Shown: in pieces, positions 1 to 64,000 of the stretch | How the letters are laid out: the number at the start of each line of letters is the position of its first letter | How positions within the stretch are numbered: the first letter of the stretch is position 1 | DNA from: Pseudomonas sp. PDNC002 | GTDB taxonomy: Bacteria > Pseudomonadota > Gammaproteobacteria > Pseudomonadales > Pseudomonadaceae | Reading direction: 5' to 3' | DNA length: 64,000 bases | Assembly: GCF_016919445.1 (NCBI RefSeq) | Contig: NZ_CP070356.1 | Location: 2,202,001 to 2,266,000 of the forward strand | Made by a program: the position numbers and the translations under genes | Notes under the pieces: model-generated | Seen by the model: only the letters and a program-made list of their open reading frames with translations | Told to the model about the DNA's origin: nothing | The model's database searches: none

Positions 1-1
1 C

Positions 2-199
2 TTCACCCTGGTCGGCATGCACGGCCTGCACGTATCCGCAGGCCTGCTGTGGATGCTGGTGCTGATGGCGCAGATCGGCACCCGTGGCCTGACCGCGCAG
101 AACAACACCCGCATGATGTGCCTGAGCCTGTTCTGGCACTTCCTGGACATCGTCTGGATCTGCGTCTTCACCGTCGTCTACCTGATGGGGGCTCTGTAA
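2..199 (+). CDS. cyoC: Cytochrome o ubiquinol oxidase subunit III, C-terminal fragment
   Basis: Only the last 65 codons are inside the window, and the gene begins upstream of base 1. The fragment reads [15 protein letters not shown] at the left edge and ends in two hydrophobic helices, as expected of the heme-copper oxidase subunit III family. Subunit III is part of the inner-membrane cytochrome bo3 quinol oxidase, which reduces oxygen with electrons from ubiquinol and pumps protons. Its TAA stop shares one base with the ATG of the next gene, so it is translationally coupled to cyoD. The identification rests on this short C-terminus plus the cyoD-cyoE genes that follow in the canonical order. 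Confidence 0.9.
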
Positions 200-564
200 T
201 GACCGCTGCTGCACATCATCACGACTCCCACGGCGCCCACGGCCACGACTCCCACGGTGCCGGCCACGGCAGCCTGGGTTCGTACGCCATCGGCTTCGTG
301 CTCTCGGTGATCCTGACCGCGATCCCGTTCTACATGGTCATCGACGGTGGCTTCTCGCGTCACGCCACCCTGCTGACCATGGTGATCCTGGGCCTGGTTC
401 AGGTCGTCGTGCACCTGATCTGCTTCCTGCACATGAACTTCAGCTCCGAAGGTCGCTGGAACGTCATGGCATTCATCTTCACCGCCATCATCATCCTGCT
501 GGTGGTCGGTCTGTCGCTGTGGATCATCTACACCGCAGACACCCTGATGATGCCGATGCCCTGA
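199..564 (+). CDS. cyoD: Cytochrome o ubiquinol oxidase subunit IV
   Basis: This 121-residue protein has a histidine-rich cytoplasmic N-terminus ([19 protein letters not shown]) followed by three hydrophobic helices at roughly residues 28-50, 57-79 and 88-112. That is the size and layout of CyoD, the small subunit IV that assists assembly of the bo3 quinol oxidase, particularly the CuB site. The start ATG overlaps the cyoC stop by one base, so I chose it over upstream in-frame starts that would lie inside cyoC. The His-rich tail is longer than in the enterobacterial protein and may bind metal, but that is inference. Confidence 0.93.
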
Positions 565-575
565 GGGCCGATGCC

Positions 576-1463
576 GTGAAACTCAAGCGTTATCTCCTGG
601 TCGCCAAGCCGGGCATCATCTTCGGAAACCTGATCGCGGTGGCTGGGGGATATTTCCTCGCCGCTCGCGGCAGCGTTGACCCGATGCTGCTGCTGGCCAC
701 CGTGATCGGCCTGTCGCTGGTGGTTGCCAGTGGTTGTGTGTTCAACAACTGCATCGACCGCGACATCGATCGCTTCATGGAGCGTACCCGCAGCCGTGTC
801 ACCGTGACCGGGCAGATCTCGCTGAAGGCCGCCCTGGCCCACGGCGTGGTGCTCGGTGTGGCGGGCTTCGGCCTGCTGGCGTGGAAGACCAACGTGCAGG
901 CAACCCTGCTCGCGGCGTTCGGCTTCTTCGTCTACGTCGTGCTCTACAGCCTCTGGCTCAAGCGCGCCTCGGTCTACGGCACACTGGTCGGCAGTCTCTC
1001 CGGAGCCATGCCGCCAGTGGTGGGCTACTGCGCCGCCAGCGGTCACTTCGACATGGGCGCGGCGGTGCTGCTGCTGATCTTCTGCCTGTGGCAGATGCCG
1101 CACAGCTACGCCATCGCGATCTTCCGTCTCAACGACTACCGCGCCGCCGGGATTCCCGTACTGCCGGTGGAGCGGGGCATCGAAGCGACCAAGAAGCAGA
1201 TCCTCTACTACGTGCTGGCCTTCGGCCTGGCGACCCTGCTGCTGACCGTCACCGGCTTCGCCGGCTACGGTTACCTGGTGGTGGCGCTGGCTGTCAGCGC
1301 CTGGTGGCTGTTCATCGCGGTGAAAGGCTTCAGTGCCGAAGACGATCGCCGCTGGGCCCGCCAGTTGTTCGCCTTCTCCATCATCGCGATCAGCGTGCTG
1401 AGCCTGATGATGTCCATCGACTTCCAGGCCATCCCGGCCCAGTCGATGCTGGCGGCGCTGTAA
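576..1463 (+). CDS. cyoE: Protoheme IX farnesyltransferase (heme O synthase)
   Basis: This 295-residue UbiA-family prenyltransferase converts heme B to heme O, the cofactor of the bo3 oxidase encoded just upstream. The Asp-rich prenyl-diphosphate/Mg motif is visible as [18 protein letters not shown] near residues 62-79. The second conserved loop has [11 protein letters not shown] near residue 188, and seven or more hydrophobic helices alternate with these loops. The GTG start is chosen because GAGGG lies about 9 bases upstream and the protein then begins [13 protein letters not shown], as in other CyoE proteins. It is the last gene of the operon and ends before a strong terminator. Confidence 0.95.
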
Positions 1464-1481
1464 GGCTGCTCGGCTGCAACG

Positions 1482-1511
1482 AAAAAGCCGCCCCTCGGGG
1501 CGGCTTTTTTT
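1482..1511 (+). terminator. Rho-independent terminator of the cyo operon
   Basis: A GC-rich stem (AAAAAGCCGCCCC, loop TC, GGGGCGGCTTTTTT) ends in a run of seven T residues 18 bases after the cyoE stop. The flanking A and T runs make it symmetrical, so it could also stop transcription arriving from the right. Confidence 0.9.
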
Positions 1512-1572
1512 GTGCGCGTCATTCCGATACGGACGATGTGCTCGCTCCTACAGGGTGGCACCGATGCTCCTG

Positions 1573-1725
1573 TAGGAGCGGACCTTGTCCGCGAAGGCCG
1601 TATAAACGGCCATCGGTATTCCCAGGTGGAACGGGCAAATCGGTGATGGATTTCGCGGATAGGATCCGCTCCTACAGGTGAGACACCGTGTTCGCCTCGC
1701 GCGTAGGAGCGGACTCCGTCCGCGA
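1573..1725. repeat. Cluster of three REP sequences (TAGGAGCGGA family)
   Basis: Three copies of a 22-bp sequence lie between cyoE and ndh. One is at 1573-1594 in forward orientation, one at 1653-1674 in reverse orientation (a variant with GGATAGGATCC in the core), and one at 1704-1725 in forward orientation (core GGACTCCGTCC). Each carries an internal imperfect palindrome such as GCGGACCTTGTCCGC. The first two form an inverted pair of the REPIN type. The same family recurs at about 26.8, 46.0 and 60.2-60.3 kb. No RAYT transposase is present in the window to explain its mobility. Confidence 0.85.
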
Positions 1726-1736
1726 TCGCTATCCGG

Positions 1737-3035
1737 TCAATGCAATTTCAACCTAGGCTCCGTACTGCGCCCGATCCGATCCGCAATCATCAACAACGCC
1801 GTGCGGAACGGCCCGTACAGCGCCATCTGGTGCATGCGGTACAGAGACACATAGAACATCCGCGCCAGCCAGCCTTCCAGCTTCACGCTGCCCATCAGGT
1901 TACCCATCAGGTTGCCCACCGCGCTGAAGCGCGACAGCGAGATCAGCGAGCCGTAATCGGTGTAGCGGTACTCCGGCAGCGGCTTGCCATCCAACTTCGC
2001 GACCAGTGCCTTGGCCAGCAATGAGGCCTGCTGGTGAGCGGCCTGGGCGCGCGGCGGCACAGTGCGTTCGCTGCCATCGCCCATGGGGCAGGCAGCGCAG
2101 TCACCGAAGGCGAAGATGTCGTCGTCACGGGTGGTTTGCAGTGTGGAACGCACCACCAACTGGTTGATGCGATTGGTCTCCAGGCCGTCGATCTCCTTGA
2201 GCAGGCTCGGCGCGCGGATACCCGCTGCCCACACTTTCAGGCTCGCCGGAATGAATTCGCCGGCAGAAGTGCGCAGGCCATCGGCTGTTACTTCCTGCAC
2301 CGCCGAACCGGTGGCCACGCGCACGCCGAGCTTCTCCAGCGTCTGGTGTACCGGCTGGCTGATGCGCTCGGGCAGTGCCGGCAGCACACGCGGGCCGGCC
2401 TCGATCAGGGTGATGCGCATGTTCTGCGGCTGGATGCCGGTCAGCCCGTAGGCCGCCAGTTCCTGCGCGGCGTGGTGCAGCTCGGCCGATAGCTCGACGC
2501 CCGTGGCGCCTGCGCCAACGATGGCGACGCTGATCTGGTCGTCCTTGTCCTGCCCAGCATGGGCGCGCAGGTAATGAGTGAGCAGCTGCTTGTGGAAGCG
2601 CTCAGCCTGCTCGCGGGTGTCGAGGAAGATGCAGTGGTCCGCGGCGCCTGCGGTGCCGAAGTCATTGGTGGTGCTGCCGATGGACAGGACCAGCGTGTCG
2701 TACTCCAGGCCGCGTGCGGGCACCAGTTCCTCGCCCTGCTCATCGAGCGTGGCGGCGAGCTGGATGCGCTTGCTCGCGCGGTCCAGGCCATCGAGGCGGC
2801 CGAGCTGGAATTCGAAGTGGTTCCATTTCGCCTGGGCGACGTAGTTCAGCTCATCCTCCGAGGAGTTGAGCGAGCCGGCGGCGACTTCGTGCAGAAGGGG
2901 TTTCCAGATGTGGGTGAGGTTGGCATCGACGAGCGTAATGCGCGCCTTGCCTTTTTTACCCAGGGTGCGGCCGAGACGGGTCGCGAGCTCCAGCCCGCCG
3001 GCGCCGCCGCCGACGATCACGATACGATGGGACAT
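1737..3035 (-). CDS. ndh: Type II NADH:quinone oxidoreductase (NDH-2)
   Basis: This 432-residue flavoprotein passes electrons from NADH to the quinone pool without pumping protons and attaches to the inner membrane through its C-terminal region. The N-terminal dinucleotide fold is seen as VGGGAGGLELATRLG at residues 7-21. A second nucleotide site, VGAGATGVELSAEL, is near residue 170, and the FGDCAACP flavin motif is near residue 310. The length is typical of bacterial NDH-2. It lies 53 bases downstream of a small DUF3094 gene on the same strand and is probably co-transcribed with it. A PAO1-like neighbourhood (ndh, then DUF1780) supports the call. Confidence 0.93.
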   Translation of the reverse strand: MSHRIVIVGGGAGGLELATRLGRTLGKKGKARITLVDANLTHIWKPLLHEVAAGSLNSSEDELNYVAQAKWNHFEFQLGRLDGLDRASKRIQLAATLDEQGEELVPARGLEYDTLVLSIGSTTNDFGTAGAADHCIFLDTREQAERFHKQLLTHYLRAHAGQDKDDQISVAIVGAGATGVELSAELHHAAQELAAYGLTGIQPQNMRITLIEAGPRVLPALPERISQPVHQTLEKLGVRVATGSAVQEVTADGLRTSAGEFIPASLKVWAAGIRAPSLLKEIDGLETNRINQLVVRSTLQTTRDDDIFAFGDCAACPMGDGSERTVPPRAQAAHQQASLLAKALVAKLDGKPLPEYRYTDYGSLISLSRFSAVGNLMGNLMGSVKLEGWLARMFYVSLYRMHQMALYGPFRTALLMIADRIGRSTEPRLKLH

Positions 3036-3088
3036 GGTGCATTCTCATAGCTTAAGGAATCCTGTATTGGCCCGTGGCGGCACGGCGC

Positions 3089-3259
3089 TCACGCAAGGTA
3101 GGCCAGGAGGCGGCTCAGCAAACCCAGGGCAATGACCACCGCGAGCAAGCCCCCCATCATCAGCCAGGGCTTGAACGGCGCGCGTTCGACCTGGTGTACG
3201 GGGGAGCTGAGGTAGTGATCGACCTTCTGCTGGTCTTCGGGGCTCAAGCGGCTGGGCAT
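3089..3259 (-). CDS. DUF3094-type small membrane protein
   Basis: This 56-residue protein starts MPSRLSPEDQQKVDHYLS and ends in one hydrophobic helix (residues about 32-54, WLMMGGLLAVVIALGLL). The combination of an N-terminal LSPEDQ-K-D-YLSSPVHQVER segment and a single C-terminal membrane span matches what I know of the DUF3094 family of Pseudomonas, whose function is unknown. A GGAGG ribosome site lies 6 bases before the ATG. It is the first gene ahead of ndh on the minus strand, so a role near the respiratory membrane is possible but unproven. Confidence 0.75.
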   Translation of the reverse strand: MPSRLSPEDQQKVDHYLSSPVHQVERAPFKPWLMMGGLLAVVIALGLLSRLLAYLA

Positions 3260-3353
3260 GGGCGGCCTCCGTTTATAATGTCGAGCATTCTAGTAGGGCT
3301 TGGACGCCCCCTCAATGCGCTGCCGATCAATGCAGCGTTGCAGCGGCGCATAT

Positions 3354-3983
3354 TTACAGGCCGACCCCCATGTCGAACAGGATGCTGCGCCCCAGGCTGC
3401 CGCGCAGGAAATCCGGCGCATCACTATGGGCGAAGAGCACGCGGGCGAAGGTCGGCCCCACCAGCGAGAGTGAGCGCCAACCCTGGCGCAGGTACTCGGT
3501 CGGCGGTGGAAAAGGGGTGTTGAAGTCCGGCGTCTCGCGCTTGAGGCTGACGAAGGCGAGCAGGTCCAGTTCGCGCGGGTCGATGCCGCGCTCGGTGTAG
3601 TTATGTGCCTTCTTGCGCAGCGTTGGCGCCAGGCGCGCCTGCAGTTCCGCGCAGGGAATCCGCCGGGGCCGCTGCTCGCGGCGGATCAACTGGTTGATGC
3701 TCTGCGCCATGCGCCGGCGCAGCAGCTCTTCCTTCCATTCCTCATTGAGCCGCCGGCCCTGATCGAGCACGAAGAACACCTCGAAGCTCGCATCGCGGAA
3801 CAGCACATCCGGCGGCTGTTGCGTCGGCGCCACGAAGTCTTCCTGGCGATAAGGCACCTTGAGTGCCTGCAGCAGGCGCTGGCAGGCCCAGCACTCCCGT
3901 TCCCACTTGCGGGCATTGGAAAGGAAGTCGTTGGCTTGCTCCGCCTGGCGCGTCAGCAGGCGCAGATAGTCGGACTCGTTCAT
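3354..3983 (-). CDS. DUF1780 family protein
   Basis: This 209-residue soluble protein resembles the DUF1780 family, whose P. aeruginosa member (PA4535) sits in the same neighbourhood. It starts MNESDYLRLLTRQAEQANDFLSN and contains a WERECWACQRLLQAL segment with two Cys residues near 32-35. The central part (DVLFRDASFEVFFVLDQGRR) resembles a nuclease-like or beta-rich core, but I can see no certain catalytic motif. The biochemical function is not known to me. It is read divergently from the next gene, with 90 bases between the two starts. Confidence 0.7.
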   Translation of the reverse strand: MNESDYLRLLTRQAEQANDFLSNARKWERECWACQRLLQALKVPYRQEDFVAPTQQPPDVLFRDASFEVFFVLDQGRRLNEEWKEELLRRRMAQSINQLIRREQRPRRIPCAELQARLAPTLRKKAHNYTERGIDPRELDLLAFVSLKRETPDFNTPFPPPTEYLRQGWRSLSLVGPTFARVLFAHSDAPDFLRGSLGRSILFDMGVGL

Positions 3984-4073
3984 GCCTCAAGCATAGTTGC
4001 TGGCAGGAGCGGGCGGGCGTGAATGGCGGTGTAGACTGTTGCCAATCATTGGCGCGTCGGGCAAGGGGGAAGC

Positions 4074-4538
4074 GTGAGACGACTGTTGGGCGGGTTGCTG
4101 TTGATGGTGCTGGCGAGTGCGGCCGTGGCACAGGAGTCTCCGGCCATCGGCTGGACGCTGCTGGACCAGTTCGACAAACCCTACACCGCGACCTCCGACT
4201 TGAAGGTGCTGCTCATCGCCCACGATATGGCAGGCTCGAAACTGGTGAAAGCGGCGCTGGCGGATCGCCCGGAAGGCTATCTCGATGCGCGGCATGCCGC
4301 TTTCGTCGCCGATATCAGCCGCATGCCGGCGCCCATCTCGAAGCTGTTCGCCGTACCGGCCATGCGCGACTATGCCTATCGCGTGTTGCTCGACCGCGAG
4401 CCGCGCGTGGCCAATCGCTTCCCGGCCACGGTCGATGCGGTGACCTGGCTGCAGCTGGAGCAAGGCAAGGTCGTTGCCACGCGCAGCTATGACTCGGCCG
4501 ATGCCCTGCGCCAGGCGCTGGAGCGGGGCGCGCCGTGA
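4074..4538 (+). CDS. Hypothetical exported protein, possible thioredoxin-like fold
   Basis: This 154-residue protein has a clear signal peptide (MRRLLGGLLLMVLASAAVAQ, cleaved after about residue 19). The mature part begins IGWTLLDQFDKPYT and continues with LKVLLIAHDMAGSKLVKAAL. That resembles the opening of a peroxiredoxin- or thioredoxin-like fold, but no redox-active Cys is present. The GTG start follows an AAGGGGGAAG ribosome site and gives the signal peptide its proper length. It overlaps the following membrane-protein gene by 4 bases, so the pair is probably co-translated. I do not recognise a named family, and the periplasmic location is an inference from the leader. Confidence 0.65.
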   Translation: MRRLLGGLLLMVLASAAVAQESPAIGWTLLDQFDKPYTATSDLKVLLIAHDMAGSKLVKAALADRPEGYLDARHAAFVADISRMPAPISKLFAVPAMRDYAYRVLLDREPRVANRFPATVDAVTWLQLEQGKVVATRSYDSADALRQALERGAP

Positions 4539-5224
4539 TCGCTGCGCAGTTGCTGTCCGAGGAAACCCTCGAGATCGGCTGGGCGATCTACCTGCCCATC
4601 GTCGCCTGGGCCATCTGGCGCGCGCCCTGGTTGGAGCTGGTCAGCGACTTTCGCCGCCAGCACCTGGTGTTCGGCACCATGCTCGGGCTGTTCCTGCTCT
4701 GGCTGGTGCGGAGGGACTTCGCGTCCGGAGTGTCCTTCCACTTCATCGGCATGACCGCCGTGACCCTGCTGCTGGACTGGCCGTTGGCGATCATCGTCGG
4801 ACTGGTGGCGCAGCTGGGCCTGTGCGCGATTGGCCGCCAGGACTGGGCGGCCATCGGCATCAACGGCATCCTGCTGATCCTGATTCCGGTGCTGATCACC
4901 GAGGTGGCGGCGATCCTTGTCGAGCGCCGGCAGCCGCGCAACCTGTTCGTTTATATCTTCTGCTCGGGATTCTTCCCGGCGGCGCTGGCGGCGGTTTGCA
5001 GCCTGATGCTTGGGTTGGGCCTGCTGTGGATGGACGGCCTGTTCCCCATGCCGCCGTGGATCGAGGATTTCATCGGCTACCTGTGGCTGATCATGTTTCC
5101 CGAGGCTTTCATCAACGGCACCATCGTCACCGGCCTGGTGGTCTTCTACCCGGACTGGCTGGAGACCTTCAACCGGACGCGCTATCTGCAAGCGCCCTGG
5201 AAGGATGACGATGAACCGCGCTGA
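4535..5224 (+). CDS. Conserved polytopic inner-membrane protein (COG3235-like)
   Basis: This 229-residue protein has about six or seven hydrophobic helices, for example WAIYLPIVAWAIW, FGTMLGLFLLWLV, AIIVGLVAQLGLC and FVYIFCSGFFPAAL. It looks like the uncharacterised COG3235 membrane proteins, which resemble permease components of cobalt/energy-coupling transporters. No ATPase or solute-binding gene is adjacent. The GTG start overlaps the upstream gene in a GTGA arrangement, tying it to the exported protein before it. Function is unknown; a membrane partner for the periplasmic product of the upstream gene is plausible. Confidence 0.6.
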   Translation: MIAAQLLSEETLEIGWAIYLPIVAWAIWRAPWLELVSDFRRQHLVFGTMLGLFLLWLVRRDFASGVSFHFIGMTAVTLLLDWPLAIIVGLVAQLGLCAIGRQDWAAIGINGILLILIPVLITEVAAILVERRQPRNLFVYIFCSGFFPAALAAVCSLMLGLGLLWMDGLFPMPPWIEDFIGYLWLIMFPEAFINGTIVTGLVVFYPDWLETFNRTRYLQAPWKDDDEPR

Positions 5225-5331
5225 TGCGCCGTCATCGACGCCCCGCATCGTCCCCGTCGTTTGATCCACGTCAGTTCGGACGCGTCTTGTGATCGGGGAA
5301 GCTTGGTCCCCCATTCGCTAGGAGATTTCCG

Positions 5332-5547
5332 ATGAGCATTCACAGCTGGGCCGAGCAGCGCCTCCAGGAGCTGCTGATCGAGGCGGAAGCGGCAGGGCAG
5401 GACCCGCAACTGATGTTGCGGGCCATGCTCAGCGCGGTGGTGCAGGCCAATGCCCAGGTGCGTACGCAGGAAGACCTGGGCCACGAACTGCGATTCCTGG
5501 CCGACAACCTCGACGAGGAGCGGGACTACACCTTCATGCGTCCCTGA
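5332..5547 (+). CDS. Small conserved hypothetical protein, 71 residues
   Basis: The product (MSIHSWAEQRLQELLIEAEA...) is acidic and mostly helical, has no signal peptide or membrane span, and contains 11 Glu and 5 Asp. The ATG follows a good ribosome site, AGGAGATTT, and the gene ends just before a terminator, so it is probably a genuine single-gene unit. Small acidic helical proteins at this position are familiar in Pseudomonas, but I do not know a function for it. Confidence 0.6.
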   Translation: MSIHSWAEQRLQELLIEAEAAGQDPQLMLRAMLSAVVQANAQVRTQEDLGHELRFLADNLDEERDYTFMRP

Positions 5548-5585
5548 TTGAAATTCCCGCATCCGCAGGAGCAAAGGGCGGCACA

Positions 5586-5616
5586 CAAAAAAGCCGCCTT
5601 TCGGGGCGGCTTTTTC
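5586..5616. terminator. Bidirectional Rho-independent terminator
   Basis: The hairpin AAAAAAGCCGCC-TTTC-GGGGCGGCTTTTT has A and T runs on both sides. It lies between the convergent ends of the 71-residue gene and yacG, so it serves both strands. Confidence 0.88.
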
Positions 5617-5621
5617 ACGGA

Positions 5622-5825
5622 TCAATGTCCGCGTGGCTTTTCCAGATCGCCGGAGAACAGCTCGTCTTCCTGGTTATCGCTGGGAATGGCGTGTTCTTCC
5701 GCCGCCCAGGCGCCAAGGTCGATCAGCTTGCAACGGTGCGAGCAGAAGGGGCGGAATTCGTTCTTGGCGCTCCATTCAACAGGGGCGCCGCAGGTGGGGC
5801 ATTCCACGGTCAGGGGTTGGCTCAT
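5622..5825 (-). CDS. yacG: DNA gyrase inhibitor / zinc protein YacG
   Basis: This 67-residue zinc protein has the four-cysteine pattern C-x2-C (residues 9-12, ECPTCGAP) and C-x3-C (FCSHRCK, about residues 28-32), followed by the conserved [13 protein letters not shown] segment. In E. coli YacG binds gyrase B and inhibits DNA binding. The start ATG overlaps the end of coaE by 4 bases, the usual coaE-yacG coupling in gammaproteobacteria. It is the last gene of the minus-strand pilB-pilC-pilD-coaE-yacG group. Confidence 0.93.
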
Positions 5826-6430
5826 GGTTGTCCTCCACGCAGGCCTAGATAGAACTGATGCAGACGCTCGACCTGCTGGTGCAGGTGGGAAAGGTCTCCA
5901 TCGTTGAGCAGCACGTCGTCCGCGTGCTTGAGTCGGTCATCGCGCAAGGCCTGGGCCTTGAGGATCGCGCGGACCTGTTCTTCGGACACCTTGTCGCGCT
6001 GCATCGTGCGCTCCAGTTGCAGGTGTTCGGGGGTGTCCACCACCAGCACGCGCTGGGTCATGCGGTGCTGCCCGGACTCTACCAGTAGCGGTGAAACCAG
6101 GATGGCGTAGGGCGACTGCGCCTGCGCCAGGTTGCTGGCGATCTCCTGGCCGATCAGCGGGTGCAGCAATTGTTCCAGCCAGCGGCGTTCGTCCTCCGCC
6201 TTGAAGATGCGCTCGCGCAGGGCGGCGCGGTTGAGCTGGCCGTCCGGCAGCAGCATGGTTTCGCCGAAGCGCTCGACGATCTTCGCCAGGGCAGGGCGGC
6301 CGGGTTCGACTACCCAGCGCGCGGCGTGGTCGGCGTCGACCATGTGTATGCCCAGCGAGGCAAAATGCTCGGCGGCGGCACTCTTGCCGCTGCCGATGCC
6401 GCCGGTGAGGCCCAGGATCCAGGGTTTCAT
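5822..6430 (-). CDS. coaE: Dephospho-CoA kinase
   Basis: This 202-residue P-loop kinase phosphorylates the ribose 3'-hydroxyl of dephospho-CoA in the last step of coenzyme A synthesis. The Walker A loop is [11 protein letters not shown] at residues 8-18, followed by the family motif [14 protein letters not shown] near residue 33. The length fits the family. It lies between pilD and yacG, the arrangement known from P. aeruginosa and E. coli (pilD/hofD, coaE, yacG). The cytoplasmic location and role are firm. Confidence 0.95.
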
Positions 6431-6495
6431 CGTTCTCCTTTCAGCCGGCCCGGTGGCCGTCCAGATGCGCCGACGGGACTCGGCGCGGGAGAGGG

Positions 6496-7368
6496 CTAGC
6501 GGAAACCGGCGAACTGCAGATAGGTCGCGGTTATTTGATCACCCCAGAGCAGCGCAATCCAGCCGGCAATGGCCAGATAGGGACCGAAGGGGATCGGCGT
6601 ACTGGTCTCGGCGTTGCGCAGGCGCAGGGTAATAATGCCCAGCACCGCACCGACCAGCGACGACAGCAGGATGGTCAGCGGCAATACCTGCCAGCCACCC
6701 CAGGCGCCGAGCATGGCCAGCAGCTTGAAGTCGCCGTAACCCATGCCCTCCTTGCCAGTGATCAGCTTGAACAGCCAGTACACCGACCACAGGCTCAGGT
6801 AGCCGAATACCGCGCCCCAGAGCGCATCGCCCAGACTGGCGAACAGGCCGAAGTAGTTGACGATCAGTCCCAGCCAGAGCAGCGGCAGCACCAGGGCGTC
6901 CGGTAGCAACTGGTGATCGACGTCGATCATGCTCATCGCCAGCAAGCCCCAGGTCAGCACCAGCATCGCCCCGGCCTGCCAGCCGAAGCCGTAGTGCCAG
7001 GCGATGAAGGCTGACAGGACACCGCAAGCCAGCTCCACCAATGGATAGCGCTTGCTGATCGGCGCCTTGCAGGACGAACACTTGCCGCCCAGCGCCAGCC
7101 AACTGACCACCGGGATGTTCTCCCAGGGCTTGATCTCGTGAGCGCAGTGCGGGCACTGGGAGTTAGGGAGAATGAGGTTGTAGGTACCCTTCGGCTCTTC
7201 GTCCGGCAAGTTCAGCGCCTCGCGCGCTTCACGCTGCCAACTGAGCTCCATCATCTTCGGAAGCCGATGGATCACCACATTGAGGAAGCTGCCGACCAGC
7301 AGGCCGAGCAGCGTTACGCACAAAACAAAGGCCAGCGGGGTGCTGGCCAGGAAGTCGACGACAGGCAT
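6496..7368 (-). CDS. pilD: Prepilin peptidase / N-methyltransferase PilD
   Basis: This 290-residue inner-membrane aspartyl protease cleaves the six-residue leader from PilA and other type IV pilin-like proteins and methylates the new N-terminal Phe. The cytoplasmic zinc loop has two CxxC pairs (CPHC near residue 71, CSSC near residue 97). The two catalytic aspartates lie in DVDHQLLPD near residue 148 and in the GYGDFK motif near residue 207. About eight helices are visible. It is the third gene of the pilB-pilC-pilD run, 3 bases from pilC, and also serves type II secretion pseudopilins elsewhere in the genome. Confidence 0.96.
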
Positions 7369-7371
7369 GGG

Positions 7372-8589
7372 TTATACGACAGAGCCCAACTGGAAGATCG
7401 GCAGGTACATGGCAATGATCAGGCCGCCGACGAGGACCCCGAGAACAGCCATGATCATGGGTTCCATAAGTGTGGTCAGGTTGTCGACGGCGTTGTCGAC
7501 CTCTTCCTCGTAATAGCTGGCGACCTTATCGAGCATCGAGTCCAGAGAACCGGATTCTTCTCCGATGGCTGCCATCTGGATGGCCATGCTGGGGAAGACG
7601 CCGGTAGTCCGCATGGAGAAGTTGAGTTGGGTGCCGGAGGAGACGTCCTGCTTGATGCGATTGACTGCTGTACGGAATACAACGTTGCCAGTTGCGCCAG
7701 ATACAGAGTCCAAGGCTTCCACCAAGGGCACACCCGCGGCGAAGGTTGTCGACAAGGTACGTGCATAACGTGCTACCGCCGACTTGTAGAGGATACCGCC
7801 GACGATAGGCAGCTTAAGAATAGTACGGTCTGTCCCGTCCCTGAATTTTTCCGAGCGACGGTGGAGTTCTCGCAGAGCGAACGCAATGACGAATATTCCT
7901 ATCAGGAAGATGAACCACCACTCTTGCAGAACTTCAGATAGAGCGATGACCATCTGCGTGAAAGCTGGCAGTTCGGCACCGAAGCTCGAGAATACGGACT
8001 GGAACTGCGGGACAACCTTGATCAGCAGAATGGACGAAACGATGACCGCGACGACTACCACCGCAATGGGGTATGTCATGGCCTTCTTGATCTTGGCCTT
8101 GAGTGACTCGGTTTTTTCCTTGTAGGTGGCAACGCGGTCCAGCAACGTTTCCAGCGCGCCCGACTGTTCCCCTGCATCGACCAGGTTGCAGTAGAGATCG
8201 TCGAAATACATCGGTTTCTTGCGCAGCGAATTGGCGAGACTGTTGCCGGAGGCAACTTCCTGTTTGATCTCGTCGACCAGCTTGCGCATGTTGGGGTTAT
8301 CGAATCCCTCGCCGATGATGTCAAAAGACTGCAGCAGGGGAACGCCCGAACCCATCATTGTCGCCATCTGGCGCGTGAACAGGGCGATGTCCATGGGCTT
8401 GATTTTCTTGCCCTGGCCAAGCAGCGAAATACCCTTCTTGCGCACTTTGAGGGGGTTGATTCCCTGTTTGCGCAACTGGGCTTTCACGAGAGCGGTATTG
8501 GCCCCGGCAAGCTCCCCCTTGACCTTCCCGCCCTTTCGATCAGTGCCCTCCCAGGTAAAGACACTGGTCTTCAATGCTTTTTCCGCCAT
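7372..8589 (-). CDS. pilC: Type IV pilus inner-membrane platform protein PilC
   Basis: This 405-residue member of the PilC/GspF family forms the membrane platform on which the PilB and PilT motors act. Two homologous GspF domains are visible at about residues 70-195 and 275-400, each with the pattern FTRQMATMMGSGVPLLQSF or YARTLSTTFAAGVPLVEAL. Three hydrophobic helices follow the usual layout (near residues 172, 222 and 380). It sits directly between pilB and pilD. The regular length and intact repeats suggest it is functional. Confidence 0.96.
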   Translation of the reverse strand: MAEKALKTSVFTWEGTDRKGGKVKGELAGANTALVKAQLRKQGINPLKVRKKGISLLGQGKKIKPMDIALFTRQMATMMGSGVPLLQSFDIIGEGFDNPNMRKLVDEIKQEVASGNSLANSLRKKPMYFDDLYCNLVDAGEQSGALETLLDRVATYKEKTESLKAKIKKAMTYPIAVVVVAVIVSSILLIKVVPQFQSVFSSFGAELPAFTQMVIALSEVLQEWWFIFLIGIFVIAFALRELHRRSEKFRDGTDRTILKLPIVGGILYKSAVARYARTLSTTFAAGVPLVEALDSVSGATGNVVFRTAVNRIKQDVSSGTQLNFSMRTTGVFPSMAIQMAAIGEESGSLDSMLDKVASYYEEEVDNAVDNLTTLMEPMIMAVLGVLVGGLIIAMYLPIFQLGSVV

Positions 8590-8592
8590 GAA

Positions 8593-10296
8593 TTAATCCT
8601 TGGTCACGCGGTTGACTTCCTCGAGGCTGGTGATGCCTTGCATGGCTTTCACCAGCCCTGAGGCGCGCAGATCGTTGAAGCCTTCTTTCCGGGCCTGTTC
8701 GGCGATCTGAATGGAGTTACCTTCCTCCATGATAATCCGCTGCAAGGCTGGCGTGATTTTAACCACTTCATAAATACCGACTCGACCTTTATAACCGCCC
8801 TTGCAATTTTCACACCCGACGGGGGAGTACAGTTTGAAGGACCCGATCTTGTCCTCCGGGAAGCCTTCATGCAGCAGAGCATCTCGAGGCACGTCGTGTT
8901 CTTTTTTGCAGGTCGGGCAGAGTTTACGAGCGAGTCGCTGGGCAATGATCAGGTTGGTGGAGGTCGCCAGGTTGAAGGATGCGACACCCATGTTAAGCAA
9001 GCGCGTCAGTGTCTCGGCGGCACTGTTGGTGTGCAGTGTAGACATTACCATGTGGCCGGTTTGAGCGGCTTTGATGGCGATTTCCGCCGTTTCCAGGTCA
9101 CGGATCTCGCCGACCATGATCACGTCGGGATCTTGGCGCAGGAATGCCCGGAGCGCTTGGGCGAAGTCCATCCCTTGGCGGGGGTTGACGTTGACCTGGT
9201 TGATACCTTCGAGGTTGATCTCCACCGGGTCTTCTGCAGTGGAAATATTGATGTCCGGGGTGTTGAGGATATTCAGGCCGGTGTAGAGCGAGACGGTCTT
9301 TCCCGATCCGGTCGGGCCTGTCACCAGAATCATGCCTTGCGGTTGCTTGAGCGCATCCATGTAGAGCTGCTTCTGAGCATCCTCGTAGCCCAGGGCGTCG
9401 ATACCCATCTGGGCGCTCGCGGAGTCGAGAATCCGCATGACGATCTTCTCGCCCCACAGGGTTGGCAGGGTGTTGACGCGGAAGTCGATGGATTTGCTCT
9501 TCGATACTCGCATCTTAATGCGGCCGTCCTGAGGCTTGCGTCGCTCAGAGATATCCAGGCCGGCCATTACCTTCAGGCGCGCGGAGATACGACTGGCCAA
9601 TTGGATTGGGGGCTTGGCCGTCTCGTGCAGCATGCCGTCGGTGCGGAAGCGCACGCGGTAGACTTTCTCGTAGGGCTCGAAGTGCAGGTCGGAAGAGCCG
9701 CCCTTGATGGCATCCAGAAGCATCTTGTTGACGAAGCGCACCACTGGCGCGTCATCTGCGTCGCCCCCAATGGGCTCATCCTTGTGCTCGGTGTTGCCAC
9801 TCTCGATGTCTAGTCCGTCGAGATCGACATCGCCCAGATCGTCCAGCCCGCCAGTGACGCTTTCGAATAGCTTTTCGATAGCCTCACCGAGCTTGTCATC
9901 CTCCACCAGGATGGCTTCCGTGGTGAGGCCTGTACTGAACTGGACGTCCGTGATGGCTTGGTGGTTGGTCGGGTCCGAGAGGCCGACAAATAGCTTGTTG
10001 CCGCGACGCCACAGCGGGAGCACCCGGTGTTGGCGGATTAGCTTCTCACTCACCAGTTCCTTCGGGAGGCTCTCTCGATCAAGGCTGCTGAGGTCGCAGA
10101 AAGCCACGCCGAACTGCTCTGCGGCCAGTTCGGTCAGTGGTCTGCTTTTGACCAGCTTGTTTTGTACGAGGTAAGTCACCAGCGACAGCTTATTTCGCTG
10201 TGCCTGGAGCTGAGCTTGCTGCGCGCTTTTCTCATCGAGAAGCTCGGAGTGCACCAGCTGGCGGGCGAGGCCTGACAGCACGACTTGATCGTTCAT
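8593..10296 (-). CDS. pilB: Type IV pilus extension ATPase PilB
   Basis: This 567-residue cytoplasmic hexameric ATPase powers pilus extension. An N-terminal MshE-type domain spans roughly residues 1-150. The Walker A loop GPTGSGKT is near residue 328, the atypical Walker B VIMVGEIRD near residue 388, and the His box (MSTLHTNSA) near 415. A tetracysteine zinc site is formed by CPTC near 460 and CENC near 497. The acidic stretch near residues 150-175 (DDLGDVDLDGLD) is the usual variable linker. The gene is divergent from pilA, with the pilA sigma-54 promoter between them. Confidence 0.96.
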   Translation of the reverse strand: MNDQVVLSGLARQLVHSELLDEKSAQQAQLQAQRNKLSLVTYLVQNKLVKSRPLTELAAEQFGVAFCDLSSLDRESLPKELVSEKLIRQHRVLPLWRRGNKLFVGLSDPTNHQAITDVQFSTGLTTEAILVEDDKLGEAIEKLFESVTGGLDDLGDVDLDGLDIESGNTEHKDEPIGGDADDAPVVRFVNKMLLDAIKGGSSDLHFEPYEKVYRVRFRTDGMLHETAKPPIQLASRISARLKVMAGLDISERRKPQDGRIKMRVSKSKSIDFRVNTLPTLWGEKIVMRILDSASAQMGIDALGYEDAQKQLYMDALKQPQGMILVTGPTGSGKTVSLYTGLNILNTPDINISTAEDPVEINLEGINQVNVNPRQGMDFAQALRAFLRQDPDVIMVGEIRDLETAEIAIKAAQTGHMVMSTLHTNSAAETLTRLLNMGVASFNLATSTNLIIAQRLARKLCPTCKKEHDVPRDALLHEGFPEDKIGSFKLYSPVGCENCKGGYKGRVGIYEVVKITPALQRIIMEEGNSIQIAEQARKEGFNDLRASGLVKAMQGITSLEEVNRVTKD

Positions 10297-10457
10297 TGGA
10301 GGATGGCCAGAAAAGATGTTCGGTGCCTTATATCGTAGATGGTCCTGAGTGCCAAATGTGCTGAATAAAACTGACGAAAAGCGTCACTTCCTGCGTAAAT
10401 TCGTTTTACTTTGTAGGCAAATTCTCTCCTGATGCCTGAAATTCAGGTGCTCGATAT

Positions 10458-10473
10458 TGGCACGGAAGCTGCT
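10458..10473 (+). promoter_or_regulatory. Sigma-54 (RpoN) promoter of pilA
   Basis: TGGCACGGAAGCTGCT contains the invariant GG and GC dinucleotides exactly ten bases apart, matching the -24/-12 consensus TGGCAC-N5-TTGC. Transcription would start near 10484, leaving a leader of about 38 bases before pilA. PilA genes of Pseudomonas are known to depend on RpoN and the PilS-PilR pair, so PilR sites are expected further upstream in the pilB-pilA gap. Confidence 0.85.
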
Positions 10474-10521
10474 TTTCCGAAGGCAGGTCCTACGACCTCG
10501 TCTAAAAACCTGGAGAGAAAT

Positions 10522-10947
10522 ATGAAAGCTCAAAAAGGCTTTACTCTGATCGAATTGATGATCGTTGTTGCGATCATCGGCATTCTGGCCGCCATCGCTC
10601 TGCCGGCCTATCAGGACTACACCGTGCGTGCGCGTGTGAGTGAAGGTCTGGTTCTGGCTTCTGCTGCTAAGACCGCTGTAGCAGAAAACGCTGCAAACGG
10701 TACTTCTCCGCTGAGCGCTGGCTGGACTGCTCCAACTGCCACCAAGAACGTATCCAGCGTTTCGGTTAACGGCGGCACTGGCGAAATCTCCGTCGTGTAC
10801 CAAGCTGCCGCTGGTAGCGTGAACCTCAAACTGACTCCGTCTTCGGGTGGCTCCGCACTGAGCGCCGGTGCCGTTCCGACCGGTGCTATCACCTGGAAGT
10901 GCACCACTTCTACCGATGCGAAGTATGTTCCTGCTGAATGCCGCTGA
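10522..10947 (+). CDS. pilA: Type IVa major pilin PilA
   Basis: The 141-residue prepilin begins [17 protein letters not shown]. It has a six-residue leader cleaved by PilD after Gly6, Glu at mature position 5, and a long hydrophobic N-terminal helix. The C-terminal disulfide loop is formed by two Cys residues near 127 and 140 (WKC...AECR), with 12 residues between them as in classical P. aeruginosa pilins. The chain ends in Arg one residue after the second Cys, so the C-terminal Ser used by TfpO-type glycosylation is absent. The body is rich in Ser and Thr, and codon use is strongly biased. The start follows GGAGA at the proper distance. Confidence 0.96.
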
Positions 10948-10981
10948 TTGCTCTTTGGCATAACGGCGTCTGGTGGTAATG

Positions 10982-11006
10982 AAAGGCCCTCTTAGGAGGG
11001 CTTTTC
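10982..11006 (+). terminator. Terminator or attenuator after pilA
   Basis: AAAGGCCCTC-TTA-GGAGGGCTTTTC forms a stem of about 7-8 pairs followed by four T residues. It lies between pilA and the GT-C/TPR gene and would let pilA be transcribed far more than the downstream gene while allowing some read-through. Confidence 0.7.
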
Positions 11007-11030
11007 TGTCTCTGTAAGGATTGGCAGCAA

Positions 11031-12914
11031 ATGCGGAATCATTGGTGGTGGACGGTACCCTGCCTTGCTCTGTTGGGCTTGGCGCTACTTTATTGGCCGG
11101 TCAACTCTCTGGGGTACGTCTGGGATGATACGACTCTATTTCTAGATAGCCCGTTGCTGCGTAATCCCGACGACATCTGGGTTTCACTTAGTACTCAATT
11201 GCTGCCAGGCACAACGTACTTCCGGCCGGTGGTGCTGCTAACGTTCATCGCCGAGTTCAAGCTGTTTGGTGTGCGTCCTGACATCTCTCATGCGTTTAAC
11301 TACTTCATTCTGCTAGTCAATTGCACCACGATCGGATTTCTCGCGTGGCATCTTTCGCGCGGGAGGAGGGAGCGGGAGCGAATGCTTCGGGCTGCATTCG
11401 CCGTACTCATTTATGGATGCAATCCGGTACTTCTCGAGTCGGCAGCATGGGTATCTGGGCGTTTCGACCTTCTAGTCACAGCCTTTGCACTATTAGGCTT
11501 GTTGAGCCTTTCCTGCGCGCGGGGCTTGACTCGAGATCTGCTGGTCACTAGCTGTTTTCTATTCGCCATCGGTTCAAAGGAGATGGCGATTACGTTTCCC
11601 GCGTTAATTGTATTGTGGTTGTGGCTCGATAAGCGGCCTCCGGCGGGGCTCAGGGCTCGAGTCAGTTCAATCCTGAGCGCTGAAAATCGGCGCTTGTACG
11701 TGTTCATTTTGATCGCTGGCACTGCGTATGTTGCGCTACGCTTTTCGCTCTTTGGTGGTTTGTTCAAGAATGACGACTCTCTGGGGCAGGATTTTATTGC
11801 TCGCATTGCATTCGTCGGTCAAACCCTCTGGTTTTATCTCCATATGGCTGTTTGGCCTTTCGCCGATCTGAGCCCTATTCACCCATTTGATGCGGCAGCG
11901 ATGACCGCGAATCAGAAGTTGACTGGCGTATCCATTGTACTGGCATTCATTAGCGTATTGCTGCTGTTAGCAGTTCGAGGGAAAAGGGTTGGGCTTCTTC
12001 TGCTGTGTGGCTTGTTAGCACTGCTCCCTGTTTTGAATATTGCTCCTTTGCTGATCAGCGGAAACATTGGTCAGGAGCGCTTCCTCACATTGCCAGTTGC
12101 GTTCCTTGCATTGGCGTTGGCGCAGGTGTCAATTCCAACAAGCGCGCTATCTGAGGCTATGCGTCGATTACTGCCGTGGCTTGGCGGTGCATTGGTCCTC
12201 GTATGGCTTGCTCTTGGCGCGTTGAATATTCGCCTGAATACTCCGCTTTGGGGAAGTGAGCAGTCTCTATGGGCATGGGCATTCGAGAAGGTGCCGGAGT
12301 CCGACTACGTCCGCTTCAATTACGTTGCATCCCTGCTGTTCTATCAGCGTGAAGATGAGGCCGAGCGGCTGTTGTCCGAATTTGAAAAGACGCCTGCCGG
12401 GCTGTCGAGCAGGATGAAGGGGCTGAAGGGGCAGTTATTGATACGCCAGCAAAAGTATGCGGAGGGGCTGGCGATGTTGGATGCGGGCCTTGTTGGAGAG
12501 TACCAGCCGCATAAGGAAATTCTTGAGAAAGGGATCGACATAAATAAGACAAAAATTGTTCTGAATGGATACTCAGGTACTTGGTATATACGCTTCGTTT
12601 ATGGCGCAAAAGCTGAGGCGTACTTGTATCTTGGGGATTATGAAGAGCTGAATAGAAGTTTGGATGTGATGAACTTCTATGATTCAAGCTATGCGGTAAT
12701 ACCGATGTATCGTGCCTTTGGTGCCTATGCACAGAACGATATAGAACAGGGGAATCGCCTTTTTGCAGAGTCTATAGAGAGGTTCTCCAAGCCAGTGGGG
12801 GATTCTGCATATGCTGTGCGTGCCGATTTTATAAAGCGTTTTTGCACAACGCGCTCTGATCAACTGGTCTGCAGAGAGAAAGAGAAAGTACTTTCTTCCC
12901 GTGAAGGGTCCTAG
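11031..12914 (+). CDS. GT-C fold membrane protein with C-terminal TPR-like domain; candidate pilin glycosyltransferase
   Basis: This 627-residue protein has about ten membrane helices up to residue 410, followed by a soluble helical domain of about 200 residues (repeated SLLFYQREDEAERLL / GQLLIRQQKYAEGLAMLDAG pattern) that resembles tetratricopeptide repeats. An early periplasmic loop carries YVWDDTTLFLDSPLL near residue 30, with the paired Asp expected of GT-C transferases. The layout resembles TMTC/DUF1736-type O-mannosyltransferases. The position directly after pilA is where P. aeruginosa keeps pilin-specific genes such as tfpO and tfpW. Its DNA is more AT-rich than its neighbours, especially the last 400 bases, which points to transfer. 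Pilin glycosylation is an inference from fold and position. Confidence 0.6.
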   Translation: MRNHWWWTVPCLALLGLALLYWPVNSLGYVWDDTTLFLDSPLLRNPDDIWVSLSTQLLPGTTYFRPVVLLTFIAEFKLFGVRPDISHAFNYFILLVNCTTIGFLAWHLSRGRRERERMLRAAFAVLIYGCNPVLLESAAWVSGRFDLLVTAFALLGLLSLSCARGLTRDLLVTSCFLFAIGSKEMAITFPALIVLWLWLDKRPPAGLRARVSSILSAENRRLYVFILIAGTAYVALRFSLFGGLFKNDDSLGQDFIARIAFVGQTLWFYLHMAVWPFADLSPIHPFDAAAMTANQKLTGVSIVLAFISVLLLLAVRGKRVGLLLLCGLLALLPVLNIAPLLISGNIGQERFLTLPVAFLALALAQVSIPTSALSEAMRRLLPWLGGALVLVWLALGALNIRLNTPLWGSEQSLWAWAFEKVPESDYVRFNYVASLLFYQREDEAERLLSEFEKTPAGLSSRMKGLKGQLLIRQQKYAEGLAMLDAGLVGEYQPHKEILEKGIDINKTKIVLNGYSGTWYIRFVYGAKAEAYLYLGDYEELNRSLDVMNFYDSSYAVIPMYRAFGAYAQNDIEQGNRLFAESIERFSKPVGDSAYAVRADFIKRFCTTRSDQLVCREKEKVLSSREGS

Positions 12915-12940
12915 TGGGTGGAATGTATGGAGATTGCAGC

Positions 12941-14089
12941 ATGAAGAACCTTGTTCCCTTCAACAAGCCCGCCATCGTCGGTCGCGAGTTGTATTACATC
13001 GCGCAAAGCATCATGAACAATCAGCATGCCGCGGGGGATGGTCCATTCACTCGCCAGTGCCGGGAATTCCTGCAGGACAGTTTTCAACTTCGTACCGCGC
13101 TGTTGACCACTTCCTGCACCACGGCTCTCGAGCTTTCGGCGCTGTTGCTGAATATCCAGCCGGGGGACGAAGTCATACTTCCGTCCTATACCTTCGTTTC
13201 CACCGCTAACGCCTTCGTTTTGCGCGGCGCCAAGCCGGTTTTCGTCGATATCCGTCCCGATACTCTGAATATCGACGAGACCAAAGTCGAAGCGGCGATC
13301 ACGCCGCGTACGAGAGCCATCTGCGTGGTGCACTACGCCGGTGTGGCCTGCGAAATGGATACACTGCTCGATATCGCTCGACGGCATGATATTCCCCTGG
13401 TCGAGGACGCGGCCCAGGCTGTTAGCTCCCGTTACAAAGGCCGCTACCTGGGCGGTTTGGGAGTTCTGGGGGCCTACAGCTTCCACGAGACGAAGAACTT
13501 CATCTGCGGGGAAGGTGGTGCGCTGATAGTCAACGATCCCGCCTACGTTGAGCGCGCGGAAATCCTGCGGGAGAAAGGCACCAATCGATCCAAGTTCTTC
13601 CGCGGCGAAGTGGACAAGTACACCTGGGTCGATCATGGCAGTTCAGCGTTGAGTTCCGACATCCTGGCCGCCTATCTCTTCGCTCAGTTGGAGCGCCACG
13701 AAGAGATTACCGGGCGGAGAAAGGCTATCTACGATCGTTACGCAGAGCACCTGATCGATCTGGCGCGACGCGAGTGCCTCGAACTACCTCATGTCCCCGC
13801 TGAGTGCGATTCCAACTTCCACATGTTCCACATCCGCACTCGCGATGTGGAGACCCGCAGCGCGTTGTTGCAAGCGTTCAGAAACTCCGACATCCATGCG
13901 GTATTCCACTACGTGCCACTGCATACTTCACCGATGGGGCAGGAGCTTGGCTGGGGGGAGGGGGACCTTCCGGTAACCGAGAAAGTCAGCGAGACGCTGA
14001 TCCGGCTGCCGTTCTATTTCGATCTTTCCGAGGCCGATCAGGATCGCGTCCTGAGCGTGCTCCATGACTTCTATGGGCCCTCTGCCTGA
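12941..14089 (+). CDS. rffA: dTDP-4-amino-4,6-dideoxygalactose transaminase (RffA/WecE type)
   Basis: This 382-residue DegT/DnrJ/EryC1 aminotransferase closely resembles E. coli RffA/WecE, including PGDEVILPSYTFVSTANAFV, VHYAGVACEMDT and REKGTNRSKFFRG. The PLP lysine lies in FHETKNF near residue 186. The family converts dTDP-4-keto-6-deoxyglucose to dTDP-4-amino-4,6-dideoxygalactose (dTDP-Fuc4N). The ATG is placed at MKNLVPFNKP because GGAG lies about 9 bases upstream and it aligns with the family start. The supplying rmlA/rmlB genes are not in the window. The acyltransferase gene further along could N-acylate the product. Confidence 0.85.
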   Translation: MKNLVPFNKPAIVGRELYYIAQSIMNNQHAAGDGPFTRQCREFLQDSFQLRTALLTTSCTTALELSALLLNIQPGDEVILPSYTFVSTANAFVLRGAKPVFVDIRPDTLNIDETKVEAAITPRTRAICVVHYAGVACEMDTLLDIARRHDIPLVEDAAQAVSSRYKGRYLGGLGVLGAYSFHETKNFICGEGGALIVNDPAYVERAEILREKGTNRSKFFRGEVDKYTWVDHGSSALSSDILAAYLFAQLERHEEITGRRKAIYDRYAEHLIDLARRECLELPHVPAECDSNFHMFHIRTRDVETRSALLQAFRNSDIHAVFHYVPLHTSPMGQELGWGEGDLPVTEKVSETLIRLPFYFDLSEADQDRVLSVLHDFYGPSA

Positions 14090-14113
14090 ACCTTGCCTTC
14101 TGGATAACTCTCG

Positions 14114-15589
14114 ATGCGATTGGCTATTGGCTGGCTGGCGGCGCTGGCGGCAGCGTTTCTGATTTCAGTTCCGATCTGGTTGCCTGATTTCCCTCCGCTG
14201 GTGGACCTTCCCCAGCATGCAGCCAACCTGGAACTAGCGCGGCAACTGATTCTTGGTACTTCCGATTGGCAGAAGTTGGTGCAGAACCAGTGGTTCACGC
14301 CGTACTACGGCTTCTACCTGCCGGCGTTCGTACTGAGTCTGTTCATGTCATCCGTTATGGCGGCGAAAGTTGTCGCTGCTGTCTCGATGTTGTCCATTCC
14401 TGCCGCTGTCGCGGTGGTCTTGCGCAGGCGTGCGCTCTCTCCCTGGCTTGCATTGCTGGTGGTGCCCGGTCTGTATGGCTTCGCTTTCCAGTGGGGCTTC
14501 GTCAGCTTCATGGTCGCCTGTTCGGCGCTGGTGCTAGGGGTCGACGCGATCGATCGCTATTTCGAGAGCGGCGCCCGGCAAGGTGCGGCAGCCATTGCGG
14601 CCTACAGCATTCTTCTTTTCTTCCTGCACGCCTATGCCTATGGGCTGTTCATGATCATCTATGGCGTGCGTTGGCTTACCTGCTCCAGAGCGCTGCGCGC
14701 CGCGCTGGTGGTGGTACCGTCGGGAGTTCTAGCGCTTGCTTGGCTGACCTGGGCGGCGCAAGGACCGGCTCAGGCCAAGCAGCCTATCCTCTGGGACTTG
14801 GGATGGATTCGCATCGGGCAATTGATGCGAGACCTGCTTGGGTTGAGCTTCGGCGGTGCCGAGCAGATGCTGGGTGTCGCGATCGTTGCTCTGATCTGCC
14901 TTGGCGTGGGCGGCTCCAGGCTGTCGAGGAGCCCATGGCGATTGCTGCCGGTTCTGATTGTCGTAGTGGCTTATTTTGTGTTGCCCAATCGGGTCATGGG
15001 GACGTACTTCACCTATCAGCGGTTCTCGATATTCATTCTTCCGCTGCTTTTGCTGGCGCTGGAGCCCAGGCAGTCGTCCGCCCCTGAGTCCGGATCGCGC
15101 AGTGGCTCACTTGGCGGCCTGATAGCCGGTCTGCTGATCGCGCTGGTGGTGTCCATTCAAGGTGCCAAGGCCTATCAGTTCGATCGTGAATCGGCTGGAT
15201 TCACGCCTGTGCTTCAGGCCATCCCCGAGCGACAACGGGTTCTGTACCTGGCATTCGACCCTCAGACACTGTGGTACAGCGCGCCCTCCTATTTGCATTT
15301 CGCACAGTGGTATGGCGCGCAGAAGAAGGGATTCGTGGAGTTCAACTTTGCGTCCTTCTATGGCTTGCCAGTGGTGTACTCGCCGCCGGCAGGTGCGCTG
15401 GCGCCTCCCAACATCGAGTGGTTCCCCAACCAGTTCAGATGCGATGCTCCCTATGTGAAGGAGTTTGGCTATGTACTGGTCAAGGCTGAGATCGACCTGA
15501 GCGCTATGTATTTCGACGACCCGCGTTGTGGTTTGTCGCTGGTTCAGTCAGGCGGTGGCTGGTGGTTGTATACCCACAAGGAAGACTAG
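14114..15589 (+). CDS. Polytopic membrane protein, possible GT-C glycosyltransferase
   Basis: This 491-residue protein has about ten to twelve hydrophobic helices and a first periplasmic loop starting WLPDFPPLVDLPQHAANLE. That acidic, His-bearing loop after helix 1 is reminiscent of GT-C enzymes of the PMT/ArnT type. The last 120 residues (from VLYLAFDPQTLWYSAPSYLHF) are a soluble domain, probably periplasmic. No named family is recognised. The stop TAG overlaps the stop of the convergent gtrA gene in a shared CTAG. It starts 25 bases after the RffA gene and is presumably co-transcribed, so polyprenyl-linked sugar transfer is a reasonable guess. Confidence 0.55.
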   Translation: MRLAIGWLAALAAAFLISVPIWLPDFPPLVDLPQHAANLELARQLILGTSDWQKLVQNQWFTPYYGFYLPAFVLSLFMSSVMAAKVVAAVSMLSIPAAVAVVLRRRALSPWLALLVVPGLYGFAFQWGFVSFMVACSALVLGVDAIDRYFESGARQGAAAIAAYSILLFFLHAYAYGLFMIIYGVRWLTCSRALRAALVVVPSGVLALAWLTWAAQGPAQAKQPILWDLGWIRIGQLMRDLLGLSFGGAEQMLGVAIVALICLGVGGSRLSRSPWRLLPVLIVVVAYFVLPNRVMGTYFTYQRFSIFILPLLLLALEPRQSSAPESGSRSGSLGGLIAGLLIALVVSIQGAKAYQFDRESAGFTPVLQAIPERQRVLYLAFDPQTLWYSAPSYLHFAQWYGAQKKGFVEFNFASFYGLPVVYSPPAGALAPPNIEWFPNQFRCDAPYVKEFGYVLVKAEIDLSAMYFDDPRCGLSLVQSGGGWWLYTHKED

Positions 15590-15969
15590 CTAACCCTCTC
15601 GTTGAAGACGTAGAACTTCGACACCAGAAATAGAAATACTGCGATGACAGGAATGCTGCCGGCCTGTACCAGTTGGTGTGCGAATCCCAGTCGATTGCTG
15701 AGCACTTCGATGAGTGCGATGTTCAGCAGGTAACCTCCCAGCTGAGCCAGAGCGTAGCGGTATCCCGCTCTGGTCAGCCTGCCTTCATGCTGGAAGGTGA
15801 ATTTCCTGTTTCCGATGAATGCTGCTGTGGCGCAAACGGCATAGATCAATGTCACCGCCATTTCAGGCCTGACGCCCCAGTAGGTGATCAGCAGGTAGGC
15901 AATGTAGCCGGACAGATTGGTCAGCAGGCCAACTGCCAAATATGTCGTGAACTGTCGGGAAATACTCAT
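15586..15969 (-). CDS. gtrA: GtrA family membrane protein (putative lipid-linked sugar flippase)
   Basis: This 127-residue protein has four hydrophobic helices and the GtrA signature start FTTYLAVGLLTNLSGYIAYLLI, with FIGNRKFTF between helices 2 and 3. GtrA proteins are thought to flip undecaprenyl-phosphate-linked sugars made by a GtrB transferase. A GtrB-type gene lies two genes upstream on the same strand, so the pair is complete. The gene is convergent with the polytopic membrane protein, the two sharing four bases at their stops. Confidence 0.82.
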   Translation of the reverse strand: MSISRQFTTYLAVGLLTNLSGYIAYLLITYWGVRPEMAVTLIYAVCATAAFIGNRKFTFQHEGRLTRAGYRYALAQLGGYLLNIALIEVLSNRLGFAHQLVQAGSIPVIAVFLFLVSKFYVFNERVS

Positions 15970-15990
15970 TCGGTGAACTAACCGCGCTCG

Positions 15991-16554
15991 TCAGGCAAGT
16001 GGCGAAGACAAGTAAGCGGCTTCCAGTTCCAGAAGGTCACGCTTGCGATCCTTCAGCTTCCGTCCCGGACAGCCGAAGTAGACCGACCAGGCTTCAGAGC
16101 TCCGCGTCATCATGGTCATGGCGCCTACGGAGGTGCCTTCGGCCAGGTGTACGCCAGGGAAGATGATCGACTGGGTGCCGACTATGGAGTGGCGCCCGAT
16201 CGTGATTGCCGCCTTGATTTCCTTCTTGTACTGATCCGGCACCGTCGGGTTGGTCAGGGTCCGGCCGGAATAATCATCGCTCTGTGTGAAAACGTTGCAG
16301 CCGTATGCCAGGCCAGAGAAGTCTTCCATGGTTATTCCCTGTTCTCCGCCGGCGAGATTGCAGAATACGGCGACGTGCACGTTGCGTCCGATACTGACCT
16401 TGCCCGAAAGAACGCAGAAATCGTCGATCCTGGAATGATCGCCAATCTCGATCTGGTCATGGTTGTAAATGCTGGCAAGCTTGCTGATCCGAACGTTTTT
16501 GCCCAGGCGTTTAAAGCCGAGGCTTGCCAGTTCTTCATCTGAATAGAATGCCAT
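15991..16554 (-). CDS. Left-handed beta-helix (hexapeptide) acyltransferase, possible Fuc4N N-acyltransferase
   Basis: This 187-residue protein has the repeated hexapeptide pattern of LbH acyltransferases (VRISKLASIYNHDQIEIGDHSRIDDFCVLSG, then IGRHSIVGTQSIIFPGVHLAEGTSVGAM). It resembles the FdtC/VioB/maltose-acetyltransferase group that acylates amino-sugar nucleotides. The candidate catalytic His lies in the segment around GRHSIVG near residue 122, but I cannot assign it firmly. With an RffA-type aminotransferase nearby it could acetylate dTDP-Fuc4N. It lies between gtrB and gtrA with gaps of about 10 and 20 bases, so the three form one minus-strand unit. Confidence 0.7.
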   Translation of the reverse strand: MAFYSDEELASLGFKRLGKNVRISKLASIYNHDQIEIGDHSRIDDFCVLSGKVSIGRNVHVAVFCNLAGGEQGITMEDFSGLAYGCNVFTQSDDYSGRTLTNPTVPDQYKKEIKAAITIGRHSIVGTQSIIFPGVHLAEGTSVGAMTMMTRSSEAWSVYFGCPGRKLKDRKRDLLELEAAYLSSPLA

Positions 16555-16564
16555 CTGGATTTCC

Positions 16565-17497
16565 TCAGGATTCTGGCTCGTGCCTATGGATGTCCCTGAC
16601 GATGGTGTAGGGGCGCTGCTTGATTTCGCTGAATATCTTTGAAAGATAGATGCCGACGACGCCGATGAAGCAAATGATCATGCCACCTACCAGCCAGATG
16701 GATGCCATGACCGAAGTCCAGCCCAGTAGCGGTGTTGTGAAGAACAACCAGTTGGCGATCAGATAGAGGGTATAGAGCAGGGCGGCAGAGGAGATCATGG
16801 CGCCGATATTGAATACCCAGACCAGGGGGGCATTGCTGAATGAGGTGATGGCATTCACCATCAGGGACAACTTTTTCCTCAGCGTATAACTGGTCTGGCT
16901 GCTGCTTTTCTTGCCGACGACCTCGGCCACCTGGTCGAAGCCGGTGAGGTGCCAGAGGCCGACGATAAACACCTCTCTTTCCCTGTGCTGCAGCAGTGCA
17001 TTGACGTAGCGGCGGCTCATCAGTCGTGCTGTCACGACATTCTGCGGCAGCGCGTCACCACTCAGCCGATTGAGCAGCCAGTAGAAGAGACGTCCGCTCG
17101 TGCGTTCGAACCAGCCCCCCTTCCGGGTTTCCTGTACGCCGTAAACGACATCGCACTGTTTCTCGGCCATGATCTCGGCGAAGGTCGAGAGCCACTCCGG
17201 CGATTCCTCAAGGTCGCTATCGATCAGGAAGGTTCGTTCGCCCCTTGCATGCTCCAGTCCGGTCATCATCGCTTTGTGGTGGCCGAAGTTTCGAGAGAGA
17301 TCGACGACAACGACATGTGCGTCACGTGCGACCAGTTCCCGTGCGATTTGCAAGCTGTCGTCAGGCGAACCATCGTTGACCAGTACTATTTCATAGTCAT
17401 CGCCGACCAGTTTGCGCGCGGCTTCACTGGCGCGGTGGTGAAACTCCAGTAAATGGGGCGCAGACATATACATCGTGGCGACGACGGAAAGCTTCAT
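16565..17497 (-). CDS. gtrB: GtrB-type polyprenyl-phosphate glycosyltransferase (GT2)
   Basis: This 310-residue protein has an N-terminal GT2 domain (KLSVVATMYMSAPHL, then VLVNDGSPDDSL with the nucleotide-binding Asp residues, FLIDSDLEESPEWL as the DxD region, and a QxxRxx-like region near residue 150). Two hydrophobic helices follow near residues 228-250 and 262-288. That is the layout of GtrB/DPM1-like enzymes, which load a sugar onto undecaprenyl phosphate at the inner face of the inner membrane. It opens the minus-strand gtrB-acyltransferase-gtrA unit. Which nucleotide sugar is used cannot be read from the sequence; the locus suggests a dTDP-Fuc4N derivative or a hexose. Confidence 0.8.
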   Translation of the reverse strand: MKLSVVATMYMSAPHLLEFHHRASEAARKLVGDDYEIVLVNDGSPDDSLQIARELVARDAHVVVVDLSRNFGHHKAMMTGLEHARGERTFLIDSDLEESPEWLSTFAEIMAEKQCDVVYGVQETRKGGWFERTSGRLFYWLLNRLSGDALPQNVVTARLMSRRYVNALLQHREREVFIVGLWHLTGFDQVAEVVGKKSSSQTSYTLRKKLSLMVNAITSFSNAPLVWVFNIGAMISSAALLYTLYLIANWLFFTTPLLGWTSVMASIWLVGGMIICFIGVVGIYLSKIFSEIKQRPYTIVRDIHRHEPES

Positions 17498-17635
17498 GAA
17501 GAAACACTCTTGAAATTGCTGGATGGAAGCCTATCCGGATGCGCCCGGAAATGCGCCGGATCATCGCACAAAATATCAGGCCGACACCGGGCAGGTTATT
17601 GATTGATCAGGACTTCAGGTGACCTTGCGGAAGTA

Positions 17636-17665
17636 TTGAACGGGCTTCTTGCGTAATGCTATCTT
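17636..17665 (+). promoter_or_regulatory. Putative sigma-70 promoter of tRNA-Thr
   Basis: TTGAAC (17636-17641) and TATCTT (17660-17665) are separated by 18 bases and end 11 bases before the tRNA 5' end, a suitable geometry for a stable-RNA promoter. The call rests only on consensus match and spacing. Confidence 0.5.
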
Positions 17666-17676
17666 TCGCGCGACTT

Positions 17677-17752
17677 GCCGGTGTAGCTCAGTCGGTAGAG
17701 CAGCTCATTCGTAATGAGAAGGTCGGGGGTTCGATTCCTCTTACCGGCACCA
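17677..17752 (+). tRNA. tRNA-Thr (anticodon CGT)
   Basis: The 76-base gene folds as a standard cloverleaf. The acceptor stem GCCGGTG pairs with the 3' TACCGGC (one G-T wobble), CTCAT/ATGAG form the anticodon stem, and the loop TTCGTAA gives anticodon CGT for the ACG codon. The TTCGATT T-loop is present and CACCA is encoded at the 3' end. In P. aeruginosa a tRNA-Thr marks the far end of the pilA-linked accessory region, and it occupies the same place here. Confidence 0.96.
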
Positions 17753-17760
17753 TCTTCAGC

Positions 17761-17790
17761 AAAAAGCCCCGCATCCAGCGGGGCTTTTTG
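17761..17790. terminator. Bidirectional terminator between tRNA-Thr and galE
   Basis: AAAAAGCCCCGC-ATCCA-GCGGGGCTTTTTG forms a 7-pair GC stem flanked by A and T runs. It ends the tRNA transcript and also lies 20 bases beyond the galE stop on the other strand. Confidence 0.9.
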
Positions 17791-17810
17791 TTTTTCCGTC
17801 GCCGGAAACC

Positions 17811-18827
17811 TCAGGCGTAGCCGGCGGGGTTCTGGTTCTGCCAGTTCCAGGCGTCGCGGCACATGTCTTCGATGTCGCGGGCGGCGGACCACTGCAGTTC
17901 CGCGCGGGCCAGCGCCGGGTCGGCGTGGTAGCTGGCGATGTCGCCGTCGCGGCGCGGGAGGAACTGGAAGGGCAGTTCGCGGCCGCACGCCTTCTCGTAG
18001 GCGTGGATGATTTCCAGCACGCTGTAGCCGCGACCGGTGCCGAGGTTGAAGGTCTTCGCTCCCCGGGCTCCGTCCAGCCAGCGCAGGGCGCTGAGGTGGG
18101 CGTTGGCCAGGTCACAGACGTGCAGGTAGTCGCGCACACCGGTGCCGTCCGGCGTTGGGTAGTCGTTGCCGAAGACGCGGATAAACGGCTGCTTGCCGGT
18201 GGCGACCTGGGAGACGTAAGGCATCAGGTTGTTGGGGACGCCGTTGGGGTCTTCGCCGATCCTGCCACTGGCGTGGGCGCCGACAGGGTTGAAGTAACGC
18301 AGGATGGCCATGGTCCATTCGGGATCGGCGTGGGCGATGTCGCGCAGGGCAATCTCCGCCATCAGCTTGGACTGGCCGTAGGGGCTGGCCGGGCCGGTGG
18401 GGGCGTCCTCGCGGATCGGGCTTTCCGCCGCCAGGCCGTAGACCGTCGCCGAAGAGCTATAGATGAAGCGCTTCACGCCATGGCGCTGCATGACCTGACA
18501 GAGGGTGACGGTGCCGGCGAAGTTGGTCTGGTAGTAGGCGATGGGATCGGCCACCGATTCGGCCACGGACTTCAGGCCGGCCAGGTGAATCGTGGCGTCG
18601 ATGTCGTGCTCGGCGAACAGGCGGTCGAGGATGGCCTCGTCGCGCACGTCGCCCTCGATGAAGGGGATGCTCTGGCCGGTCAGCTGTTCGATGCGTCGCA
18701 GCGGGATGGGCGAACTGTTGCTCAGGTTGTCGAGCACCAGCGGGTGGTAGCCCTGTTCGATCAGTTCCAGGCAGATGTGGGAACCGATGTAGCCGCAGCC
18801 CCCGGTCAGCAGAATCCTTTTCGTCAT
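17811..18827 (-). CDS. galE: UDP-glucose 4-epimerase
   Basis: This 338-residue extended short-chain dehydrogenase interconverts UDP-glucose and UDP-galactose. The NAD site is GGCGYIGSH at residues 8-16, and the catalytic pair is SSSATVYG with Y-x3-K in SPYGQSKL near residue 150. The length equals that of E. coli GalE. The reading frame is open upstream, but the ATG at MTKRILLTGG is chosen because it aligns with the family and the upstream extension would cross a 20-bp hairpin. It stands apart from gal or LPS clusters here, and could supply UDP-sugars to the adjacent glycosylation locus. Confidence 0.93.
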   Translation of the reverse strand: MTKRILLTGGCGYIGSHICLELIEQGYHPLVLDNLSNSSPIPLRRIEQLTGQSIPFIEGDVRDEAILDRLFAEHDIDATIHLAGLKSVAESVADPIAYYQTNFAGTVTLCQVMQRHGVKRFIYSSSATVYGLAAESPIREDAPTGPASPYGQSKLMAEIALRDIAHADPEWTMAILRYFNPVGAHASGRIGEDPNGVPNNLMPYVSQVATGKQPFIRVFGNDYPTPDGTGVRDYLHVCDLANAHLSALRWLDGARGAKTFNLGTGRGYSVLEIIHAYEKACGRELPFQFLPRRDGDIASYHADPALARAELQWSAARDIEDMCRDAWNWQNQNPAGYA

Positions 18828-18855
18828 GTCGCGCCTGTATTCCCTTCGCTGGTTC

Positions 18856-18900
18856 GCCGATCTGGCCGCGTCTGAGTATGTCAGACGCGGCCAGATCGGC
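18856..18900. repeat. Perfect 20-bp inverted repeat between nadC and galE
   Basis: Bases 18856-18875 (GCCGATCTGG...GCGTCTGA) and 18881-18900 are exact reverse complements separated by five bases (GTATG). The RNA on either strand would form a very stable GC-rich hairpin. There is no T-run on either side, so a classical intrinsic terminator is not supported. It lies between the nadC stop and the galE start on the minus strand. Confidence 0.9.
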
Positions 18901-18944
18901 ACTATCGATGCGGGCGTGACGGTGTCGGCAGGCTGGAGTGCGGA

Positions 18945-19793
18945 TTACAGGCTGAGGCGCATGGAGAGGTCCAGCGCCTTGATGTCCTTGGTCAGGGTGC
19001 CGATGGAGATGTAGTCCACGCCGGTCTCGGCGATGGTGCGCAGGGACGTCTCGGTGATGCCGCCGGAAGCTTCCAGCTTGGCGCGGCCTGCGGTGAGGCT
19101 GACGGCGGTGCGCATATCGTCCAGACTCAGCTCATCGAGCATGACGATGTCCGCGCCAGCGTCCAGGGCCTGGCCCAGTTCATCGAGGTCTTCCACCTCG
19201 ATCTCCACGGGCTTGCCTGGGGCGATACGGTGGGCCGCGTCGATGGCCTGGGCGATCCCGCCGCAGGCGGCGATGTGGTTTTCCTTGATCAGGAAGGCGT
19301 CGTACAGGCCGATACGGTGGTTATGGCAGCCGCCGCAGGTGACTGCGTATTTCTGCGCCAGGCGCAGGCCAGGCAGGGTCTTGCGGGTATCGAGCAGCTT
19401 GACGTTGGTGCCCTCGACGAGGTCGGCGTAGTGGCGCGCGCGGGTGGCGGTGCCGGAGAGCAGCTGAAGGAAGTTCAGTGCGCTGCGCTCGCCGGTTAGC
19501 AGGGCGCGGGCCGGGCCTTCCAGGGTGAAGAGGGTTTGATCGGCGCTGACCAGGTCGCCGTCCTTCACTTGCCATTTCACCTGCACGCGCGGATCGACCT
19601 GGCGGAACACTTCATCGACCCAGGCGCTGCCGGCGATGGTGGCGTTCTCGCGGGTGATGATGCGGGCGCTGGCGTCGCGCTCGGCGGGGATCAGCTGGGC
19701 AGTGATGTCGCCGCTGCCGACGTCTTCGGCCAGTGCGGCGCGGACGTTGGCCTGGATTTCCCCGGAAAGCTCGGCGAGGGTGAGGTTCGGCAT
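18945..19793 (-). CDS. nadC: Nicotinate-nucleotide pyrophosphorylase (quinolinate phosphoribosyltransferase)
   Basis: This 282-residue enzyme forms nicotinate mononucleotide from quinolinate and PRPP in NAD synthesis. Family features seen are [14 protein letters not shown] near residue 20, [19 protein letters not shown] near 134, the GGCHNHR loop, the [14 protein letters not shown] segment near 200, and the C-terminal LEASGGI phosphate loop near 240. The length is standard. In P. aeruginosa nadC also lies near pilA and ampDE. It is transcribed divergently from the DUF1631 gene. Confidence 0.95.
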
Positions 19794-19939
19794 GGAGGGC
19801 TCCTGTTCGCAGTCGGCGGATTATACGGGTGGCGGCGTATGACGTGCAGCGACAGAAGATTTTTGCGCCCTCGCGCGATTTGTCTGACGGACGGTGCCTA
19901 TCACAGTGTGAATTTCTTCAAGAATGCGTGAAATGTCTC

Positions 19940-19967
19940 TTGGTTGTGTAAGAAGCTTCCCTATAAT
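19940..19967 (+). promoter_or_regulatory. Putative sigma-70 promoter of the DUF1631 gene
   Basis: TTGGTT (19940-19945) and a perfect TATAAT (19962-19967) are 16 bases apart, about 105 bases ahead of the DUF1631 ATG in the nadC-DUF1631 divergent region. Spacing is slightly short and the -35 is imperfect. Confidence 0.5.
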
Positions 19968-20071
19968 GACGTTGAACCTTTCCGCTTTTTGACGCCACTA
20001 AATTGACGTTACGGATGACGCTTCGATGATTGCTGGTGCCGCCAGATCGGTCTGACGGCAGGAGACTTGCG

Positions 20072-22345
20072 ATGCAGAACGACGCGAATGTAGTGCCGCT
20101 GAACAAGTCGGCCAGCGAACAGTCGCAGACCTCGTTCTCCGGGCGTTTGCCGGCGGGGCTTGTCGCCGTGCGCGACAAGGTGGCCGCGCAACTGCGTCAT
20201 GCAATGCAGGCGTTGTTCGATAACGCCGACGATACCCTGTTCGAGATGGCTGACCGCGCCGGCAACAATGCCGAGCAGAGCGCCTATTTCGAAGCCATGC
20301 GCGACCTGCGCCTGAAGCGCAAGGGTATCGAGCGTGGCTTCCTGCAGAAAGTCTTCGAGAACTTCGCCAACCTCACTCAGTACGAGATCGGCAGGGCTAC
20401 CGCCCTTGACGCCGTTTCCTACGACAATCTCACCCTGGTGCAGAACGACGAGCTGGAAGAGTCCGTCGCCCTCGACGCCATGGTCGCCAAGGTGATGAGC
20501 CGCGACGGTGTGGCGCTCGCGCACCTGACCACCCGCCTCAATACCCTGGTCAGCAAGAAGGTCGAAGACAAGAGCAACCCGCTTGGTCCGCGCCAGCTCT
20601 GCGAGTCCTTCCTCGATGCCTGCCGCGGCCTGGGTGTGGAGATCAAGGTTAAGCTGATCATCCTCAAGCTGTTCGAGAAATACGTGCTGGCCGATGCCGA
20701 GCACCTGTATGCGGAAGCCAACCAGACACTGATCAGCCTGGGCGTGCTGCCTGAGCTGAAATCCGTTCCCCTGCGTCGTCCTCCGCAGCGCACCGTGCCC
20801 AACCAGGGCGCCGCGCCTTCGGGGGCCGCTCAGGCAGGCGAACCGGGTGCCGCGCAGCAGTACATGGATGCCGACAGCCAGGCGGCGTTCGCGGCGCTGC
20901 AGGAGTTGCTATCCCAGGTTCGCGGTAGCGCGGCTCCGCTGCGTCCGATGCCTGCCGATGCGGTGCCGATCACCAGCAACGACCTGATGCGCCTGCTGTC
21001 GCACCTGCAATCGCATCTGCCGGCGCAGAGCATCGATGAGATCGATGTCCGCCAGCACCTGGATCACCTGCTGACCCGTGTCAGCAGCAAGAGCGGCCGT
21101 TCCCGCGTGGTTGGCCAGGTCGATGAGGACGTCATCAACCTCGTTTCGATGCTCTTTGAATTCATCCTCGATGACCGCACCCTGCCGGACTCGCTCAAGG
21201 CCCTGATCGGCCGCATGCAGATCCCGATGCTCAAGGTGGCGGTGCTCGACAAGACCTTCTTCAGCCGTGGCAGCCATCCGGCGCGCCGGCTGCTGAACGA
21301 GATCGCCACCGCCGCCCTCGGCTGGGCCGAGCACTCCGACGGTCAGCGCGACCACCTGTATCAGAAGATCGAGCAGGTGGTGATGCGTCTGCTGAACGAC
21401 TTCGTCGACGATCCGGCGATCTTCTCCGAGCTGCTCGACGAGTTCATAGCCTTCACCGGCGACGAGCGCCGCCGCAGCGACCTGCTCGAACAGCGCACCC
21501 GCGATGCCGAGGAAGGCCGCGCCCGCGCCGAGCTGGCCCGCCAGGACGTAGAGGGCGTGCTCAACGAGCGACTGCTCGGCCGCACGCTGCCTGAAGTGGT
21601 GGTGCGCCTGCTGCAGGAAGCCTGGAGCAAGGTGCTGCTGCTGACCTGTCTCAAGCATGGTACCCACTCCACCGAATGGGACGCCGCTCTGGCGACCATG
21701 GATGACCTGATCTGGAGCGTGGAGCCCCACGAAGACCCGGACTCCCGTCTGCGTCTGCTGGAAATGGTCCCGCAACTGCTCAAGTCGCTGCGTGAAGGCC
21801 TGGCCTCCGCGGCGTTCGATCCGTTCTCCACCGGCGAATTCTTCAGCCGCCTGGAAGGGCTCCATGTGCAGGCCTTCCAGCGTTACAAGCAGGTCGAGGA
21901 AGCGCCGCTGCTCGATCCGCAGGATGACCTGCCGCTGCTCGATGAGCCGCTGGCCGCTCCGGCCACTCCGCAAGCGGCAATGGTCGCCGTGGTCGAGGAG
22001 ATCGTCCTGGCCTCGCCGGAAGAAGCCCGCGCCGTGGAGCCCGAGGAAGCCTTCGCCGAGAACGACGATTCCCTGCGCAAGGTCGACGAGCTGCGCGTCG
22101 GTAGCTGGGTGGAAATCCAGGAAGACGAAGAGCACAAGCTGCGTTGCAAGCTGGCGGCGGTTATCCGTCCCAGCGGCCGCTACATCTTCGTCAACCGCAC
22201 CGGCATGAAGGTGCTGGAAAAGACCCGCATGAGCCTGGCCGTGGAGTTCCGCCGCAATGCGGTACGCTTGCTCGACGATGCGCTGCTGTTCGATCGCGCG
22301 CTGGAGTCGGTGATTGGCAACCTGCGCCGCCTGAAGAACGCCTGA
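20072..22345 (+). CDS. DUF1631 family protein
   Basis: This 757-residue cytoplasmic protein matches the large DUF1631 family found next to nadC and ampD in Pseudomonas (PA4523-like). The N-terminal two thirds are helical. The C-terminus, from about residue 670 (DELRVGSWVEIQEDEEHKLRCKLAAVIRPSGRYIFVNRTGMKV), resembles a PilZ-like beta-barrel, although the RxxxR...D/NxSxxG cyclic-di-GMP motif is not evident. A segment near 245-285 is low-complexity (QGAAPSGAAQAGEPGAAQQ). The ATG preceded by GGAGA is used; the frame is open upstream. Biological role is uncertain. The next gene, ampD, follows 75 bases on. Confidence 0.75.
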   Translation: MQNDANVVPLNKSASEQSQTSFSGRLPAGLVAVRDKVAAQLRHAMQALFDNADDTLFEMADRAGNNAEQSAYFEAMRDLRLKRKGIERGFLQKVFENFANLTQYEIGRATALDAVSYDNLTLVQNDELEESVALDAMVAKVMSRDGVALAHLTTRLNTLVSKKVEDKSNPLGPRQLCESFLDACRGLGVEIKVKLIILKLFEKYVLADAEHLYAEANQTLISLGVLPELKSVPLRRPPQRTVPNQGAAPSGAAQAGEPGAAQQYMDADSQAAFAALQELLSQVRGSAAPLRPMPADAVPITSNDLMRLLSHLQSHLPAQSIDEIDVRQHLDHLLTRVSSKSGRSRVVGQVDEDVINLVSMLFEFILDDRTLPDSLKALIGRMQIPMLKVAVLDKTFFSRGSHPARRLLNEIATAALGWAEHSDGQRDHLYQKIEQVVMRLLNDFVDDPAIFSELLDEFIAFTGDERRRSDLLEQRTRDAEEGRARAELARQDVEGVLNERLLGRTLPEVVVRLLQEAWSKVLLLTCLKHGTHSTEWDAALATMDDLIWSVEPHEDPDSRLRLLEMVPQLLKSLREGLASAAFDPFSTGEFFSRLEGLHVQAFQRYKQVEEAPLLDPQDDLPLLDEPLAAPATPQAAMVAVVEEIVLASPEEARAVEPEEAFAENDDSLRKVDELRVGSWVEIQEDEEHKLRCKLAAVIRPSGRYIFVNRTGMKVLEKTRMSLAVEFRRNAVRLLDDALLFDRALESVIGNLRRLKNA

Positions 22346-22420
22346 TCCCGCTGGCCACGCGCCAGCGAGTTCATTTCCCCGGCCTGCTGCTTTAGAGTGG
22401 GGCTCTGCCAAGGAGTCTCC

Positions 22421-22987
22421 ATGCAGATCGATCCCGATTCCGGCTGGTGCCTCGACGCCCAGCGCTGCCCCTCGCCGAACTTCAACGCCCGCCCCGATGG
22501 CGAGGTGGTGTCCCTGCTGGTGATCCACAACATCAGCCTGCCGCCTGGCCAGTTCGGTACCTGCAAGGTGCAGGAATTCTTCCAGAACCGCCTCGACGCC
22601 GACGAGCATCCGTACTTCGCCAGTATCTGCAGCATGACGGTGTCCGCGCATTTCCTCATCGAGCGCGACGGTTCCCTGTTCCAGTTCGTTTCCTGCAATC
22701 ACCGCGCATGGCATGCCGGCGTGTCGCGCTTCGATGGCCGCGAGAACTGCAACGATTTCTCCATCGGCATCGAGCTCGAAGGCACGGATACCGAACCCTA
22801 TTGCGACCGCCAGTACGAGGTGCTGGCGCAACTCGCCCGGCAATTGCTCAAGGTCTATCCGGCGATCACGCCGGCGCGTATCCAGGGCCATTGCGATATC
22901 GCGCCGGAGCGCAAGACCGACCCGGGTGAGGCGTTCGATTGGACGCGCTTCCTCGCCGATATCGGTGCGAACAAGGAGTCGACATGA
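22421..22987 (+). CDS. ampD: 1,6-anhydro-N-acetylmuramyl-L-alanine amidase
   Basis: This 188-residue cytoplasmic zinc amidase removes the peptide from anhydromuramyl peptides during cell-wall recycling and so keeps the AmpR/AmpC beta-lactamase system off. Zinc ligands are seen in LLVIHNISLPPG (His34) and GHCDIAPERKTDPG (His and Asp near residues 154 and 164). The conserved RAWHAGVSRFDGRENCNDFSIG segment is present. The ATG is chosen for its AAGGAG site and because the length equals that of P. aeruginosa AmpD. It overlaps ampE by four bases. Confidence 0.96.
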   Translation: MQIDPDSGWCLDAQRCPSPNFNARPDGEVVSLLVIHNISLPPGQFGTCKVQEFFQNRLDADEHPYFASICSMTVSAHFLIERDGSLFQFVSCNHRAWHAGVSRFDGRENCNDFSIGIELEGTDTEPYCDRQYEVLAQLARQLLKVYPAITPARIQGHCDIAPERKTDPGEAFDWTRFLADIGANKEST

Positions 22988-23826
22988 GTTTCCTGGTGTT
23001 GTTGCTGGTCCTGCTGATCGAGAAGTTTTCCGGCTGGCGCGCGCGGGTGCAGCGTGATGGTTGGTGGCTCGGCTGGTTGGACGCGGTGGGCGGGGTGAAG
23101 TCCATGACCGCGCAGCCCTGGCTGGGGCTGCTGGTGGCGGTGTTGCCGCCGCTGCTGTTGCTGGCCTTGTTGCTGACCATTCTGGAGCCCGTCGCCTATG
23201 GGCTCCTGGCGCTGCCACTGCAGTTGCTGGTGGTGGTCTGGAGCCTCGGACGCGGCGATGTGCTGCGTGCTATCGGACCGTTCCGCGATGCCTGGCGTCG
23301 TGAGGATGCGCAGGGTGCCTACCATGTCGCCGAACGTGACCTGGGCGTGCAGGTGCAGGCCGATCGCGACAACGACCTGCTCGCCGTGGTGCAGGGCACA
23401 CTGGTATGGCAGGCCTACCAGGCATTCTTCGCGGTGATCTTCTGGTATGCGCTGCTCGGCCCGGTGGCCGCGCTGGCTTACCGGCTGCTGGCCATTGCCG
23501 CGGAGCAGGACCGCCAACCGGTGCTGCGCGAGCGCGCCGCGCAACTGCGCCACGCCTTCGACTGGCTGCCGGCACGCGCGCTGGTGCTGAGTTTCGCCCT
23601 GGTGGGCAACTTCGTTGCGGTGACGCGCATGCTGCTGCACGACCTGTTGGCCTGGGACGTTCCCGCTGCTCGTCTGCTGGCGCGTGCCGGCTACGTGGCC
23701 GAAGACTTCAACGAAGGCGGTCTGGGTGCCAAGGGCGTCGCCAGCCTGGACGCGCTCTGGCAACTGCTGGTGCGTTCGGCGGTGCTCTGGTACGCAGTCT
23801 TTGCGATCTGGGCGCTGCTGCTCTGA
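22984..23826 (+). CDS. ampE: Inner-membrane protein AmpE
   Basis: This 280-residue membrane protein is co-transcribed with ampD (ATGA overlap). Four hydrophobic helices are visible near residues 2-14, 45-68, 72-90 and 260-280, with a soluble middle part. AmpE is linked to beta-lactamase regulation through the ampDE operon, but its reaction is unknown. The central stretch HLTYR-type motif of enterobacterial AmpE appears as HVAERDLGVQVQADRDNDLL, and the family assignment also rests on the partner gene. Confidence 0.9.
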   Translation: MSFLVLLLVLLIEKFSGWRARVQRDGWWLGWLDAVGGVKSMTAQPWLGLLVAVLPPLLLLALLLTILEPVAYGLLALPLQLLVVVWSLGRGDVLRAIGPFRDAWRREDAQGAYHVAERDLGVQVQADRDNDLLAVVQGTLVWQAYQAFFAVIFWYALLGPVAALAYRLLAIAAEQDRQPVLRERAAQLRHAFDWLPARALVLSFALVGNFVAVTRMLLHDLLAWDVPAARLLARAGYVAEDFNEGGLGAKGVASLDALWQLLVRSAVLWYAVFAIWALLL

Positions 23827-24048
23827 CACGCCGATCCCGGGCCGGCGACCGCCGGTCCGATGATGGCATTTTAACCTTAAGTTACAGAACTCACGGCCGA
23901 TATCAGGTACACATCAAGCCTGAGCGCTTGGTGACGACCGCTGCATGCCAGCGGTCGCCTAGCCAGCGCACGGCGACGACCCGTCCAGGGGCGCGCCGCA
24001 CACTCCCCGACAAGCGACATAACAATAACGGGAACAGGAGACGTCTTT

Positions 24049-26079
24049 GTGAGGACCGTGCTCTATCCGGCCATCGCGCTGATGAATCGCCTGAGCTTCG
24101 GTATGAAGTTCAGTCTGATCAGCGTGCTGTTCTTCCTGCCGATGCTGATAACCAACTTCTACCTGGTGCGCGACTCCTACGGGCAGTTCGTCAGCACCCG
24201 CGCCGAACTGGAAAGCCTCCAGATGATCGGCAACGGCATGCAGATCCGCCGCAACCTCGAAGCCTACAACGACCTGTTGCAGATCAATGGCGTGCTCGGC
24301 CAGTCCAGCAAGAGCGGCGGCCTCGACTCGCGCATCGGTCAATTGCACAAGGACCTGCAGGCGCAGATCGGCGCGTTGCAACCGGTCACCCAGGATGCCG
24401 AGCAGGTCGCCGAGTTCAATACCAAGCGCGACGAATTGCTGGCCAGCCTGAAGGGCGTTGACGCCGAAGGCTCGCTGCAGAGCAAGTCGGCGATGGCCTC
24501 GCGCCTGCTCAGCGAGGTGCAGGTCTTCAACAAGCTGCTGGTGTCCCAGTCCGGTCTCAGCCAGGACGATGCGCGCGACCTGCGTCAGCTCGCCGAACTG
24601 ATCACCTCCGGGACCCCGCAAGTCACCGAGACCCTCAGCCAGGGCCGCACCATGGGCGCCAGCGCCCTGGGCCAGGGCTTCCTGAACTCGTCCACCAGCA
24701 GCAAGCTCGATGACCTGCTGCAGGAGCTGGAAAAGCTCCACGCCGAATACGGTCTCAAGCTGCAGGATGCCCTGGGCGCGAGCCAGGCGGCGCAGACTGC
24801 GCTGGCGGCCGATGCGCAGGCGAGCCGCGAGACGATCAAGAGCATGGGCAAGCTGTTCGAGGACAAGGTCGTGATGGCCGATACCCTCGACACGCCCTGG
24901 CTCGACTTCTACGAGCAGGTCAGCAAGGCGATGGAGCAGACCTACCGCCTCGACGGCCACGTGCTGCAATTCGTCGACGGTTCGTTGCAGGCGCGCCTGG
25001 CCAGCAAGCAACGGCAGATGGTCCTACTGGTCGTGGCGCTGGTCGTGGTGTTCGTCGCCATCGTCTACCTCTACGGCGGTTTCTACGTCTCCACCCGCAC
25101 CACGCTCAAGAGCCTGGGCAAGATGATGGAGCGCGTCGCCGCCGGCGACATGACCGTCAACTTCCAGGCCCAGAGCCGCGATGAGCTGGGCGAGCTGGGC
25201 GACGCCTTCAACCAGACCGTGGCGAAGATCCACGACCTGATCGAACAGGTCGGTCGCACCGTGTCCGAAGTGGAGCGGCAGACCGTGCGCGTGGAGTCGG
25301 TGTCCGCCGAGAGCAACCAGGCGGTGGCCGGCCAGCGCAACCAGATCGAGCAGGTCGCCACGGCCATGAACCAGATGGCCGCGACCGCCCAGGAGGTCGC
25401 CCGCAGCGCTGCCGTGGCAGTGAACAGCGCGCACAACGTCAACCAGGAAACCACCAGCGGCCGCGCCCTCGTGGAGTCCCAGGTGGGCAGTATCCAGCGC
25501 CTGGCGGGCGAGATCGACGAGTCGGTGGAAGTGATCAACCAATTGGCCGCCGACAGCGCCTCGATCAGCCGAGTGCTGGATGTGATCAAGGGCATCGCCG
25601 AGCAGACCAACCTGCTGGCGCTCAACGCCGCCATCGAGGCCGCCCGTGCCGGTGAGCAGGGCAGGGGCTTCGCGGTGGTCGCCGACGAGGTACGTACCCT
25701 GGCCAAGCGCACGCAGCAGTCCACCGAGGAAATCGAGCAGATGATCGCGCGCCTGCAGAACGGCGTGGGCGCGGCGGTGAAGGCCATGGGCAGCAGTCAC
25801 CAGACCGCCGACGGCACCGTCAGCCAGTCGGCGCGGGTGCAGCAAGCGCTGGAGAACATCCTCCAGGCGGTTGGCGCCATCGTCGACCAGAACCAGCAGA
25901 TTGCCGCCGCCGCCGAGCAGCAGACCGCCGTGGCCCATGACATCGACCAGAACATCGTCGAGATCAACCAGGCCGGGGAGCGCACCTCCGAAGGCGCCAG
26001 CGAGACCGAGCGCGCCAGCCGCGAGTTGGCCGGGCAGGTGGTGGAGCTGAAGCGGCTGATCGGCGCGTTCCGCGTCTGA
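24049..26079 (+). CDS. Methyl-accepting chemotaxis protein
   Basis: This 676-residue chemoreceptor has a first membrane helix near residues 20-38 and a periplasmic helical sensor of about 280 residues. A second helix follows at about 323-346, then a HAMP domain (about 347-400) and the signalling domain with its hairpin tip ([20 protein letters not shown]) near residues 518-540. The sensor looks like a long four-helix bundle rather than Cache, and I cannot name its ligand. It corresponds in position to PAO1 PA4520. The GTG start has AGGAGA ahead of it. In PAO1 the next gene is speC; here speC is 33 kb away. Confidence 0.92.
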
Positions 26080-26250
26080 TTTTCAAGGATTCGTGGCGGG
26101 CCCGATGGCTCGCCTCGTCACAGGGTTTCGCCAGCAGACCGATGTCCGTGGGTCGCACGGATGCACCCCATCTCACGGGCATCGGTTTGTCGGTGAATTC
26201 ACTTTGCAGAGACAGTTGTTTTCGGCCGAGATATTGGTGCCGATGCTTCC

Positions 26251-26740
26251 CCCTCACCCCAGCCCTCTCCCTCAGGGAGAGGGAGCCGATTGTGCCGGCT
26301 GAAGCCATGAATTCATCCTGCACCGAACGGTCCCTCTCCCGCTTGCGGGAGAGGGCTAGGGTGAGGGGCTCTTGTAGGAGCAACTGTCCTCTTCTGGCGG
26401 GCCGTGCCAATGGTTTGCCCTCTCCCCAACCCTGGCTCCGCGCCCCCGCTCCGAAGGGAGAGGGAGCGCGTCCTGCCGGCTGAAGCCATGATTTCATCCT
26501 GCACCGAGCGGTCCCCTCTCCCGCTTGCGGGAGAGGGCTAGGGTGAGGGGCTCTTGTAGGAGCAACTGTCCTCTTCTGGCGGGCCGTGCCAATGGATTGC
26601 CGTCTCCCCAACCCTGGCTCCGCGCCCCGCTCCGAAGGGAGAGGGAGCAGGTCGTGCCGGCTGGCGCCGAAGTTTCATCCTGCACCGAACGGTCCCCTTT
26701 CCCGCTTGAGGAGCGGGGCGCGTAGCCAGGGTTAGGGAGA
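26251..26740. repeat. Tandem array with 182-bp period built from the CCCTCACCC element
   Basis: This 738-base gap holds no gene. About two and a half copies of a unit repeat with a 182-base period: TTCATCCTGCACCGA is at about 26312, 26494 and 26674, and CTCTTCTGGCGGGCCGTGCC is at 26389 and 26571. Each copy contains paired CCCTCTCCC / GGGAGAGGG arms and GGGTGAGGGG ends. Copies differ by a few substitutions and single-base indels. Single, non-tandem relatives occur near 51.2 and 60.4 kb. It is too irregular and too long in period to be a CRISPR array. Confidence 0.85.
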
Positions 26741-26798
26741 GGAGATCTTGATCTTGTACAAGCGGATTCACCCGCGATCAGGAGTGGTCGGAAACCGA

Positions 26799-26820
26799 TC
26801 GCGGACGGAGTCCGCTACTA
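26799..26820 (-). repeat. REP sequence overlapping the tatD stop codon
   Basis: A 22-bp copy of the TAGGAGCGGA family lies in reverse orientation with the core GCGGACGGAGTCCGC, and has CTACTA instead of CTCCTA at the outer end. Its last three bases (26818-26820) form the TAG stop of the minus-strand tatD gene. Confidence 0.8.
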
Positions 26821-27597
26821 CCTCCAGCCGAACAGTTCCATCGCGTTGCGCGTGCTGGTGCTGGCCAGTTCTTCCGGGCTGATGCCCTTCAATGCCGCCA
26901 ACGCCGTGCAGATCTCCGGCAGGTGCTCGGGGCTGTTGCGCACGCCGGGGTACATGGCCGGCGCCATGTCCGGCGAGTCGGTTTCCAGCACGATGGATTC
27001 CAGCGGAATCTCCGGTACCACCTTGCGCAGGCGGTTGGCCTGCGGCCAGGTCGGCGCGCCGCCCAGGCCCAGGCGGAAGCCCAACTTGAGGTATTCGCGG
27101 GCTTCCTCGCGGCTGCCGGCGAAGGCGTGGACGATGCCCTGGCGTTTGGGCTTGTAGCGCTTGAGCGTGGCGATCATCGCCGCGTGGGCGTGGCGCACGT
27201 GCAGCAACACCGGCAGTTCGAAGTCGATGGCGATGCGCAGTTGCTCTTCGAAGATGGCCTGCTGGTCATCGCGGTCGAGGTCTTCCAGGTAGTAATCCAG
27301 ACCGATCTCGCCTACCGCACAGAGCTTCGGGTGACCGGCCAGGCGTTCGAGCCATTCGCGCAGCGCCGCCAGGTGTTCCGGGCGATGGCGTGCCAGGTAG
27401 ATCGGATGCAGGCCAAGCGCGGCGTACAGATCCGGCTCGCTTTCCACCAGCGCCCAGACGTCTTCCCAGTTCTCGCGGAAGACCCCCAGCAGCACCTGAC
27501 GCTCCACACCCAACTCGCGGCTGCGTTGCAGCACGGCAGCACGGTCCTGCGCGAAGTCCGGGCAGTCGAGGTGGTTGTGGGTATCGATCAGGCGCAT
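26818..27597 (-). CDS. TatD family metal-dependent hydrolase
   Basis: This 259-residue amidohydrolase-fold protein has the TatD motifs IDTHNHLD at residues 4-11 (metal ligands), GEIGLDYY near 96 (Glu), LHVRHAH near 133 and LETDSPDM near 205 (catalytic Asp). Relatives act as 3'-5' DNases or RNases in repair and quality control. It follows fruR by four bases and is probably transcribed with it, though a link to fructose metabolism is not obvious. The stop codon is provided by a REP sequence, so the natural C-terminus may have been altered by the repeat. Confidence 0.9.
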   Translation of the reverse strand: MRLIDTHNHLDCPDFAQDRAAVLQRSRELGVERQVLLGVFRENWEDVWALVESEPDLYAALGLHPIYLARHRPEHLAALREWLERLAGHPKLCAVGEIGLDYYLEDLDRDDQQAIFEEQLRIAIDFELPVLLHVRHAHAAMIATLKRYKPKRQGIVHAFAGSREEAREYLKLGFRLGLGGAPTWPQANRLRKVVPEIPLESIVLETDSPDMAPAMYPGVRNSPEHLPEICTALAALKGISPEELASTSTRNAMELFGWR

Positions 27598-27601
27598 GGG
27601 G

Positions 27602-28612
27602 TTACTCCGTGCGCAGCTTCAGGTTGCGCGGAATCGGATGCACGCCGGGCGTGTAGTTGTTCTCTTCGATGGCGCTCAGCGCCAGGTCCAGCGCGCGCTC
27701 GGCGATCAGTGCGTGCTGCTGGGAAATGGCGTTGACCTTGATCGGCACGAAGTCCAGCAACTGAGTGTCGCCGAAGGTGGCGATGCGCAGGTTGGCCGGC
27801 CAGCCGGCGGGCAGTGCCTGGAGCACGTCGAACACACCTTCGAGCAGCACGTAGGACGTCGTGATCAGCGCCTCGGGCAACTGGCCCTGACCGGCCAGCA
27901 GTTCCTCCATCAGGCGGCGGCCACAGGCTCGGCTGAAGGTCTCGGCGTGCTCGATCAGCACCTGGCCCTTGTAGTCGCGCAGGGCGCTGCGGAAGCCGGC
28001 GGCGCGCTCCTGGGAAATGATCAGTTCCGGCCGCGCGCCGAGCAGGGCGATGTTCCGCGGCGCCGGGTTCAGCAGGCTGGCGGTCAGGCGCTGGCTGGCG
28101 TCGCGGTCATCGCTGACCACCGAGCAGAACCGCTGCGGGTCGAGCTGGCGGTCCACTGCGACCACCGGCACGCCGGCGGCCTGCAGGCGCGCATGGCTGT
28201 CGTCGCTGGCGGGCAGGCAGCTGGCGACGATCAGTGCGTCGCAGCGTCGCGCGCGGAACAGGTTTAGCACCTGGCGCTCGGTGTCCGGCTCGTCGTCCGA
28301 GCAGGCGATCAGCAACTGGTAGCCGCGCGCGCGGGCGCCTTGTTCCAGCAGCTTGGCGAGCTTGGCGTAGCTGGGGTTTTCCAGGTCCGGCAGGACGAAG
28401 CCCAGGGTGCGGGTCTGCCCGCGGCGCAGGCTGGCCGCCTGCTGGTCGGGGTGGTAGCCGTGTTCCTCGATCACCGCGCGCACGCGTTCCACCGTGGCGG
28501 CGCTGATGCGGCGCTGGATGGCCTTGCCATTGATCACATAGCTGGCGGTGGTGACCGATACACCGGCCAGGCGGGCGATATCACTGAGTTTCAACGCGGA
28601 TGCTGCCGACAA
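27602..28612 (-). CDS. fruR: Fructose operon regulator FruR/Cra (LacI family)
   Basis: This LacI-type repressor of about 330 residues has the helix-turn-helix LSDIARLAGVSVTTASYVINGKA and a sugar-phosphate-binding core that tracks E. coli Cra (LGFVLPDLENPSYAKLAKLLEQGARARGYQLLIACSDD). It is expected to repress the divergent fruBKA genes until fructose 1-phosphate accumulates. No ATG fits: the candidates are TTG at 28612, or TTG at 28594, which gives MKLSDIARLAG as in other Pseudomonas FruR proteins. The second is more likely biologically. A FruR-like operator lies in the intergenic region. Confidence 0.92.
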   Translation of the reverse strand: MSAASALKLSDIARLAGVSVTTASYVINGKAIQRRISAATVERVRAVIEEHGYHPDQQAASLRRGQTRTLGFVLPDLENPSYAKLAKLLEQGARARGYQLLIACSDDEPDTERQVLNLFRARRCDALIVASCLPASDDSHARLQAAGVPVVAVDRQLDPQRFCSVVSDDRDASQRLTASLLNPAPRNIALLGARPELIISQERAAGFRSALRDYKGQVLIEHAETFSRACGRRLMEELLAGQGQLPEALITTSYVLLEGVFDVLQALPAGWPANLRIATFGDTQLLDFVPIKVNAISQQHALIAERALDLALSAIEENNYTPGVHPIPRNLKLRTE

Positions 28613-28664
28613 TTGGGGGCTTCAAGGATCACGCATTATCGAGTAACGTGCCAGTCTCAATAGG

Positions 28665-28676
28665 TGAAACGATTCA
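28665..28676. promoter_or_regulatory. Predicted FruR/Cra operator
   Basis: TGAAACGATTCA, extended to GGTGAAACGATTCAGC, matches on the reverse strand the Cra consensus GCTGAATCGTTTCA. It lies between the divergent fruR and fruB starts, about 120 bases ahead of fruB. Autoregulation and control of fruBKA are inferred from position. Confidence 0.8.
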
Positions 28677-28796
28677 GCATAGCGCATGCGGTATTGCCTG
28701 ATCCCTGTTCCTGCGGCGCAACCTCTAAGCTGATCACCGTACAAGCGGATAACCGCCCCAGCGCCGACGCGCGCGAACGTCGGTGAGGAGAACGCG

Positions 28797-31691
28797 ATGC
28801 TCGAATTCAACGCGCAGCAGGTCCGCATGGGCCAGCGCGCTGCCGACAAGCAGGCCGCCCTGGCCATGCTTGGCTCCGCCCTTGAGGACGACGGGCTGGT
28901 CGCCGCAGGCTACCTGGCCGGCATCCAGGCCCGCGAGGCGCAGGGTTCTACCTACCTCGGCCAGGGCATCGCCATTCCCCATGGCACGCCGGAAACGCGC
29001 CATCTGGTGCAGCGTACCGGCGTGCGACTCATGCATTTTCCCGAGGGCGTGCACTGGGGCGACGGGCAGACCGTGCACCTGGCCATTGCCATCGCCGCCA
29101 AGTCCGACGAGCACCTGCGCCTCCTGCAACTGCTGACCCGCGCGCTGGGCGACGGCGACGTCGGTGCGGCGCTGCGCCAGGCGCAGAAGCCCGAAGACCT
29201 GCTCCAGTTGCTGCAAGGTGGCGCGGCACAGCCATTGTTGTTCGATGAGCAACTGGTGGGGCTGGGCGTCGCGGCCGAGGATTTCGACGAGCTGGCGTTG
29301 GTGGGCGCGCGCCGCTTGAAGAAGGCAGGCTGCGTCATTCCCGGATTCGCCGCCGCACTGCATGGCCAGGAGGCGCTGCCCCTGGGCGAAGGCCTCTGGT
29401 GGCAGGACAGCGACCGCTGCGTCACGCGCCCCGGCCTCGTCTTCGTCACACCGGCGCGCGAGCTGAGCCACGCGGGCCAGCCAGTGCGCGGACTGTTCTG
29501 CCTGGCTCGCCAGGACGATGCCCACGACGCTGTGTTTGCGCGCCTGTGCGACCTGCTGGTGGATGGCCGTGCCGGTGAACTGGCTCGCGCCACCTCGGTA
29601 CGCAGCGTGCTCGAAGCCCTGGGCGGCGAGCTGCCGGTGGACTGGCCCAGCGTGCGCGTGCCACTGGCCAATCCCCACGGCCTGCATGCTCGTCCGGCGC
29701 AGGTGCTGATGCTGTTGGCGCGGGATTTCACCGGTGAAATCCGCGTGCGCATTGCCGAAGGCGACAGCGCGCCGGTCTCGATCCGCAGCCTCAGCAAACT
29801 GCTCAGCCTCGGCGCGCGGCGTGGTCAGATGCTCGAATTCTTCGCCGAGCCGGAGATCGCGGAGGCAGCGCTGGCCGCCGTTCGCGCCGCGGTGGAGCAG
29901 GGGTTGGGCGAAGTGGTCGAGCCGCTGCCGGAAGTCATCGAGCCTGTCGTCGAAAACAGCCACCCGGACGAGCAGGTGCTACAGGCCGTGCGCGCACCGG
30001 AGGCGGGCGCGCAGCTCCAGGCCATCGCCGCGTCGCCTGGCATCGCCCATGGGCCGGCCTATCTGCAAGTGGCGCGTGACTTCGAGTTTGCCCCGCGAGG
30101 GGAATCGCCGGAGGTCGAACGCCAGCGTCTGGACGAGGCGCGCCTGGCAATCACCGAGGAAATCGAAGCACTGGTGGCGCGCAGCCAGGTCAAGGCGATC
30201 CGCGACATCTTCGTCACCCACCAGGCCTTGCTGGACGACCCCGAACTGCTCGACGAAGTGCAGGCGCGGCTCGCCGAAGGCGCCAGCGCCGAAGCGGCCT
30301 GGAGCCAGGTGATCGAACGCGTGGCCAGCGAGCAGGAGGCCCTGCGCGATGCGCTGCTGGCCGAACGCGCGGCGGACTTGCGGGATGTCGGGCGGCGCGT
30401 GCTGGCGCGTCTGTGCGGTGTCGAGAGCGCCGTCGAGCCCAGCGAGCCCTACATCCTGGTGATGGATGAAGTCGGCCCCTCCGATGTGGCGCGGCTCGAT
30501 CCCGAGCGCGTGGCCGGCATCGTCACCGCGCGCGGCGGCGCAACGTCCCACAGCGCGATCATCGCTCGCGCCCTGGGCATTCCGGCGCTGGTCGGTGCCG
30601 GGGCGGCGGTGCTGGCGCTGGAGTCCGGCACCGCGTTGCTGCTCGATGGCGAGAAGGGCGAACTGACCGTCGCGCCGGATGCCGCCACGCTGCACGTCGC
30701 CGAGCGCCAGCGCGATGTGCGCCAACGCCGCACCGAGCAGGCCGAGGCGCGCCGCCATGAACCCGCGATCACCCGCGATGGCCACGCCGTGGAAGTCTGC
30801 GCCAACCTGGGCGACACCGCCGGCGCCGCCAAGGCCGTGGAGCTGGGCGCGGAGGGTGTCGGCCTGCTGCGCACCGAATTCGTCTTCATGGACAACCCCC
30901 AGGCGCCGGACCAGGCAACCCAGGAGCTCGAGTACCGCCGTGTACTCGATGCCTTGGGCGGTCGCCCACTGGTGGCGCGCACGCTGGACGTGGGCGGCGA
31001 CAAGCCGTTGCCCTATTGGCCAATCGACGAGGAAACCAATCCCTACCTGGGCATCCGTGGCGTGCGCCTGACCTTGCAACGCCCGCAGATATTCCGCACC
31101 CAGCTGCGCGCATTGCTCAGTGCCGCCGCCGGGCGCCCGCTGCGCATCATGTTCCCCATGGTCGGCCAGGTGGAGGAATGGCGGCAGGCCCGCGACCTCA
31201 CTCTCGAACTCTGCGCGGAGCTGGGCGGCGAGCACGACCTGCAGCTGGGCATCATGGTCGAGGTGCCGTCCGCCGCGCTGCTCGCGCCGGTGCTGGCGCG
31301 CGAAGTGGATTTCTTCAGCGTCGGCACCAACGACCTGACCCAATACGCCCTGGCCATCGACCGCGGCCACCCGACCTTGTCCGCCCAGGCCGACGGCTTG
31401 CACCCGGCTGTGCTGCAACTGATCGACATGACCGTGCGCGCCGCCCATGCCCACGGCAAGTGGGTAGGCGTGTGCGGCGAGCTGGCTGCCGACCCGCTGG
31501 CAGTGCCCTTGCTCGTCGGGCTGGGAGTGGATGAACTGAGCGTTTCGGCGCGCAGCATTCCCCTGGTCAAGGCGCGTGTGCGCGAGCTGGACATGCCGAC
31601 CTCCCGCGAGCTGGCGCAGGCGGCGCTGGCCCTGTGCTCGGCGGCGGATGTACGCCAGAGCGTTGCCCTCGCGCTGCCGGAGGTGCACTGA
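28797..31691 (+). CDS. fruB: Fructose PTS multiphosphoryl transfer protein (EIIA-HPr-EI)
   Basis: This 964-residue fusion carries the whole soluble phosphorelay of the fructose system. The EIIA-Fru domain has its active His62 in QGIAIPHGTPE, and a middle region follows. The HPr domain has His297 in NPHGLHARPAQV. Enzyme I carries GGATSHSAII (His near residue 585), the PEP-binding RTEFVFMD and the C-terminal VGVCGELAADP. It takes phosphate from phosphoenolpyruvate and passes it to FruA. This architecture is typical of Pseudomonas FruB/FruI. The TGA overlaps the fruK ATG by one base. Confidence 0.96.
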   Translation: MLEFNAQQVRMGQRAADKQAALAMLGSALEDDGLVAAGYLAGIQAREAQGSTYLGQGIAIPHGTPETRHLVQRTGVRLMHFPEGVHWGDGQTVHLAIAIAAKSDEHLRLLQLLTRALGDGDVGAALRQAQKPEDLLQLLQGGAAQPLLFDEQLVGLGVAAEDFDELALVGARRLKKAGCVIPGFAAALHGQEALPLGEGLWWQDSDRCVTRPGLVFVTPARELSHAGQPVRGLFCLARQDDAHDAVFARLCDLLVDGRAGELARATSVRSVLEALGGELPVDWPSVRVPLANPHGLHARPAQVLMLLARDFTGEIRVRIAEGDSAPVSIRSLSKLLSLGARRGQMLEFFAEPEIAEAALAAVRAAVEQGLGEVVEPLPEVIEPVVENSHPDEQVLQAVRAPEAGAQLQAIAASPGIAHGPAYLQVARDFEFAPRGESPEVERQRLDEARLAITEEIEALVARSQVKAIRDIFVTHQALLDDPELLDEVQARLAEGASAEAAWSQVIERVASEQEALRDALLAERAADLRDVGRRVLARLCGVESAVEPSEPYILVMDEVGPSDVARLDPERVAGIVTARGGATSHSAIIARALGIPALVGAGAAVLALESGTALLLDGEKGELTVAPDAATLHVAERQRDVRQRRTEQAEARRHEPAITRDGHAVEVCANLGDTAGAAKAVELGAEGVGLLRTEFVFMDNPQAPDQATQELEYRRVLDALGGRPLVARTLDVGGDKPLPYWPIDEETNPYLGIRGVRLTLQRPQIFRTQLRALLSAAAGRPLRIMFPMVGQVEEWRQARDLTLELCAELGGEHDLQLGIMVEVPSAALLAPVLAREVDFFSVGTNDLTQYALAIDRGHPTLSAQADGLHPAVLQLIDMTVRAAHAHGKWVGVCGELAADPLAVPLLVGLGVDELSVSARSIPLVKARVRELDMPTSRELAQAALALCSAADVRQSVALALPEVH

Positions 31692-32626
31692 TGGCCCGCA
31701 TTCTCACACTGACCCTGAACCCGGCGCTGGACCTGACGGTGCGCCTGCCGACGATGACGCCCGGCGAGGTGAACCGCAGCGAATCCGCGCTCAGCCAGGC
31801 GGCCGGCAAGGGCCTGAATGTCGCCCAGGTGCTGGCCGATCTCGGCCATGCGCTGACCGTGGCCGGTTTTCTCGGCGCCGACAATGCGTTGCCGTTCGAG
31901 GCGCTGTTCCGCCGCCGTGGCTTCGTCGATGCCTTCGTCCGCGTGCCGGGCGAGACGCGCAGGAACATCAAGATCGCCGAGGGCTCCGGCCGTATCACCG
32001 ATATCAATGGCCCCGGTCCGGATGTCAGCCAGGGCCAACAGGACGCGTTGCTGGATCGGCTTGACCTCATCGCTGCCGATTTCGATGTCGCCGTGGTCGC
32101 CGGCAGCCTGCCGCGTGGCGTCGACCCACAATGGCTGCGCGAGCTGTTGCTGCGCTTGAAGGGCCATGGCCTGAGGGTCGCCTTCGATTGCAGCGGCGCG
32201 GCCCTGCGCGCCGGCATCGAGGCCGCGCCCTGGTTGATCAAACCCAATGACCAGGAACTGGGCGAGGCCTGTGGCCAACTTGCCGGCAGTGCCGATGAGC
32301 TGGCCGCGCAGGTCGCCTCGCTGCGCTCGCGCGGCATCGAGCAGGTCGTGGTTTCCCAGGGGGCGGAAGGTGTGCGCTGGTTCGGCCCGCAAGGTGCCTG
32401 GCAGGCGATTCCGCCGACGGTGGAAGTGGCCAGCACCGTCGGTGCCGGCGACTCGCTGCTGGCCGGGATGGTCCATGGCCTGCTGAGCGGATGGCCTGCC
32501 GAACGCGTGCTGCGCCAGGCCACCGCGGTGGCGGCGCTGGCGGTGACCCAGTTCGAGTTCGGTATCGGCGACGCGCAGCGACTGATACGTATCGCGGACG
32601 CCGTGCAGGTTCAGGCGCAGGCCTGA
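31691..32626 (+). CDS. fruK: 1-phosphofructokinase
   Basis: This 311-residue PfkB-family kinase converts fructose 1-phosphate, the product of the PTS, to fructose 1,6-bisphosphate. The N-terminal LTLNPALDLTV and GKGLNVAQVL segments bind the sugar phosphate. The signature with the catalytic Asp is STVGAGDSLLAGMVHGLL near residues 247-264. The start is coupled to the fruB stop (TGATG). It is the second gene of fruBKA, and removing its substrate lowers the inducer of FruR. Confidence 0.96.
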   Translation: MARILTLTLNPALDLTVRLPTMTPGEVNRSESALSQAAGKGLNVAQVLADLGHALTVAGFLGADNALPFEALFRRRGFVDAFVRVPGETRRNIKIAEGSGRITDINGPGPDVSQGQQDALLDRLDLIAADFDVAVVAGSLPRGVDPQWLRELLLRLKGHGLRVAFDCSGAALRAGIEAAPWLIKPNDQELGEACGQLAGSADELAAQVASLRSRGIEQVVVSQGAEGVRWFGPQGAWQAIPPTVEVASTVGAGDSLLAGMVHGLLSGWPAERVLRQATAVAALAVTQFEFGIGDAQRLIRIADAVQVQAQA

Positions 32627-32652
32627 GCGACAGAACAACACGAGGTATGACG

Positions 32653-34407
32653 ATGAACCTTGCCCTGATCACGGCCTGCCCCAACGGCCAGATTTCCAGC
32701 GTGCTCAGTGCCCGACTGCTGCGTGCGGCAGCGGAGCGCCTGGGCTGGTCGGTGTGCGTCGAGCGGTGCGATCCCCAGCATCCGGAGCGTCAGCTCAGCG
32801 CCGGCCAGATCGAGGCGGCCGATTGGGTGCTGGTGGTCAGCGTCCAGCCGCTGGACCTCTCGCGCTTCGTCGGCAAGCGCCTGGTGCAGGCGCGGCCGGC
32901 AGAAGCGCTGGCTGAGCCCGTTGCCTTCCTTCAGCGCGCTGCGCAGGAGGCGGACGTCTGGCAAGGCGATGAGCGCTCGGGTGCGGTCGTCGAAGCAGAG
33001 CGTGTGGCGAGGCTGGTGGCGGTGACCGCCTGCCCGACCGGCGTGGCGCACACGTTCATGGCGGCCGAAGCACTGCAGCAGGCCGCGCAGCAGATGGGCG
33101 TCGAGTTGAAGGTGGAAACCCAGGGCTCGGTGGGTGCGCGCAATCCGCTGTCTGCCGAGGACATCGCCGCCGCCGATGTGGTGCTGCTGGCCGCGGACAT
33201 CGAGGTCAATCCCGAGCGCTTCGCCGGCAAGCGTATCTTCCGTTGCGGCACTGGCGTGGCCCTGAAACAGCCGCAGGCCACTATCGGGCGCGCGCTGAAG
33301 GAGGCGACGGCGGAGTCCGCTTCGACCGTCGGCAGCGCTGCCGCACCGGCGAAGAGCGAAGCGCGCGGCGTGTACAAGCACCTGCTCACCGGCGTGTCGT
33401 TCATGCTGCCGATGGTGGTGGCCGGCGGTCTGCTGATCGCGCTGTCCTTCGTCTTCGGTATCGAGGCCTTCAAGGAGCAGGGCACGCTGGCGGCGGCGCT
33501 GATGCAGATCGGCGGGGACGCCGCGTTCAAGTTGATGGTGCCGATGCTGGCGGGGTACATCGCCTGGTCCATCGCCGACCGGCCCGGCCTGGCACCGGGG
33601 ATGATCGGCGGGTTGCTGGCGAGCACGCTGGGCGCGGGCTTCCTCGGCGGCATCGTCGCCGGGCTGCTGGCGGGCTACAGCGCGCGCGCCATCGCCCAGT
33701 GGCTACCGCTGCCGGCCAGTGTCGCGGCGCTCAAGCCGATCCTGATCATCCCGCTGCTGGCCAGCCTGTTTACCGGGCTGGTGATGATCTACGTGGTGGG
33801 CTCGCCGGTCGCGGCGATGATGCGTTCGCTGACGGACTTCCTCGCCGGCATGGGCACCACCAACGCGATCCTCCTCGGCCTGCTGCTGGGCGGGATGATG
33901 TGCGTGGACCTCGGTGGCCCGATCAACAAGGCGGCCTATGCCTTCTCGGTCGGCCTGCTGGCCTCGCAGAGCTACGCGCCGATGGCGGCGGTGATGGCCG
34001 GCGGCATGGTCCCGCCCATCGGCATGGGTATCGCCACGCTGCTGGCGCGGCGCAAGTTCGCCCAGAGCGAGCGCGAGGCGGGCAAGGCCGCGCTGGTGCT
34101 GGGGCTGTGCTTCATCTCCGAAGGGGCGATTCCGTTCGCCGCCAAGGACCCGCTGCGGGTCATCCCGGCCAGCATCGCCGGCGGCGCGCTGACCGGCGCA
34201 CTGTCGATGCTGTTCGGCTGCAAGTTGCTGGCGCCCCATGGCGGGCTGTTCGTGCTGCTGATTCCCAATGCGATGAACCACGCCTTGCTGTACCTGCTGG
34301 CGATTGCCATCGGCAGCGTGGTGACCGGTGTGCTCTACGCGCTGCTCAAGCGTGACGAGGTGGCGCCGATGATGGTGATGGGCGAGCAGGCGCCCGGTCG
34401 AGGGTGA
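32653..34407 (+). CDS. fruA: Fructose-specific PTS permease, EIIB'BC
   Basis: This 584-residue inner-membrane permease takes up fructose and phosphorylates it to fructose 1-phosphate. The first EIIB-like domain (LITACPNGQISSVL) is a degenerate duplication. The second carries the active Cys in VTACPTGVAHTFMAAEAL near residue 130. From about residue 240 an EIIC domain with roughly ten helices follows. Two starts are in frame (32647 and 32653); the second has GAGG at a better distance and was chosen. It ends the fruBKA operon, and no clear terminator is seen after it. Confidence 0.95.
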   Translation: MNLALITACPNGQISSVLSARLLRAAAERLGWSVCVERCDPQHPERQLSAGQIEAADWVLVVSVQPLDLSRFVGKRLVQARPAEALAEPVAFLQRAAQEADVWQGDERSGAVVEAERVARLVAVTACPTGVAHTFMAAEALQQAAQQMGVELKVETQGSVGARNPLSAEDIAAADVVLLAADIEVNPERFAGKRIFRCGTGVALKQPQATIGRALKEATAESASTVGSAAAPAKSEARGVYKHLLTGVSFMLPMVVAGGLLIALSFVFGIEAFKEQGTLAAALMQIGGDAAFKLMVPMLAGYIAWSIADRPGLAPGMIGGLLASTLGAGFLGGIVAGLLAGYSARAIAQWLPLPASVAALKPILIIPLLASLFTGLVMIYVVGSPVAAMMRSLTDFLAGMGTTNAILLGLLLGGMMCVDLGGPINKAAYAFSVGLLASQSYAPMAAVMAGGMVPPIGMGIATLLARRKFAQSEREAGKAALVLGLCFISEGAIPFAAKDPLRVIPASIAGGALTGALSMLFGCKLLAPHGGLFVLLIPNAMNHALLYLLAIAIGSVVTGVLYALLKRDEVAPMMVMGEQAPGRG

Positions 34408-34610
34408 GGCTTGGCGATCCGGGGCCTGGGAGCGCCGAGCGTCGATTGAGCGGCGCGTGATGACCGACAAGCACGGTGCCAGGTGGGGGCACGAGCAAGC
34501 TTGCTCCCGCAGACCGGCTCGGACGCGCAACCCTGGCATGGCGCACTGCATTTCTCCGTTCCTTGGGTGACACTCAGTGCCTCGCCATAGAGGCGAGGCA
34601 AGGAACGAAT

Positions 34611-35621
34611 ATGCAGGGAATAGTCGTGTTGCTGCTGTTGCTGTTCAGCAGTCTGTTGGTCCATGCCGCCGAGCGGTCCTATCTGCCGCTGACCGATCAG
34701 GAAATGTCCAGGCGCTTCCCCATGCGCGAGGTGGCGCGCATCGGCCTTGCCGATGAGGATGCCGATAGCCCGGCACCGCCACTGCGCCACTTCACCGCGG
34801 GTGTCGGTGGCGTCAGCATGGAACGCATCGCCGATGGCTGGTTGCTGCAGGGAAAGGACAAGGCCGGCAAGCCCTGGCGGGTGTTTACTGGATTCATGAG
34901 CAATGCCGGAGGTGACGGCGAAATCTACCAGGCCGATCTGGATCGCAACGGTATCGACGATCTGGTGTTCTGGTTGCCGAACACCGGTGCCGGCATGGCG
35001 CCCACCGCGGGCCTGGGCATCCTCACGTTCGACGCCTCTGGCCAACCTGTCTACCTGACCGTCTGGGGATACTCGGGGCCCGGCCGCAACGGCGTGGAAG
35101 ACCTGCTCGATCTCAAGGGCGACGGGCATGCCCAACTACTGACGATGGACTTCAGCGATGGTTACTGGACCACCAGCCTCTACCGGCTGAAGGACGCTCG
35201 CTGGCAGCGCGTTGTGGGCCAGTTCGGCCGGCTGCGCTATCCCGCCATGACCCGTTTCACCTACTCCGGCAGCCGCAAGGTAGTGACGCGCATCAAGCCT
35301 GGGCGACATCCCTTGTCCGCCGACCTGTCCAATGACCGGCCACTGAACCAGCAGCGCTATCGCCTGGCGGACGACAGCGCCAAGGCGTACATCGGCTCTG
35401 CGGGAGAGCTGCAACTGGTGAGTGTTCCGGATCTGGTCATCGATGATCGCCCGGAGGGGCGGACGATTTATGCCGGGAGCGCTGATGAGCGTCTGCGGGC
35501 GATCTTCCAGGAAGCCCTGGGCAGCGAGCGGAGCGTTGTGCTGTACGGCAAGGACGACAGTTTCCAGGGCAACTATGGGCTGGCTGCGCCGCATACCGTG
35601 TGGCTGTTGCCCAAGCCCTGA
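34611..35621 (+). CDS. Secreted protein of unknown family with FG-GAP-like segment
   Basis: This 336-residue protein has a signal peptide (MQGIVVLLLLLFSSLLVHA). The mature part contains DLDRNGIDDLVFWLPN and DLLDLKGDGHAQLLTMDFSDG near residues 108-190. These resemble the Ca-binding DxDxNGxxDL loops of FG-GAP/VCBS beta-propeller repeats. No catalytic motif is recognised. AAGGAA precedes the ATG, which gives the proper leader, although the frame is open upstream. In PAO1, as I recall it, fruA and ugd are neighbours, so this gene is an extra between the two blocks. The 200-base gap before it contains a short GAGCAAGCTTGCTC palindrome and no other feature. Confidence 0.6.
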   Translation: MQGIVVLLLLLFSSLLVHAAERSYLPLTDQEMSRRFPMREVARIGLADEDADSPAPPLRHFTAGVGGVSMERIADGWLLQGKDKAGKPWRVFTGFMSNAGGDGEIYQADLDRNGIDDLVFWLPNTGAGMAPTAGLGILTFDASGQPVYLTVWGYSGPGRNGVEDLLDLKGDGHAQLLTMDFSDGYWTTSLYRLKDARWQRVVGQFGRLRYPAMTRFTYSGSRKVVTRIKPGRHPLSADLSNDRPLNQQRYRLADDSAKAYIGSAGELQLVSVPDLVIDDRPEGRTIYAGSADERLRAIFQEALGSERSVVLYGKDDSFQGNYGLAAPHTVWLLPKP

Positions 35622-35683
35622 CCAGCGCTGTCGGCGCGGGGGCGGGCGGGTAAACGCGAGCGCTTACCTGCCCTGTCCGAGCA

Positions 35684-37066
35684 TCAGGCGCTGCGCCGCT
35701 GACGCTGTTCACCCACGTGCGCGGGCACCGGCAAACGGTGCGAATCGCCGCGACCCATGGGGAAGTATTCGAAGCCATGGCGTGCCACGCGCTCCGGGTC
35801 GAACAGGTTGCGGCCGTCGAAGATCACCGGGGCTTTCAGCCGGCTGGCCAGCAGTTCGAAATCCGGCGCCTTGAACTGCCGCCATTCGGTGCAGATCACC
35901 AGGGCGTCGGCATCGCCGAGGGTGGCCTCCGGCGTGCCCATCAGGGTGAGGCGGTCGTCGTGTCCGTACAGGCGCTGCGCTTCGGGCATGGCCTCGGGGT
36001 CGAAGGCGCGGACCCGCGCGCCGGCGGCCCAGAGCGCTTCCATCAGCACGCGGCTCGGGGCGTCGCGCATGTCGTCGGTGTTGGGTTTGAACGACAGGCC
36101 CCAGAGCGCGAAGGTACGCCCCTTGAGCTGGCCGCCGTAGTAGCTGTCGATACGCTCGAACAGCTTGTTCTTCTGCCGCTGGTTCACCGCTTCCACGGCG
36201 CGCAGCAGGTCACTGGAGCAGTGCGCTTCCTCGGCGCTCTGGATCAGCGCCTGGACGTCCTTGGGGAAGCACGAGCCGCCGTAGCCGCACCCGGGGTAGA
36301 TGAAGTGGTAGCCGATGCGCGGGTCGGCGCCCATGCCCTGGCGCACCGCCTCGATGTCGGCACCCAGGTGTTCGGCTAGTTCGGCGATCTGGTTGATGAA
36401 GCTGATCTTGGTTGCCAGCATGCAGTTGGCCGCGTACTTGGTCAGCTCGGCGCTGCGCAGGTTCATGCTGATGATGCGGTCGTGGTTGCGGTTGAAGGGC
36501 TCGTAGATCTCGCGCATCACGTCGAGCACTTCCGGGCGGTCGCAGCCGATGACGATGCGGTCGGGCTTGCGGCAGTCGGCCAGGGCCGAGCCTTCCTTGA
36601 GGAATTCGGGGTTTGAAACGATATCGAAGTCCAGCGTGCGGCCGCTGTCCGCCAGCACCTGCTGGATGCGCGCGCGGACGCGGTCGCCGGTGCCCACCGG
36701 TACGGTGGATTTCTCGACGATGATCACCGGCTGCTTGCGGTGCGCGGCAATGCCTTCGGCCACCGCCAGCACGGCGCGCAGGTCAGCCGAGCCGTCGGCC
36801 TGCGGTGGCGTGCCCACGGCGATGAACTGCACGCGACCGTGGGCGGCGGCTTCGGCGACGTCGGTGGTGAAGTGCAGGCGGCCGGCTTCGAGGTTGTCCT
36901 TCACCAGTTCGGCCAGGCCCGGTTCGAAGATGCTGATCTGGCCGCGCTTGAGCTTGGCGATCTTTTCCTTGTCGATATCCATGCACAGCACGTCGTGGCC
37001 GACTTCCGCCATGACGGCGGCCTGCACCAGGCCCACATAGCCGATTCCGAATACGCTGATTTTCAT
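35684..37066 (-). CDS. ugd: UDP-glucose 6-dehydrogenase
   Basis: This 460-residue NAD-dependent enzyme makes UDP-glucuronate, the precursor for UDP-4-amino-4-deoxy-L-arabinose. The N-terminal NAD fold is FGIGYVGLVQAAVMAEVGHDV. The catalytic Cys lies in GYGGSCFPKD near residue 266, and the C-terminal UDP-binding domain starts about residue 310 (ALWGLSFKPNTDDMRDAPS). It is the last gene of the arn operon, following arnF by 43 bases, which matches PAO1 PA3559. The C-terminal tail (RLPVPAHVGEQRQRRSA) is short and basic. Confidence 0.95.
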   Translation of the reverse strand: MKISVFGIGYVGLVQAAVMAEVGHDVLCMDIDKEKIAKLKRGQISIFEPGLAELVKDNLEAGRLHFTTDVAEAAAHGRVQFIAVGTPPQADGSADLRAVLAVAEGIAAHRKQPVIIVEKSTVPVGTGDRVRARIQQVLADSGRTLDFDIVSNPEFLKEGSALADCRKPDRIVIGCDRPEVLDVMREIYEPFNRNHDRIISMNLRSAELTKYAANCMLATKISFINQIAELAEHLGADIEAVRQGMGADPRIGYHFIYPGCGYGGSCFPKDVQALIQSAEEAHCSSDLLRAVEAVNQRQKNKLFERIDSYYGGQLKGRTFALWGLSFKPNTDDMRDAPSRVLMEALWAAGARVRAFDPEAMPEAQRLYGHDDRLTLMGTPEATLGDADALVICTEWRQFKAPDFELLASRLKAPVIFDGRNLFDPERVARHGFEYFPMGRGDSHRLPVPAHVGEQRQRRSA

Positions 37067-37109
37067 GTTGAGATCTCTCGGTAAAGGGGAGTAATCGATT
37101 AGGCGCGCG

Positions 37110-37529
37110 TCAGGCCTGCTCGCTGCGCGGAGCGCTCTGTTCGGGAGGCGCGGCGCGGGGCTGGCGTCGTGGCGCGTTGATGCAGACGACCCCGGCGATC
37201 ACCAGTGCGACGCCCAGGGTGCGCGGCAGGCTCAGCGGCTCGCCGAAGCCCGGCAGCCAGGCGGCGCCGAGGTAGACCAGGGCGTAGCTGAGGCTGAGCA
37301 GCGAGTAGGCGCGGCTCAGCGGCAGGGATTTCAGGGCCAGCAGCCAGCAGAGCATCGACAGGGCGTAGGCGCACACGGCAGCGGCCAGCGCCGCGAGTGC
37401 CACCGGGTCGAGCGCCGCCACATCGAGGGGCCAGTCCAGGCGCAGGCGCGCCATGCACCAGCGCATGCCCAGTTGGGCGCCGCTGACCAGCAGCACGCTG
37501 CCCAGCGCGAAAGCGATGCCGTGCTTCAT
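37110..37529 (-). CDS. arnF: Undecaprenyl-phosphate-aminoarabinose flippase subunit ArnF
   Basis: This 139-residue four-helix EmrE-like protein works with ArnE to move undecaprenyl-phosphate-L-Ara4N to the periplasmic face. Helices are visible near residues 3-20, 38-60, 64-84 and 94-113. The start [10 protein letters not shown] overlaps arnE by 4 bases, while longer upstream frames would extend into arnE. The C-terminal Pro/Arg tail ([19 protein letters not shown]) is not part of the conserved fold. Identification relies partly on the ordered arn operon. Confidence 0.9.
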
Positions 37530-37870
37530 GCGTGCAGCCCCAGCAGTGCCACGCCGCCGACGATGAGCGCCACGCCCAGCCAATGGCGGGTATCGATGCG
37601 CTCGCCGAACAATCGGCTGGCCACCAGCGTCACCAGCACGAAATTCAGGCTCAGCATCGGATAGGCCACGCCCACTTCGAGCCTGCGCAGCACGCCCAGC
37701 CAGAGCAGGAGACCGCCGCCGAGGCAGGCGACGGCCAGCAGCAGCCAGGGCGACAGCAGCTTCGCGGCGATGCCGCTGTCCTGGCCTCGCCAGCTTTCCA
37801 CGGCGAACTTCTGGGCGATCTGGCCCAGGCAGGTCAGCAGGCAGACGGCGGCGAGCAGCAGGGCGGTCAT
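37526..37870 (-). CDS. arnE: Undecaprenyl-phosphate-aminoarabinose flippase subunit ArnE
   Basis: This 114-residue protein has four hydrophobic helices and the small-multidrug-resistance-like pattern [19 protein letters not shown] near residues 65-83. It overlaps arnT upstream and arnF downstream by four bases each, the canonical coupling in this operon. ArnE and ArnF together flip the lipid carrier so that ArnT can use it. Confidence 0.92.
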
Positions 37871-39513
37871 AGCGTGGCCTGCGGGATCAGCAGGACCACC
37901 AGGTGGTTCTGCCGGAAGCTGATGGCGTCCTGCGGCATTCGCGCCAGGTCGGCCTCGTCGCTGGGGCTATTCACCCGCAGCACCACACCGATCGAACCCT
38001 CGGCTCGGGCACGGTCGATCCAGGTGCGGACCTCCCGCAGCGGGAGGCTGCGCCCGGCGCCTTCCGGCCAGGCCAGGCCGTACTTCAGCTCGCCCTCGGT
38101 GTTGAGCAGGGTGATGTCGTCACGCCGGGTGCGCCAGGCCAGCGCGGTGGCGGCGCCCAGGTCGTTGCTCAACAGGCTGGCGGAGCCGCGCAGGTCGGCG
38201 AGGTGCTCGAGGATGAACTGGTCGGGCATCTTGCTGTTGACCAGGCGGTTGGGCATCGCCGACGGCAGCAGCGCCACGAGCAACCACACGGCGAACGCCG
38301 GTGCAGCCCACAGCTGCTCCGGCCGCAGCCACTGCAGCAGGCCGCCGATCATCCAGGCGACGCAGACCAGCGCGACCATCAGCACGCTGGGCGTTTCGCT
38401 CTGGTAGAGCGGATGCCTCAGCTGGACCACGATCAGCGCTACCAGCGCGGCGGCGCCGAGCAGCAGGTTGAGCAGTCCATTGAGTTTCAGGCCGAGCAGG
38501 CGGCGCTGCTGCAGGGCGTTGGCCAGGGCATCGGCCATCAGCAACGCCAGCGGAGCGAAGCAGGGCATGATGTAGGTCGGCAGCTTGCCGCGGGCCAGGC
38601 TGAAGAACAGGAAAGGCAGGGCGAACCACAGTAGCAGGAATAGCGTTTTCGGCTCGCGCCAGCGCCGGCTGCCCGCGCCCAGGGCGGACAGGGTCAGCAC
38701 CGCCCAGGGCAGCGCGCTGGCCAGCAACAACGGGACGAAGAACCAGAACGGCCGGTCGTGCTGGGCGTCGTCCCCGGCGAAGCGACGGATGTGCTCGTGC
38801 CAGAAGAAGAAGTTCCAGAAGTCCGGCTCGCGGGCATGGATCGCCAGTGCCCAGGGGGCGCAGACCAGCACTGCCACCAGCACCGCCAGCGGGCCGTAGC
38901 GCAGCAGGTCACCGATACGCCGGCGCAGTACCGCAAAGGGTAGCGCGACGATCACCGGCAGCAGCAGCGCGAGAAAGCCCTTGGTCATGAAGCCCAGCGC
39001 ACAGGCGACGCCCAGCGTGCTCCAGGCGGCGAGGCGGGCACGCAGCGTAAGGGCGTCGAAGGCGAACCAGAGCGCGGCGAGGCTGAGGTTTACGCACAGG
39101 GTGAATTGCGGATCCAGGTTGGCGTAGCCAGCTTGCCCGGCGATCAGGCCGAAGCTGGCGTACAGCGCAGCGGCGGCCCAGGTGCGCCGTGGGTCGTTCC
39201 ACAGCCGGCGGGCCATCAGCAGCACCAGCAGGGTGCTCAGCGCGGTGACCAGGGCGGAAGCGGCGCGCACGCCGAACAGGTTCTGGCCGAACACCGCCTG
39301 GCTGGCGGCGATCAGCCAGTAACCGCCGCTGGGTTTCTCGAAGTAGCGCAGGCCGAGCAGCCGCGGCGACACCCAGTCGCCGCTCTGCAGCATGGCCTGG
39401 CTGATCTGCGCGTTGCGTGTCTCATCGGGTATCCACAGGCCATGAAAGGCCAGCGGCAACAGGATGCAGAGGAGAAAAGCGGCAATCAGCGCCGGGTATG
39501 CCAGGCGCTTCAC
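37867..39513 (-). CDS. arnT: Undecaprenyl-phosphate-L-Ara4N:lipid A transferase ArnT
   Basis: This 548-residue GT-C integral membrane enzyme transfers 4-amino-4-deoxy-L-arabinose to lipid A on the periplasmic side, giving resistance to polymyxin and cationic peptides. The first periplasmic loop has [17 protein letters not shown] near residue 30 with the catalytic acidic pair, followed by [14 protein letters not shown]. About 11-12 helices follow and then a periplasmic C-terminal domain. The GTG start overlaps the arnD stop and gives a length equal to that of other Pseudomonas ArnT proteins. The long upstream open frame lies within arnD and is not coding here. Confidence 0.95.
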
Positions 39514-40394
39514 GGCAATTGTACCCCCAGCCAGCCTTCGCGGCCTGGGAGCTCGCCGCGGCCGAGGCCGGCCACCGGCAGAGTCGTCGGATCGTCGGGC
39601 AGCAGCCGGCCCAGCGTGCCGAAACGGATGCCGCGATGTTGGGCTTCGGCCAGCAGGCGGCGGAAGTCGTGGGCCATGAGGATGCCTTCGACTTCGGCGT
39701 GCACCGTGTACACGTTGGTGGCATCGGGGCTGAAGCGCGACAGGATGAAGTCGTTGAACGCGGAGGGCGGTATCTGCGGACCGACCACTTCGTCGAAGGT
39801 CGGCAGGTCCACCGGAATCTGCGGTGTACCGGCGCGCCCATCGCTCAGGCGCGGGCGGAATGGTGCGCGGCCGCGGCAATCGCTGTTGTAGCGGAAGCCG
39901 AAGCTTTCCTTGGCCTCGATCACCCGCTCGTCCGCGCGCCAGCCGGCCACCGCCGAGCATTGCACCGGTTCACCGAGGATGTCGGCGAGGGTGTCCACGC
40001 CCTGGCGAATCTGCTCCGTCAGTTGGCCCGCGCTCCAGTTGCCGGCGTTGGCCTGCCAGCCATGGTGGTCCCAGGCGTGCAGGCCGACCTCGTGGCCGGC
40101 GTAGCGCGCGCGACGCATGAGATGGCCGAGATCGCGACCGATCAGCTTGCCCGGCCAGGCGGTGCCGGCCAGCAGGATGTCCCAGCCGTAGAGCCCGGCG
40201 GCGTTGGAGCGCAGCATCTTCCACAGGAACTGCGGGCGTACCAGCCGCCACAGGTGACGGCCCATGTTGTCGGGCCCGACGCTGAAAAAGAAGGTCGCCT
40301 TCACGCCGGCCTCGTCGAGCATGTCCAGCAACCGTGGCACCCCATCACGGGTACCACGGTAGGTGTCTACGTCGATGCGCAGTCCTGCTCTCAT
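39510..40394 (-). CDS. arnD: 4-deoxy-4-formamido-L-arabinose-phosphoundecaprenol deformylase ArnD
   Basis: This 294-residue polysaccharide-deacetylase-like enzyme removes the formyl group from undecaprenyl-phosphate-L-Ara4FN. The NodB-type features are [11 protein letters not shown] near residue 5 (catalytic and metal Asp) and [13 protein letters not shown] near residues 101-113 (metal His pair). It starts inside the arnA stop region (ATGA overlap) and overlaps arnT downstream. The length fits the family. Confidence 0.94.
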
Positions 40395-42412
40395 CAGGCG
40401 ATGCTTTTCAGCGGAAAGGCATGCGGCTGGCCACCGGCGCGTTCGGCCAGGGCTTCACGGAGGAAGAAGTCCAGCGTCTTGCCGATGGTTTCAGCCAGCT
40501 CCACGCTCGGTTGCCAGTTCAGCAGGCGGCGGGCGTTGTCGATGCTCGGCTTGCGGTGCGACACATCCTGGTAGCCGTCGCCGTAGAAGCTGCGGCTCTC
40601 CACTTCGCGGAAGCCGGCGAAGGGCGGGAACTGGTCGCGCAGCGGATGGGCCTCGAACTGGCGCAGCAGTTCTTCGCCCAGCTGGCGGATGCTGGCTTCG
40701 TTGTCCGGGTTGCCGATGTTGACGATCTGCCCGTCACAGCGACTGCCTTCGTTGTCGATGATGCGTGCCAGCGCTTCGATGCCGTCGTCCACGTCGGTGA
40801 AGCAACGCTTCTGCTCGCCGCCGTCCACCAGGCGGATCGGGGTGCCTTCCACGAGGTGCAGGATCAGCTGGGTGATGGCTCGGGAGCTGCCGATACGCGC
40901 CGAGTCCAGGCGGTCCAGGCGCGGGCCCATCCAGTTGAACGGACGGAACAGGGTGAACTTCAGGCCCTTCTGGCCGTAGGCCCAGATGACGCGGTCGAGC
41001 AGTTGCTTGGATACCGAGTAGATCCAGCGCTGCTTGTTGATCGGGCCGACGATCAGGTTGGAGGTGTCCTCGTCGAAGTTGGCATCGGTGCACATGCCGT
41101 ACACCTCGGAGGTGGAGGGGAAGATCACACGTTTGTTGTACTTCACGCAGTAGCGCACCAGCTTGAGGTTTTCCTCGAAGTCTAGCTCGAACACCCGCAG
41201 CGGATTGCGCGTGTATTCGATGGGGGTGGCGATGGCCACCAACGGCAGCACGACGTCGCACTTCTTGATGTGGTACTCGATCCACTCGGTGTGGATGCTG
41301 ATGTCGCCTTCGACGAAGTGGAAGTCCGGATTGCCCTTCAGGCGCTCGATGGCGTCGGAGCCGATGTCCAGGCCGTAGACCTCGTAGTTGCCGTCGCGCA
41401 GCAGGCGCTCGGAGAGGTGGTTGCCGATGAAGCCGTTGACGCCGAGGATCAGCACGCGAGTCTTGCGCTTGGGTTTGCCGGCAGCGCCGTGCAGGCGCGA
41501 GCCATCCACCAGGCCCATCTCGCGGGCCAGTTGCGGACCGGCGAGGAACAGGCCGCTGTCGCCCTGCTGGCCGGAGAGGATTTCCAGCGAATCTTCGCCG
41601 CAGGCGATGCGCAGCGGATCGACACTCAGCACCGAGCCGGGCGCCTTGCCGTTGTTGCCGGCGGCGACGCGCGAACTCCAGACGATCAGCTTGCGATCAC
41701 CCACGGGGGCGAAGGCGCCCGGGTAGGGCTGGGTCACGGCGCGCACCAGGTTGTGCAGTTCGCGGGCCGGGCGCTTCCAGTCGATCAGGCCGTCCGCCGG
41801 AGTGCGGCGACCGAAGTAGCTGGCGCGGGATTCGTCCTGGGCGACTTCCTGCAACTCACCACGGGCCAGACGCGGCAGGGCGTCGGCGAGCAGCTCGCGG
41901 GTGGCTTCGCGCAGCTTGCCGTGCAGCACCAGCGCGGTGTCGTCGGCGCCGATGGAGACGCTCAGCTGGGCGAGGATGCCGCCGGCATCGGCGCGCTTGA
42001 CCATGCGGTGCAGGGTCACGCCGGTCTCGGTCTCGCCGTTGACCAGCACCCAGTTGGCCGGGGCGCGGCCACGGTAGCGCGGCAGCAGCGAGCCGTGCAG
42101 GTTGTAGGCGCCCTTGGTGGCGCAGGCCAGCAGCTCGTCGCTGAGCAGGTGGCGGTAGTAGAAGGAGAAGATGTACTGCGGTTGCAGCTCACGGATGCGC
42201 GCGACCCACAGCGGGTGATTGACATCGTCCGGAGCGTGCACGGGGATGCCCAGGCGTGCGCAGAGCTGCGCTACCGAGCCGTAGAAGCGGTTTTCCTTGG
42301 GATCGTCGGCGTGGGTGAAGACGGCGTCGATCTGGTAACCGGCGGCGAGCAGTGCTTCGATGCCGGCGCAGCCGAAGTCGTGGTAGGCGAAGACGATGGT
42401 CTGCTGGGTCAT
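40394..42412 (-). CDS. arnA: Bifunctional UDP-L-Ara4N formyltransferase / UDP-glucuronate decarboxylase ArnA
   Basis: This 672-residue two-domain enzyme has an N-terminal formyltransferase domain (residues 1-300) with [15 protein letters not shown], including the catalytic Asn-His pair. The C-terminal extended SDR domain (residues about 325-660) has the NAD motif [15 protein letters not shown] and YxxxK in YSVSKQLLD. It oxidatively decarboxylates UDP-glucuronate and later formylates the amino sugar. Both halves are intact. The gene overlaps arnC upstream and arnD downstream, as expected for tight operon coupling. Confidence 0.96.
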
Positions 42413-43413
42413 GGCTGGATGGACTCGAAAGAAGGGGAGGAAGAGGAAATCTGGGGGCGCGGTGCATCGGCGCGGACAATGCGCTCGATGAAGAAGCGGG
42501 GGCGGGCGCGCACGTCGTTGTACATGCGGCCCAGGTACTCGCCGAGCAGACCCATACCGACCAGTTGCACGCCGGTGAACATGAACAGCACGGCGAACAG
42601 CACGAATACCCCGTGGCCGGCCCAGGCGGCGCCGAACAGCAGGCGCAGCACCAGCAGCAGCAGGGCGAAGGCGAAGCCGGCCACCGCCATGCCGCCGCCG
42701 ACGAAGGACAGCAGGCGCAGCGGCGAGGTGGTCATGCAGGTGACCAGGTCGAACATCAGGTTGATCAGGCGCAGGAAGTCGTACTTCGACTCACCGTGCT
42801 CGCGCTCGGCGTGGGCCACGAGGATCTCGCTGGTGTGGCGGGCGAAGCTGTTGGCCAGGATCGGGATGAAGGTGCTGCGCTCGCGGCAGGCCAGCATCGC
42901 CTTGACGATGCTCGCGCGATAAGCGCGCAGCATGCAGCCGTAGTCGTTCATCGCGACGCCGGTGGAGCGCTGCACGGCGAGGTTGATCAGCTTCGACGGC
43001 CAGCGGCGCAGGGCGGAGTCCTGGCGTTGCTGGCGCACGCTGCCGACCACGTCGTAGCCCTTGGCGGCCTCGCTGACCAGGCGCGGGATTTCTTCCGGCG
43101 GGTTCTGCAGGTCGGCATCGAGGGTGATCACCAGGTCGCCCTGGCATTGCTCGAAGCCGGCCATGATCGCGGCGTGCTGGCCGTAGTTGCGGTTGAGGAT
43201 CACCGCGACCACATGGCTGCCCGGCGCCTCGGCGGCTTCCTGCAGCAAGTCGGCGGAGCTGTCGCGGCTGCCGTCGTCGATCAGCACGATCTCGTAGTCG
43301 CGGCCCAGCTGATCGCAGGCGGCGGTGGTACGGCGCAGCAGCTCGGGGAGGCTCGCCTCTTCGTTGTACACCGGGATGACGATGGATACGCGGTGGATCG
43401 GATAGGGTTTCAC
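42409..43413 (-). CDS. arnC: Undecaprenyl-phosphate 4-deoxy-4-formamido-L-arabinose transferase ArnC
   Basis: This 334-residue GT2 membrane enzyme loads L-Ara4FN from UDP onto undecaprenyl phosphate. The GT2 core shows [28 protein letters not shown] and [14 protein letters not shown], and two C-terminal helices lie near residues 235-258 and 268-292. The start is GTG. It follows arnB by 7 bases and overlaps arnA by 4. It resembles the GtrB-type enzyme at 16.5 kb in general fold only; the arn context fixes its role. Confidence 0.95.
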
Positions 43414-43420
43414 GGTGGCG

Positions 43421-44560
43421 TTACCGGATCAGGGTTTCGATGGCGTCGACCACGCGGTCCTGGTCGGCCTGGGTCATGTCGGGGAACAGCGGGATGGAGA
43501 CGATCCGCGAGGAGTTCCACTCGGTGTTGGGCAGCTGCACATCCGGGTAGCGTTGGCGGTAGTAGCTGTGCAGGTGGCTGCCGATGAAGTGGATGCCGGT
43601 GCCGATGCCGCGTTGCTGCAGGCCCTGCATGAAGGCGTCGCGGTCGATACCGCAGCGCTCCTGGTCGATGCGCAGGACGTACAGGTGCCAGGCGTGGTGC
43701 TGCGGGTAATCCGGCAGCGTCAGCGGTTGTACCGGCAGCTTCGCCAGGCGTTCGGCGTAACCGGCGGCCAGTTCGGCACGGCGGGCGTTGATCGCTTCGA
43801 GCTTGGGCAGCTGGACCAGGGCGATGGCGGCGTTGATGTCGGTGAGGTTGTACTTGAAGCCGGGCTCCACCACCTGCGCCTGTGGCTTGCGGCCATGGGT
43901 CAGGCGGTCGTAGGCGTCGACGCCCAGGCCGTGGAATTTCAGCGTGCGCACGCGGTTGGCCAGGGCCTCGTCGTCGGTGACGAACATGGCGCCTTCGGCG
44001 CAGGTGAGGTTCTTGATCGCGTGGAACGAGAAGATCGCCGTACCGCGCGAGCCCACCGGGCGGCCGCGGTAGAAGGTGCCGGCAGCGTGAGCCGCGTCTT
44101 CGATCACGGCGATGCCGTGACGCCGGGCGAGCTCATTGATCGGGTCCATGTCGCAGGCGGCGCCGGCGTAGTGCACCGGGATGATGGCGCGGGTGCGCGG
44201 TGTAATCGCGGCTTCGATGCGCGCGGCGTCGGTCATCAGGGTGTCGCGGTCGACGTCGACGAATACGGGGGTGGCGCCCAGCAGGCAGATCATGTTGGCG
44301 GTGGACACCCAGGTCTGCGACGGGGTGATCACTTCATCGCCAGGGCCGATGCCCAGGGCCAGCAGCGCCAGGTGCATGCCGCCGGTGGCGGAAGACAGCG
44401 CGATGGCGTGGCGGCAGCCGATGGATTGGGCGAAGCGCTGCTCCAGCTCCTGGTTCTTCGGCCCGGTGGTGATCCAGCCGGAGCGCAGTACGTCGTTGAC
44501 TGCCTGGATTTCCTCTTCGCCGATACTCGGGCGCGAAAAGGGGAGGAAAGAGGTTTCCAT
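43421..44560 (-). CDS. arnB: UDP-4-amino-4-deoxy-L-arabinose aminotransferase ArnB
   Basis: This 379-residue DegT-family PLP aminotransferase converts UDP-4-keto-pentose to UDP-L-Ara4N using glutamate. The PLP lysine lies in [15 protein letters not shown] near residue 183. Other family segments are [22 protein letters not shown] and [15 protein letters not shown]. It is the first gene of arnBCADTEF-ugd on the minus strand. A PmrA-type direct repeat lies about 61 bases upstream of its start, so control by polymyxin- or magnesium-responsive two-component systems is expected. Confidence 0.96.
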
Positions 44561-44620
44561 TTGGGTTCCAACGGCCGTGGCCGCTCTGTCACAAGGTGAG
44601 CGAACGCTACGGCTGAGTTC

Positions 44621-44637
44621 GTTAAGAACCCGTTAAG
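44621..44637 (-). promoter_or_regulatory. Predicted PmrA box of the arn operon
   Basis: On the minus strand the sequence reads CTTAAC-GGGTT-CTTAAC, a direct hexamer repeat with an 11-base period matching the YTTAAK-N5-YTTAAK box bound by PmrA-type response regulators. It is 61-77 bases upstream of the arnB start. A matching -10 was not assigned. Confidence 0.75.
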
Positions 44638-44844
44638 TGGATGTGAGGATTCCGTTGGTCGGCGATCTTTCTGCCGTACTGCGCCTTCGTACACGGGCGA
44701 AGGCGCCTGGTTGTGGGACGTTCTGAAAACGACATGGGCGATGTCGGAAAACTCTGTTGAACACTCGTTCATCCTTGGCTATGGTGGCCCCAAGCTCCTG
44801 CGGACATGACCGTAGGCACTCCGTCATTCGGATGAGGCCCTTGC

Positions 44845-46884
44845 ATGCGTTATTCGTCGCTTGTGGACAGGATGGTCGGACCCGGCGTTGCCGCCTGGGA
44901 CATTCACTATGCCGCGATCGCCGCGCAGCGCGCGGGGCGGGATGTGATCGTGCTGAGTGTTGGCGATCCGGACTTCGCCACGCCGGACTTCATCACCGAA
45001 GCCGCCGTCACGTCGCTGCGCGCCGGCGACACGCACTACAGCGACGTGGCCGGCAAGCCCGAGCTGCGCCAGGCCATCGCCGCGCTGCACGAACGACGAT
45101 GCGGGCAGACGGTGGCGCCGGAGAGCGTCATCGTCGTCGCCGGGGCACAGAACGGGCTGTTCGCCGCCGCGATGTGCCTGCTCGAGAAGGGCGACGAAGT
45201 CATCGTGTTCGACCCTGTCTACGTCACGTACGAAGCCACCCTGAAGTCCACTGGCGCCACGCTGGTTACCGTTCCAACCCGTCCTGACACCGGCTTCCGC
45301 CCGCAGGCCGCCGACCTGGCCGCTGCGATCACCCCGCGCACCAAGGCCATCTTCCTCGCCAACCCGAACAATCCCACCGGCGTCGTACTCGATCGCGAGG
45401 AGCTGCTGACCATCGCCGAGCTGGCGCACGCCCACGATCTCTGGGTGGTGGTGGACGAGGTCTACGAAGGGCTGACCTTCGAGCGCGAGCACCAGAGCTT
45501 CGCCGCGCTGCCGGGCATGGCCGAACGCACCCTGAGCATCGGCAGCCTGTCGAAATCCCATGCGATGACCGGCTGGCGCACCGGCTGGATCATCGCCAAC
45601 CCGACGCTGGTCGGGCACCTGGAAAACCTCGCGCTGAACATGTTCTACGGCCTGCCGGGCTTCATCCAGGAGGCTGCGCGCGTCGCCGTTGAGCGCCACG
45701 ATGAGGTGGTGGCGTCGATGCGCGAGATCTATCGCCGCCGGCGTGACCTGGTGGTAGCCGCGCTCAGCGACTGTCCGCGGGTGAAGGTGCTCAGCCCCGA
45801 GGCCGGCATGTTCGTGATGGTGGACGTGCGCGACACCGGCCTGAGTTCGCTGGACTTCTCCTGGCAACTGTTCCACGCCACCGGCGTTTCGGTGCTCGAC
45901 GCGGCGGCCTTCGGTCCGCAGGCGGAAGGCTTCGTGCGGCTGTCATTCGGCCTGAGCGACGAGAGCATGGCCGAGGCCTGTGCGCGGATCATTCGCTTCG
46001 TCGAGTCGCTCCCCGCCAAGGCAGCAACGGTAGGAGCGGACCTTGTCCGCGAAACCAATCCCGGCGTGGCGGCTGATCGCGGACAAGGTCCGCTCCTACT
46101 AGAGCCTGCCGCGACCAAGCCGGTGATCGAGGTGCGAGATATCCACAAGCGCTTCGGCGATTTCGAAGTGCTCAAGGGTGTGTCGCTGTCGGCCCGCGAG
46201 GGCGAGGTGATCTCGCTGATCGGCGCCAGCGGCTCGGGCAAGAGCACGCTGCTGCGCTGCATCAACATGCTGGAGATTCCCAACCAGGGCTCCGTCACCG
46301 TCAGCGGCGAGACCATCGGCCTCACCCGTAATCGCCAGGGCGAACCGATGGTGGCCGACCAGCGGCAACTCACCCGTATCCGCTCGCAGCTGGGCATGGT
46401 GTTCCAGAGTTTCAACCTGTGGCCGCACCGCACCGTGCTGGAAAACCTCATCGAGGCGCCGACCTTCGTTCTCCACGAGAGCAAGGCCGAGGCCCGCGAG
46501 CGTGCCGAGGCGCTGCTGGAACGCGTCGGCCTGGCCGAGAAGCGTCACGAGTATCCGGCCTTCCTCTCCGGCGGCCAGCAGCAGCGCGTGGCCATCGCGC
46601 GCGCCCTCGCCGTGCGGCCTAAAGTGATGTTGTTCGACGAACCGACCTCGGCGCTCGACCCGGAACTGGTGGGCGAAGTGCTGCGGGTGATCCGTTCGCT
46701 GGCGGAAGAGGGGCGGACCATGATCCTGGTCACCCACGAAATGGCCTTCGCCCGCGATGTGTCCAGCCACGTGGCGTTCCTTCACAAAGGACTGATCGAA
46801 GAGGAGGGGACTCCCGAAGAGGTGTTCTCGCGGCCGCGCAGCGAGCGCTGCCGGCAGTTCGTCAACGCGCACCAGAATCGCTGA
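44845..46884 (+). CDS. Fusion of AruH-like aminotransferase and amino-acid ABC transporter ATPase
   Basis: The uninterrupted 679-codon frame has two complete domains. Residues 1-392 form a fold-type I aminotransferase very like AruH, the arginine:pyruvate transaminase (start MRYS, AAWDIHY, LSVGDPDF, PLP Lys237 in SLSKSHAMTGWR). Residues 425-679 form a HisP/AotP-type importer ATPase (Walker A GASGSGKST with Lys466, signature LSGGQQQRV near 575, Walker B VMLFDEPTSALDP near 597). Residues 396-418 of the linker are encoded by a perfect inverted pair of REP sequences read in frame. No ATG begins the ATPase, but a GTG at 46123 could start a separate protein. A binding protein and two permeases follow. 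Confidence 0.85.
   Translation: MRYSSLVDRMVGPGVAAWDIHYAAIAAQRAGRDVIVLSVGDPDFATPDFITEAAVTSLRAGDTHYSDVAGKPELRQAIAALHERRCGQTVAPESVIVVAGAQNGLFAAAMCLLEKGDEVIVFDPVYVTYEATLKSTGATLVTVPTRPDTGFRPQAADLAAAITPRTKAIFLANPNNPTGVVLDREELLTIAELAHAHDLWVVVDEVYEGLTFEREHQSFAALPGMAERTLSIGSLSKSHAMTGWRTGWIIANPTLVGHLENLALNMFYGLPGFIQEAARVAVERHDEVVASMREIYRRRRDLVVAALSDCPRVKVLSPEAGMFVMVDVRDTGLSSLDFSWQLFHATGVSVLDAAAFGPQAEGFVRLSFGLSDESMAEACARIIRFVESLPAKAATVGADLVRETNPGVAADRGQGPLLLEPAATKPVIEVRDIHKRFGDFEVLKGVSLSAREGEVISLIGASGSGKSTLLRCINMLEIPNQGSVTVSGETIGLTRNRQGEPMVADQRQLTRIRSQLGMVFQSFNLWPHRTVLENLIEAPTFVLHESKAEARERAEALLERVGLAEKRHEYPAFLSGGQQQRVAIARALAVRPKVMLFDEPTSALDPELVGEVLRVIRSLAEEGRTMILVTHEMAFARDVSSHVAFLHKGLIEEEGTPEEVFSRPRSERCRQFVNAHQNR
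46031..46098. repeat. In-frame REP inverted pair inside the fusion gene
   Basis: Bases 46031-46052 and 46077-46098 are perfect 22-bp reverse complements of the TAGGAGCGGA...GTCCGCGA family, separated by 24 bases. Each arm carries the inner palindrome GCGGACCTTGTCCGC. Both arms are translated as part of the linker; the TAG that begins the element is out of frame. Confidence 0.95.
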
Positions 46885-46953
46885 CCGATGCCGCGTTGTC
46901 GGCGCATCGATGAGCGTGACCCAACACTAAATAAAACAAAGCAGGGGATCACG

Positions 46954-47739
46954 ATGAGCAAGAAAGGTCTGTGCAAACTGATGGTGGGTGCGGCGATGCT
47001 GATGGCCGGCGCGGTGAGCGCGCAGGCCGAGACGATCCGCTTCGCCCTGGCCGCCGAGCCCTATCCGCCGTTCTCGCAGAAGCAGCCCGATGGCAGCTGG
47101 ACCGGCTTCGAGCCGGACCTGATCCACAAGGTCTGCGCCGAGATGAAAGCCCAGTGCGAGATCGACGAAGTGGCCTGGGACGGCATCATCCCCTCGCTGC
47201 TGGCGAAGAAGATCGACGTGATCTTCAACTCCATGTCGATCACCGATGAGCGCGAGAAGCAGATCGCCTTCAGTCGCCCCTACTACGACACCCCGGTGGC
47301 CGTCGCCGCGCCACAGGCGGTGGACGTGCAGGTCACCCCCGAGGGCCTCAAGGGCAAGGCCATCGGCGTGCAGATCTCCACCGTCAGTTCCAACTACCTG
47401 AAGAAGTACTACGAGAAGATCGCCGACGTGCGCTACTACGACACCCAGGACTCGGTGAACGCCGACCTGGTGGCCGGGCGCATCGACCTGATGATGGCCG
47501 ACGGTATCGCCGTGGCTTCCTTCGTCAAGTCGCCGGACGCCCAGGCCGCCGGCATCGTCAACAAGGGCGAGGTGAAGTACGACCCGATCTTCGGCCGTGG
47601 CGTCGGCGCCGGCCTGCGCAAGGACGACACCGCGCTCAAGGCGAAGCTCGATGATGCCATCGGCAAGCTGCTCGCCAGCGACGACTACAAGGCATTGTCG
47701 GACAAGTATTTCGGCATGAGCGTCGCGCCCAAGCAGTAA
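46954..47739 (+). CDS. Periplasmic basic-amino-acid or opine binding protein (SBP family 3)
   Basis: This 261-residue exported protein (leader MSKKGLCKLMVGAAMLMAGAVSAQA) belongs to solute-binding family 3, like ArgT/AotJ and the opine binders OccT/NocT. The start of the mature part, TIRFALAAEPYPPFSQKQPDGSWTG, and the segments GIIPSLLAKKIDVIFNSMSITDEREK and NADLVAGRIDLMMADG are characteristic. The ATG follows AGGGGATC. It lies 70 bases after the aminotransferase-ATPase gene and 53 before the first permease. Specificity for arginine, ornithine, lysine or a derivative is inferred from the family and the AruH-like partner. Confidence 0.88.
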   Translation: MSKKGLCKLMVGAAMLMAGAVSAQAETIRFALAAEPYPPFSQKQPDGSWTGFEPDLIHKVCAEMKAQCEIDEVAWDGIIPSLLAKKIDVIFNSMSITDEREKQIAFSRPYYDTPVAVAAPQAVDVQVTPEGLKGKAIGVQISTVSSNYLKKYYEKIADVRYYDTQDSVNADLVAGRIDLMMADGIAVASFVKSPDAQAAGIVNKGEVKYDPIFGRGVGAGLRKDDTALKAKLDDAIGKLLASDDYKALSDKYFGMSVAPKQ

Positions 47740-47792
47740 CTCCGTGCATTCCCGCGCCCGTTCGGGCGCGGGCCTGAGAGCAAGGTTTTGCC

Positions 47793-48515
47793 ATGGAGAA
47801 CGCCATGCAAAGCATCTTCGACCTGATCGGATTCGGCGCCACGGGCTGGGGCCCGGCGCTGCTCAAAGGGCTGCTGGTCACCCTGCAGATTTCCGTCGGC
47901 GCCTTCCTGGTTGGCATGCTGATCGGCCTGGGCGCGGCGAGCGCCAAGATCGGCGGGCCCTGGCCGCTGGCGATGCTCGCGCGCGGCTACACCACGCTGT
48001 GCCGGGCGGTGCCGGAACTGTTGCTGATCCTGCTGCTGTTCTACGTCGGCTCCATGGGCCTGAACCAGTTCTTCGCCTGGCTGGGCTACGGCGAGGTGAA
48101 GCTCAACGGCATGATGGTGGCCATCGTCGTGCTCGGCCTGGTGCAGGGTGCCTACGCCTCGGAAATCTTCCGTGGCGCGATCCAGTCGATTCCCTTCGGG
48201 CAGATCGAAGCGGCGCGCGCCTATGGCATGCACGGTTTCGGCCTGTTTCGTCGCGTGACCTTGCCGATGATGGCGCCCAACGCGCTGGCCGGCATGGCCA
48301 ACCTGTGGGTCAACCTGATCAAGGACAGTGCGCTGATCAGCGTGGTCGGCACCAACGAGCTGCTCTACACCGCCAAGCAAGCCGCCGGATCGACCCGGCA
48401 CTACCTGACCTTCTACCTCACCGCGGCGGCGCTGTACTACGTGCTCACCGTGCTTTCCAACCTGTTCGCGGGCTACCTGGAGCGGCGTTTCCGTCGCTGG
48501 ATTCCGGCGGTCTGA
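47793..48515 (+). CDS. Amino-acid ABC transporter permease (HisQ/OccQ type)
   Basis: This 240-residue permease has five hydrophobic helices and the EAA loop YASEIFRGAIQSIPFGQIEAARAYGM near residues 127-153. It pairs with the second permease and uses the ATPase domain of the upstream fusion protein. Met1 or Met5 could be the start; the first gives a usual length. It belongs to the polar amino-acid family (HisM/HisQ/ArtQ). Confidence 0.92.
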   Translation: MENAMQSIFDLIGFGATGWGPALLKGLLVTLQISVGAFLVGMLIGLGAASAKIGGPWPLAMLARGYTTLCRAVPELLLILLLFYVGSMGLNQFFAWLGYGEVKLNGMMVAIVVLGLVQGAYASEIFRGAIQSIPFGQIEAARAYGMHGFGLFRRVTLPMMAPNALAGMANLWVNLIKDSALISVVGTNELLYTAKQAAGSTRHYLTFYLTAAALYYVLTVLSNLFAGYLERRFRRWIPAV

Positions 48516-48528
48516 GCGAGGCGCGGCG

Positions 48529-49278
48529 ATGAACGAACACTGGCTATTCGTCTACGGGGCTCTGTTGCTGAAAGGCCTGGGCACCACCCTGGTGATCCTG
48601 CTGATTTCCGCCATCCTCGGCTTTGCCCTGGCACTGGTCGTGGCGCTGGCGCGGATGTCGCGCAACTTCCTGGTCTCACGGCTGGCGCTGGCGTACACCA
48701 GCGTGATCCGCGGTACACCGCTGCTGGTGCAGATCTACATCTTCTACTACGGCCTGGGCAGCCTGTTCGCGCAGTTCCCGCTGATTCGCGGCAGCTTCCT
48801 CTGGCCGTACCTGCGCGATGGCTTCTGGTACATCGTCATCGCCCTGATTCTCTCGGTGGGCGCCTACGTCGGCGAGGTGGTGCGCGGCGGCCTGAAGGCG
48901 GTGCCGCGTGGTGAGCTGGAGGCCGCTTCGGCGTTCGGCATGAACCGCACGCTGGTGCTCTACCGCGTCTGGCTGCCACGTGCGATCCGCCTGCTGTTGC
49001 CGACCCTGGCGGGGGAGACCGTGATGCTGCTCAAGTCCACCGCACTGGCCTCCACCATTGCCGTGGTCGACCTGCTGGGCGCCGCCAACGTGGTGCGCGC
49101 GCAGACCTTCCAGGTGTACGAGCCGCTGTTGCTGGTGGCGGCGATCTATATCTGCCTGACCTTCATCATCGAGGCGCTGTTCGCCGTGCTGGAACGCACC
49201 ACGCCGGTTCGCCGCGAAACGCAGAAGCCGGTGCAGCGATCATGGTTCGGTAAACGTCGTGCGAGAACGGCGGTTTGA
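48529..49278 (+). CDS. Amino-acid ABC transporter permease (HisM/OccM type)
   Basis: This 249-residue permease has five helices and the EAA loop GEVVRGGLKAVPRGELEAASAFGMN near residues 115-140. It follows the first permease by 13 bases. Together the two form the heterodimeric membrane channel of the importer. The C-terminal tail is basic (KPVQRSWFGKRRARTAV). It is the last gene of the plus-strand transport unit, and the 146-base gap to the tetR stop contains only an imperfect hairpin-like sequence and no gene. Confidence 0.92.
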   Translation: MNEHWLFVYGALLLKGLGTTLVILLISAILGFALALVVALARMSRNFLVSRLALAYTSVIRGTPLLVQIYIFYYGLGSLFAQFPLIRGSFLWPYLRDGFWYIVIALILSVGAYVGEVVRGGLKAVPRGELEAASAFGMNRTLVLYRVWLPRAIRLLLPTLAGETVMLLKSTALASTIAVVDLLGAANVVRAQTFQVYEPLLLVAAIYICLTFIIEALFAVLERTTPVRRETQKPVQRSWFGKRRARTAV

Positions 49279-49424
49279 ACATTCACTGCTCGCCTGACGA
49301 TCTTGCGAGCTAGCGCTGGATTAGGCGGGCGTCGCTCGAAGAGCGGCGTTTACGCCAGCAAATGAGTATCTGAGAGCGGCGCCCAACGACATCCAGCCGA
49401 CGCGCAGCAGATCGTTGCCGCACT

Positions 49425-50048
49425 TCAGGCGTAGGCGCCGCGACGCAGGCCCTCTACCCAGCAGCGGCTGAGTTCCAGGCCGTCCGCGGCGCTGAAGGTG
49501 GTGGGATTCAGACACCACTCCAGCCACAGCCCGTCGAGCATGGCGGAGAGGCCGATGGCGGCCAGGCGCGGACGCGCCACCGTGAAGCCCTCGGCGCTGG
49601 CGAGGTCGCTGATGAGTTTTTCCAGGATCCCGAGGTACGTGTGGTAGCCGCGCTCGTGGGCTTCGTTCACCGGCGGCGAGTGGCGGATCAGGCTCCAGAA
49701 CACCACCCAGGGACTGAGCAGGTCGGGGTCCAGCACCTGGGGCGAGAAGGAGCCGGTGAGGAAGGCTTCCATGCGTGCGGCGGGATCGCTGCCGACGGCG
49801 TCGACCTGCTGGTAGAGCGCCTGGGTCACTTCGCCGGCGAGGGTTTCGTAAGCCTGGGCGACCAGCGCGTCGATGCTGCCGAAGTGATGGTTCACCAGGC
49901 CCACGGCGACGCCGGCTTCCTTGGCAATGCGGCGCACGGAAATGCCCGCGTGGCCATCGGCGACCAGGCACTTGAGGCAGGCGCGTACCAGGTGGTCGCG
50001 ACGTTCCTCGGAGGTGGCGCGCTGGGCTTTCTGGCGGGGCATATCCAC
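49425..50048 (-). CDS. TetR family regulator (BetI-like)
   Basis: This 207-residue regulator has an N-terminal helix-turn-helix (ISVRRIAKEAGVAVGLVNHHFGSIDALVAQAYE, residues 36-68) and a C-terminal effector domain that resembles the BetI subgroup (SPWVVFWSLIRHSPPVNEAHERGYHTYLGILEKLI). It is divergent from the deacylase gene, with 105 bases between starts, and convergent with the transporter genes. It is therefore well placed to control the deacylase and perhaps the transporter in response to the imported compound. No operator palindrome could be assigned with confidence. Confidence 0.85.
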   Translation of the reverse strand: MDMPRQKAQRATSEERRDHLVRACLKCLVADGHAGISVRRIAKEAGVAVGLVNHHFGSIDALVAQAYETLAGEVTQALYQQVDAVGSDPAARMEAFLTGSFSPQVLDPDLLSPWVVFWSLIRHSPPVNEAHERGYHTYLGILEKLISDLASAEGFTVARPRLAAIGLSAMLDGLWLEWCLNPTTFSAADGLELSRCWVEGLRRGAYA

Positions 50049-50153
50049 GGTGCGACGTCCTTTTGCGGCGTGCCGGAAACCGGCGACTGGCTTCGATACT
50101 AGGAGGCGCCGACGAAGATTTCCATGGGCGATTCGGACAGAGGAGAGGACTTG

Positions 50154-51167
50154 ATGATCGAGGATGTGTCCTTCAGCGTACCCGGTGACTCGGGCGCAGA
50201 GCTACGCGTTCTGGCGTGGCGTATCGATGGTGGCAAACCGGGGCCCAGGGTGCACCTGCAGGCCGGTGTGCATGCCGACGAGATCGCCGGGATGCTGGTG
50301 CTCCACGAACTATTGCCGCGCCTGCGCGAGGCCGCCGAGCGCGGGGCGCTCAATGGCAGCGTGACTGTGGTGCCGCAGGCTAATTCCATCGGCATCGGGC
50401 AGTTCCGCCAGGGGCGGATTCTCGGTCGCAACCACGACTCCACGTCGCGCAATTTCAACCGGGGCTTCCTCGCCTCGGCGGCGGCCACGGGGACGCTGGA
50501 CAACCTTTCGTTGTGGCAGAAGCGCCTGGCCGAATTGGCGGCGCCGGCGGATATCGTGCTCGACCTGCACACCGACGACGAGGCGCTGCAATACGTCTAT
50601 GTCCACGAGTGCTTCTGGCCCGGCGCGCAGGACCTCGCCGCGGCCCTCGGTGCGGAGTTGGCGATTATCTGGGAGGGCGATGGCGACGGCGCTTTCGAGG
50701 AAGTGGTGATCGCGCCATGGCTCGCCGAGCAGCGCTTCGACGGGCGCCTGGTGGCCACCGTCGAGCTGCGTGGCCAGGGTGATGTAAGCGATGCGCTGGC
50801 GCAGCAGGACGTCGACGGCCTTTACCGCTTCCTCGGTGCCCGCGGCGTGGTGGACGACGCTGGGCCGCTGCCAGAGTGGAAAGGAGTCGCGACCCCGATG
50901 GGCTTCATGGAGACGGTGTTCGCCCCGGCCGCCGGCGTGCTGGTGTTCGAGCGTGAGCTGGGCGAGTATCTCGAGGCGGGCGAGCGCTTCGCACGCATCA
51001 TTTCGCGCCCTGGCGACGCCAGTAGCGAACACATCCTGCGGGCGCCGCAGAGCGGATTGTTCGCCACCCGTTACCGTGACCGGTTGATTCCCCAGGGGGC
51101 CATCGCGGGCAAGTTCACTGGTACAGCGCAGTCGAGCACCTGGAGCTCGGGGGCGCTTGATCCGTAA
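50154..51167 (+). CDS. Succinylglutamate desuccinylase/aspartoacylase-family zinc deacylase
   Basis: This 337-residue M14-like deacylase has zinc ligands visible as His40 and Glu43 (GVHADEIAGM) and His139 (LDLHTDDEAL). The family includes AstE and aspartoacylase, which hydrolyse N-acyl amino acids. A conserved RNFNRGF segment, here SRNFNRGF near residue 100, binds the substrate carboxylate. The C-terminal part (VFAPAAGVLVFERELGEYLEAGERFARI) is the usual lipoyl-like beta barrel. The ATG at MIEDVSFSV has AGGAGAGG ahead of it. Next to an amino-acid importer and an AruH-like aminotransferase it probably deacylates the imported substrate. Confidence 0.85.
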   Translation: MIEDVSFSVPGDSGAELRVLAWRIDGGKPGPRVHLQAGVHADEIAGMLVLHELLPRLREAAERGALNGSVTVVPQANSIGIGQFRQGRILGRNHDSTSRNFNRGFLASAAATGTLDNLSLWQKRLAELAAPADIVLDLHTDDEALQYVYVHECFWPGAQDLAAALGAELAIIWEGDGDGAFEEVVIAPWLAEQRFDGRLVATVELRGQGDVSDALAQQDVDGLYRFLGARGVVDDAGPLPEWKGVATPMGFMETVFAPAAGVLVFERELGEYLEAGERFARIISRPGDASSEHILRAPQSGLFATRYRDRLIPQGAIAGKFTGTAQSSTWSSGALDP

Positions 51168-51187
51168 TCGGTTTCTGTACGGGGCAT

Positions 51188-51320
51188 CCCTCACCCCAAC
51201 CCTCTCCCAGAGGGAGAGGGGGCAGATTGTGCCGCCTGACGCTGTGGTTTCATCCTGCACCGAACGGTCCCCTCTCCCGCTTGAGGAGCGGGGCGCGCAG
51301 CCAGGGTTAGGGTGAGGGGC
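51188..51320. repeat. CCCTCACCC-type dispersed element (single copy)
   Basis: The element opens with CCCTCACCCCAACCCTCTCC, has AGAGGGAGAGGG, then the TTCATCCTGCACCGAACGGT core, and closes with GCCAGGGTTAGGGTGAGGGG. The ends are inverted relative to each other. The core and right half match the repeat unit of the 26.3-26.7 kb array. It lies between the deacylase gene and prfC and carries no gene. Confidence 0.8.
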
Positions 51321-51362
51321 TCTTACCCGCGCATCTCGACCCAAAAGCAAACAAGGAAGAAC

Positions 51363-51390
51363 AAAAACGCCCGCACAAGGCGGGCGTTTT
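51363..51390. terminator. Bidirectional terminator beside prfC
   Basis: AAAAACGCCCGC-ACAAG-GCGGGCGTTTT forms a stem with A and T flanks 15 bases beyond the prfC stop. It would end prfC transcripts on the minus strand and read-through from the deacylase side. Confidence 0.88.
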
Positions 51391-51404
51391 CGTGAGCGGC
51401 GAAC

Positions 51405-52988
<1,584 letters not shown>

Positions 52989-53116
52989 GGATGGGTGCCT
53001 GGTCGATTCGGTGAAGACGGGCAGCGAGCGGCCCGAAAAACGCGGGATTATAGCCTGAATCGTGGCGTCGCCGGCAGACCCGGCGACGCAAGGCTCAAGG
53101 ACCCTGGAGGGCGCTG

Positions 53117-54388
53117 TCAGTGGTCGCTGTCGGCGACCGGCTCGGCGCCCTTGTAGATGCGCCGCACCAGCGGGCCGATGGACAGGCCCTGGAGCAGGAT
53201 CGACACCAGCACCACCACGTAGGTCAGGCTGAGGATCAGGTCGCGCTGCTCGCCCAGCGGCAGGGACAGCGCCAGGGCCACCGACACTCCGCCGCGCAGG
53301 CCGCCCCAGACGAGGATGCGGATGGTCCCGGCGGGCACCTGGCGGCGGCCGTTCTCGGTCTGGCGCAGCACGACGATGGCCGGTGCGACGGTGAGCAGGC
53401 GCGAGATCAGTACCGCGCCGCCCAGGGTGAACGCCGCCACCACGTGCAGCCAGTTGAACGGCAGCAGGAGCAGCTCCAGGCCGATCAGGGCGAACAGCAG
53501 GGCGTTGAGGATCTCGTCGATCAGCTCCCAGAACTTGTCGATGTAGCGCCGCGTTTCGTCGGACATCGCGTAGTGGCGCGCCTGGTTGCCGATGATCAGG
53601 CCGGCCACCACCATGGCGATGGGCGCCGACACGTGCAGCCGCGCCGCCAGCGCAGCGCCGCCGATCACCAGGGCCAGGGTGAGCATGACTTCCACCTGGT
53701 ACTGGTCGATGCCGCGCATCATCAGGAACACGCCGTAGCCCAGCGCCGCGCCGAACAGGATGCCGCCGATGGCTTCCTGCACGAACAGCCAGGCAATCGT
53801 CGAGGCGGTGGGCGTTTCGCCGGCCAGCAGGATGCCCAGCAGGATGGTGAAGACCACCACGGCGGTGCCGTCGTTGAACAGCGACTCGCCGACGATGGTG
53901 GTGGCCAGCGGCTTGGGCGCGCCGGCGGACTTGAGGATGCCCAGCACCGCGATGGGGTCGGTGGGCGAGATCAGCGCGCCGAACAGCAGGCAGTAGATGA
54001 AGTCCACGTGCCAGCCGAAGAGGGCGAAGGTGTAGTAGGCCAGGTAGCCGATCACCGTGGTGGCGATCAGCACGCCGAAGGTGGCGAGCAGGCCGATGGG
54101 CCACTTGTAGTTGCGCAGGTCGGCGAGGTTCACGTGCAGGGCGCCGGCGAACAGCAGCGCGGGGAGGAACCAGGTCATCAGCACGTCGGAGAAGTCGATG
54201 CGGCTGATGATCTGCTGCATCTCGACTTCCAGCACCGGGTAGCCGAGCAGCGACATGCCCTGGGCGATGAAGGAAAAGATCAGCGCGGTGGCCATGACGC
54301 CGATGGTCGGCGGCAGGCGGATGAAGCGGTAGTTGACGTAGGTGAGCAGGGTGGTCAGCGCAATGAACGCCGCGGCCAGATCAAGCAT
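53117..54388 (-). CDS. nhaP: Na+/H+ antiporter of the CPA1/NhaP family
   Basis: This 423-residue membrane protein has 11-13 helices. The ion-binding core of CPA1 exchangers is visible as [20 protein letters not shown] near residue 130 and [14 protein letters not shown] near residue 168. [15 protein letters not shown] near residue 365 is the conserved helix near the C-terminus. It exchanges Na+ (or K+) for protons across the inner membrane. It is divergent from the quaternary-amine ABC transporter that follows, as PA3887 is from PA3888-PA3891 in PAO1, so the pair looks like a salt-tolerance block. Confidence 0.9.
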
Positions 54389-54836
54389 GGCGATGGATCT
54401 CCGTGGTAGGCAAGAACGCCGGCCCCGAGTGACCTATCCATGGGTCGGGGGCACGCGAAAGAATCCCGATGATAACCGCTGAGCGAATCTGCGTACGTTT
54501 TCGCCGGGCGCATCCGCCGTTGGGCAAGTGGAGGAGGGCGATGGTTCAGCCGGATCGGAAGTTTTTTCGAAAGTTTTTTTGTCCGCCGCAGCCCCCGGAC
54601 CATGGGGGCTGAAGCCGAATGCGCGGCCGCGCGATGGCACAAGGATGGCAATTTTATTGAACGTAACGGCACGCACGGGGGTCCACCCCTTCGCGACGAC
54701 AATCCGTAGGCGCTTTCGCAAGTACTTGATTCTCGTCGCGTTTAATCGAGGTCCCAGGTAAGTCTCAGGACGGGATCGAGCGTCACGTGAGCGCGGCGAT
54801 GCCAGTCGCCGCGCACCCGAAGGGAGTCCCCCAACC
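54389..54836. other. Intergenic region between divergent nhaP and the ABC importer
   Basis: This 448-base stretch contains no convincing gene. It must hold the promoters of nhaP and of the plus-strand ABC operon. Visible items are a T-rich stretch (GTTTTTTCGAAAGTTTTTTT near 54571-54590) and a hairpin AGCCCCC-loop-GGGGGCT at 54590-54610. No -10/-35 pair was convincing enough to place. Confidence 0.6.
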
Positions 54837-55553
54837 ATGGTGAAAACCACCACGGGCAAGGCCCTGTTCGGCGTCTGCTTCGCAGTCGTTGTGCTGGCTT
54901 TGCTGATCCATTGGATCACCCCCGCCACTCTGTGGCAGTACCGCGAAGACCTGCTGTTCTACCTGCAGGCGCACCTGATCCTGGTGTTCGCATCCATGTT
55001 CGCCGCCATCGTGGTCGGCATCCCCGCCGGCATGCTGCTCAGCCGGCCCGCCCTGCAAGGACAGGCCGAGCGCCTGATGCAGATATTCAACGTCGGCAAC
55101 ACCATCCCGCCACTGGCCGTGCTGGCCATCGCCCTGGCGATCGTCGGGATCGGCAACGGCCCGGCGATCCTCGCGCTGTTCCTCGCTTCGCTGCTGCCCA
55201 TCGTGCGCAATACCTACGAGGGCCTGCGCGCCGTGCCGGCGTCGCTCAAGGAAGCGGCCACCGGCATCGGCATGACGCCACGGCAGGTGCTGCTGCGCGT
55301 CGAACTGCCCAATGCGGTGCCGCTGATCATGGGCGGTGTGCGCATCGCGCTGGCGCTCAACGTCGGTTCAGCGCCGCTGGCCTTCCTGATCGGCGCCAAC
55401 AGCCTGGGCAGCCTGATCTTCCCCGGCATCGCCCTGGACGACCAGTCCAAGCTGCTGCTCGGCGCCGTGTGCACTGCGCTGCTGGCGCTGGTGCTCGATG
55501 GCCTGGTGGTGCTGTTCAGCCGCGGTTTCCTGGAACGGGGGCTGGCGAAATGA
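54837..55553 (+). CDS. Quaternary-amine/osmoprotectant ABC transporter permease
   Basis: This 238-residue permease has six hydrophobic helices and the EAA loop RNTYEGLRAVPASLKEAATGIGM near residue 122. It resembles OpuCB/OpuCD and YehW/YehY proteins, which import glycine betaine, choline or carnitine. It is the first gene of a permease, binding protein, permease, ATPase operon of the OpuC type (PAO1 PA3888-PA3891 equivalent). GAAGGGAG lies about 11 bases before the ATG. Substrate cannot be fixed from the permease alone. Confidence 0.88.
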   Translation: MVKTTTGKALFGVCFAVVVLALLIHWITPATLWQYREDLLFYLQAHLILVFASMFAAIVVGIPAGMLLSRPALQGQAERLMQIFNVGNTIPPLAVLAIALAIVGIGNGPAILALFLASLLPIVRNTYEGLRAVPASLKEAATGIGMTPRQVLLRVELPNAVPLIMGGVRIALALNVGSAPLAFLIGANSLGSLIFPGIALDDQSKLLLGAVCTALLALVLDGLVVLFSRGFLERGLAK

Positions 55554-55579
55554 AAGGGAGTTGTTTGAAAGGAGCCCGC

Positions 55580-56521
55580 ATGACACGACGTCTGCTTGGC
55601 GCGCTGGGCCTCGTGCTCGCCGCCACAACCGGTCTCGCGCAGGCGGCCGATGTGATCCGCATCGGCGGCAAACCGTTCACCGAACAACGCCTGCTCACCG
55701 CCATCACCGCGCAGTACCTGCAGAGCAAGGGCTACGAGGTGAAGGTCACCAACGGCCTGGGCAGCACCCTTGCGCGCAGCGCGCAACAGAGCGGCCAGCT
55801 GGACCTGGTCTGGGAGTACACCGGCTCGTCGCTGATCGTCTACAACAAGGTCAAGGACAAGCTCAACGCCGAGCAATCGCTGGCCAAGGTTCGCGAGCTG
55901 GACGGCAAGAAGGGGCTGGTCTGGCCTACGCCCGCGCCGTTCAACAATACCTATGCGCTGGCGATGCCCGAGGAGCAGGCCGAACAGCTCGGGGTGCGCA
56001 CCCTCAGTGACCTGGCCCGGGTGATGAAGGAGCAGGGCGACAAGAAGACCCACCTGTTCGCCATGGATCCGGAATTCGCCGGCCGTCCGGACGGTCTCGC
56101 GCCGATGAGCGAGCTGTACGGCTTCCACTTCACTCGCGACGACGTGCGGCAGATGGATGCCGGGCTGGTCTACACCGCGCTGAAGAATCGCCAGGTGTTC
56201 GTCGGCCTCGTCTACACCACCGATGGCCGCCTGAAGGACTTCAAGCTGCGCGTGCTGGAAGACGACAAGCAGTTCTTCCCGTTCTACAACGCCGCGCCGG
56301 TGATGCGTGCCGATCTGCTGGAGAAGCACCCGGAGCTGAAGACGCTGTTCGACCCCATCGCCAATCTGCTCGACGACAAGACCATGCAGGCGCTCAACGC
56401 CCAGGTCGACATCCAGCAGGAGCCAGTGCAGCGCGTGGCGCAGAAATTCCTGCGCGACCACGACCTGCTGGGCGACAAGGCCCGGCCGGCACAGGACCAG
56501 CCCATAAAGGAGGAGAACTGA
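55580..56521 (+). CDS. Quaternary-amine/osmoprotectant ABC transporter binding protein (OpuCC/ProX type)
   Basis: This 313-residue exported binding protein has leader MTRRLLGALGLVLAATTGLA and mature start ADVIRIGGKPFTEQRLLTAITAQYL, typical of OpuAC/OsmX-like proteins. LDLVWEYTGSSLIVYNKV near residue 85 is the conserved segment that lines the cation-binding pocket. The ATG after GAAAGGAG was chosen over an in-frame ATG overlapping the permease stop. It is a soluble periplasmic protein; no lipobox Cys is present. Confidence 0.88.
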   Translation: MTRRLLGALGLVLAATTGLAQAADVIRIGGKPFTEQRLLTAITAQYLQSKGYEVKVTNGLGSTLARSAQQSGQLDLVWEYTGSSLIVYNKVKDKLNAEQSLAKVRELDGKKGLVWPTPAPFNNTYALAMPEEQAEQLGVRTLSDLARVMKEQGDKKTHLFAMDPEFAGRPDGLAPMSELYGFHFTRDDVRQMDAGLVYTALKNRQVFVGLVYTTDGRLKDFKLRVLEDDKQFFPFYNAAPVMRADLLEKHPELKTLFDPIANLLDDKTMQALNAQVDIQQEPVQRVAQKFLRDHDLLGDKARPAQDQPIKEEN

Positions 56522-56522
56522 C

Positions 56523-57188
56523 ATGGACTTCATGACCGTGATTTCCCGCCTCGACTGGGTGCAGGTCGGCCAGCTGACGCTGCAGCACCTGATGCTGGTA
56601 TCCATCGCCGTGGGCCTGGCTATCGTCGTCGGTGTGCCACTGGGCGTGCTGATGACGCGCTTCAAGTGGCTCGCCGGGCCGTTGCAGGGCGCCGCCACCG
56701 TGGTGCTGACCATCCCGTCCATCGCGCTGTTCGGCCTGATGCTGCCGCTGTACTCGAAGATCGGACAGGGCCTTGGCCCGCTGCCGGCGATCACCGCGGT
56801 GTTCCTCTATTCGCTGCTGCCGATCCTGCGCAACACCTACCTCGCGCTGACCAATGTCGAGCCTGGCATTCGCGAAGCCGGCAAGGGCATCGGCATGACC
56901 TTCTGGCAGCGCCTGCGGATGGTCGATATCCCCATCGCCGTCCCGGTGATCCTCGCCGGCGTGCGCACCGCCGTGGTGATGAACATCGGCGTGATGACCA
57001 TCGCTGCGGTGATTGGCGCCGGCGGCCTGGGCGTGCTCATCCTCAATTCCATCAGCCAATCCAACATGCCCATGCTGGTGGTCGGCGCGGTCCTGGTGAG
57101 CCTGCTCGCCATCGCCGCCGACCTGCTGCTGCAGTGGCTGCAGCGTGCGCTCACCCCGAAGGGCCTGCGCCCGCAGACAGGAGACTGA
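56523..57188 (+). CDS. Quaternary-amine/osmoprotectant ABC transporter permease
   Basis: This 221-residue permease has five or six helices and the EAA loop RNTYLALTNVEPGIREAGKGIGM near residue 103. It starts one base after the binding-protein stop and ends two bases before the ATPase, so the operon is tightly packed. It is homologous to the first permease of the cluster and forms a heterodimer with it. Confidence 0.9.
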   Translation: MDFMTVISRLDWVQVGQLTLQHLMLVSIAVGLAIVVGVPLGVLMTRFKWLAGPLQGAATVVLTIPSIALFGLMLPLYSKIGQGLGPLPAITAVFLYSLLPILRNTYLALTNVEPGIREAGKGIGMTFWQRLRMVDIPIAVPVILAGVRTAVVMNIGVMTIAAVIGAGGLGVLILNSISQSNMPMLVVGAVLVSLLAIAADLLLQWLQRALTPKGLRPQTGD

Positions 57189-57190
57189 AC

Positions 57191-58357
57191 ATGATCGAAC
57201 TCGACCAACTGACCAAGACCTTCACCCTCAAGGACGGCAAGGAATTCCGCGCCGTGGACAAGGTCAGCCTGACCGTGGAGAAGGGCGAGATCTGCGTGTT
57301 CCTCGGCCCCTCCGGCTGTGGCAAGACCACCACGCTGAAGATGATCAACCGCATCATCCAGCCCACTTCCGGGCGCGTGCTGATCGACGGCCAGGACACC
57401 CGCGAGCTGGACGAAGTGACGCTGCGCCGCCACATCGGTTATGTGATCCAGCAGATCGGCCTGTTTCCCAACATGACCATCGAGGAAAACATCATGGTCG
57501 TGCCGCGCCTGCTCGGCTGGGACAAGCAGAAGTGCAAGGACAAGGCGCGCGAGCTGATGGCCATGGTCAAGCTCGAACCCAAGCAGTACCTGTCGCGCTA
57601 CCCGCGCGAGCTGTCCGGTGGGCAGCAACAGCGCATCGGCGTGATCCGCGCGTTGGCCGCGGATGCGCCGTTGCTGCTGATGGACGAGCCGTTCGGCGCG
57701 GTGGACCCGATCAACCGCGAGTCGATCCAGAACGAGTTCTTCGAGTTGCAGCGCAAGCTGGGCATGACCGTGATCATGGTCAGCCACGACATCGACGAAG
57801 CGATCAAGCTGGGCGACAAGGTGGCGGTGTTCAAGAGCGGCCGTCTGCTTCAGTTCGACCATCCGGACACCTTGCTGGCGCACCCGGCGGACGAGTTCGT
57901 CAGCGCCTTCACCGGTCAGGACAGCACCCTCAAGCGTCTGCTGCTGGTGCGCGCCGAGGATGCCGCCGACAGCAGCATCGTCACCGCCAGCCCGCAGACC
58001 ACGGTGGCTGAGGCGCTGGAAAAGATGGAAGAAGACGACCGCCGCTACCTGGTCGTGGTGGACGCCAACGGCAAGGGCCTGGGCTACGTGCGTCGCAAGG
58101 ACATGCGCCGCAAGGAAGGCGTGTGCAGCGACTTCCTCAACGAGTTCCGCGTGACCGCGAGCCATGACGAACACCTGCGGATCCTGTTGTCGCGCATGTA
58201 CGAGTTCAACAGTTCGTGGCTGCCGGTGCTCGATGCGGACGGGCAGTTCCTCGGTGAGGTGACGCAGGAGTCCATCGCGGATTACCTGAGCTCCGGTCGC
58301 TCGCGTGGGCGCAAGACCAATATCGTGTCGCCGGCGGAGGTGGCGCAGGCTTCCTGA
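57191..58357 (+). CDS. Quaternary-amine/osmoprotectant ABC transporter ATPase with CBS domains
   Basis: This 388-residue ATPase shows Walker A GPSGCGKTT near residue 38, signature LSGGQQQRIGV near residue 142 and Walker B PLLLMDEPFGAVDP near 160. After about residue 255 come two CBS modules (TTVAEALEKMEEDDRRYLVVVD and SSWLPVLDADGQFLGEV). Such domains sense ionic strength in OpuA-type transporters, so transport may be gated by osmotic stress. It closes the operon; a dispersed repeat follows 20 bases later and no intrinsic terminator is seen. Confidence 0.93.
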   Translation: MIELDQLTKTFTLKDGKEFRAVDKVSLTVEKGEICVFLGPSGCGKTTTLKMINRIIQPTSGRVLIDGQDTRELDEVTLRRHIGYVIQQIGLFPNMTIEENIMVVPRLLGWDKQKCKDKARELMAMVKLEPKQYLSRYPRELSGGQQQRIGVIRALAADAPLLLMDEPFGAVDPINRESIQNEFFELQRKLGMTVIMVSHDIDEAIKLGDKVAVFKSGRLLQFDHPDTLLAHPADEFVSAFTGQDSTLKRLLLVRAEDAADSSIVTASPQTTVAEALEKMEEDDRRYLVVVDANGKGLGYVRRKDMRRKEGVCSDFLNEFRVTASHDEHLRILLSRMYEFNSSWLPVLDADGQFLGEVTQESIADYLSSGRSRGRKTNIVSPAEVAQAS

Positions 58358-58376
58358 TGCTTCCTGTGGACGCGCG

Positions 58377-58520
58377 CCCCTCACCCTAACCCTCTCCCGG
58401 AGGGAGAGGGGACCGTCCGGAGTTTGCTGCCAGGCTGGCGTCAGCCTACCCATCCGGGACGCACTTCCAGCCTGCTCGGATTACCCCCTCTCCCTCTGGG
58501 AGAGGGCAGGGGTGAGGGGA
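58377..58520. repeat. CCCTCACCC-type dispersed element
   Basis: The left end CCCCTCACCCTAACCCTCTC and the right end GAGAGGGCAGGGGTGAGGGG are inverted copies about 105 bases apart. CCCTCTCCC/GGGAGAGGG hairpins lie inside each end. The middle differs from the copies at 26.3 and 51.2 kb, so only the ends define the family here. Confidence 0.75.
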
Positions 58521-58963
58521 TGGTCCTCGCTCCGAGATTCCAGAATAACTCCCTCCCGCACCACCCATCCCCAATCGCTGAACTCCCCCCTCTGTCACCG
58601 GTCGTTAACTCAGTAGGACGATGATGCAGAAACCCGTCGAAAGCCCCGTGCTGTGCGGTATTCCGTGCATTTTGTTGAGTATCCAAAACAGTCAACCGGC
58701 ATAGCGACAAAGGGATGTAAAAAAGCGGCAATTCAGGGTTGAACTCACGAACTTCAGGTCCTAAAGTTCGCGCCCGAACGTCCATGCTGGAAACGATCCA
58801 TCCGGCTCAAGTACTGACGACGAGAGATAGCCGGTGCCTTGCCCCGGTATCGGTAATGCTCGGCGACATGCCTTGGGAAGTAGGCGAACCAAAGTGGGGA
58901 AACGGATTCGACGTTCAGCTTCACCCCTACGAATAACCTGTTCTGCCATTTGGAGTCCCAACC
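58521..58963 (+). promoter_or_regulatory. speC upstream region with a possible leader ORF
   Basis: Between the repeat and speC are 443 bases without an assigned gene. One small frame in phase with speC can be read from TTG 58739 or ATG 58782 to the TAA at 58934-58936 (50 residues from the ATG, starting MLETIHPAQV). It ends 27 bases before the speC ATG. No ribosome site clearly supports either start. Polyamine genes in other bacteria are sometimes controlled by leader peptides, so it is noted, but coding is unproven. TATCCAAAACAG and GATGTAAAAAAG near 58680-58724 are locally AT-rich. Confidence 0.35.
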
Positions 58964-60127
58964 ATGTCCATCAAGGTCGAGGATTACTTCGCCCCCGAAA
59001 CCTTCCAGCGCATGAAGGCGTTTGCCGACAAGCAGGAAACCCCCTTCGTCGTCATCGACAAGCAGACCATCGCCGATGCCTACGACCAGCTGACAGGCTG
59101 CTTCCCGTTCGCCAAGATCTACTACGCGGTGAAGGCCAACCCGGCCACCGAGATCACCGAGCTGCTGCGCGACAAGGGTTCGAACTTCGATATCGCCTCC
59201 ATCTATGAGCTGGACAAGGTGATGAAGACCGGCGTGCGCGCCGAGCAGATCAGCTACGGCAACACCATCAAGAAAGCCCGCGACATTCGCTACTTCTACG
59301 AGAAGGGCGTGCGCCTGTTCGCCACCGACTCCGAAGCCGACCTGCGCAACATCGCCAAGGCCGCGCCGGGCTCCAAGGTCTACGTGCGCATCCTCACCGA
59401 AGGCTCCACCTCGGCCGACTGGCCGCTGTCGCGCAAGTTCGGCTGCCAGTCCGACATGGCCATGGACCTGCTGGTGCTGGCCCGCGACCTGGGCCTGGTG
59501 CCTTACGGCGTATCCTTCCACGTCGGTTCGCAACAGCGTGACATCGGCGTCTGGGACGCGGCCATCGCCAAGGTGAAGGTCATCTTCGAACGCCTGAAAG
59601 AAGAAGACGGCATCGAGCTGAAGCTGATCAACATGGGCGGCGGCTTCCCGGCCAACTACATCGCCAAGACCAACAGCCTGGAAACCTACGCCGAAGAGAT
59701 CATCCGCTTCCTCAAGGAAGACTTCGGCGACGAGCTGCCGGAAATCATCCTGGAGCCGGGCCGTTCGCTGATCGCCAACGCCGGCATCCTGGTCAGCGAA
59801 GTCGTGCTGGTGGCGCGCAAGTCGCGCACCGCGGTGGAGCGCTGGGTGTTCACCGACGTGGGCAAGTTCTCCGGCCTGATCGAAACCATGGACGAGTCCA
59901 TCAAGTTCCCGATCCATGTTGAGAAGGCGGGCGAGCTGGAAGAAGTGGTGATCGCAGGCCCGACCTGCGACAGCGCGGACATCATGTACGAGCACTACAA
60001 GTACGGCCTGCCGCTGAACCTGGCCGCTGGCGACCGCCTGTACTGGCTGTCCACCGGTGCCTACACCACCAGCTACAGCGCGGTGGAGTTCAACGGCTTC
60101 CCGCCGCTGAAGGCGTTCTACCTGTAA
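58964..60127 (+). CDS. speC: Ornithine decarboxylase
   Basis: This 387-residue group IV PLP decarboxylase (eukaryotic-like fold) makes putrescine from ornithine. The PLP lysine is Lys57 in YYAVKANP. SFHVGSQQ near residue 186, the glycine-rich NMGGGFPA near 227 and EPGRSLIA near 264 bind the cofactor. Cys335 in GPTCDSAD is the substrate-side catalytic residue. It matches P. aeruginosa SpeC (PA4519) in size and in its right-hand neighbours. It is followed by a strong terminator, so it is a single-gene unit. Confidence 0.95.
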   Translation: MSIKVEDYFAPETFQRMKAFADKQETPFVVIDKQTIADAYDQLTGCFPFAKIYYAVKANPATEITELLRDKGSNFDIASIYELDKVMKTGVRAEQISYGNTIKKARDIRYFYEKGVRLFATDSEADLRNIAKAAPGSKVYVRILTEGSTSADWPLSRKFGCQSDMAMDLLVLARDLGLVPYGVSFHVGSQQRDIGVWDAAIAKVKVIFERLKEEDGIELKLINMGGGFPANYIAKTNSLETYAEEIIRFLKEDFGDELPEIILEPGRSLIANAGILVSEVVLVARKSRTAVERWVFTDVGKFSGLIETMDESIKFPIHVEKAGELEEVVIAGPTCDSADIMYEHYKYGLPLNLAAGDRLYWLSTGAYTTSYSAVEFNGFPPLKAFYL

Positions 60128-60140
60128 GGCTTGCTTCCAC

Positions 60141-60170
60141 GAAAAAGCCCCGCTGATGCGGGGCTTTTTC
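60141..60170 (+). terminator. Rho-independent terminator of speC
   Basis: AAAAAGCCCCGC-TGAT-GCGGGGCTTTTTC is a perfect stem with flanking A and T runs, 14 bases after the speC stop. Confidence 0.9.
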
Positions 60171-60202
60171 TTTTCCGTCATCGGTAGGGAGCTGGCTCTT
60201 CG

Positions 60203-60339
60203 TAGGAGCGGACCTTGTCCGCGAAATCCATCGCGGCGGAATCCATTGGCGTAGAAGCAAGTCAAGGCTGCGCTCAGTACTTGCTCGCGAACCCAGGCAA
60301 CGAGGATTGCCGGCAAATCGCGGACGGAGTCCGCTCCTA
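60203..60339. repeat. REP inverted pair (REPIN) after speC
   Basis: A forward TAGGAGCGGA-type copy (60203-60224, core GGACCTTGTCC) faces a reverse copy (60318-60339, core GGACGGAGTCC) across about 93 bases. The arrangement is the same as at 1573-1674 but with a wider spacer. Confidence 0.85.
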
Positions 60340-60351
60340 CGAAATCAAAAA

Positions 60352-60480
60352 ACCCTCACCCTGGCTGCGCGCCCCGCTCCTCAAGCGGCAGAGGGGATCG
60401 TTCGGAGCAGGGGGAAACCGCAATGACAGCCGGCACGAACAGCCCCCTCTCCGTTCAGGGAGAGGGCTGGGGTGAGGGGA
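60352..60480. repeat. CCCTCACCC-type dispersed element, reverse orientation
   Basis: It begins CCCTCACCCTGGCTGCGCGC, which is the reverse complement of the right end of the 51.2-kb copy, continues GCTCCTCAAGCGG, and ends GGAGAGGGCTGGGGTGAGGG. Gene-free; together with the REP pair it fills the gap between speC and the next gene. Confidence 0.75.
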
Positions 60481-60549
60481 ACGCCCAGATCAGCTGCCCC
60501 AGATAAAGGCAGTTGCTCCCAAAGGCGAGCCACCGCGCGCAGCAGAATG

Positions 60550-60574
60550 AAAAACGCCCCGCATTGGCGGGGCG
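60550..60574 (-). terminator. Terminator of the CptA-like gene
   Basis: Read on the minus strand, CGCCCCGC-CAAT-GCGGGGCG is followed by TTTTT, 24 bases after the stop of the sulfatase-family gene. Confidence 0.85.
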
Positions 60575-60597
60575 CTCTTCACGGCATCGGGTGCGTA

Positions 60598-62394
60598 TCA
60601 GCCCTCTTTGGGCAGTACCTTGGCCGGAGCCTGCGCCGTGGCAGGGGCCTTGCCATCGGTGGCAATCTCCTGCTCGGCCTTGTCCATCGGCAGCTTGTCG
60701 AACTCGTGCAGGCCGTCCTTCTTGTACGGGTCGCCGATCCAGCGCGGTGCGGTGGCGAACTGCTGGTTCACCAGGCTCTTGGCCGGCTCGTAGCGGTCGT
60801 AGCTCAGGCCGGCGAGGTCCGACAGGGTGTGGATCAGGTGCGAGCTGCTGTAGGAGCGATCGGCCACCGCCTGCAGGTCGCGCGGGTGGGCGGCCTGCCA
60901 GCTCGGCGAGGTCCAGACCATGAACGGAATGGTGTACATCGGCCGGGTCGGGTCCATTTCGTTGCGGCCCAGGCGGTCATGGTTGCCGGAGCTGTAGACG
61001 TCTTCGCCGTGGTCGGAGAGGTAGAGCATGAAGCCGTTGGCGTTCGCGTCGGAGTAACGCTTGATCAGGCTCGACACCACGAAGTCGTTGTAGCGCACCG
61101 CGTTGTCGTAGAAGTTGTAGGTCTCCACCTGGTCATCCGACAACGCCGAGGGCGCGCCCTGGCGGTCCTTGAAGTAGGCGAACTCCTCAGGATAGCGATA
61201 GCGGTAGTCCATGTGCGTGCCCAGCAGGTGGATCACGATGAACTTCTTCTGCGCCGGGTCCTTCAGGGCCTTTTCGAATGGCGCCAGCACCACGCCGTCG
61301 TACTGGCTGGCGTTCTGGTTGCGCTGGTTGTTCAGGTACGCCTGCTCGTCCGTCTGCTGGGAGAAGGTGGTGAGCATGGTGTTGCGCTTGGTCATCGTCT
61401 GCTGGTTGGTGATCCAGAAGGTCTTGTAGCCCGCCTGTTTCATCAGGTTGATCAGCGACGGATCGGTGAGGAAGCGGTCCGGGTTCTGCTCATCGCCGAA
61501 GGTGAGGATCTGCTGCATCACCTCGATGGTGTAGGGGCGCGGCGCGACGACGTTCTGGAACACGGTCAGTCCCTTGCCTTGGGCGGCGAGGGCATCGAGG
61601 TTCGGCGTGGTGTCGCGGCCGTAGCCGTACAGGTGCATGTGTTGGCGGGTAGTGGATTCACCCAGCACCAGCACCAGGGTGCGCGGGGCTTCGCCGCTGC
61701 TGTCCTGGAGGTTCTGCAGGGGCGGCAGCGAGGCGTTCTGCTGCAGCAGCTTCTGCATGTTGTCCAGTTGCTGGCGGTACTGGACATAGCCCACCACCAA
61801 CTGCCACGGCACCGCCGGTTCCATGCGCGATTGCACCTTCTCCAGCGCCTGAGCGAAGGTGCGCTCCTGGGTGACCATCTGCTTGTAGAACGGATACACG
61901 AGGTTCATCGCCACCAGCAGCACGGCTACCGGCACGCGGGCATACAGCGGCAGGGTGACCGGGCGGATGCGCTTCCACAGCAGCACGGCGACCACGGTGT
62001 AGGCCAGCAGCGCCAGGCACAGCCAGAGGCTGAAATACTGGCTGAAGTACTCGCCGGCTTCGGCGGTGTTCGACTCGAACATCACGAAGATGACGCTCTG
62101 CGAGAACTCCTGCTTGTAGATGCCGAAGTAGCTCAGGCCCACCAGCGAGGCGCCCCAGAGCACCAGGCCGATGACCGCGGCGATGCCTTTGGTGAAGCGC
62201 GGCAGCAGCAGCGCCGGAGCGAGCCACAGGCTGCTGAGGAAGAAGGCGTCGCGGAAGCCGGCGAAGCCAGTGGTGCCACTGAACAGGATCAAGGCCTGGG
62301 TGACGCCGGAGAAGTACCAGAAGAACAGCAGGAGCCAGCCCAGGCCGGCCCAGTCCACGCCTTTGCGGATGGAAGGTGGAGTAGAGGTAGACAC
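60598..62394 (-). CDS. Phosphoethanolamine transferase, CptA-like (sulfatase superfamily)
   Basis: This 598-residue inner-membrane enzyme has about five N-terminal helices up to residue 180 and a periplasmic alkaline-phosphatase-like domain. The nucleophile Thr is in LGESTTRQHMHLYGYGRDTTP near residue 248, and metal-binding residues recur in HLLGTHMDYRYRYP near 390 and YLSDHGEDVYSSGNHDRLG near 458. Such enzymes add phosphoethanolamine to lipid A or LPS core sugars. It matches PAO1 PA4517 by position. The GTG start with GAGG upstream was chosen; the longer upstream frame crosses the Sel1 gene. The target molecule is not known. Confidence 0.82.
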   Translation of the reverse strand: MSTSTPPSIRKGVDWAGLGWLLLFFWYFSGVTQALILFSGTTGFAGFRDAFFLSSLWLAPALLLPRFTKGIAAVIGLVLWGASLVGLSYFGIYKQEFSQSVIFVMFESNTAEAGEYFSQYFSLWLCLALLAYTVVAVLLWKRIRPVTLPLYARVPVAVLLVAMNLVYPFYKQMVTQERTFAQALEKVQSRMEPAVPWQLVVGYVQYRQQLDNMQKLLQQNASLPPLQNLQDSSGEAPRTLVLVLGESTTRQHMHLYGYGRDTTPNLDALAAQGKGLTVFQNVVAPRPYTIEVMQQILTFGDEQNPDRFLTDPSLINLMKQAGYKTFWITNQQTMTKRNTMLTTFSQQTDEQAYLNNQRNQNASQYDGVVLAPFEKALKDPAQKKFIVIHLLGTHMDYRYRYPEEFAYFKDRQGAPSALSDDQVETYNFYDNAVRYNDFVVSSLIKRYSDANANGFMLYLSDHGEDVYSSGNHDRLGRNEMDPTRPMYTIPFMVWTSPSWQAAHPRDLQAVADRSYSSSHLIHTLSDLAGLSYDRYEPAKSLVNQQFATAPRWIGDPYKKDGLHEFDKLPMDKAEQEIATDGKAPATAQAPAKVLPKEG

Positions 62395-62503
62395 GCGCGC
62401 CTCGTCATTTCGTGACACTGCCGAATCGTTCGGCAGCCAGAGAGGCTGCGAGGCTAGCAGTACAGTCGTGAAAAATACGTCAAATTGAAACAGAGTTTTG
62501 CTG

Positions 62504-63298
62504 TCAGGCCACTTCCAGCGCTTGCGCGAGTCGTGCAAGGTCCGTGTCGTCACCCAGTTCGGCGGCGCGCTGGAAGTAGGCCAGGGTCAGTTCGCTCAGG
62601 CTCGGCGGCATCGAGGCGGCGAGCTGTTCGCGTGCAACGCGCAGGAAATTGAGGTTGCCACCTTCCAGCGCCCGTTCGAGCCAGATGCGGGCGGCCGGCA
62701 AGTCGCCGCGTTCGGCCAGCACCGAGGCGTGGCTGAACTGCCCACGGAAGTCACCCGCTTCGGCGGAGCGGCGGTACCACTGGCGGGCAAGGTCCAGGTC
62801 ACACGGGACCACCAACCCCTCCTCATGGAAGCGCCCGACCAGGTTCATCGACTTGGCATGACCCAGCGCGGCTGCGCTCTGGTAGAGCGCCAGGGCGCGG
62901 GAATCGTCGCGCGCCACGCCGCGCCCGGTGGAGAGCAGGTTGGCGAGGTTGTACATGGCCCAGTCGAGCTTCTGCTGCGCGGCTATCGCGTAATGACGGG
63001 CGGCACCGGCCTCATCCTTTTCGCAGCCCCAGCCATGTTCCAGACAGCGGCCGAGCATGTTGCGCGCCATGGCGTGGCCGCGCTCGGCGGCGATGCCGAA
63101 CCAGGTCAGGGCGAGGCCGATGTCCTGTTCGATGCCGTGGCCGTCGAGGAGGATCTGCCCGAGCAGCGCCTGGGCTTCCAGGTCGCCGTCGCGGGCGCCG
63201 GCGAGGATCAGCCGGGCGGCCTGGCGCGGGTTGTCGGCGAGCTGGCCGGTGAGGTCTTCGACGTTGATTTCTTCAGTGCGACGCAGGACGAAACTCAT
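62504..63298 (-). CDS. Sel1-repeat (TPR-like) protein
   Basis: This 264-residue soluble protein is built from five or six Sel1-like repeats of about 36 residues (for example AQALLGQILLDGHGIEQDIGLALTWFGIAAERGHA, then ARNMLGRCLEHGWGCEKDEAGAARHYAIAAQQ). Sel1 repeats are alpha-alpha superhelices that mediate protein contacts. The gene lies 6 bases after piuC on the same strand and is the PAO1 PA4516 equivalent. A role beside the iron-regulated piuC is likely because of co-transcription, but its partner is unknown. Confidence 0.85.
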   Translation of the reverse strand: MSFVLRRTEEINVEDLTGQLADNPRQAARLILAGARDGDLEAQALLGQILLDGHGIEQDIGLALTWFGIAAERGHAMARNMLGRCLEHGWGCEKDEAGAARHYAIAAQQKLDWAMYNLANLLSTGRGVARDDSRALALYQSAAALGHAKSMNLVGRFHEEGLVVPCDLDLARQWYRRSAEAGDFRGQFSHASVLAERGDLPAARIWLERALEGGNLNFLRVAREQLAASMPPSLSELTLAYFQRAAELGDDTDLARLAQALEVA

Positions 63299-63304
63299 GA
63301 TGTC

Positions 63305-63985
63305 TCAGACGTCCACCCAGCGGCGCAGCAGGTTGTGGTAGGTGCCGGTCAGTTCGATCAGTGCCGGGTGTTCCGGCACATCGCGGGTCAGCGCCTGGAT
63401 CGACTGGTCCATCTGGAACAGCAGGGCGCGCTGGCTGTCCTCGCGCACCAGGCTCTGGGTCCAGAAGAACGAGGCGATGCGCGCGCCACGGGTCACCGGG
63501 TTGACCTTGTGCAGGCTGGTGGCGGGGTAGAGCACCAGGTCGCCGGCCGGCAGTTTCACCTGTTGGGTGCCGTAGGTGTCCTGGATCACTAGTTCACCGC
63601 CGTCGTAATCCTCCGGGTCGCTGAAGAACAGCGTCGAGGACACGTCGGTACGCACCCGCTCGCGGCCACCCTGGGTGTCGCGCACGGCGTTGTCGATGTG
63701 GAAGTCGAACGAACCGCCGCCGGTGTAGCAGTTGAACAGCGGCGGGAAGACCTTGCTCGGCAGCGCGGCGGACTGGAACAGCGGGTTGCTCCACAGGCGC
63801 TGCAGCATGGCTTCGCCGATTTCGCGGGCCAGGGGATGGTCCTGCGGCAGTTGCAGGTTGTGCTTGGCGCGGGATGACTGGTAGCCGGCGGTGACCTTGC
63901 CGTCGGCCCACTCGGCCTGTTCCAGGGCGGCGCGGATGCGCGTCACCTCATCACGGGTGAAGACGCCGGGAATGTGCAGCAGCAT
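63305..63985 (-). CDS. piuC: PKHD-type Fe(II)/2-oxoglutarate hydroxylase PiuC
   Basis: This 226-residue dioxygenase has the iron triad His and Asp in FDFHIDNAV near residues 96-98 and a distal His in TSLHKVNPV near residue 157. An Arg for 2-oxoglutarate follows ([10 protein letters not shown]). In P. aeruginosa piuC lies behind the siderophore/catecholate receptor piuA and both are induced by iron limitation. PiuA would be just outside the right edge of this window. The product's substrate is unknown. Start ATG is 15 bases from the window end. Confidence 0.92.
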
Positions 63986-64000
63986 GGGCCGGTTCCATCA

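Follow-up and report, generated by a model that had tools for sequence, protein, structure and literature searches.

A single gene of the window, the 64,000-nucleotide stretch of Pseudomonas sp. PDNC002 that was analysed, encodes a protein in which an aminotransferase is fused to an amino-acid importer ATPase. Residues 396-418 of this protein are encoded by a REPIN, a pair of inverted REPs separated by a spacer. It is very likely that the REPIN entered the linker in frame when the protein was already fused. The fusion has a wider distribution than the repeat, and the linkers of relatives suggest that the fusion is most likely the older of the two.

Domain Structure of the Fused Gene

The fused gene (44845..46884, plus strand) starts with ATG and encodes 679 aa, comprising a class I/II aminotransferase and a polar amino-acid importer ATPase. 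The aminotransferase domain occupies residues 33-382 (44941..45990, plus strand; Pfam Aminotran_1_2, 240 bits) and the ABC ATPase domain residues 443-602 (46171..46650, plus strand; Pfam ABC_tran, 124.6 bits). Among 38 aligned homologues, the SLSKS motif with K237, the PLP-lysine motif of the aminotransferase domain, is invariant, and so are GASGSGKST, LSGGQ, MLFDEP and H631 in the ATPase domain, which are Walker A, the signature, Walker B and the H-loop, respectively. This invariance suggests that both halves are competent. The initial annotation had placed an aminotransferase and an amino-acid-importer ATPase in a single frame, which is borne out by the Pfam domains, the motifs and the 679-aa ORF.

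The best PDB match is 1b0u, the histidine permease ATPase, with the E-value 2.9e-98 over residues 428-674. The score for the HisP equivalog is 365.6 bits against the curated NCBIfam cut-off of 466 bits, and the protein is thus not assigned to it. The ABC_tran domain with its motifs, together with an adjoining family 3 binding protein and two permeases, places the C-terminal half among the polar amino-acid ABC importer ATPases. For the N-terminal half, no aminotransferase equivalog scored above its cut-off among the best 25 of 295 families listed. Some homologues are annotated in their source as AruH (arginine:pyruvate transaminase), an identity that would call for arginine transaminase activity, and some carry the database name "polar amino acid transport system ATP-binding protein/arginine:pyruvate transaminase".

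The two domains are joined by a linker at residues 393-423 (46021..46113, plus strand), which has pLDDT <50 (block means 40, 26 and 27) and no secondary structure in the AlphaFold2 model. Residues 1-21, 33-43, 237-243 and 601-604 of the model are also below 50, so low confidence is not peculiar to the linker, and with a pTM of only 0.56 the relative placement of the domains is not predicted. The dN/dS values are 0.092 for the aminotransferase, 0.055 for the ATPase and 0.459 for the linker (105 pairs from 15 loci), the last value being derived from a loose alignment.

A REPIN Inside the Linker

The REPIN is located at 46030..46099 (plus strand, 70 bp in total). Its arms, 46030-46052 and 46077-46099, are 23 nt each, are 100% complementary and are separated by a gap of 24 nt. 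Codon 396 starts at 46030 and the last base of the repeat is the first base of codon 419; thus, residues 396-418 (VGADLVRETNPGVAADRGQGPLL) are wholly REP-encoded. The initial description of an inverted REP pair with perfect arms and a 24-bp spacer, coinciding with residues 396-418, stands, except that the arms are 23 bp long and not 22 bp. Its remark that the TAG in the arm is out of frame was also correct, as neither of the two TAG triplets, at 46031 and 46100, is in frame, and the reading frame supports its proposal that part of the linker is translated from the REP pair. Ribosomes would then translate through the 23-bp hairpin.

The predicted RNA fold has an energy of -62.5 kcal/mol, compared with -32.45 +/- 3.25 kcal/mol in 200 shuffles (z -9.25). 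The 21-bp REP arm is present in 230 exact copies (108 + 122) in the 6.39-Mb genome, and its reversed control in none. Judged by the z value of the fold and by the copy number against the control, the inverted repeat is far beyond chance.

The assignment to REPINs is based on two inverted REPs with a spacer that can form a hairpin, on the high copy number of the exact arms, and on a putative RAYT gene of this genome that has the same REP on either side. REPINs are usually extragenic, whereas the linker copy sits within a gene. As intragenic REPs are on record (PMC3733652), the linker element is named an intragenic REPIN.

The REP Family and Its RAYT in the Genome

REPINs were surveyed by pattern in the window and in 33 stretches around candidate sites, the sites being taken from 40 scored of 309 candidates. 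This revealed 47 REPINs, of which 12 are crossed by a frame that stays open for 200 codons or more. The 13 such frames at the 11 sites other than the linker have no Pfam match. A frame with known Pfam domains therefore crosses only one REPIN of the 47, the linker copy, with short or Pfam-less genes possible elsewhere, and landing in frame appears to be rare. A second REPIN in the window (1572-1675) has similar REP arms and a longer spacer, and no open frame of at least 200 codons crosses it.

A Y1-transposase ORF of 176 residues (PF01797 above cut-off) was found at 1399-1926 of locus L157 (G000:C1, near 3672900-3673430). REPs of the linker type are located at both of its edges, at L157 1369 and 1909, in opposite orientation. 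REPs at both edges of a Y1 transposase are the arrangement described for REPs and their RAYTs in the available text of PMC2817692. This ORF is likely the RAYT of the linker REP family.

Distribution of the Fusion and the Age of the Repeat

The best 120 of 7991 homologues are all fused, with 99-100% of the query covered. The full-length fusion was found in 21 of 25 genomes of the genus, in 53 of the 398 genomes sampled from the family, representing 3 of 19 genera (E <=1e-180), and at the class level in one of 369 genomes, that of PDNC002 (E <=1e-165); each of these counts includes the PDNC002 sequence. A search that reads through stops detected no internal stop in any of the full-length matches from the genus (21/21) or the family (53/53). 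Individual loci were parsed under the requirement of a stop-free frame and both motifs, and 98 of 102 passed, so that the open frame in these 98 is partly built in. In the four unparsed loci, L012, L067, L079 and L093, a single frame likewise covers both halves, with altered motif letters.

A REP arm is recognisable in the linker of 19 of the 21 fusions from the genus (18 by pattern, and L093 by eye). The other two, L104, in which a decayed remnant is seen by eye, and L109, have no recognisable arm. Outside the REP-bearing clade described below, 68 loci were named (L023-L090), and the REP ends GTAGGAGC or GCTCCTAC are present in none of the 66 that were parsed, whose junction segments are 61-68 residues long. 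A loose one-arm pattern also matched the REP-less loci L024, L026-L029 and L053, where the phase differs and the GTAGGAGC end is absent. The best inverted-repeat score reaches 12 in the REP-less outside loci (L089) and ranges from 8 to 25 within the clade, with 23 for PDNC002; the clade members with a degraded or absent repeat, L015, L020, L097, L104 and L109 (8-9), overlap the REP-less range.

A gene tree was built with the linker omitted and was rooted at the midpoint. Its 31 rows include 4 of the 61 loci L030-L090; 11 identical sequences were merged, and L012 and L093 are absent. All REP-bearing rows fall into one clade of 20 rows with support 100/99, of which 18 have a REP, one has a decayed REP and one (L021) has none. 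Further REP-less fusions lie outside the clade. The REP-less fusions outside the clade, and L021 inside it, indicate that the repeat most likely came later than the fusion. The absence of the REP from the clade member L021/L109 requires a loss or a second insertion.

The initial annotation had suggested that the repeat may have created the fusion. In such a case, an insertion would have replaced the stop codon and the intergenic region of two adjacent genes. The position of the REP exactly between the two domains agrees with such an origin. The fused relatives without REP, which stand across from the REP clade on the tree and occur once within it, and the presence of the fusion in three genera argue against this origin and make it highly improbable. 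All 66 parsed outside loci are REP-less fusions, and this origin is rejected unless they, with their REP-less linkers, arose independently. The comparison of the locus in related genomes that the annotation had called for thus revealed fusions without REP, and an origin of the fusion from the repeat is not supported.

A candidate for an unfused aminotransferase-ATPase pair at G018:C11 was rejected. Its 6.5-kb stretch contains a HisP-like ATPase ORF alongside permeases and a binding protein; inspection by eye recognised no ORF for an aminotransferase there. L122 and L123 were left out of this comparison.

One Protein or Two

The GTG at 46123..46125 (plus strand) was considered as an internal start of the ATPase, and its identity as a start codon is not conserved. 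In the 98 parsed loci, some genomes being represented twice, the homologous codon is ATG in 66, GTG in 17, GTC in 14 and GTA in one. A valine codon that is not a start codon (GTC or GTA) is thus present in 15 of 32 REP-clade loci, a count in which PDNC002 appears twice and the REP-less L021/L109 and the decayed L104 are included. All 66 parsed loci outside the clade (L023-L090) have ATG, suggesting that it was once a start codon there. These ATGs look like a fossil start of a formerly separate ATPase gene, and they are possibly still in use as the ATPase start. Judging from these codons, the codon at 46123 is free to be a non-start codon in the lineage of PDNC002.

A free ATPase made from GTG 46123 beside an aminotransferase part, which had earlier been left open, is disfavoured by the non-start codons in 15 of the 32 clade loci, and no purine-rich ribosome-binding site is visible by eye in the 21 bases upstream in the PDNC002 gene. 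The GTG of this gene and the ATG in all outside loci speak for such a pair of products, which is nevertheless considered unlikely. In all 98 parsed loci the length of the linker is divisible by three, with 16 different lengths, as determined by a parser that required an open frame.

A positive role of the hairpin in the mRNA, for instance in slowing ribosomes or shielding an RNA end and so raising or lowering the output of ATPase, is likewise improbable. The hairpin is very stable, as the z value above indicates, and REPs have been hypothesised to stabilise mRNA (PMC3733652, in the text available). The inverted repeat is, however, degraded or absent in the close relatives L015, L020, L097, L104 and L109, and the REP-less fusions manage without a hairpin.

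Turnover of Repeats in the Linker

REP types in the linkers were labelled by eye from their DNA as A (GGACCTTGTCC), B (GAGCTTGCTCG, with or without an insert), C (GGACTCCGTCC) and D (GGGCCCTGCCC). Each type has tens to hundreds of exact copies in at least two of the 25 genus genomes, and the insert-bearing form of type B, present in 21 genomes, has 3-50 copies in each of them. Type D exceeds 5 copies only in the genomes G001 and G003, both of which have D linkers, and G002 has 5 type-D copies and a degenerate, D-like linker. In PDNC002, type A of the linker is also the commonest of the four counted in the genome (A 230, B 105, C 75, D 0). A general rule that the linker holds the commonest genomic type fails in G023, where the linker is of type A (A 140, B 695).

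The five linker states (A, B, C, D and none) require 9 changes on the gene tree, the decayed L104 being omitted. Of the 31 clade loci that were parsed, in which some genomes are represented twice, 28 have a left arm, and the reading phase of the REP is identical in all 28. In the proteins P0028 (named P. nicosulfuronedens) and P0034, no REP is visible in the linker and a different dispersed repeat is read there. Copies of this repeat are found in the window at 26240-26712 and 51189-51287, and it is translated as LSLRSGARSQG or similar.

Long flanking recombination was rejected as the cause of type switching, because identity in flanking windows of up to 150 bases differs by at most 0.016 between same-type and different-type pairs (14 loci, types A, B and C). 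Most type-B pairs are somewhat more similar over the 150 bases next to the junction than elsewhere (for example, 0.953 and 0.953 vs 0.914 for L016-L018), and the start of the ATPase is more conserved in all pairs, not in type B alone; a short-tract exchange at the linker is thus conceivable. Conversion of only the arms between types A and C was not shown. The mean spacer score is 0.43 within type A, 0.35 within type C and 0.03 between them, the last being within the range of unrelated spacers: type-A spacers score -0.04 +/- 0.11 against 40 unrelated genomic spacers, and 32% of these scores are as high as A vs C. The scoring covered types A and C, and the type-B linkers L096 and L099 were missed by the pattern. 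A donor copy for the linker spacer was not found when the four type-A linker spacers were compared with 40 other distinct genomic REPIN spacers (best score 0.27).

In-place conversion, exchange between strains and repeated insertion are all possible ways in which the linker repeat swaps. As a tentative reading, held at somewhat below even chances, the linker may be a landing and exchange site for mobile palindromes, in which four REP families, as well as the unrelated dispersed repeat of two proteins, have been swapped in place and always in frame between strongly constrained domains. The replacement of REPs by transposition or gene conversion would then be recorded within a translated gene that tethers a transaminase to an importer motor.

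The Importer Cassette Downstream

The fused gene is followed by a family 3 solute-binding protein gene of the lysine/arginine/ornithine type (46954..47739, plus strand; 220.2 bits vs the cut-off 256.35) and by the genes of a HisQ-like importer permease (47793..48515, plus strand) and a HisM-like importer permease (48529..49278, plus strand), both below cut-off. A TetR-family regulator with a BetI-type C-terminal domain (49425..50048, minus strand) and a protein with an AstE/AspA-type deacylase domain (50124..51167, plus strand) are encoded further downstream. The binding protein and the two permeases are directly 3' of the fusion in 77 of the 78 loci, out of 80, with more than 2.6 kb of downstream sequence. 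The sole exception, L052, has all of the genes and failed the test of adjacency distance or coverage. A homologue of the AstE/AspA-type deacylase is present in 77 of the 80 named loci. This deacylase could remove the acyl group from an imported N-acyl amino acid ahead of transamination.

No separate ATPase ORF was found among the cassette genes in the window, and the fusion is therefore likely the ATPase subunit of the importer. Other importer-type ATPases, with about 53-66% identity, are present in the genus genomes searched. The substrate of the importer may be a basic or acylated amino acid.

Proposed Origin and Role of the Linker Repeat

The in-frame insertion into an already fused protein can be described as follows. 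The RAYT would have moved the repeat into the linker, and as the linker is predicted to be disordered, the repeat would have been tolerated there. Acting as the ATPase subunit of the importer, the fusion would position the transaminase at the cytoplasmic side of the transport complex, where an imported basic amino acid may be transaminated on entry. The REP peptide would serve as a neutral tether. The prediction is thus that the protein tolerates the repeat as a passenger and that the fusion did not arise through it.

The linker provides a well-sampled example in which a mobile, extragenic repeat turned into protein sequence. A review of 1988 reportedly asks in its title whether REPs are moved by transposition or exchanged by gene conversion. 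With the fusion preceding the repeat and with several REP types at one site, the linker offers a natural test between the two. The fusion itself, known from three genera, covalently joins an aminotransferase to its likely importer ATPase and is a candidate for uptake-coupled metabolism.

Comparison with Known Systems

The ATPase half is similar to the HisP-type polar amino-acid importer ATPases, as indicated by its best PDB match, 1b0u. Unlike these, the fusion bears an N-terminal aminotransferase and scores below the HisP equivalog cut-off. Neither a published description of an aminotransferase-ATPase fusion nor a publication on a REP in this linker was found in the literature search.

The REPINs of P. 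fluorescens SBW25, as presented in the available part of PMC3116915, are also inverted REP doublets with a spacer, in high copy number and with a proposed mobility by RAYT. They are treated there in extragenic space, whereas the linker copy is within a reading frame. The classic parallel is that of the Rickettsia palindromic elements (PMC2229807, available part), which are likewise palindromes read in frame within conserved genes. They are 105-146 bp long and belong to another host; the linker element is a REP doublet of 70 bp that matches the REPs of its host genus, and a Y1 transposase is encoded in the same genome. The linker REPIN works like a Rickettsia palindromic element and is not a member of that group.

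A close similarity is to the intragenic GTAG-type REPs. The available text of PMC3733652 describes REP dimers wholly inside ORFs, states that a REP inserted into a flexible linker or loop may be neutral, and reports that recB of two Xanthomonas species holds different REPs at about the same site. A REP pair inside an ORF, the position in a linker and differing REPs at one site are thus shared features. The main text, as available, has no mention of an aminotransferase or an ABC transporter, the list of target ORFs being supplementary. The present case differs from those described there in the fused enzyme-transporter, and in the four REP types and the second repeat family at one linker. Intragenic REPs as such are therefore already described, and what appears to be new is a REPIN in a conserved enzyme-importer fusion, with the repeat in its linker turning over.
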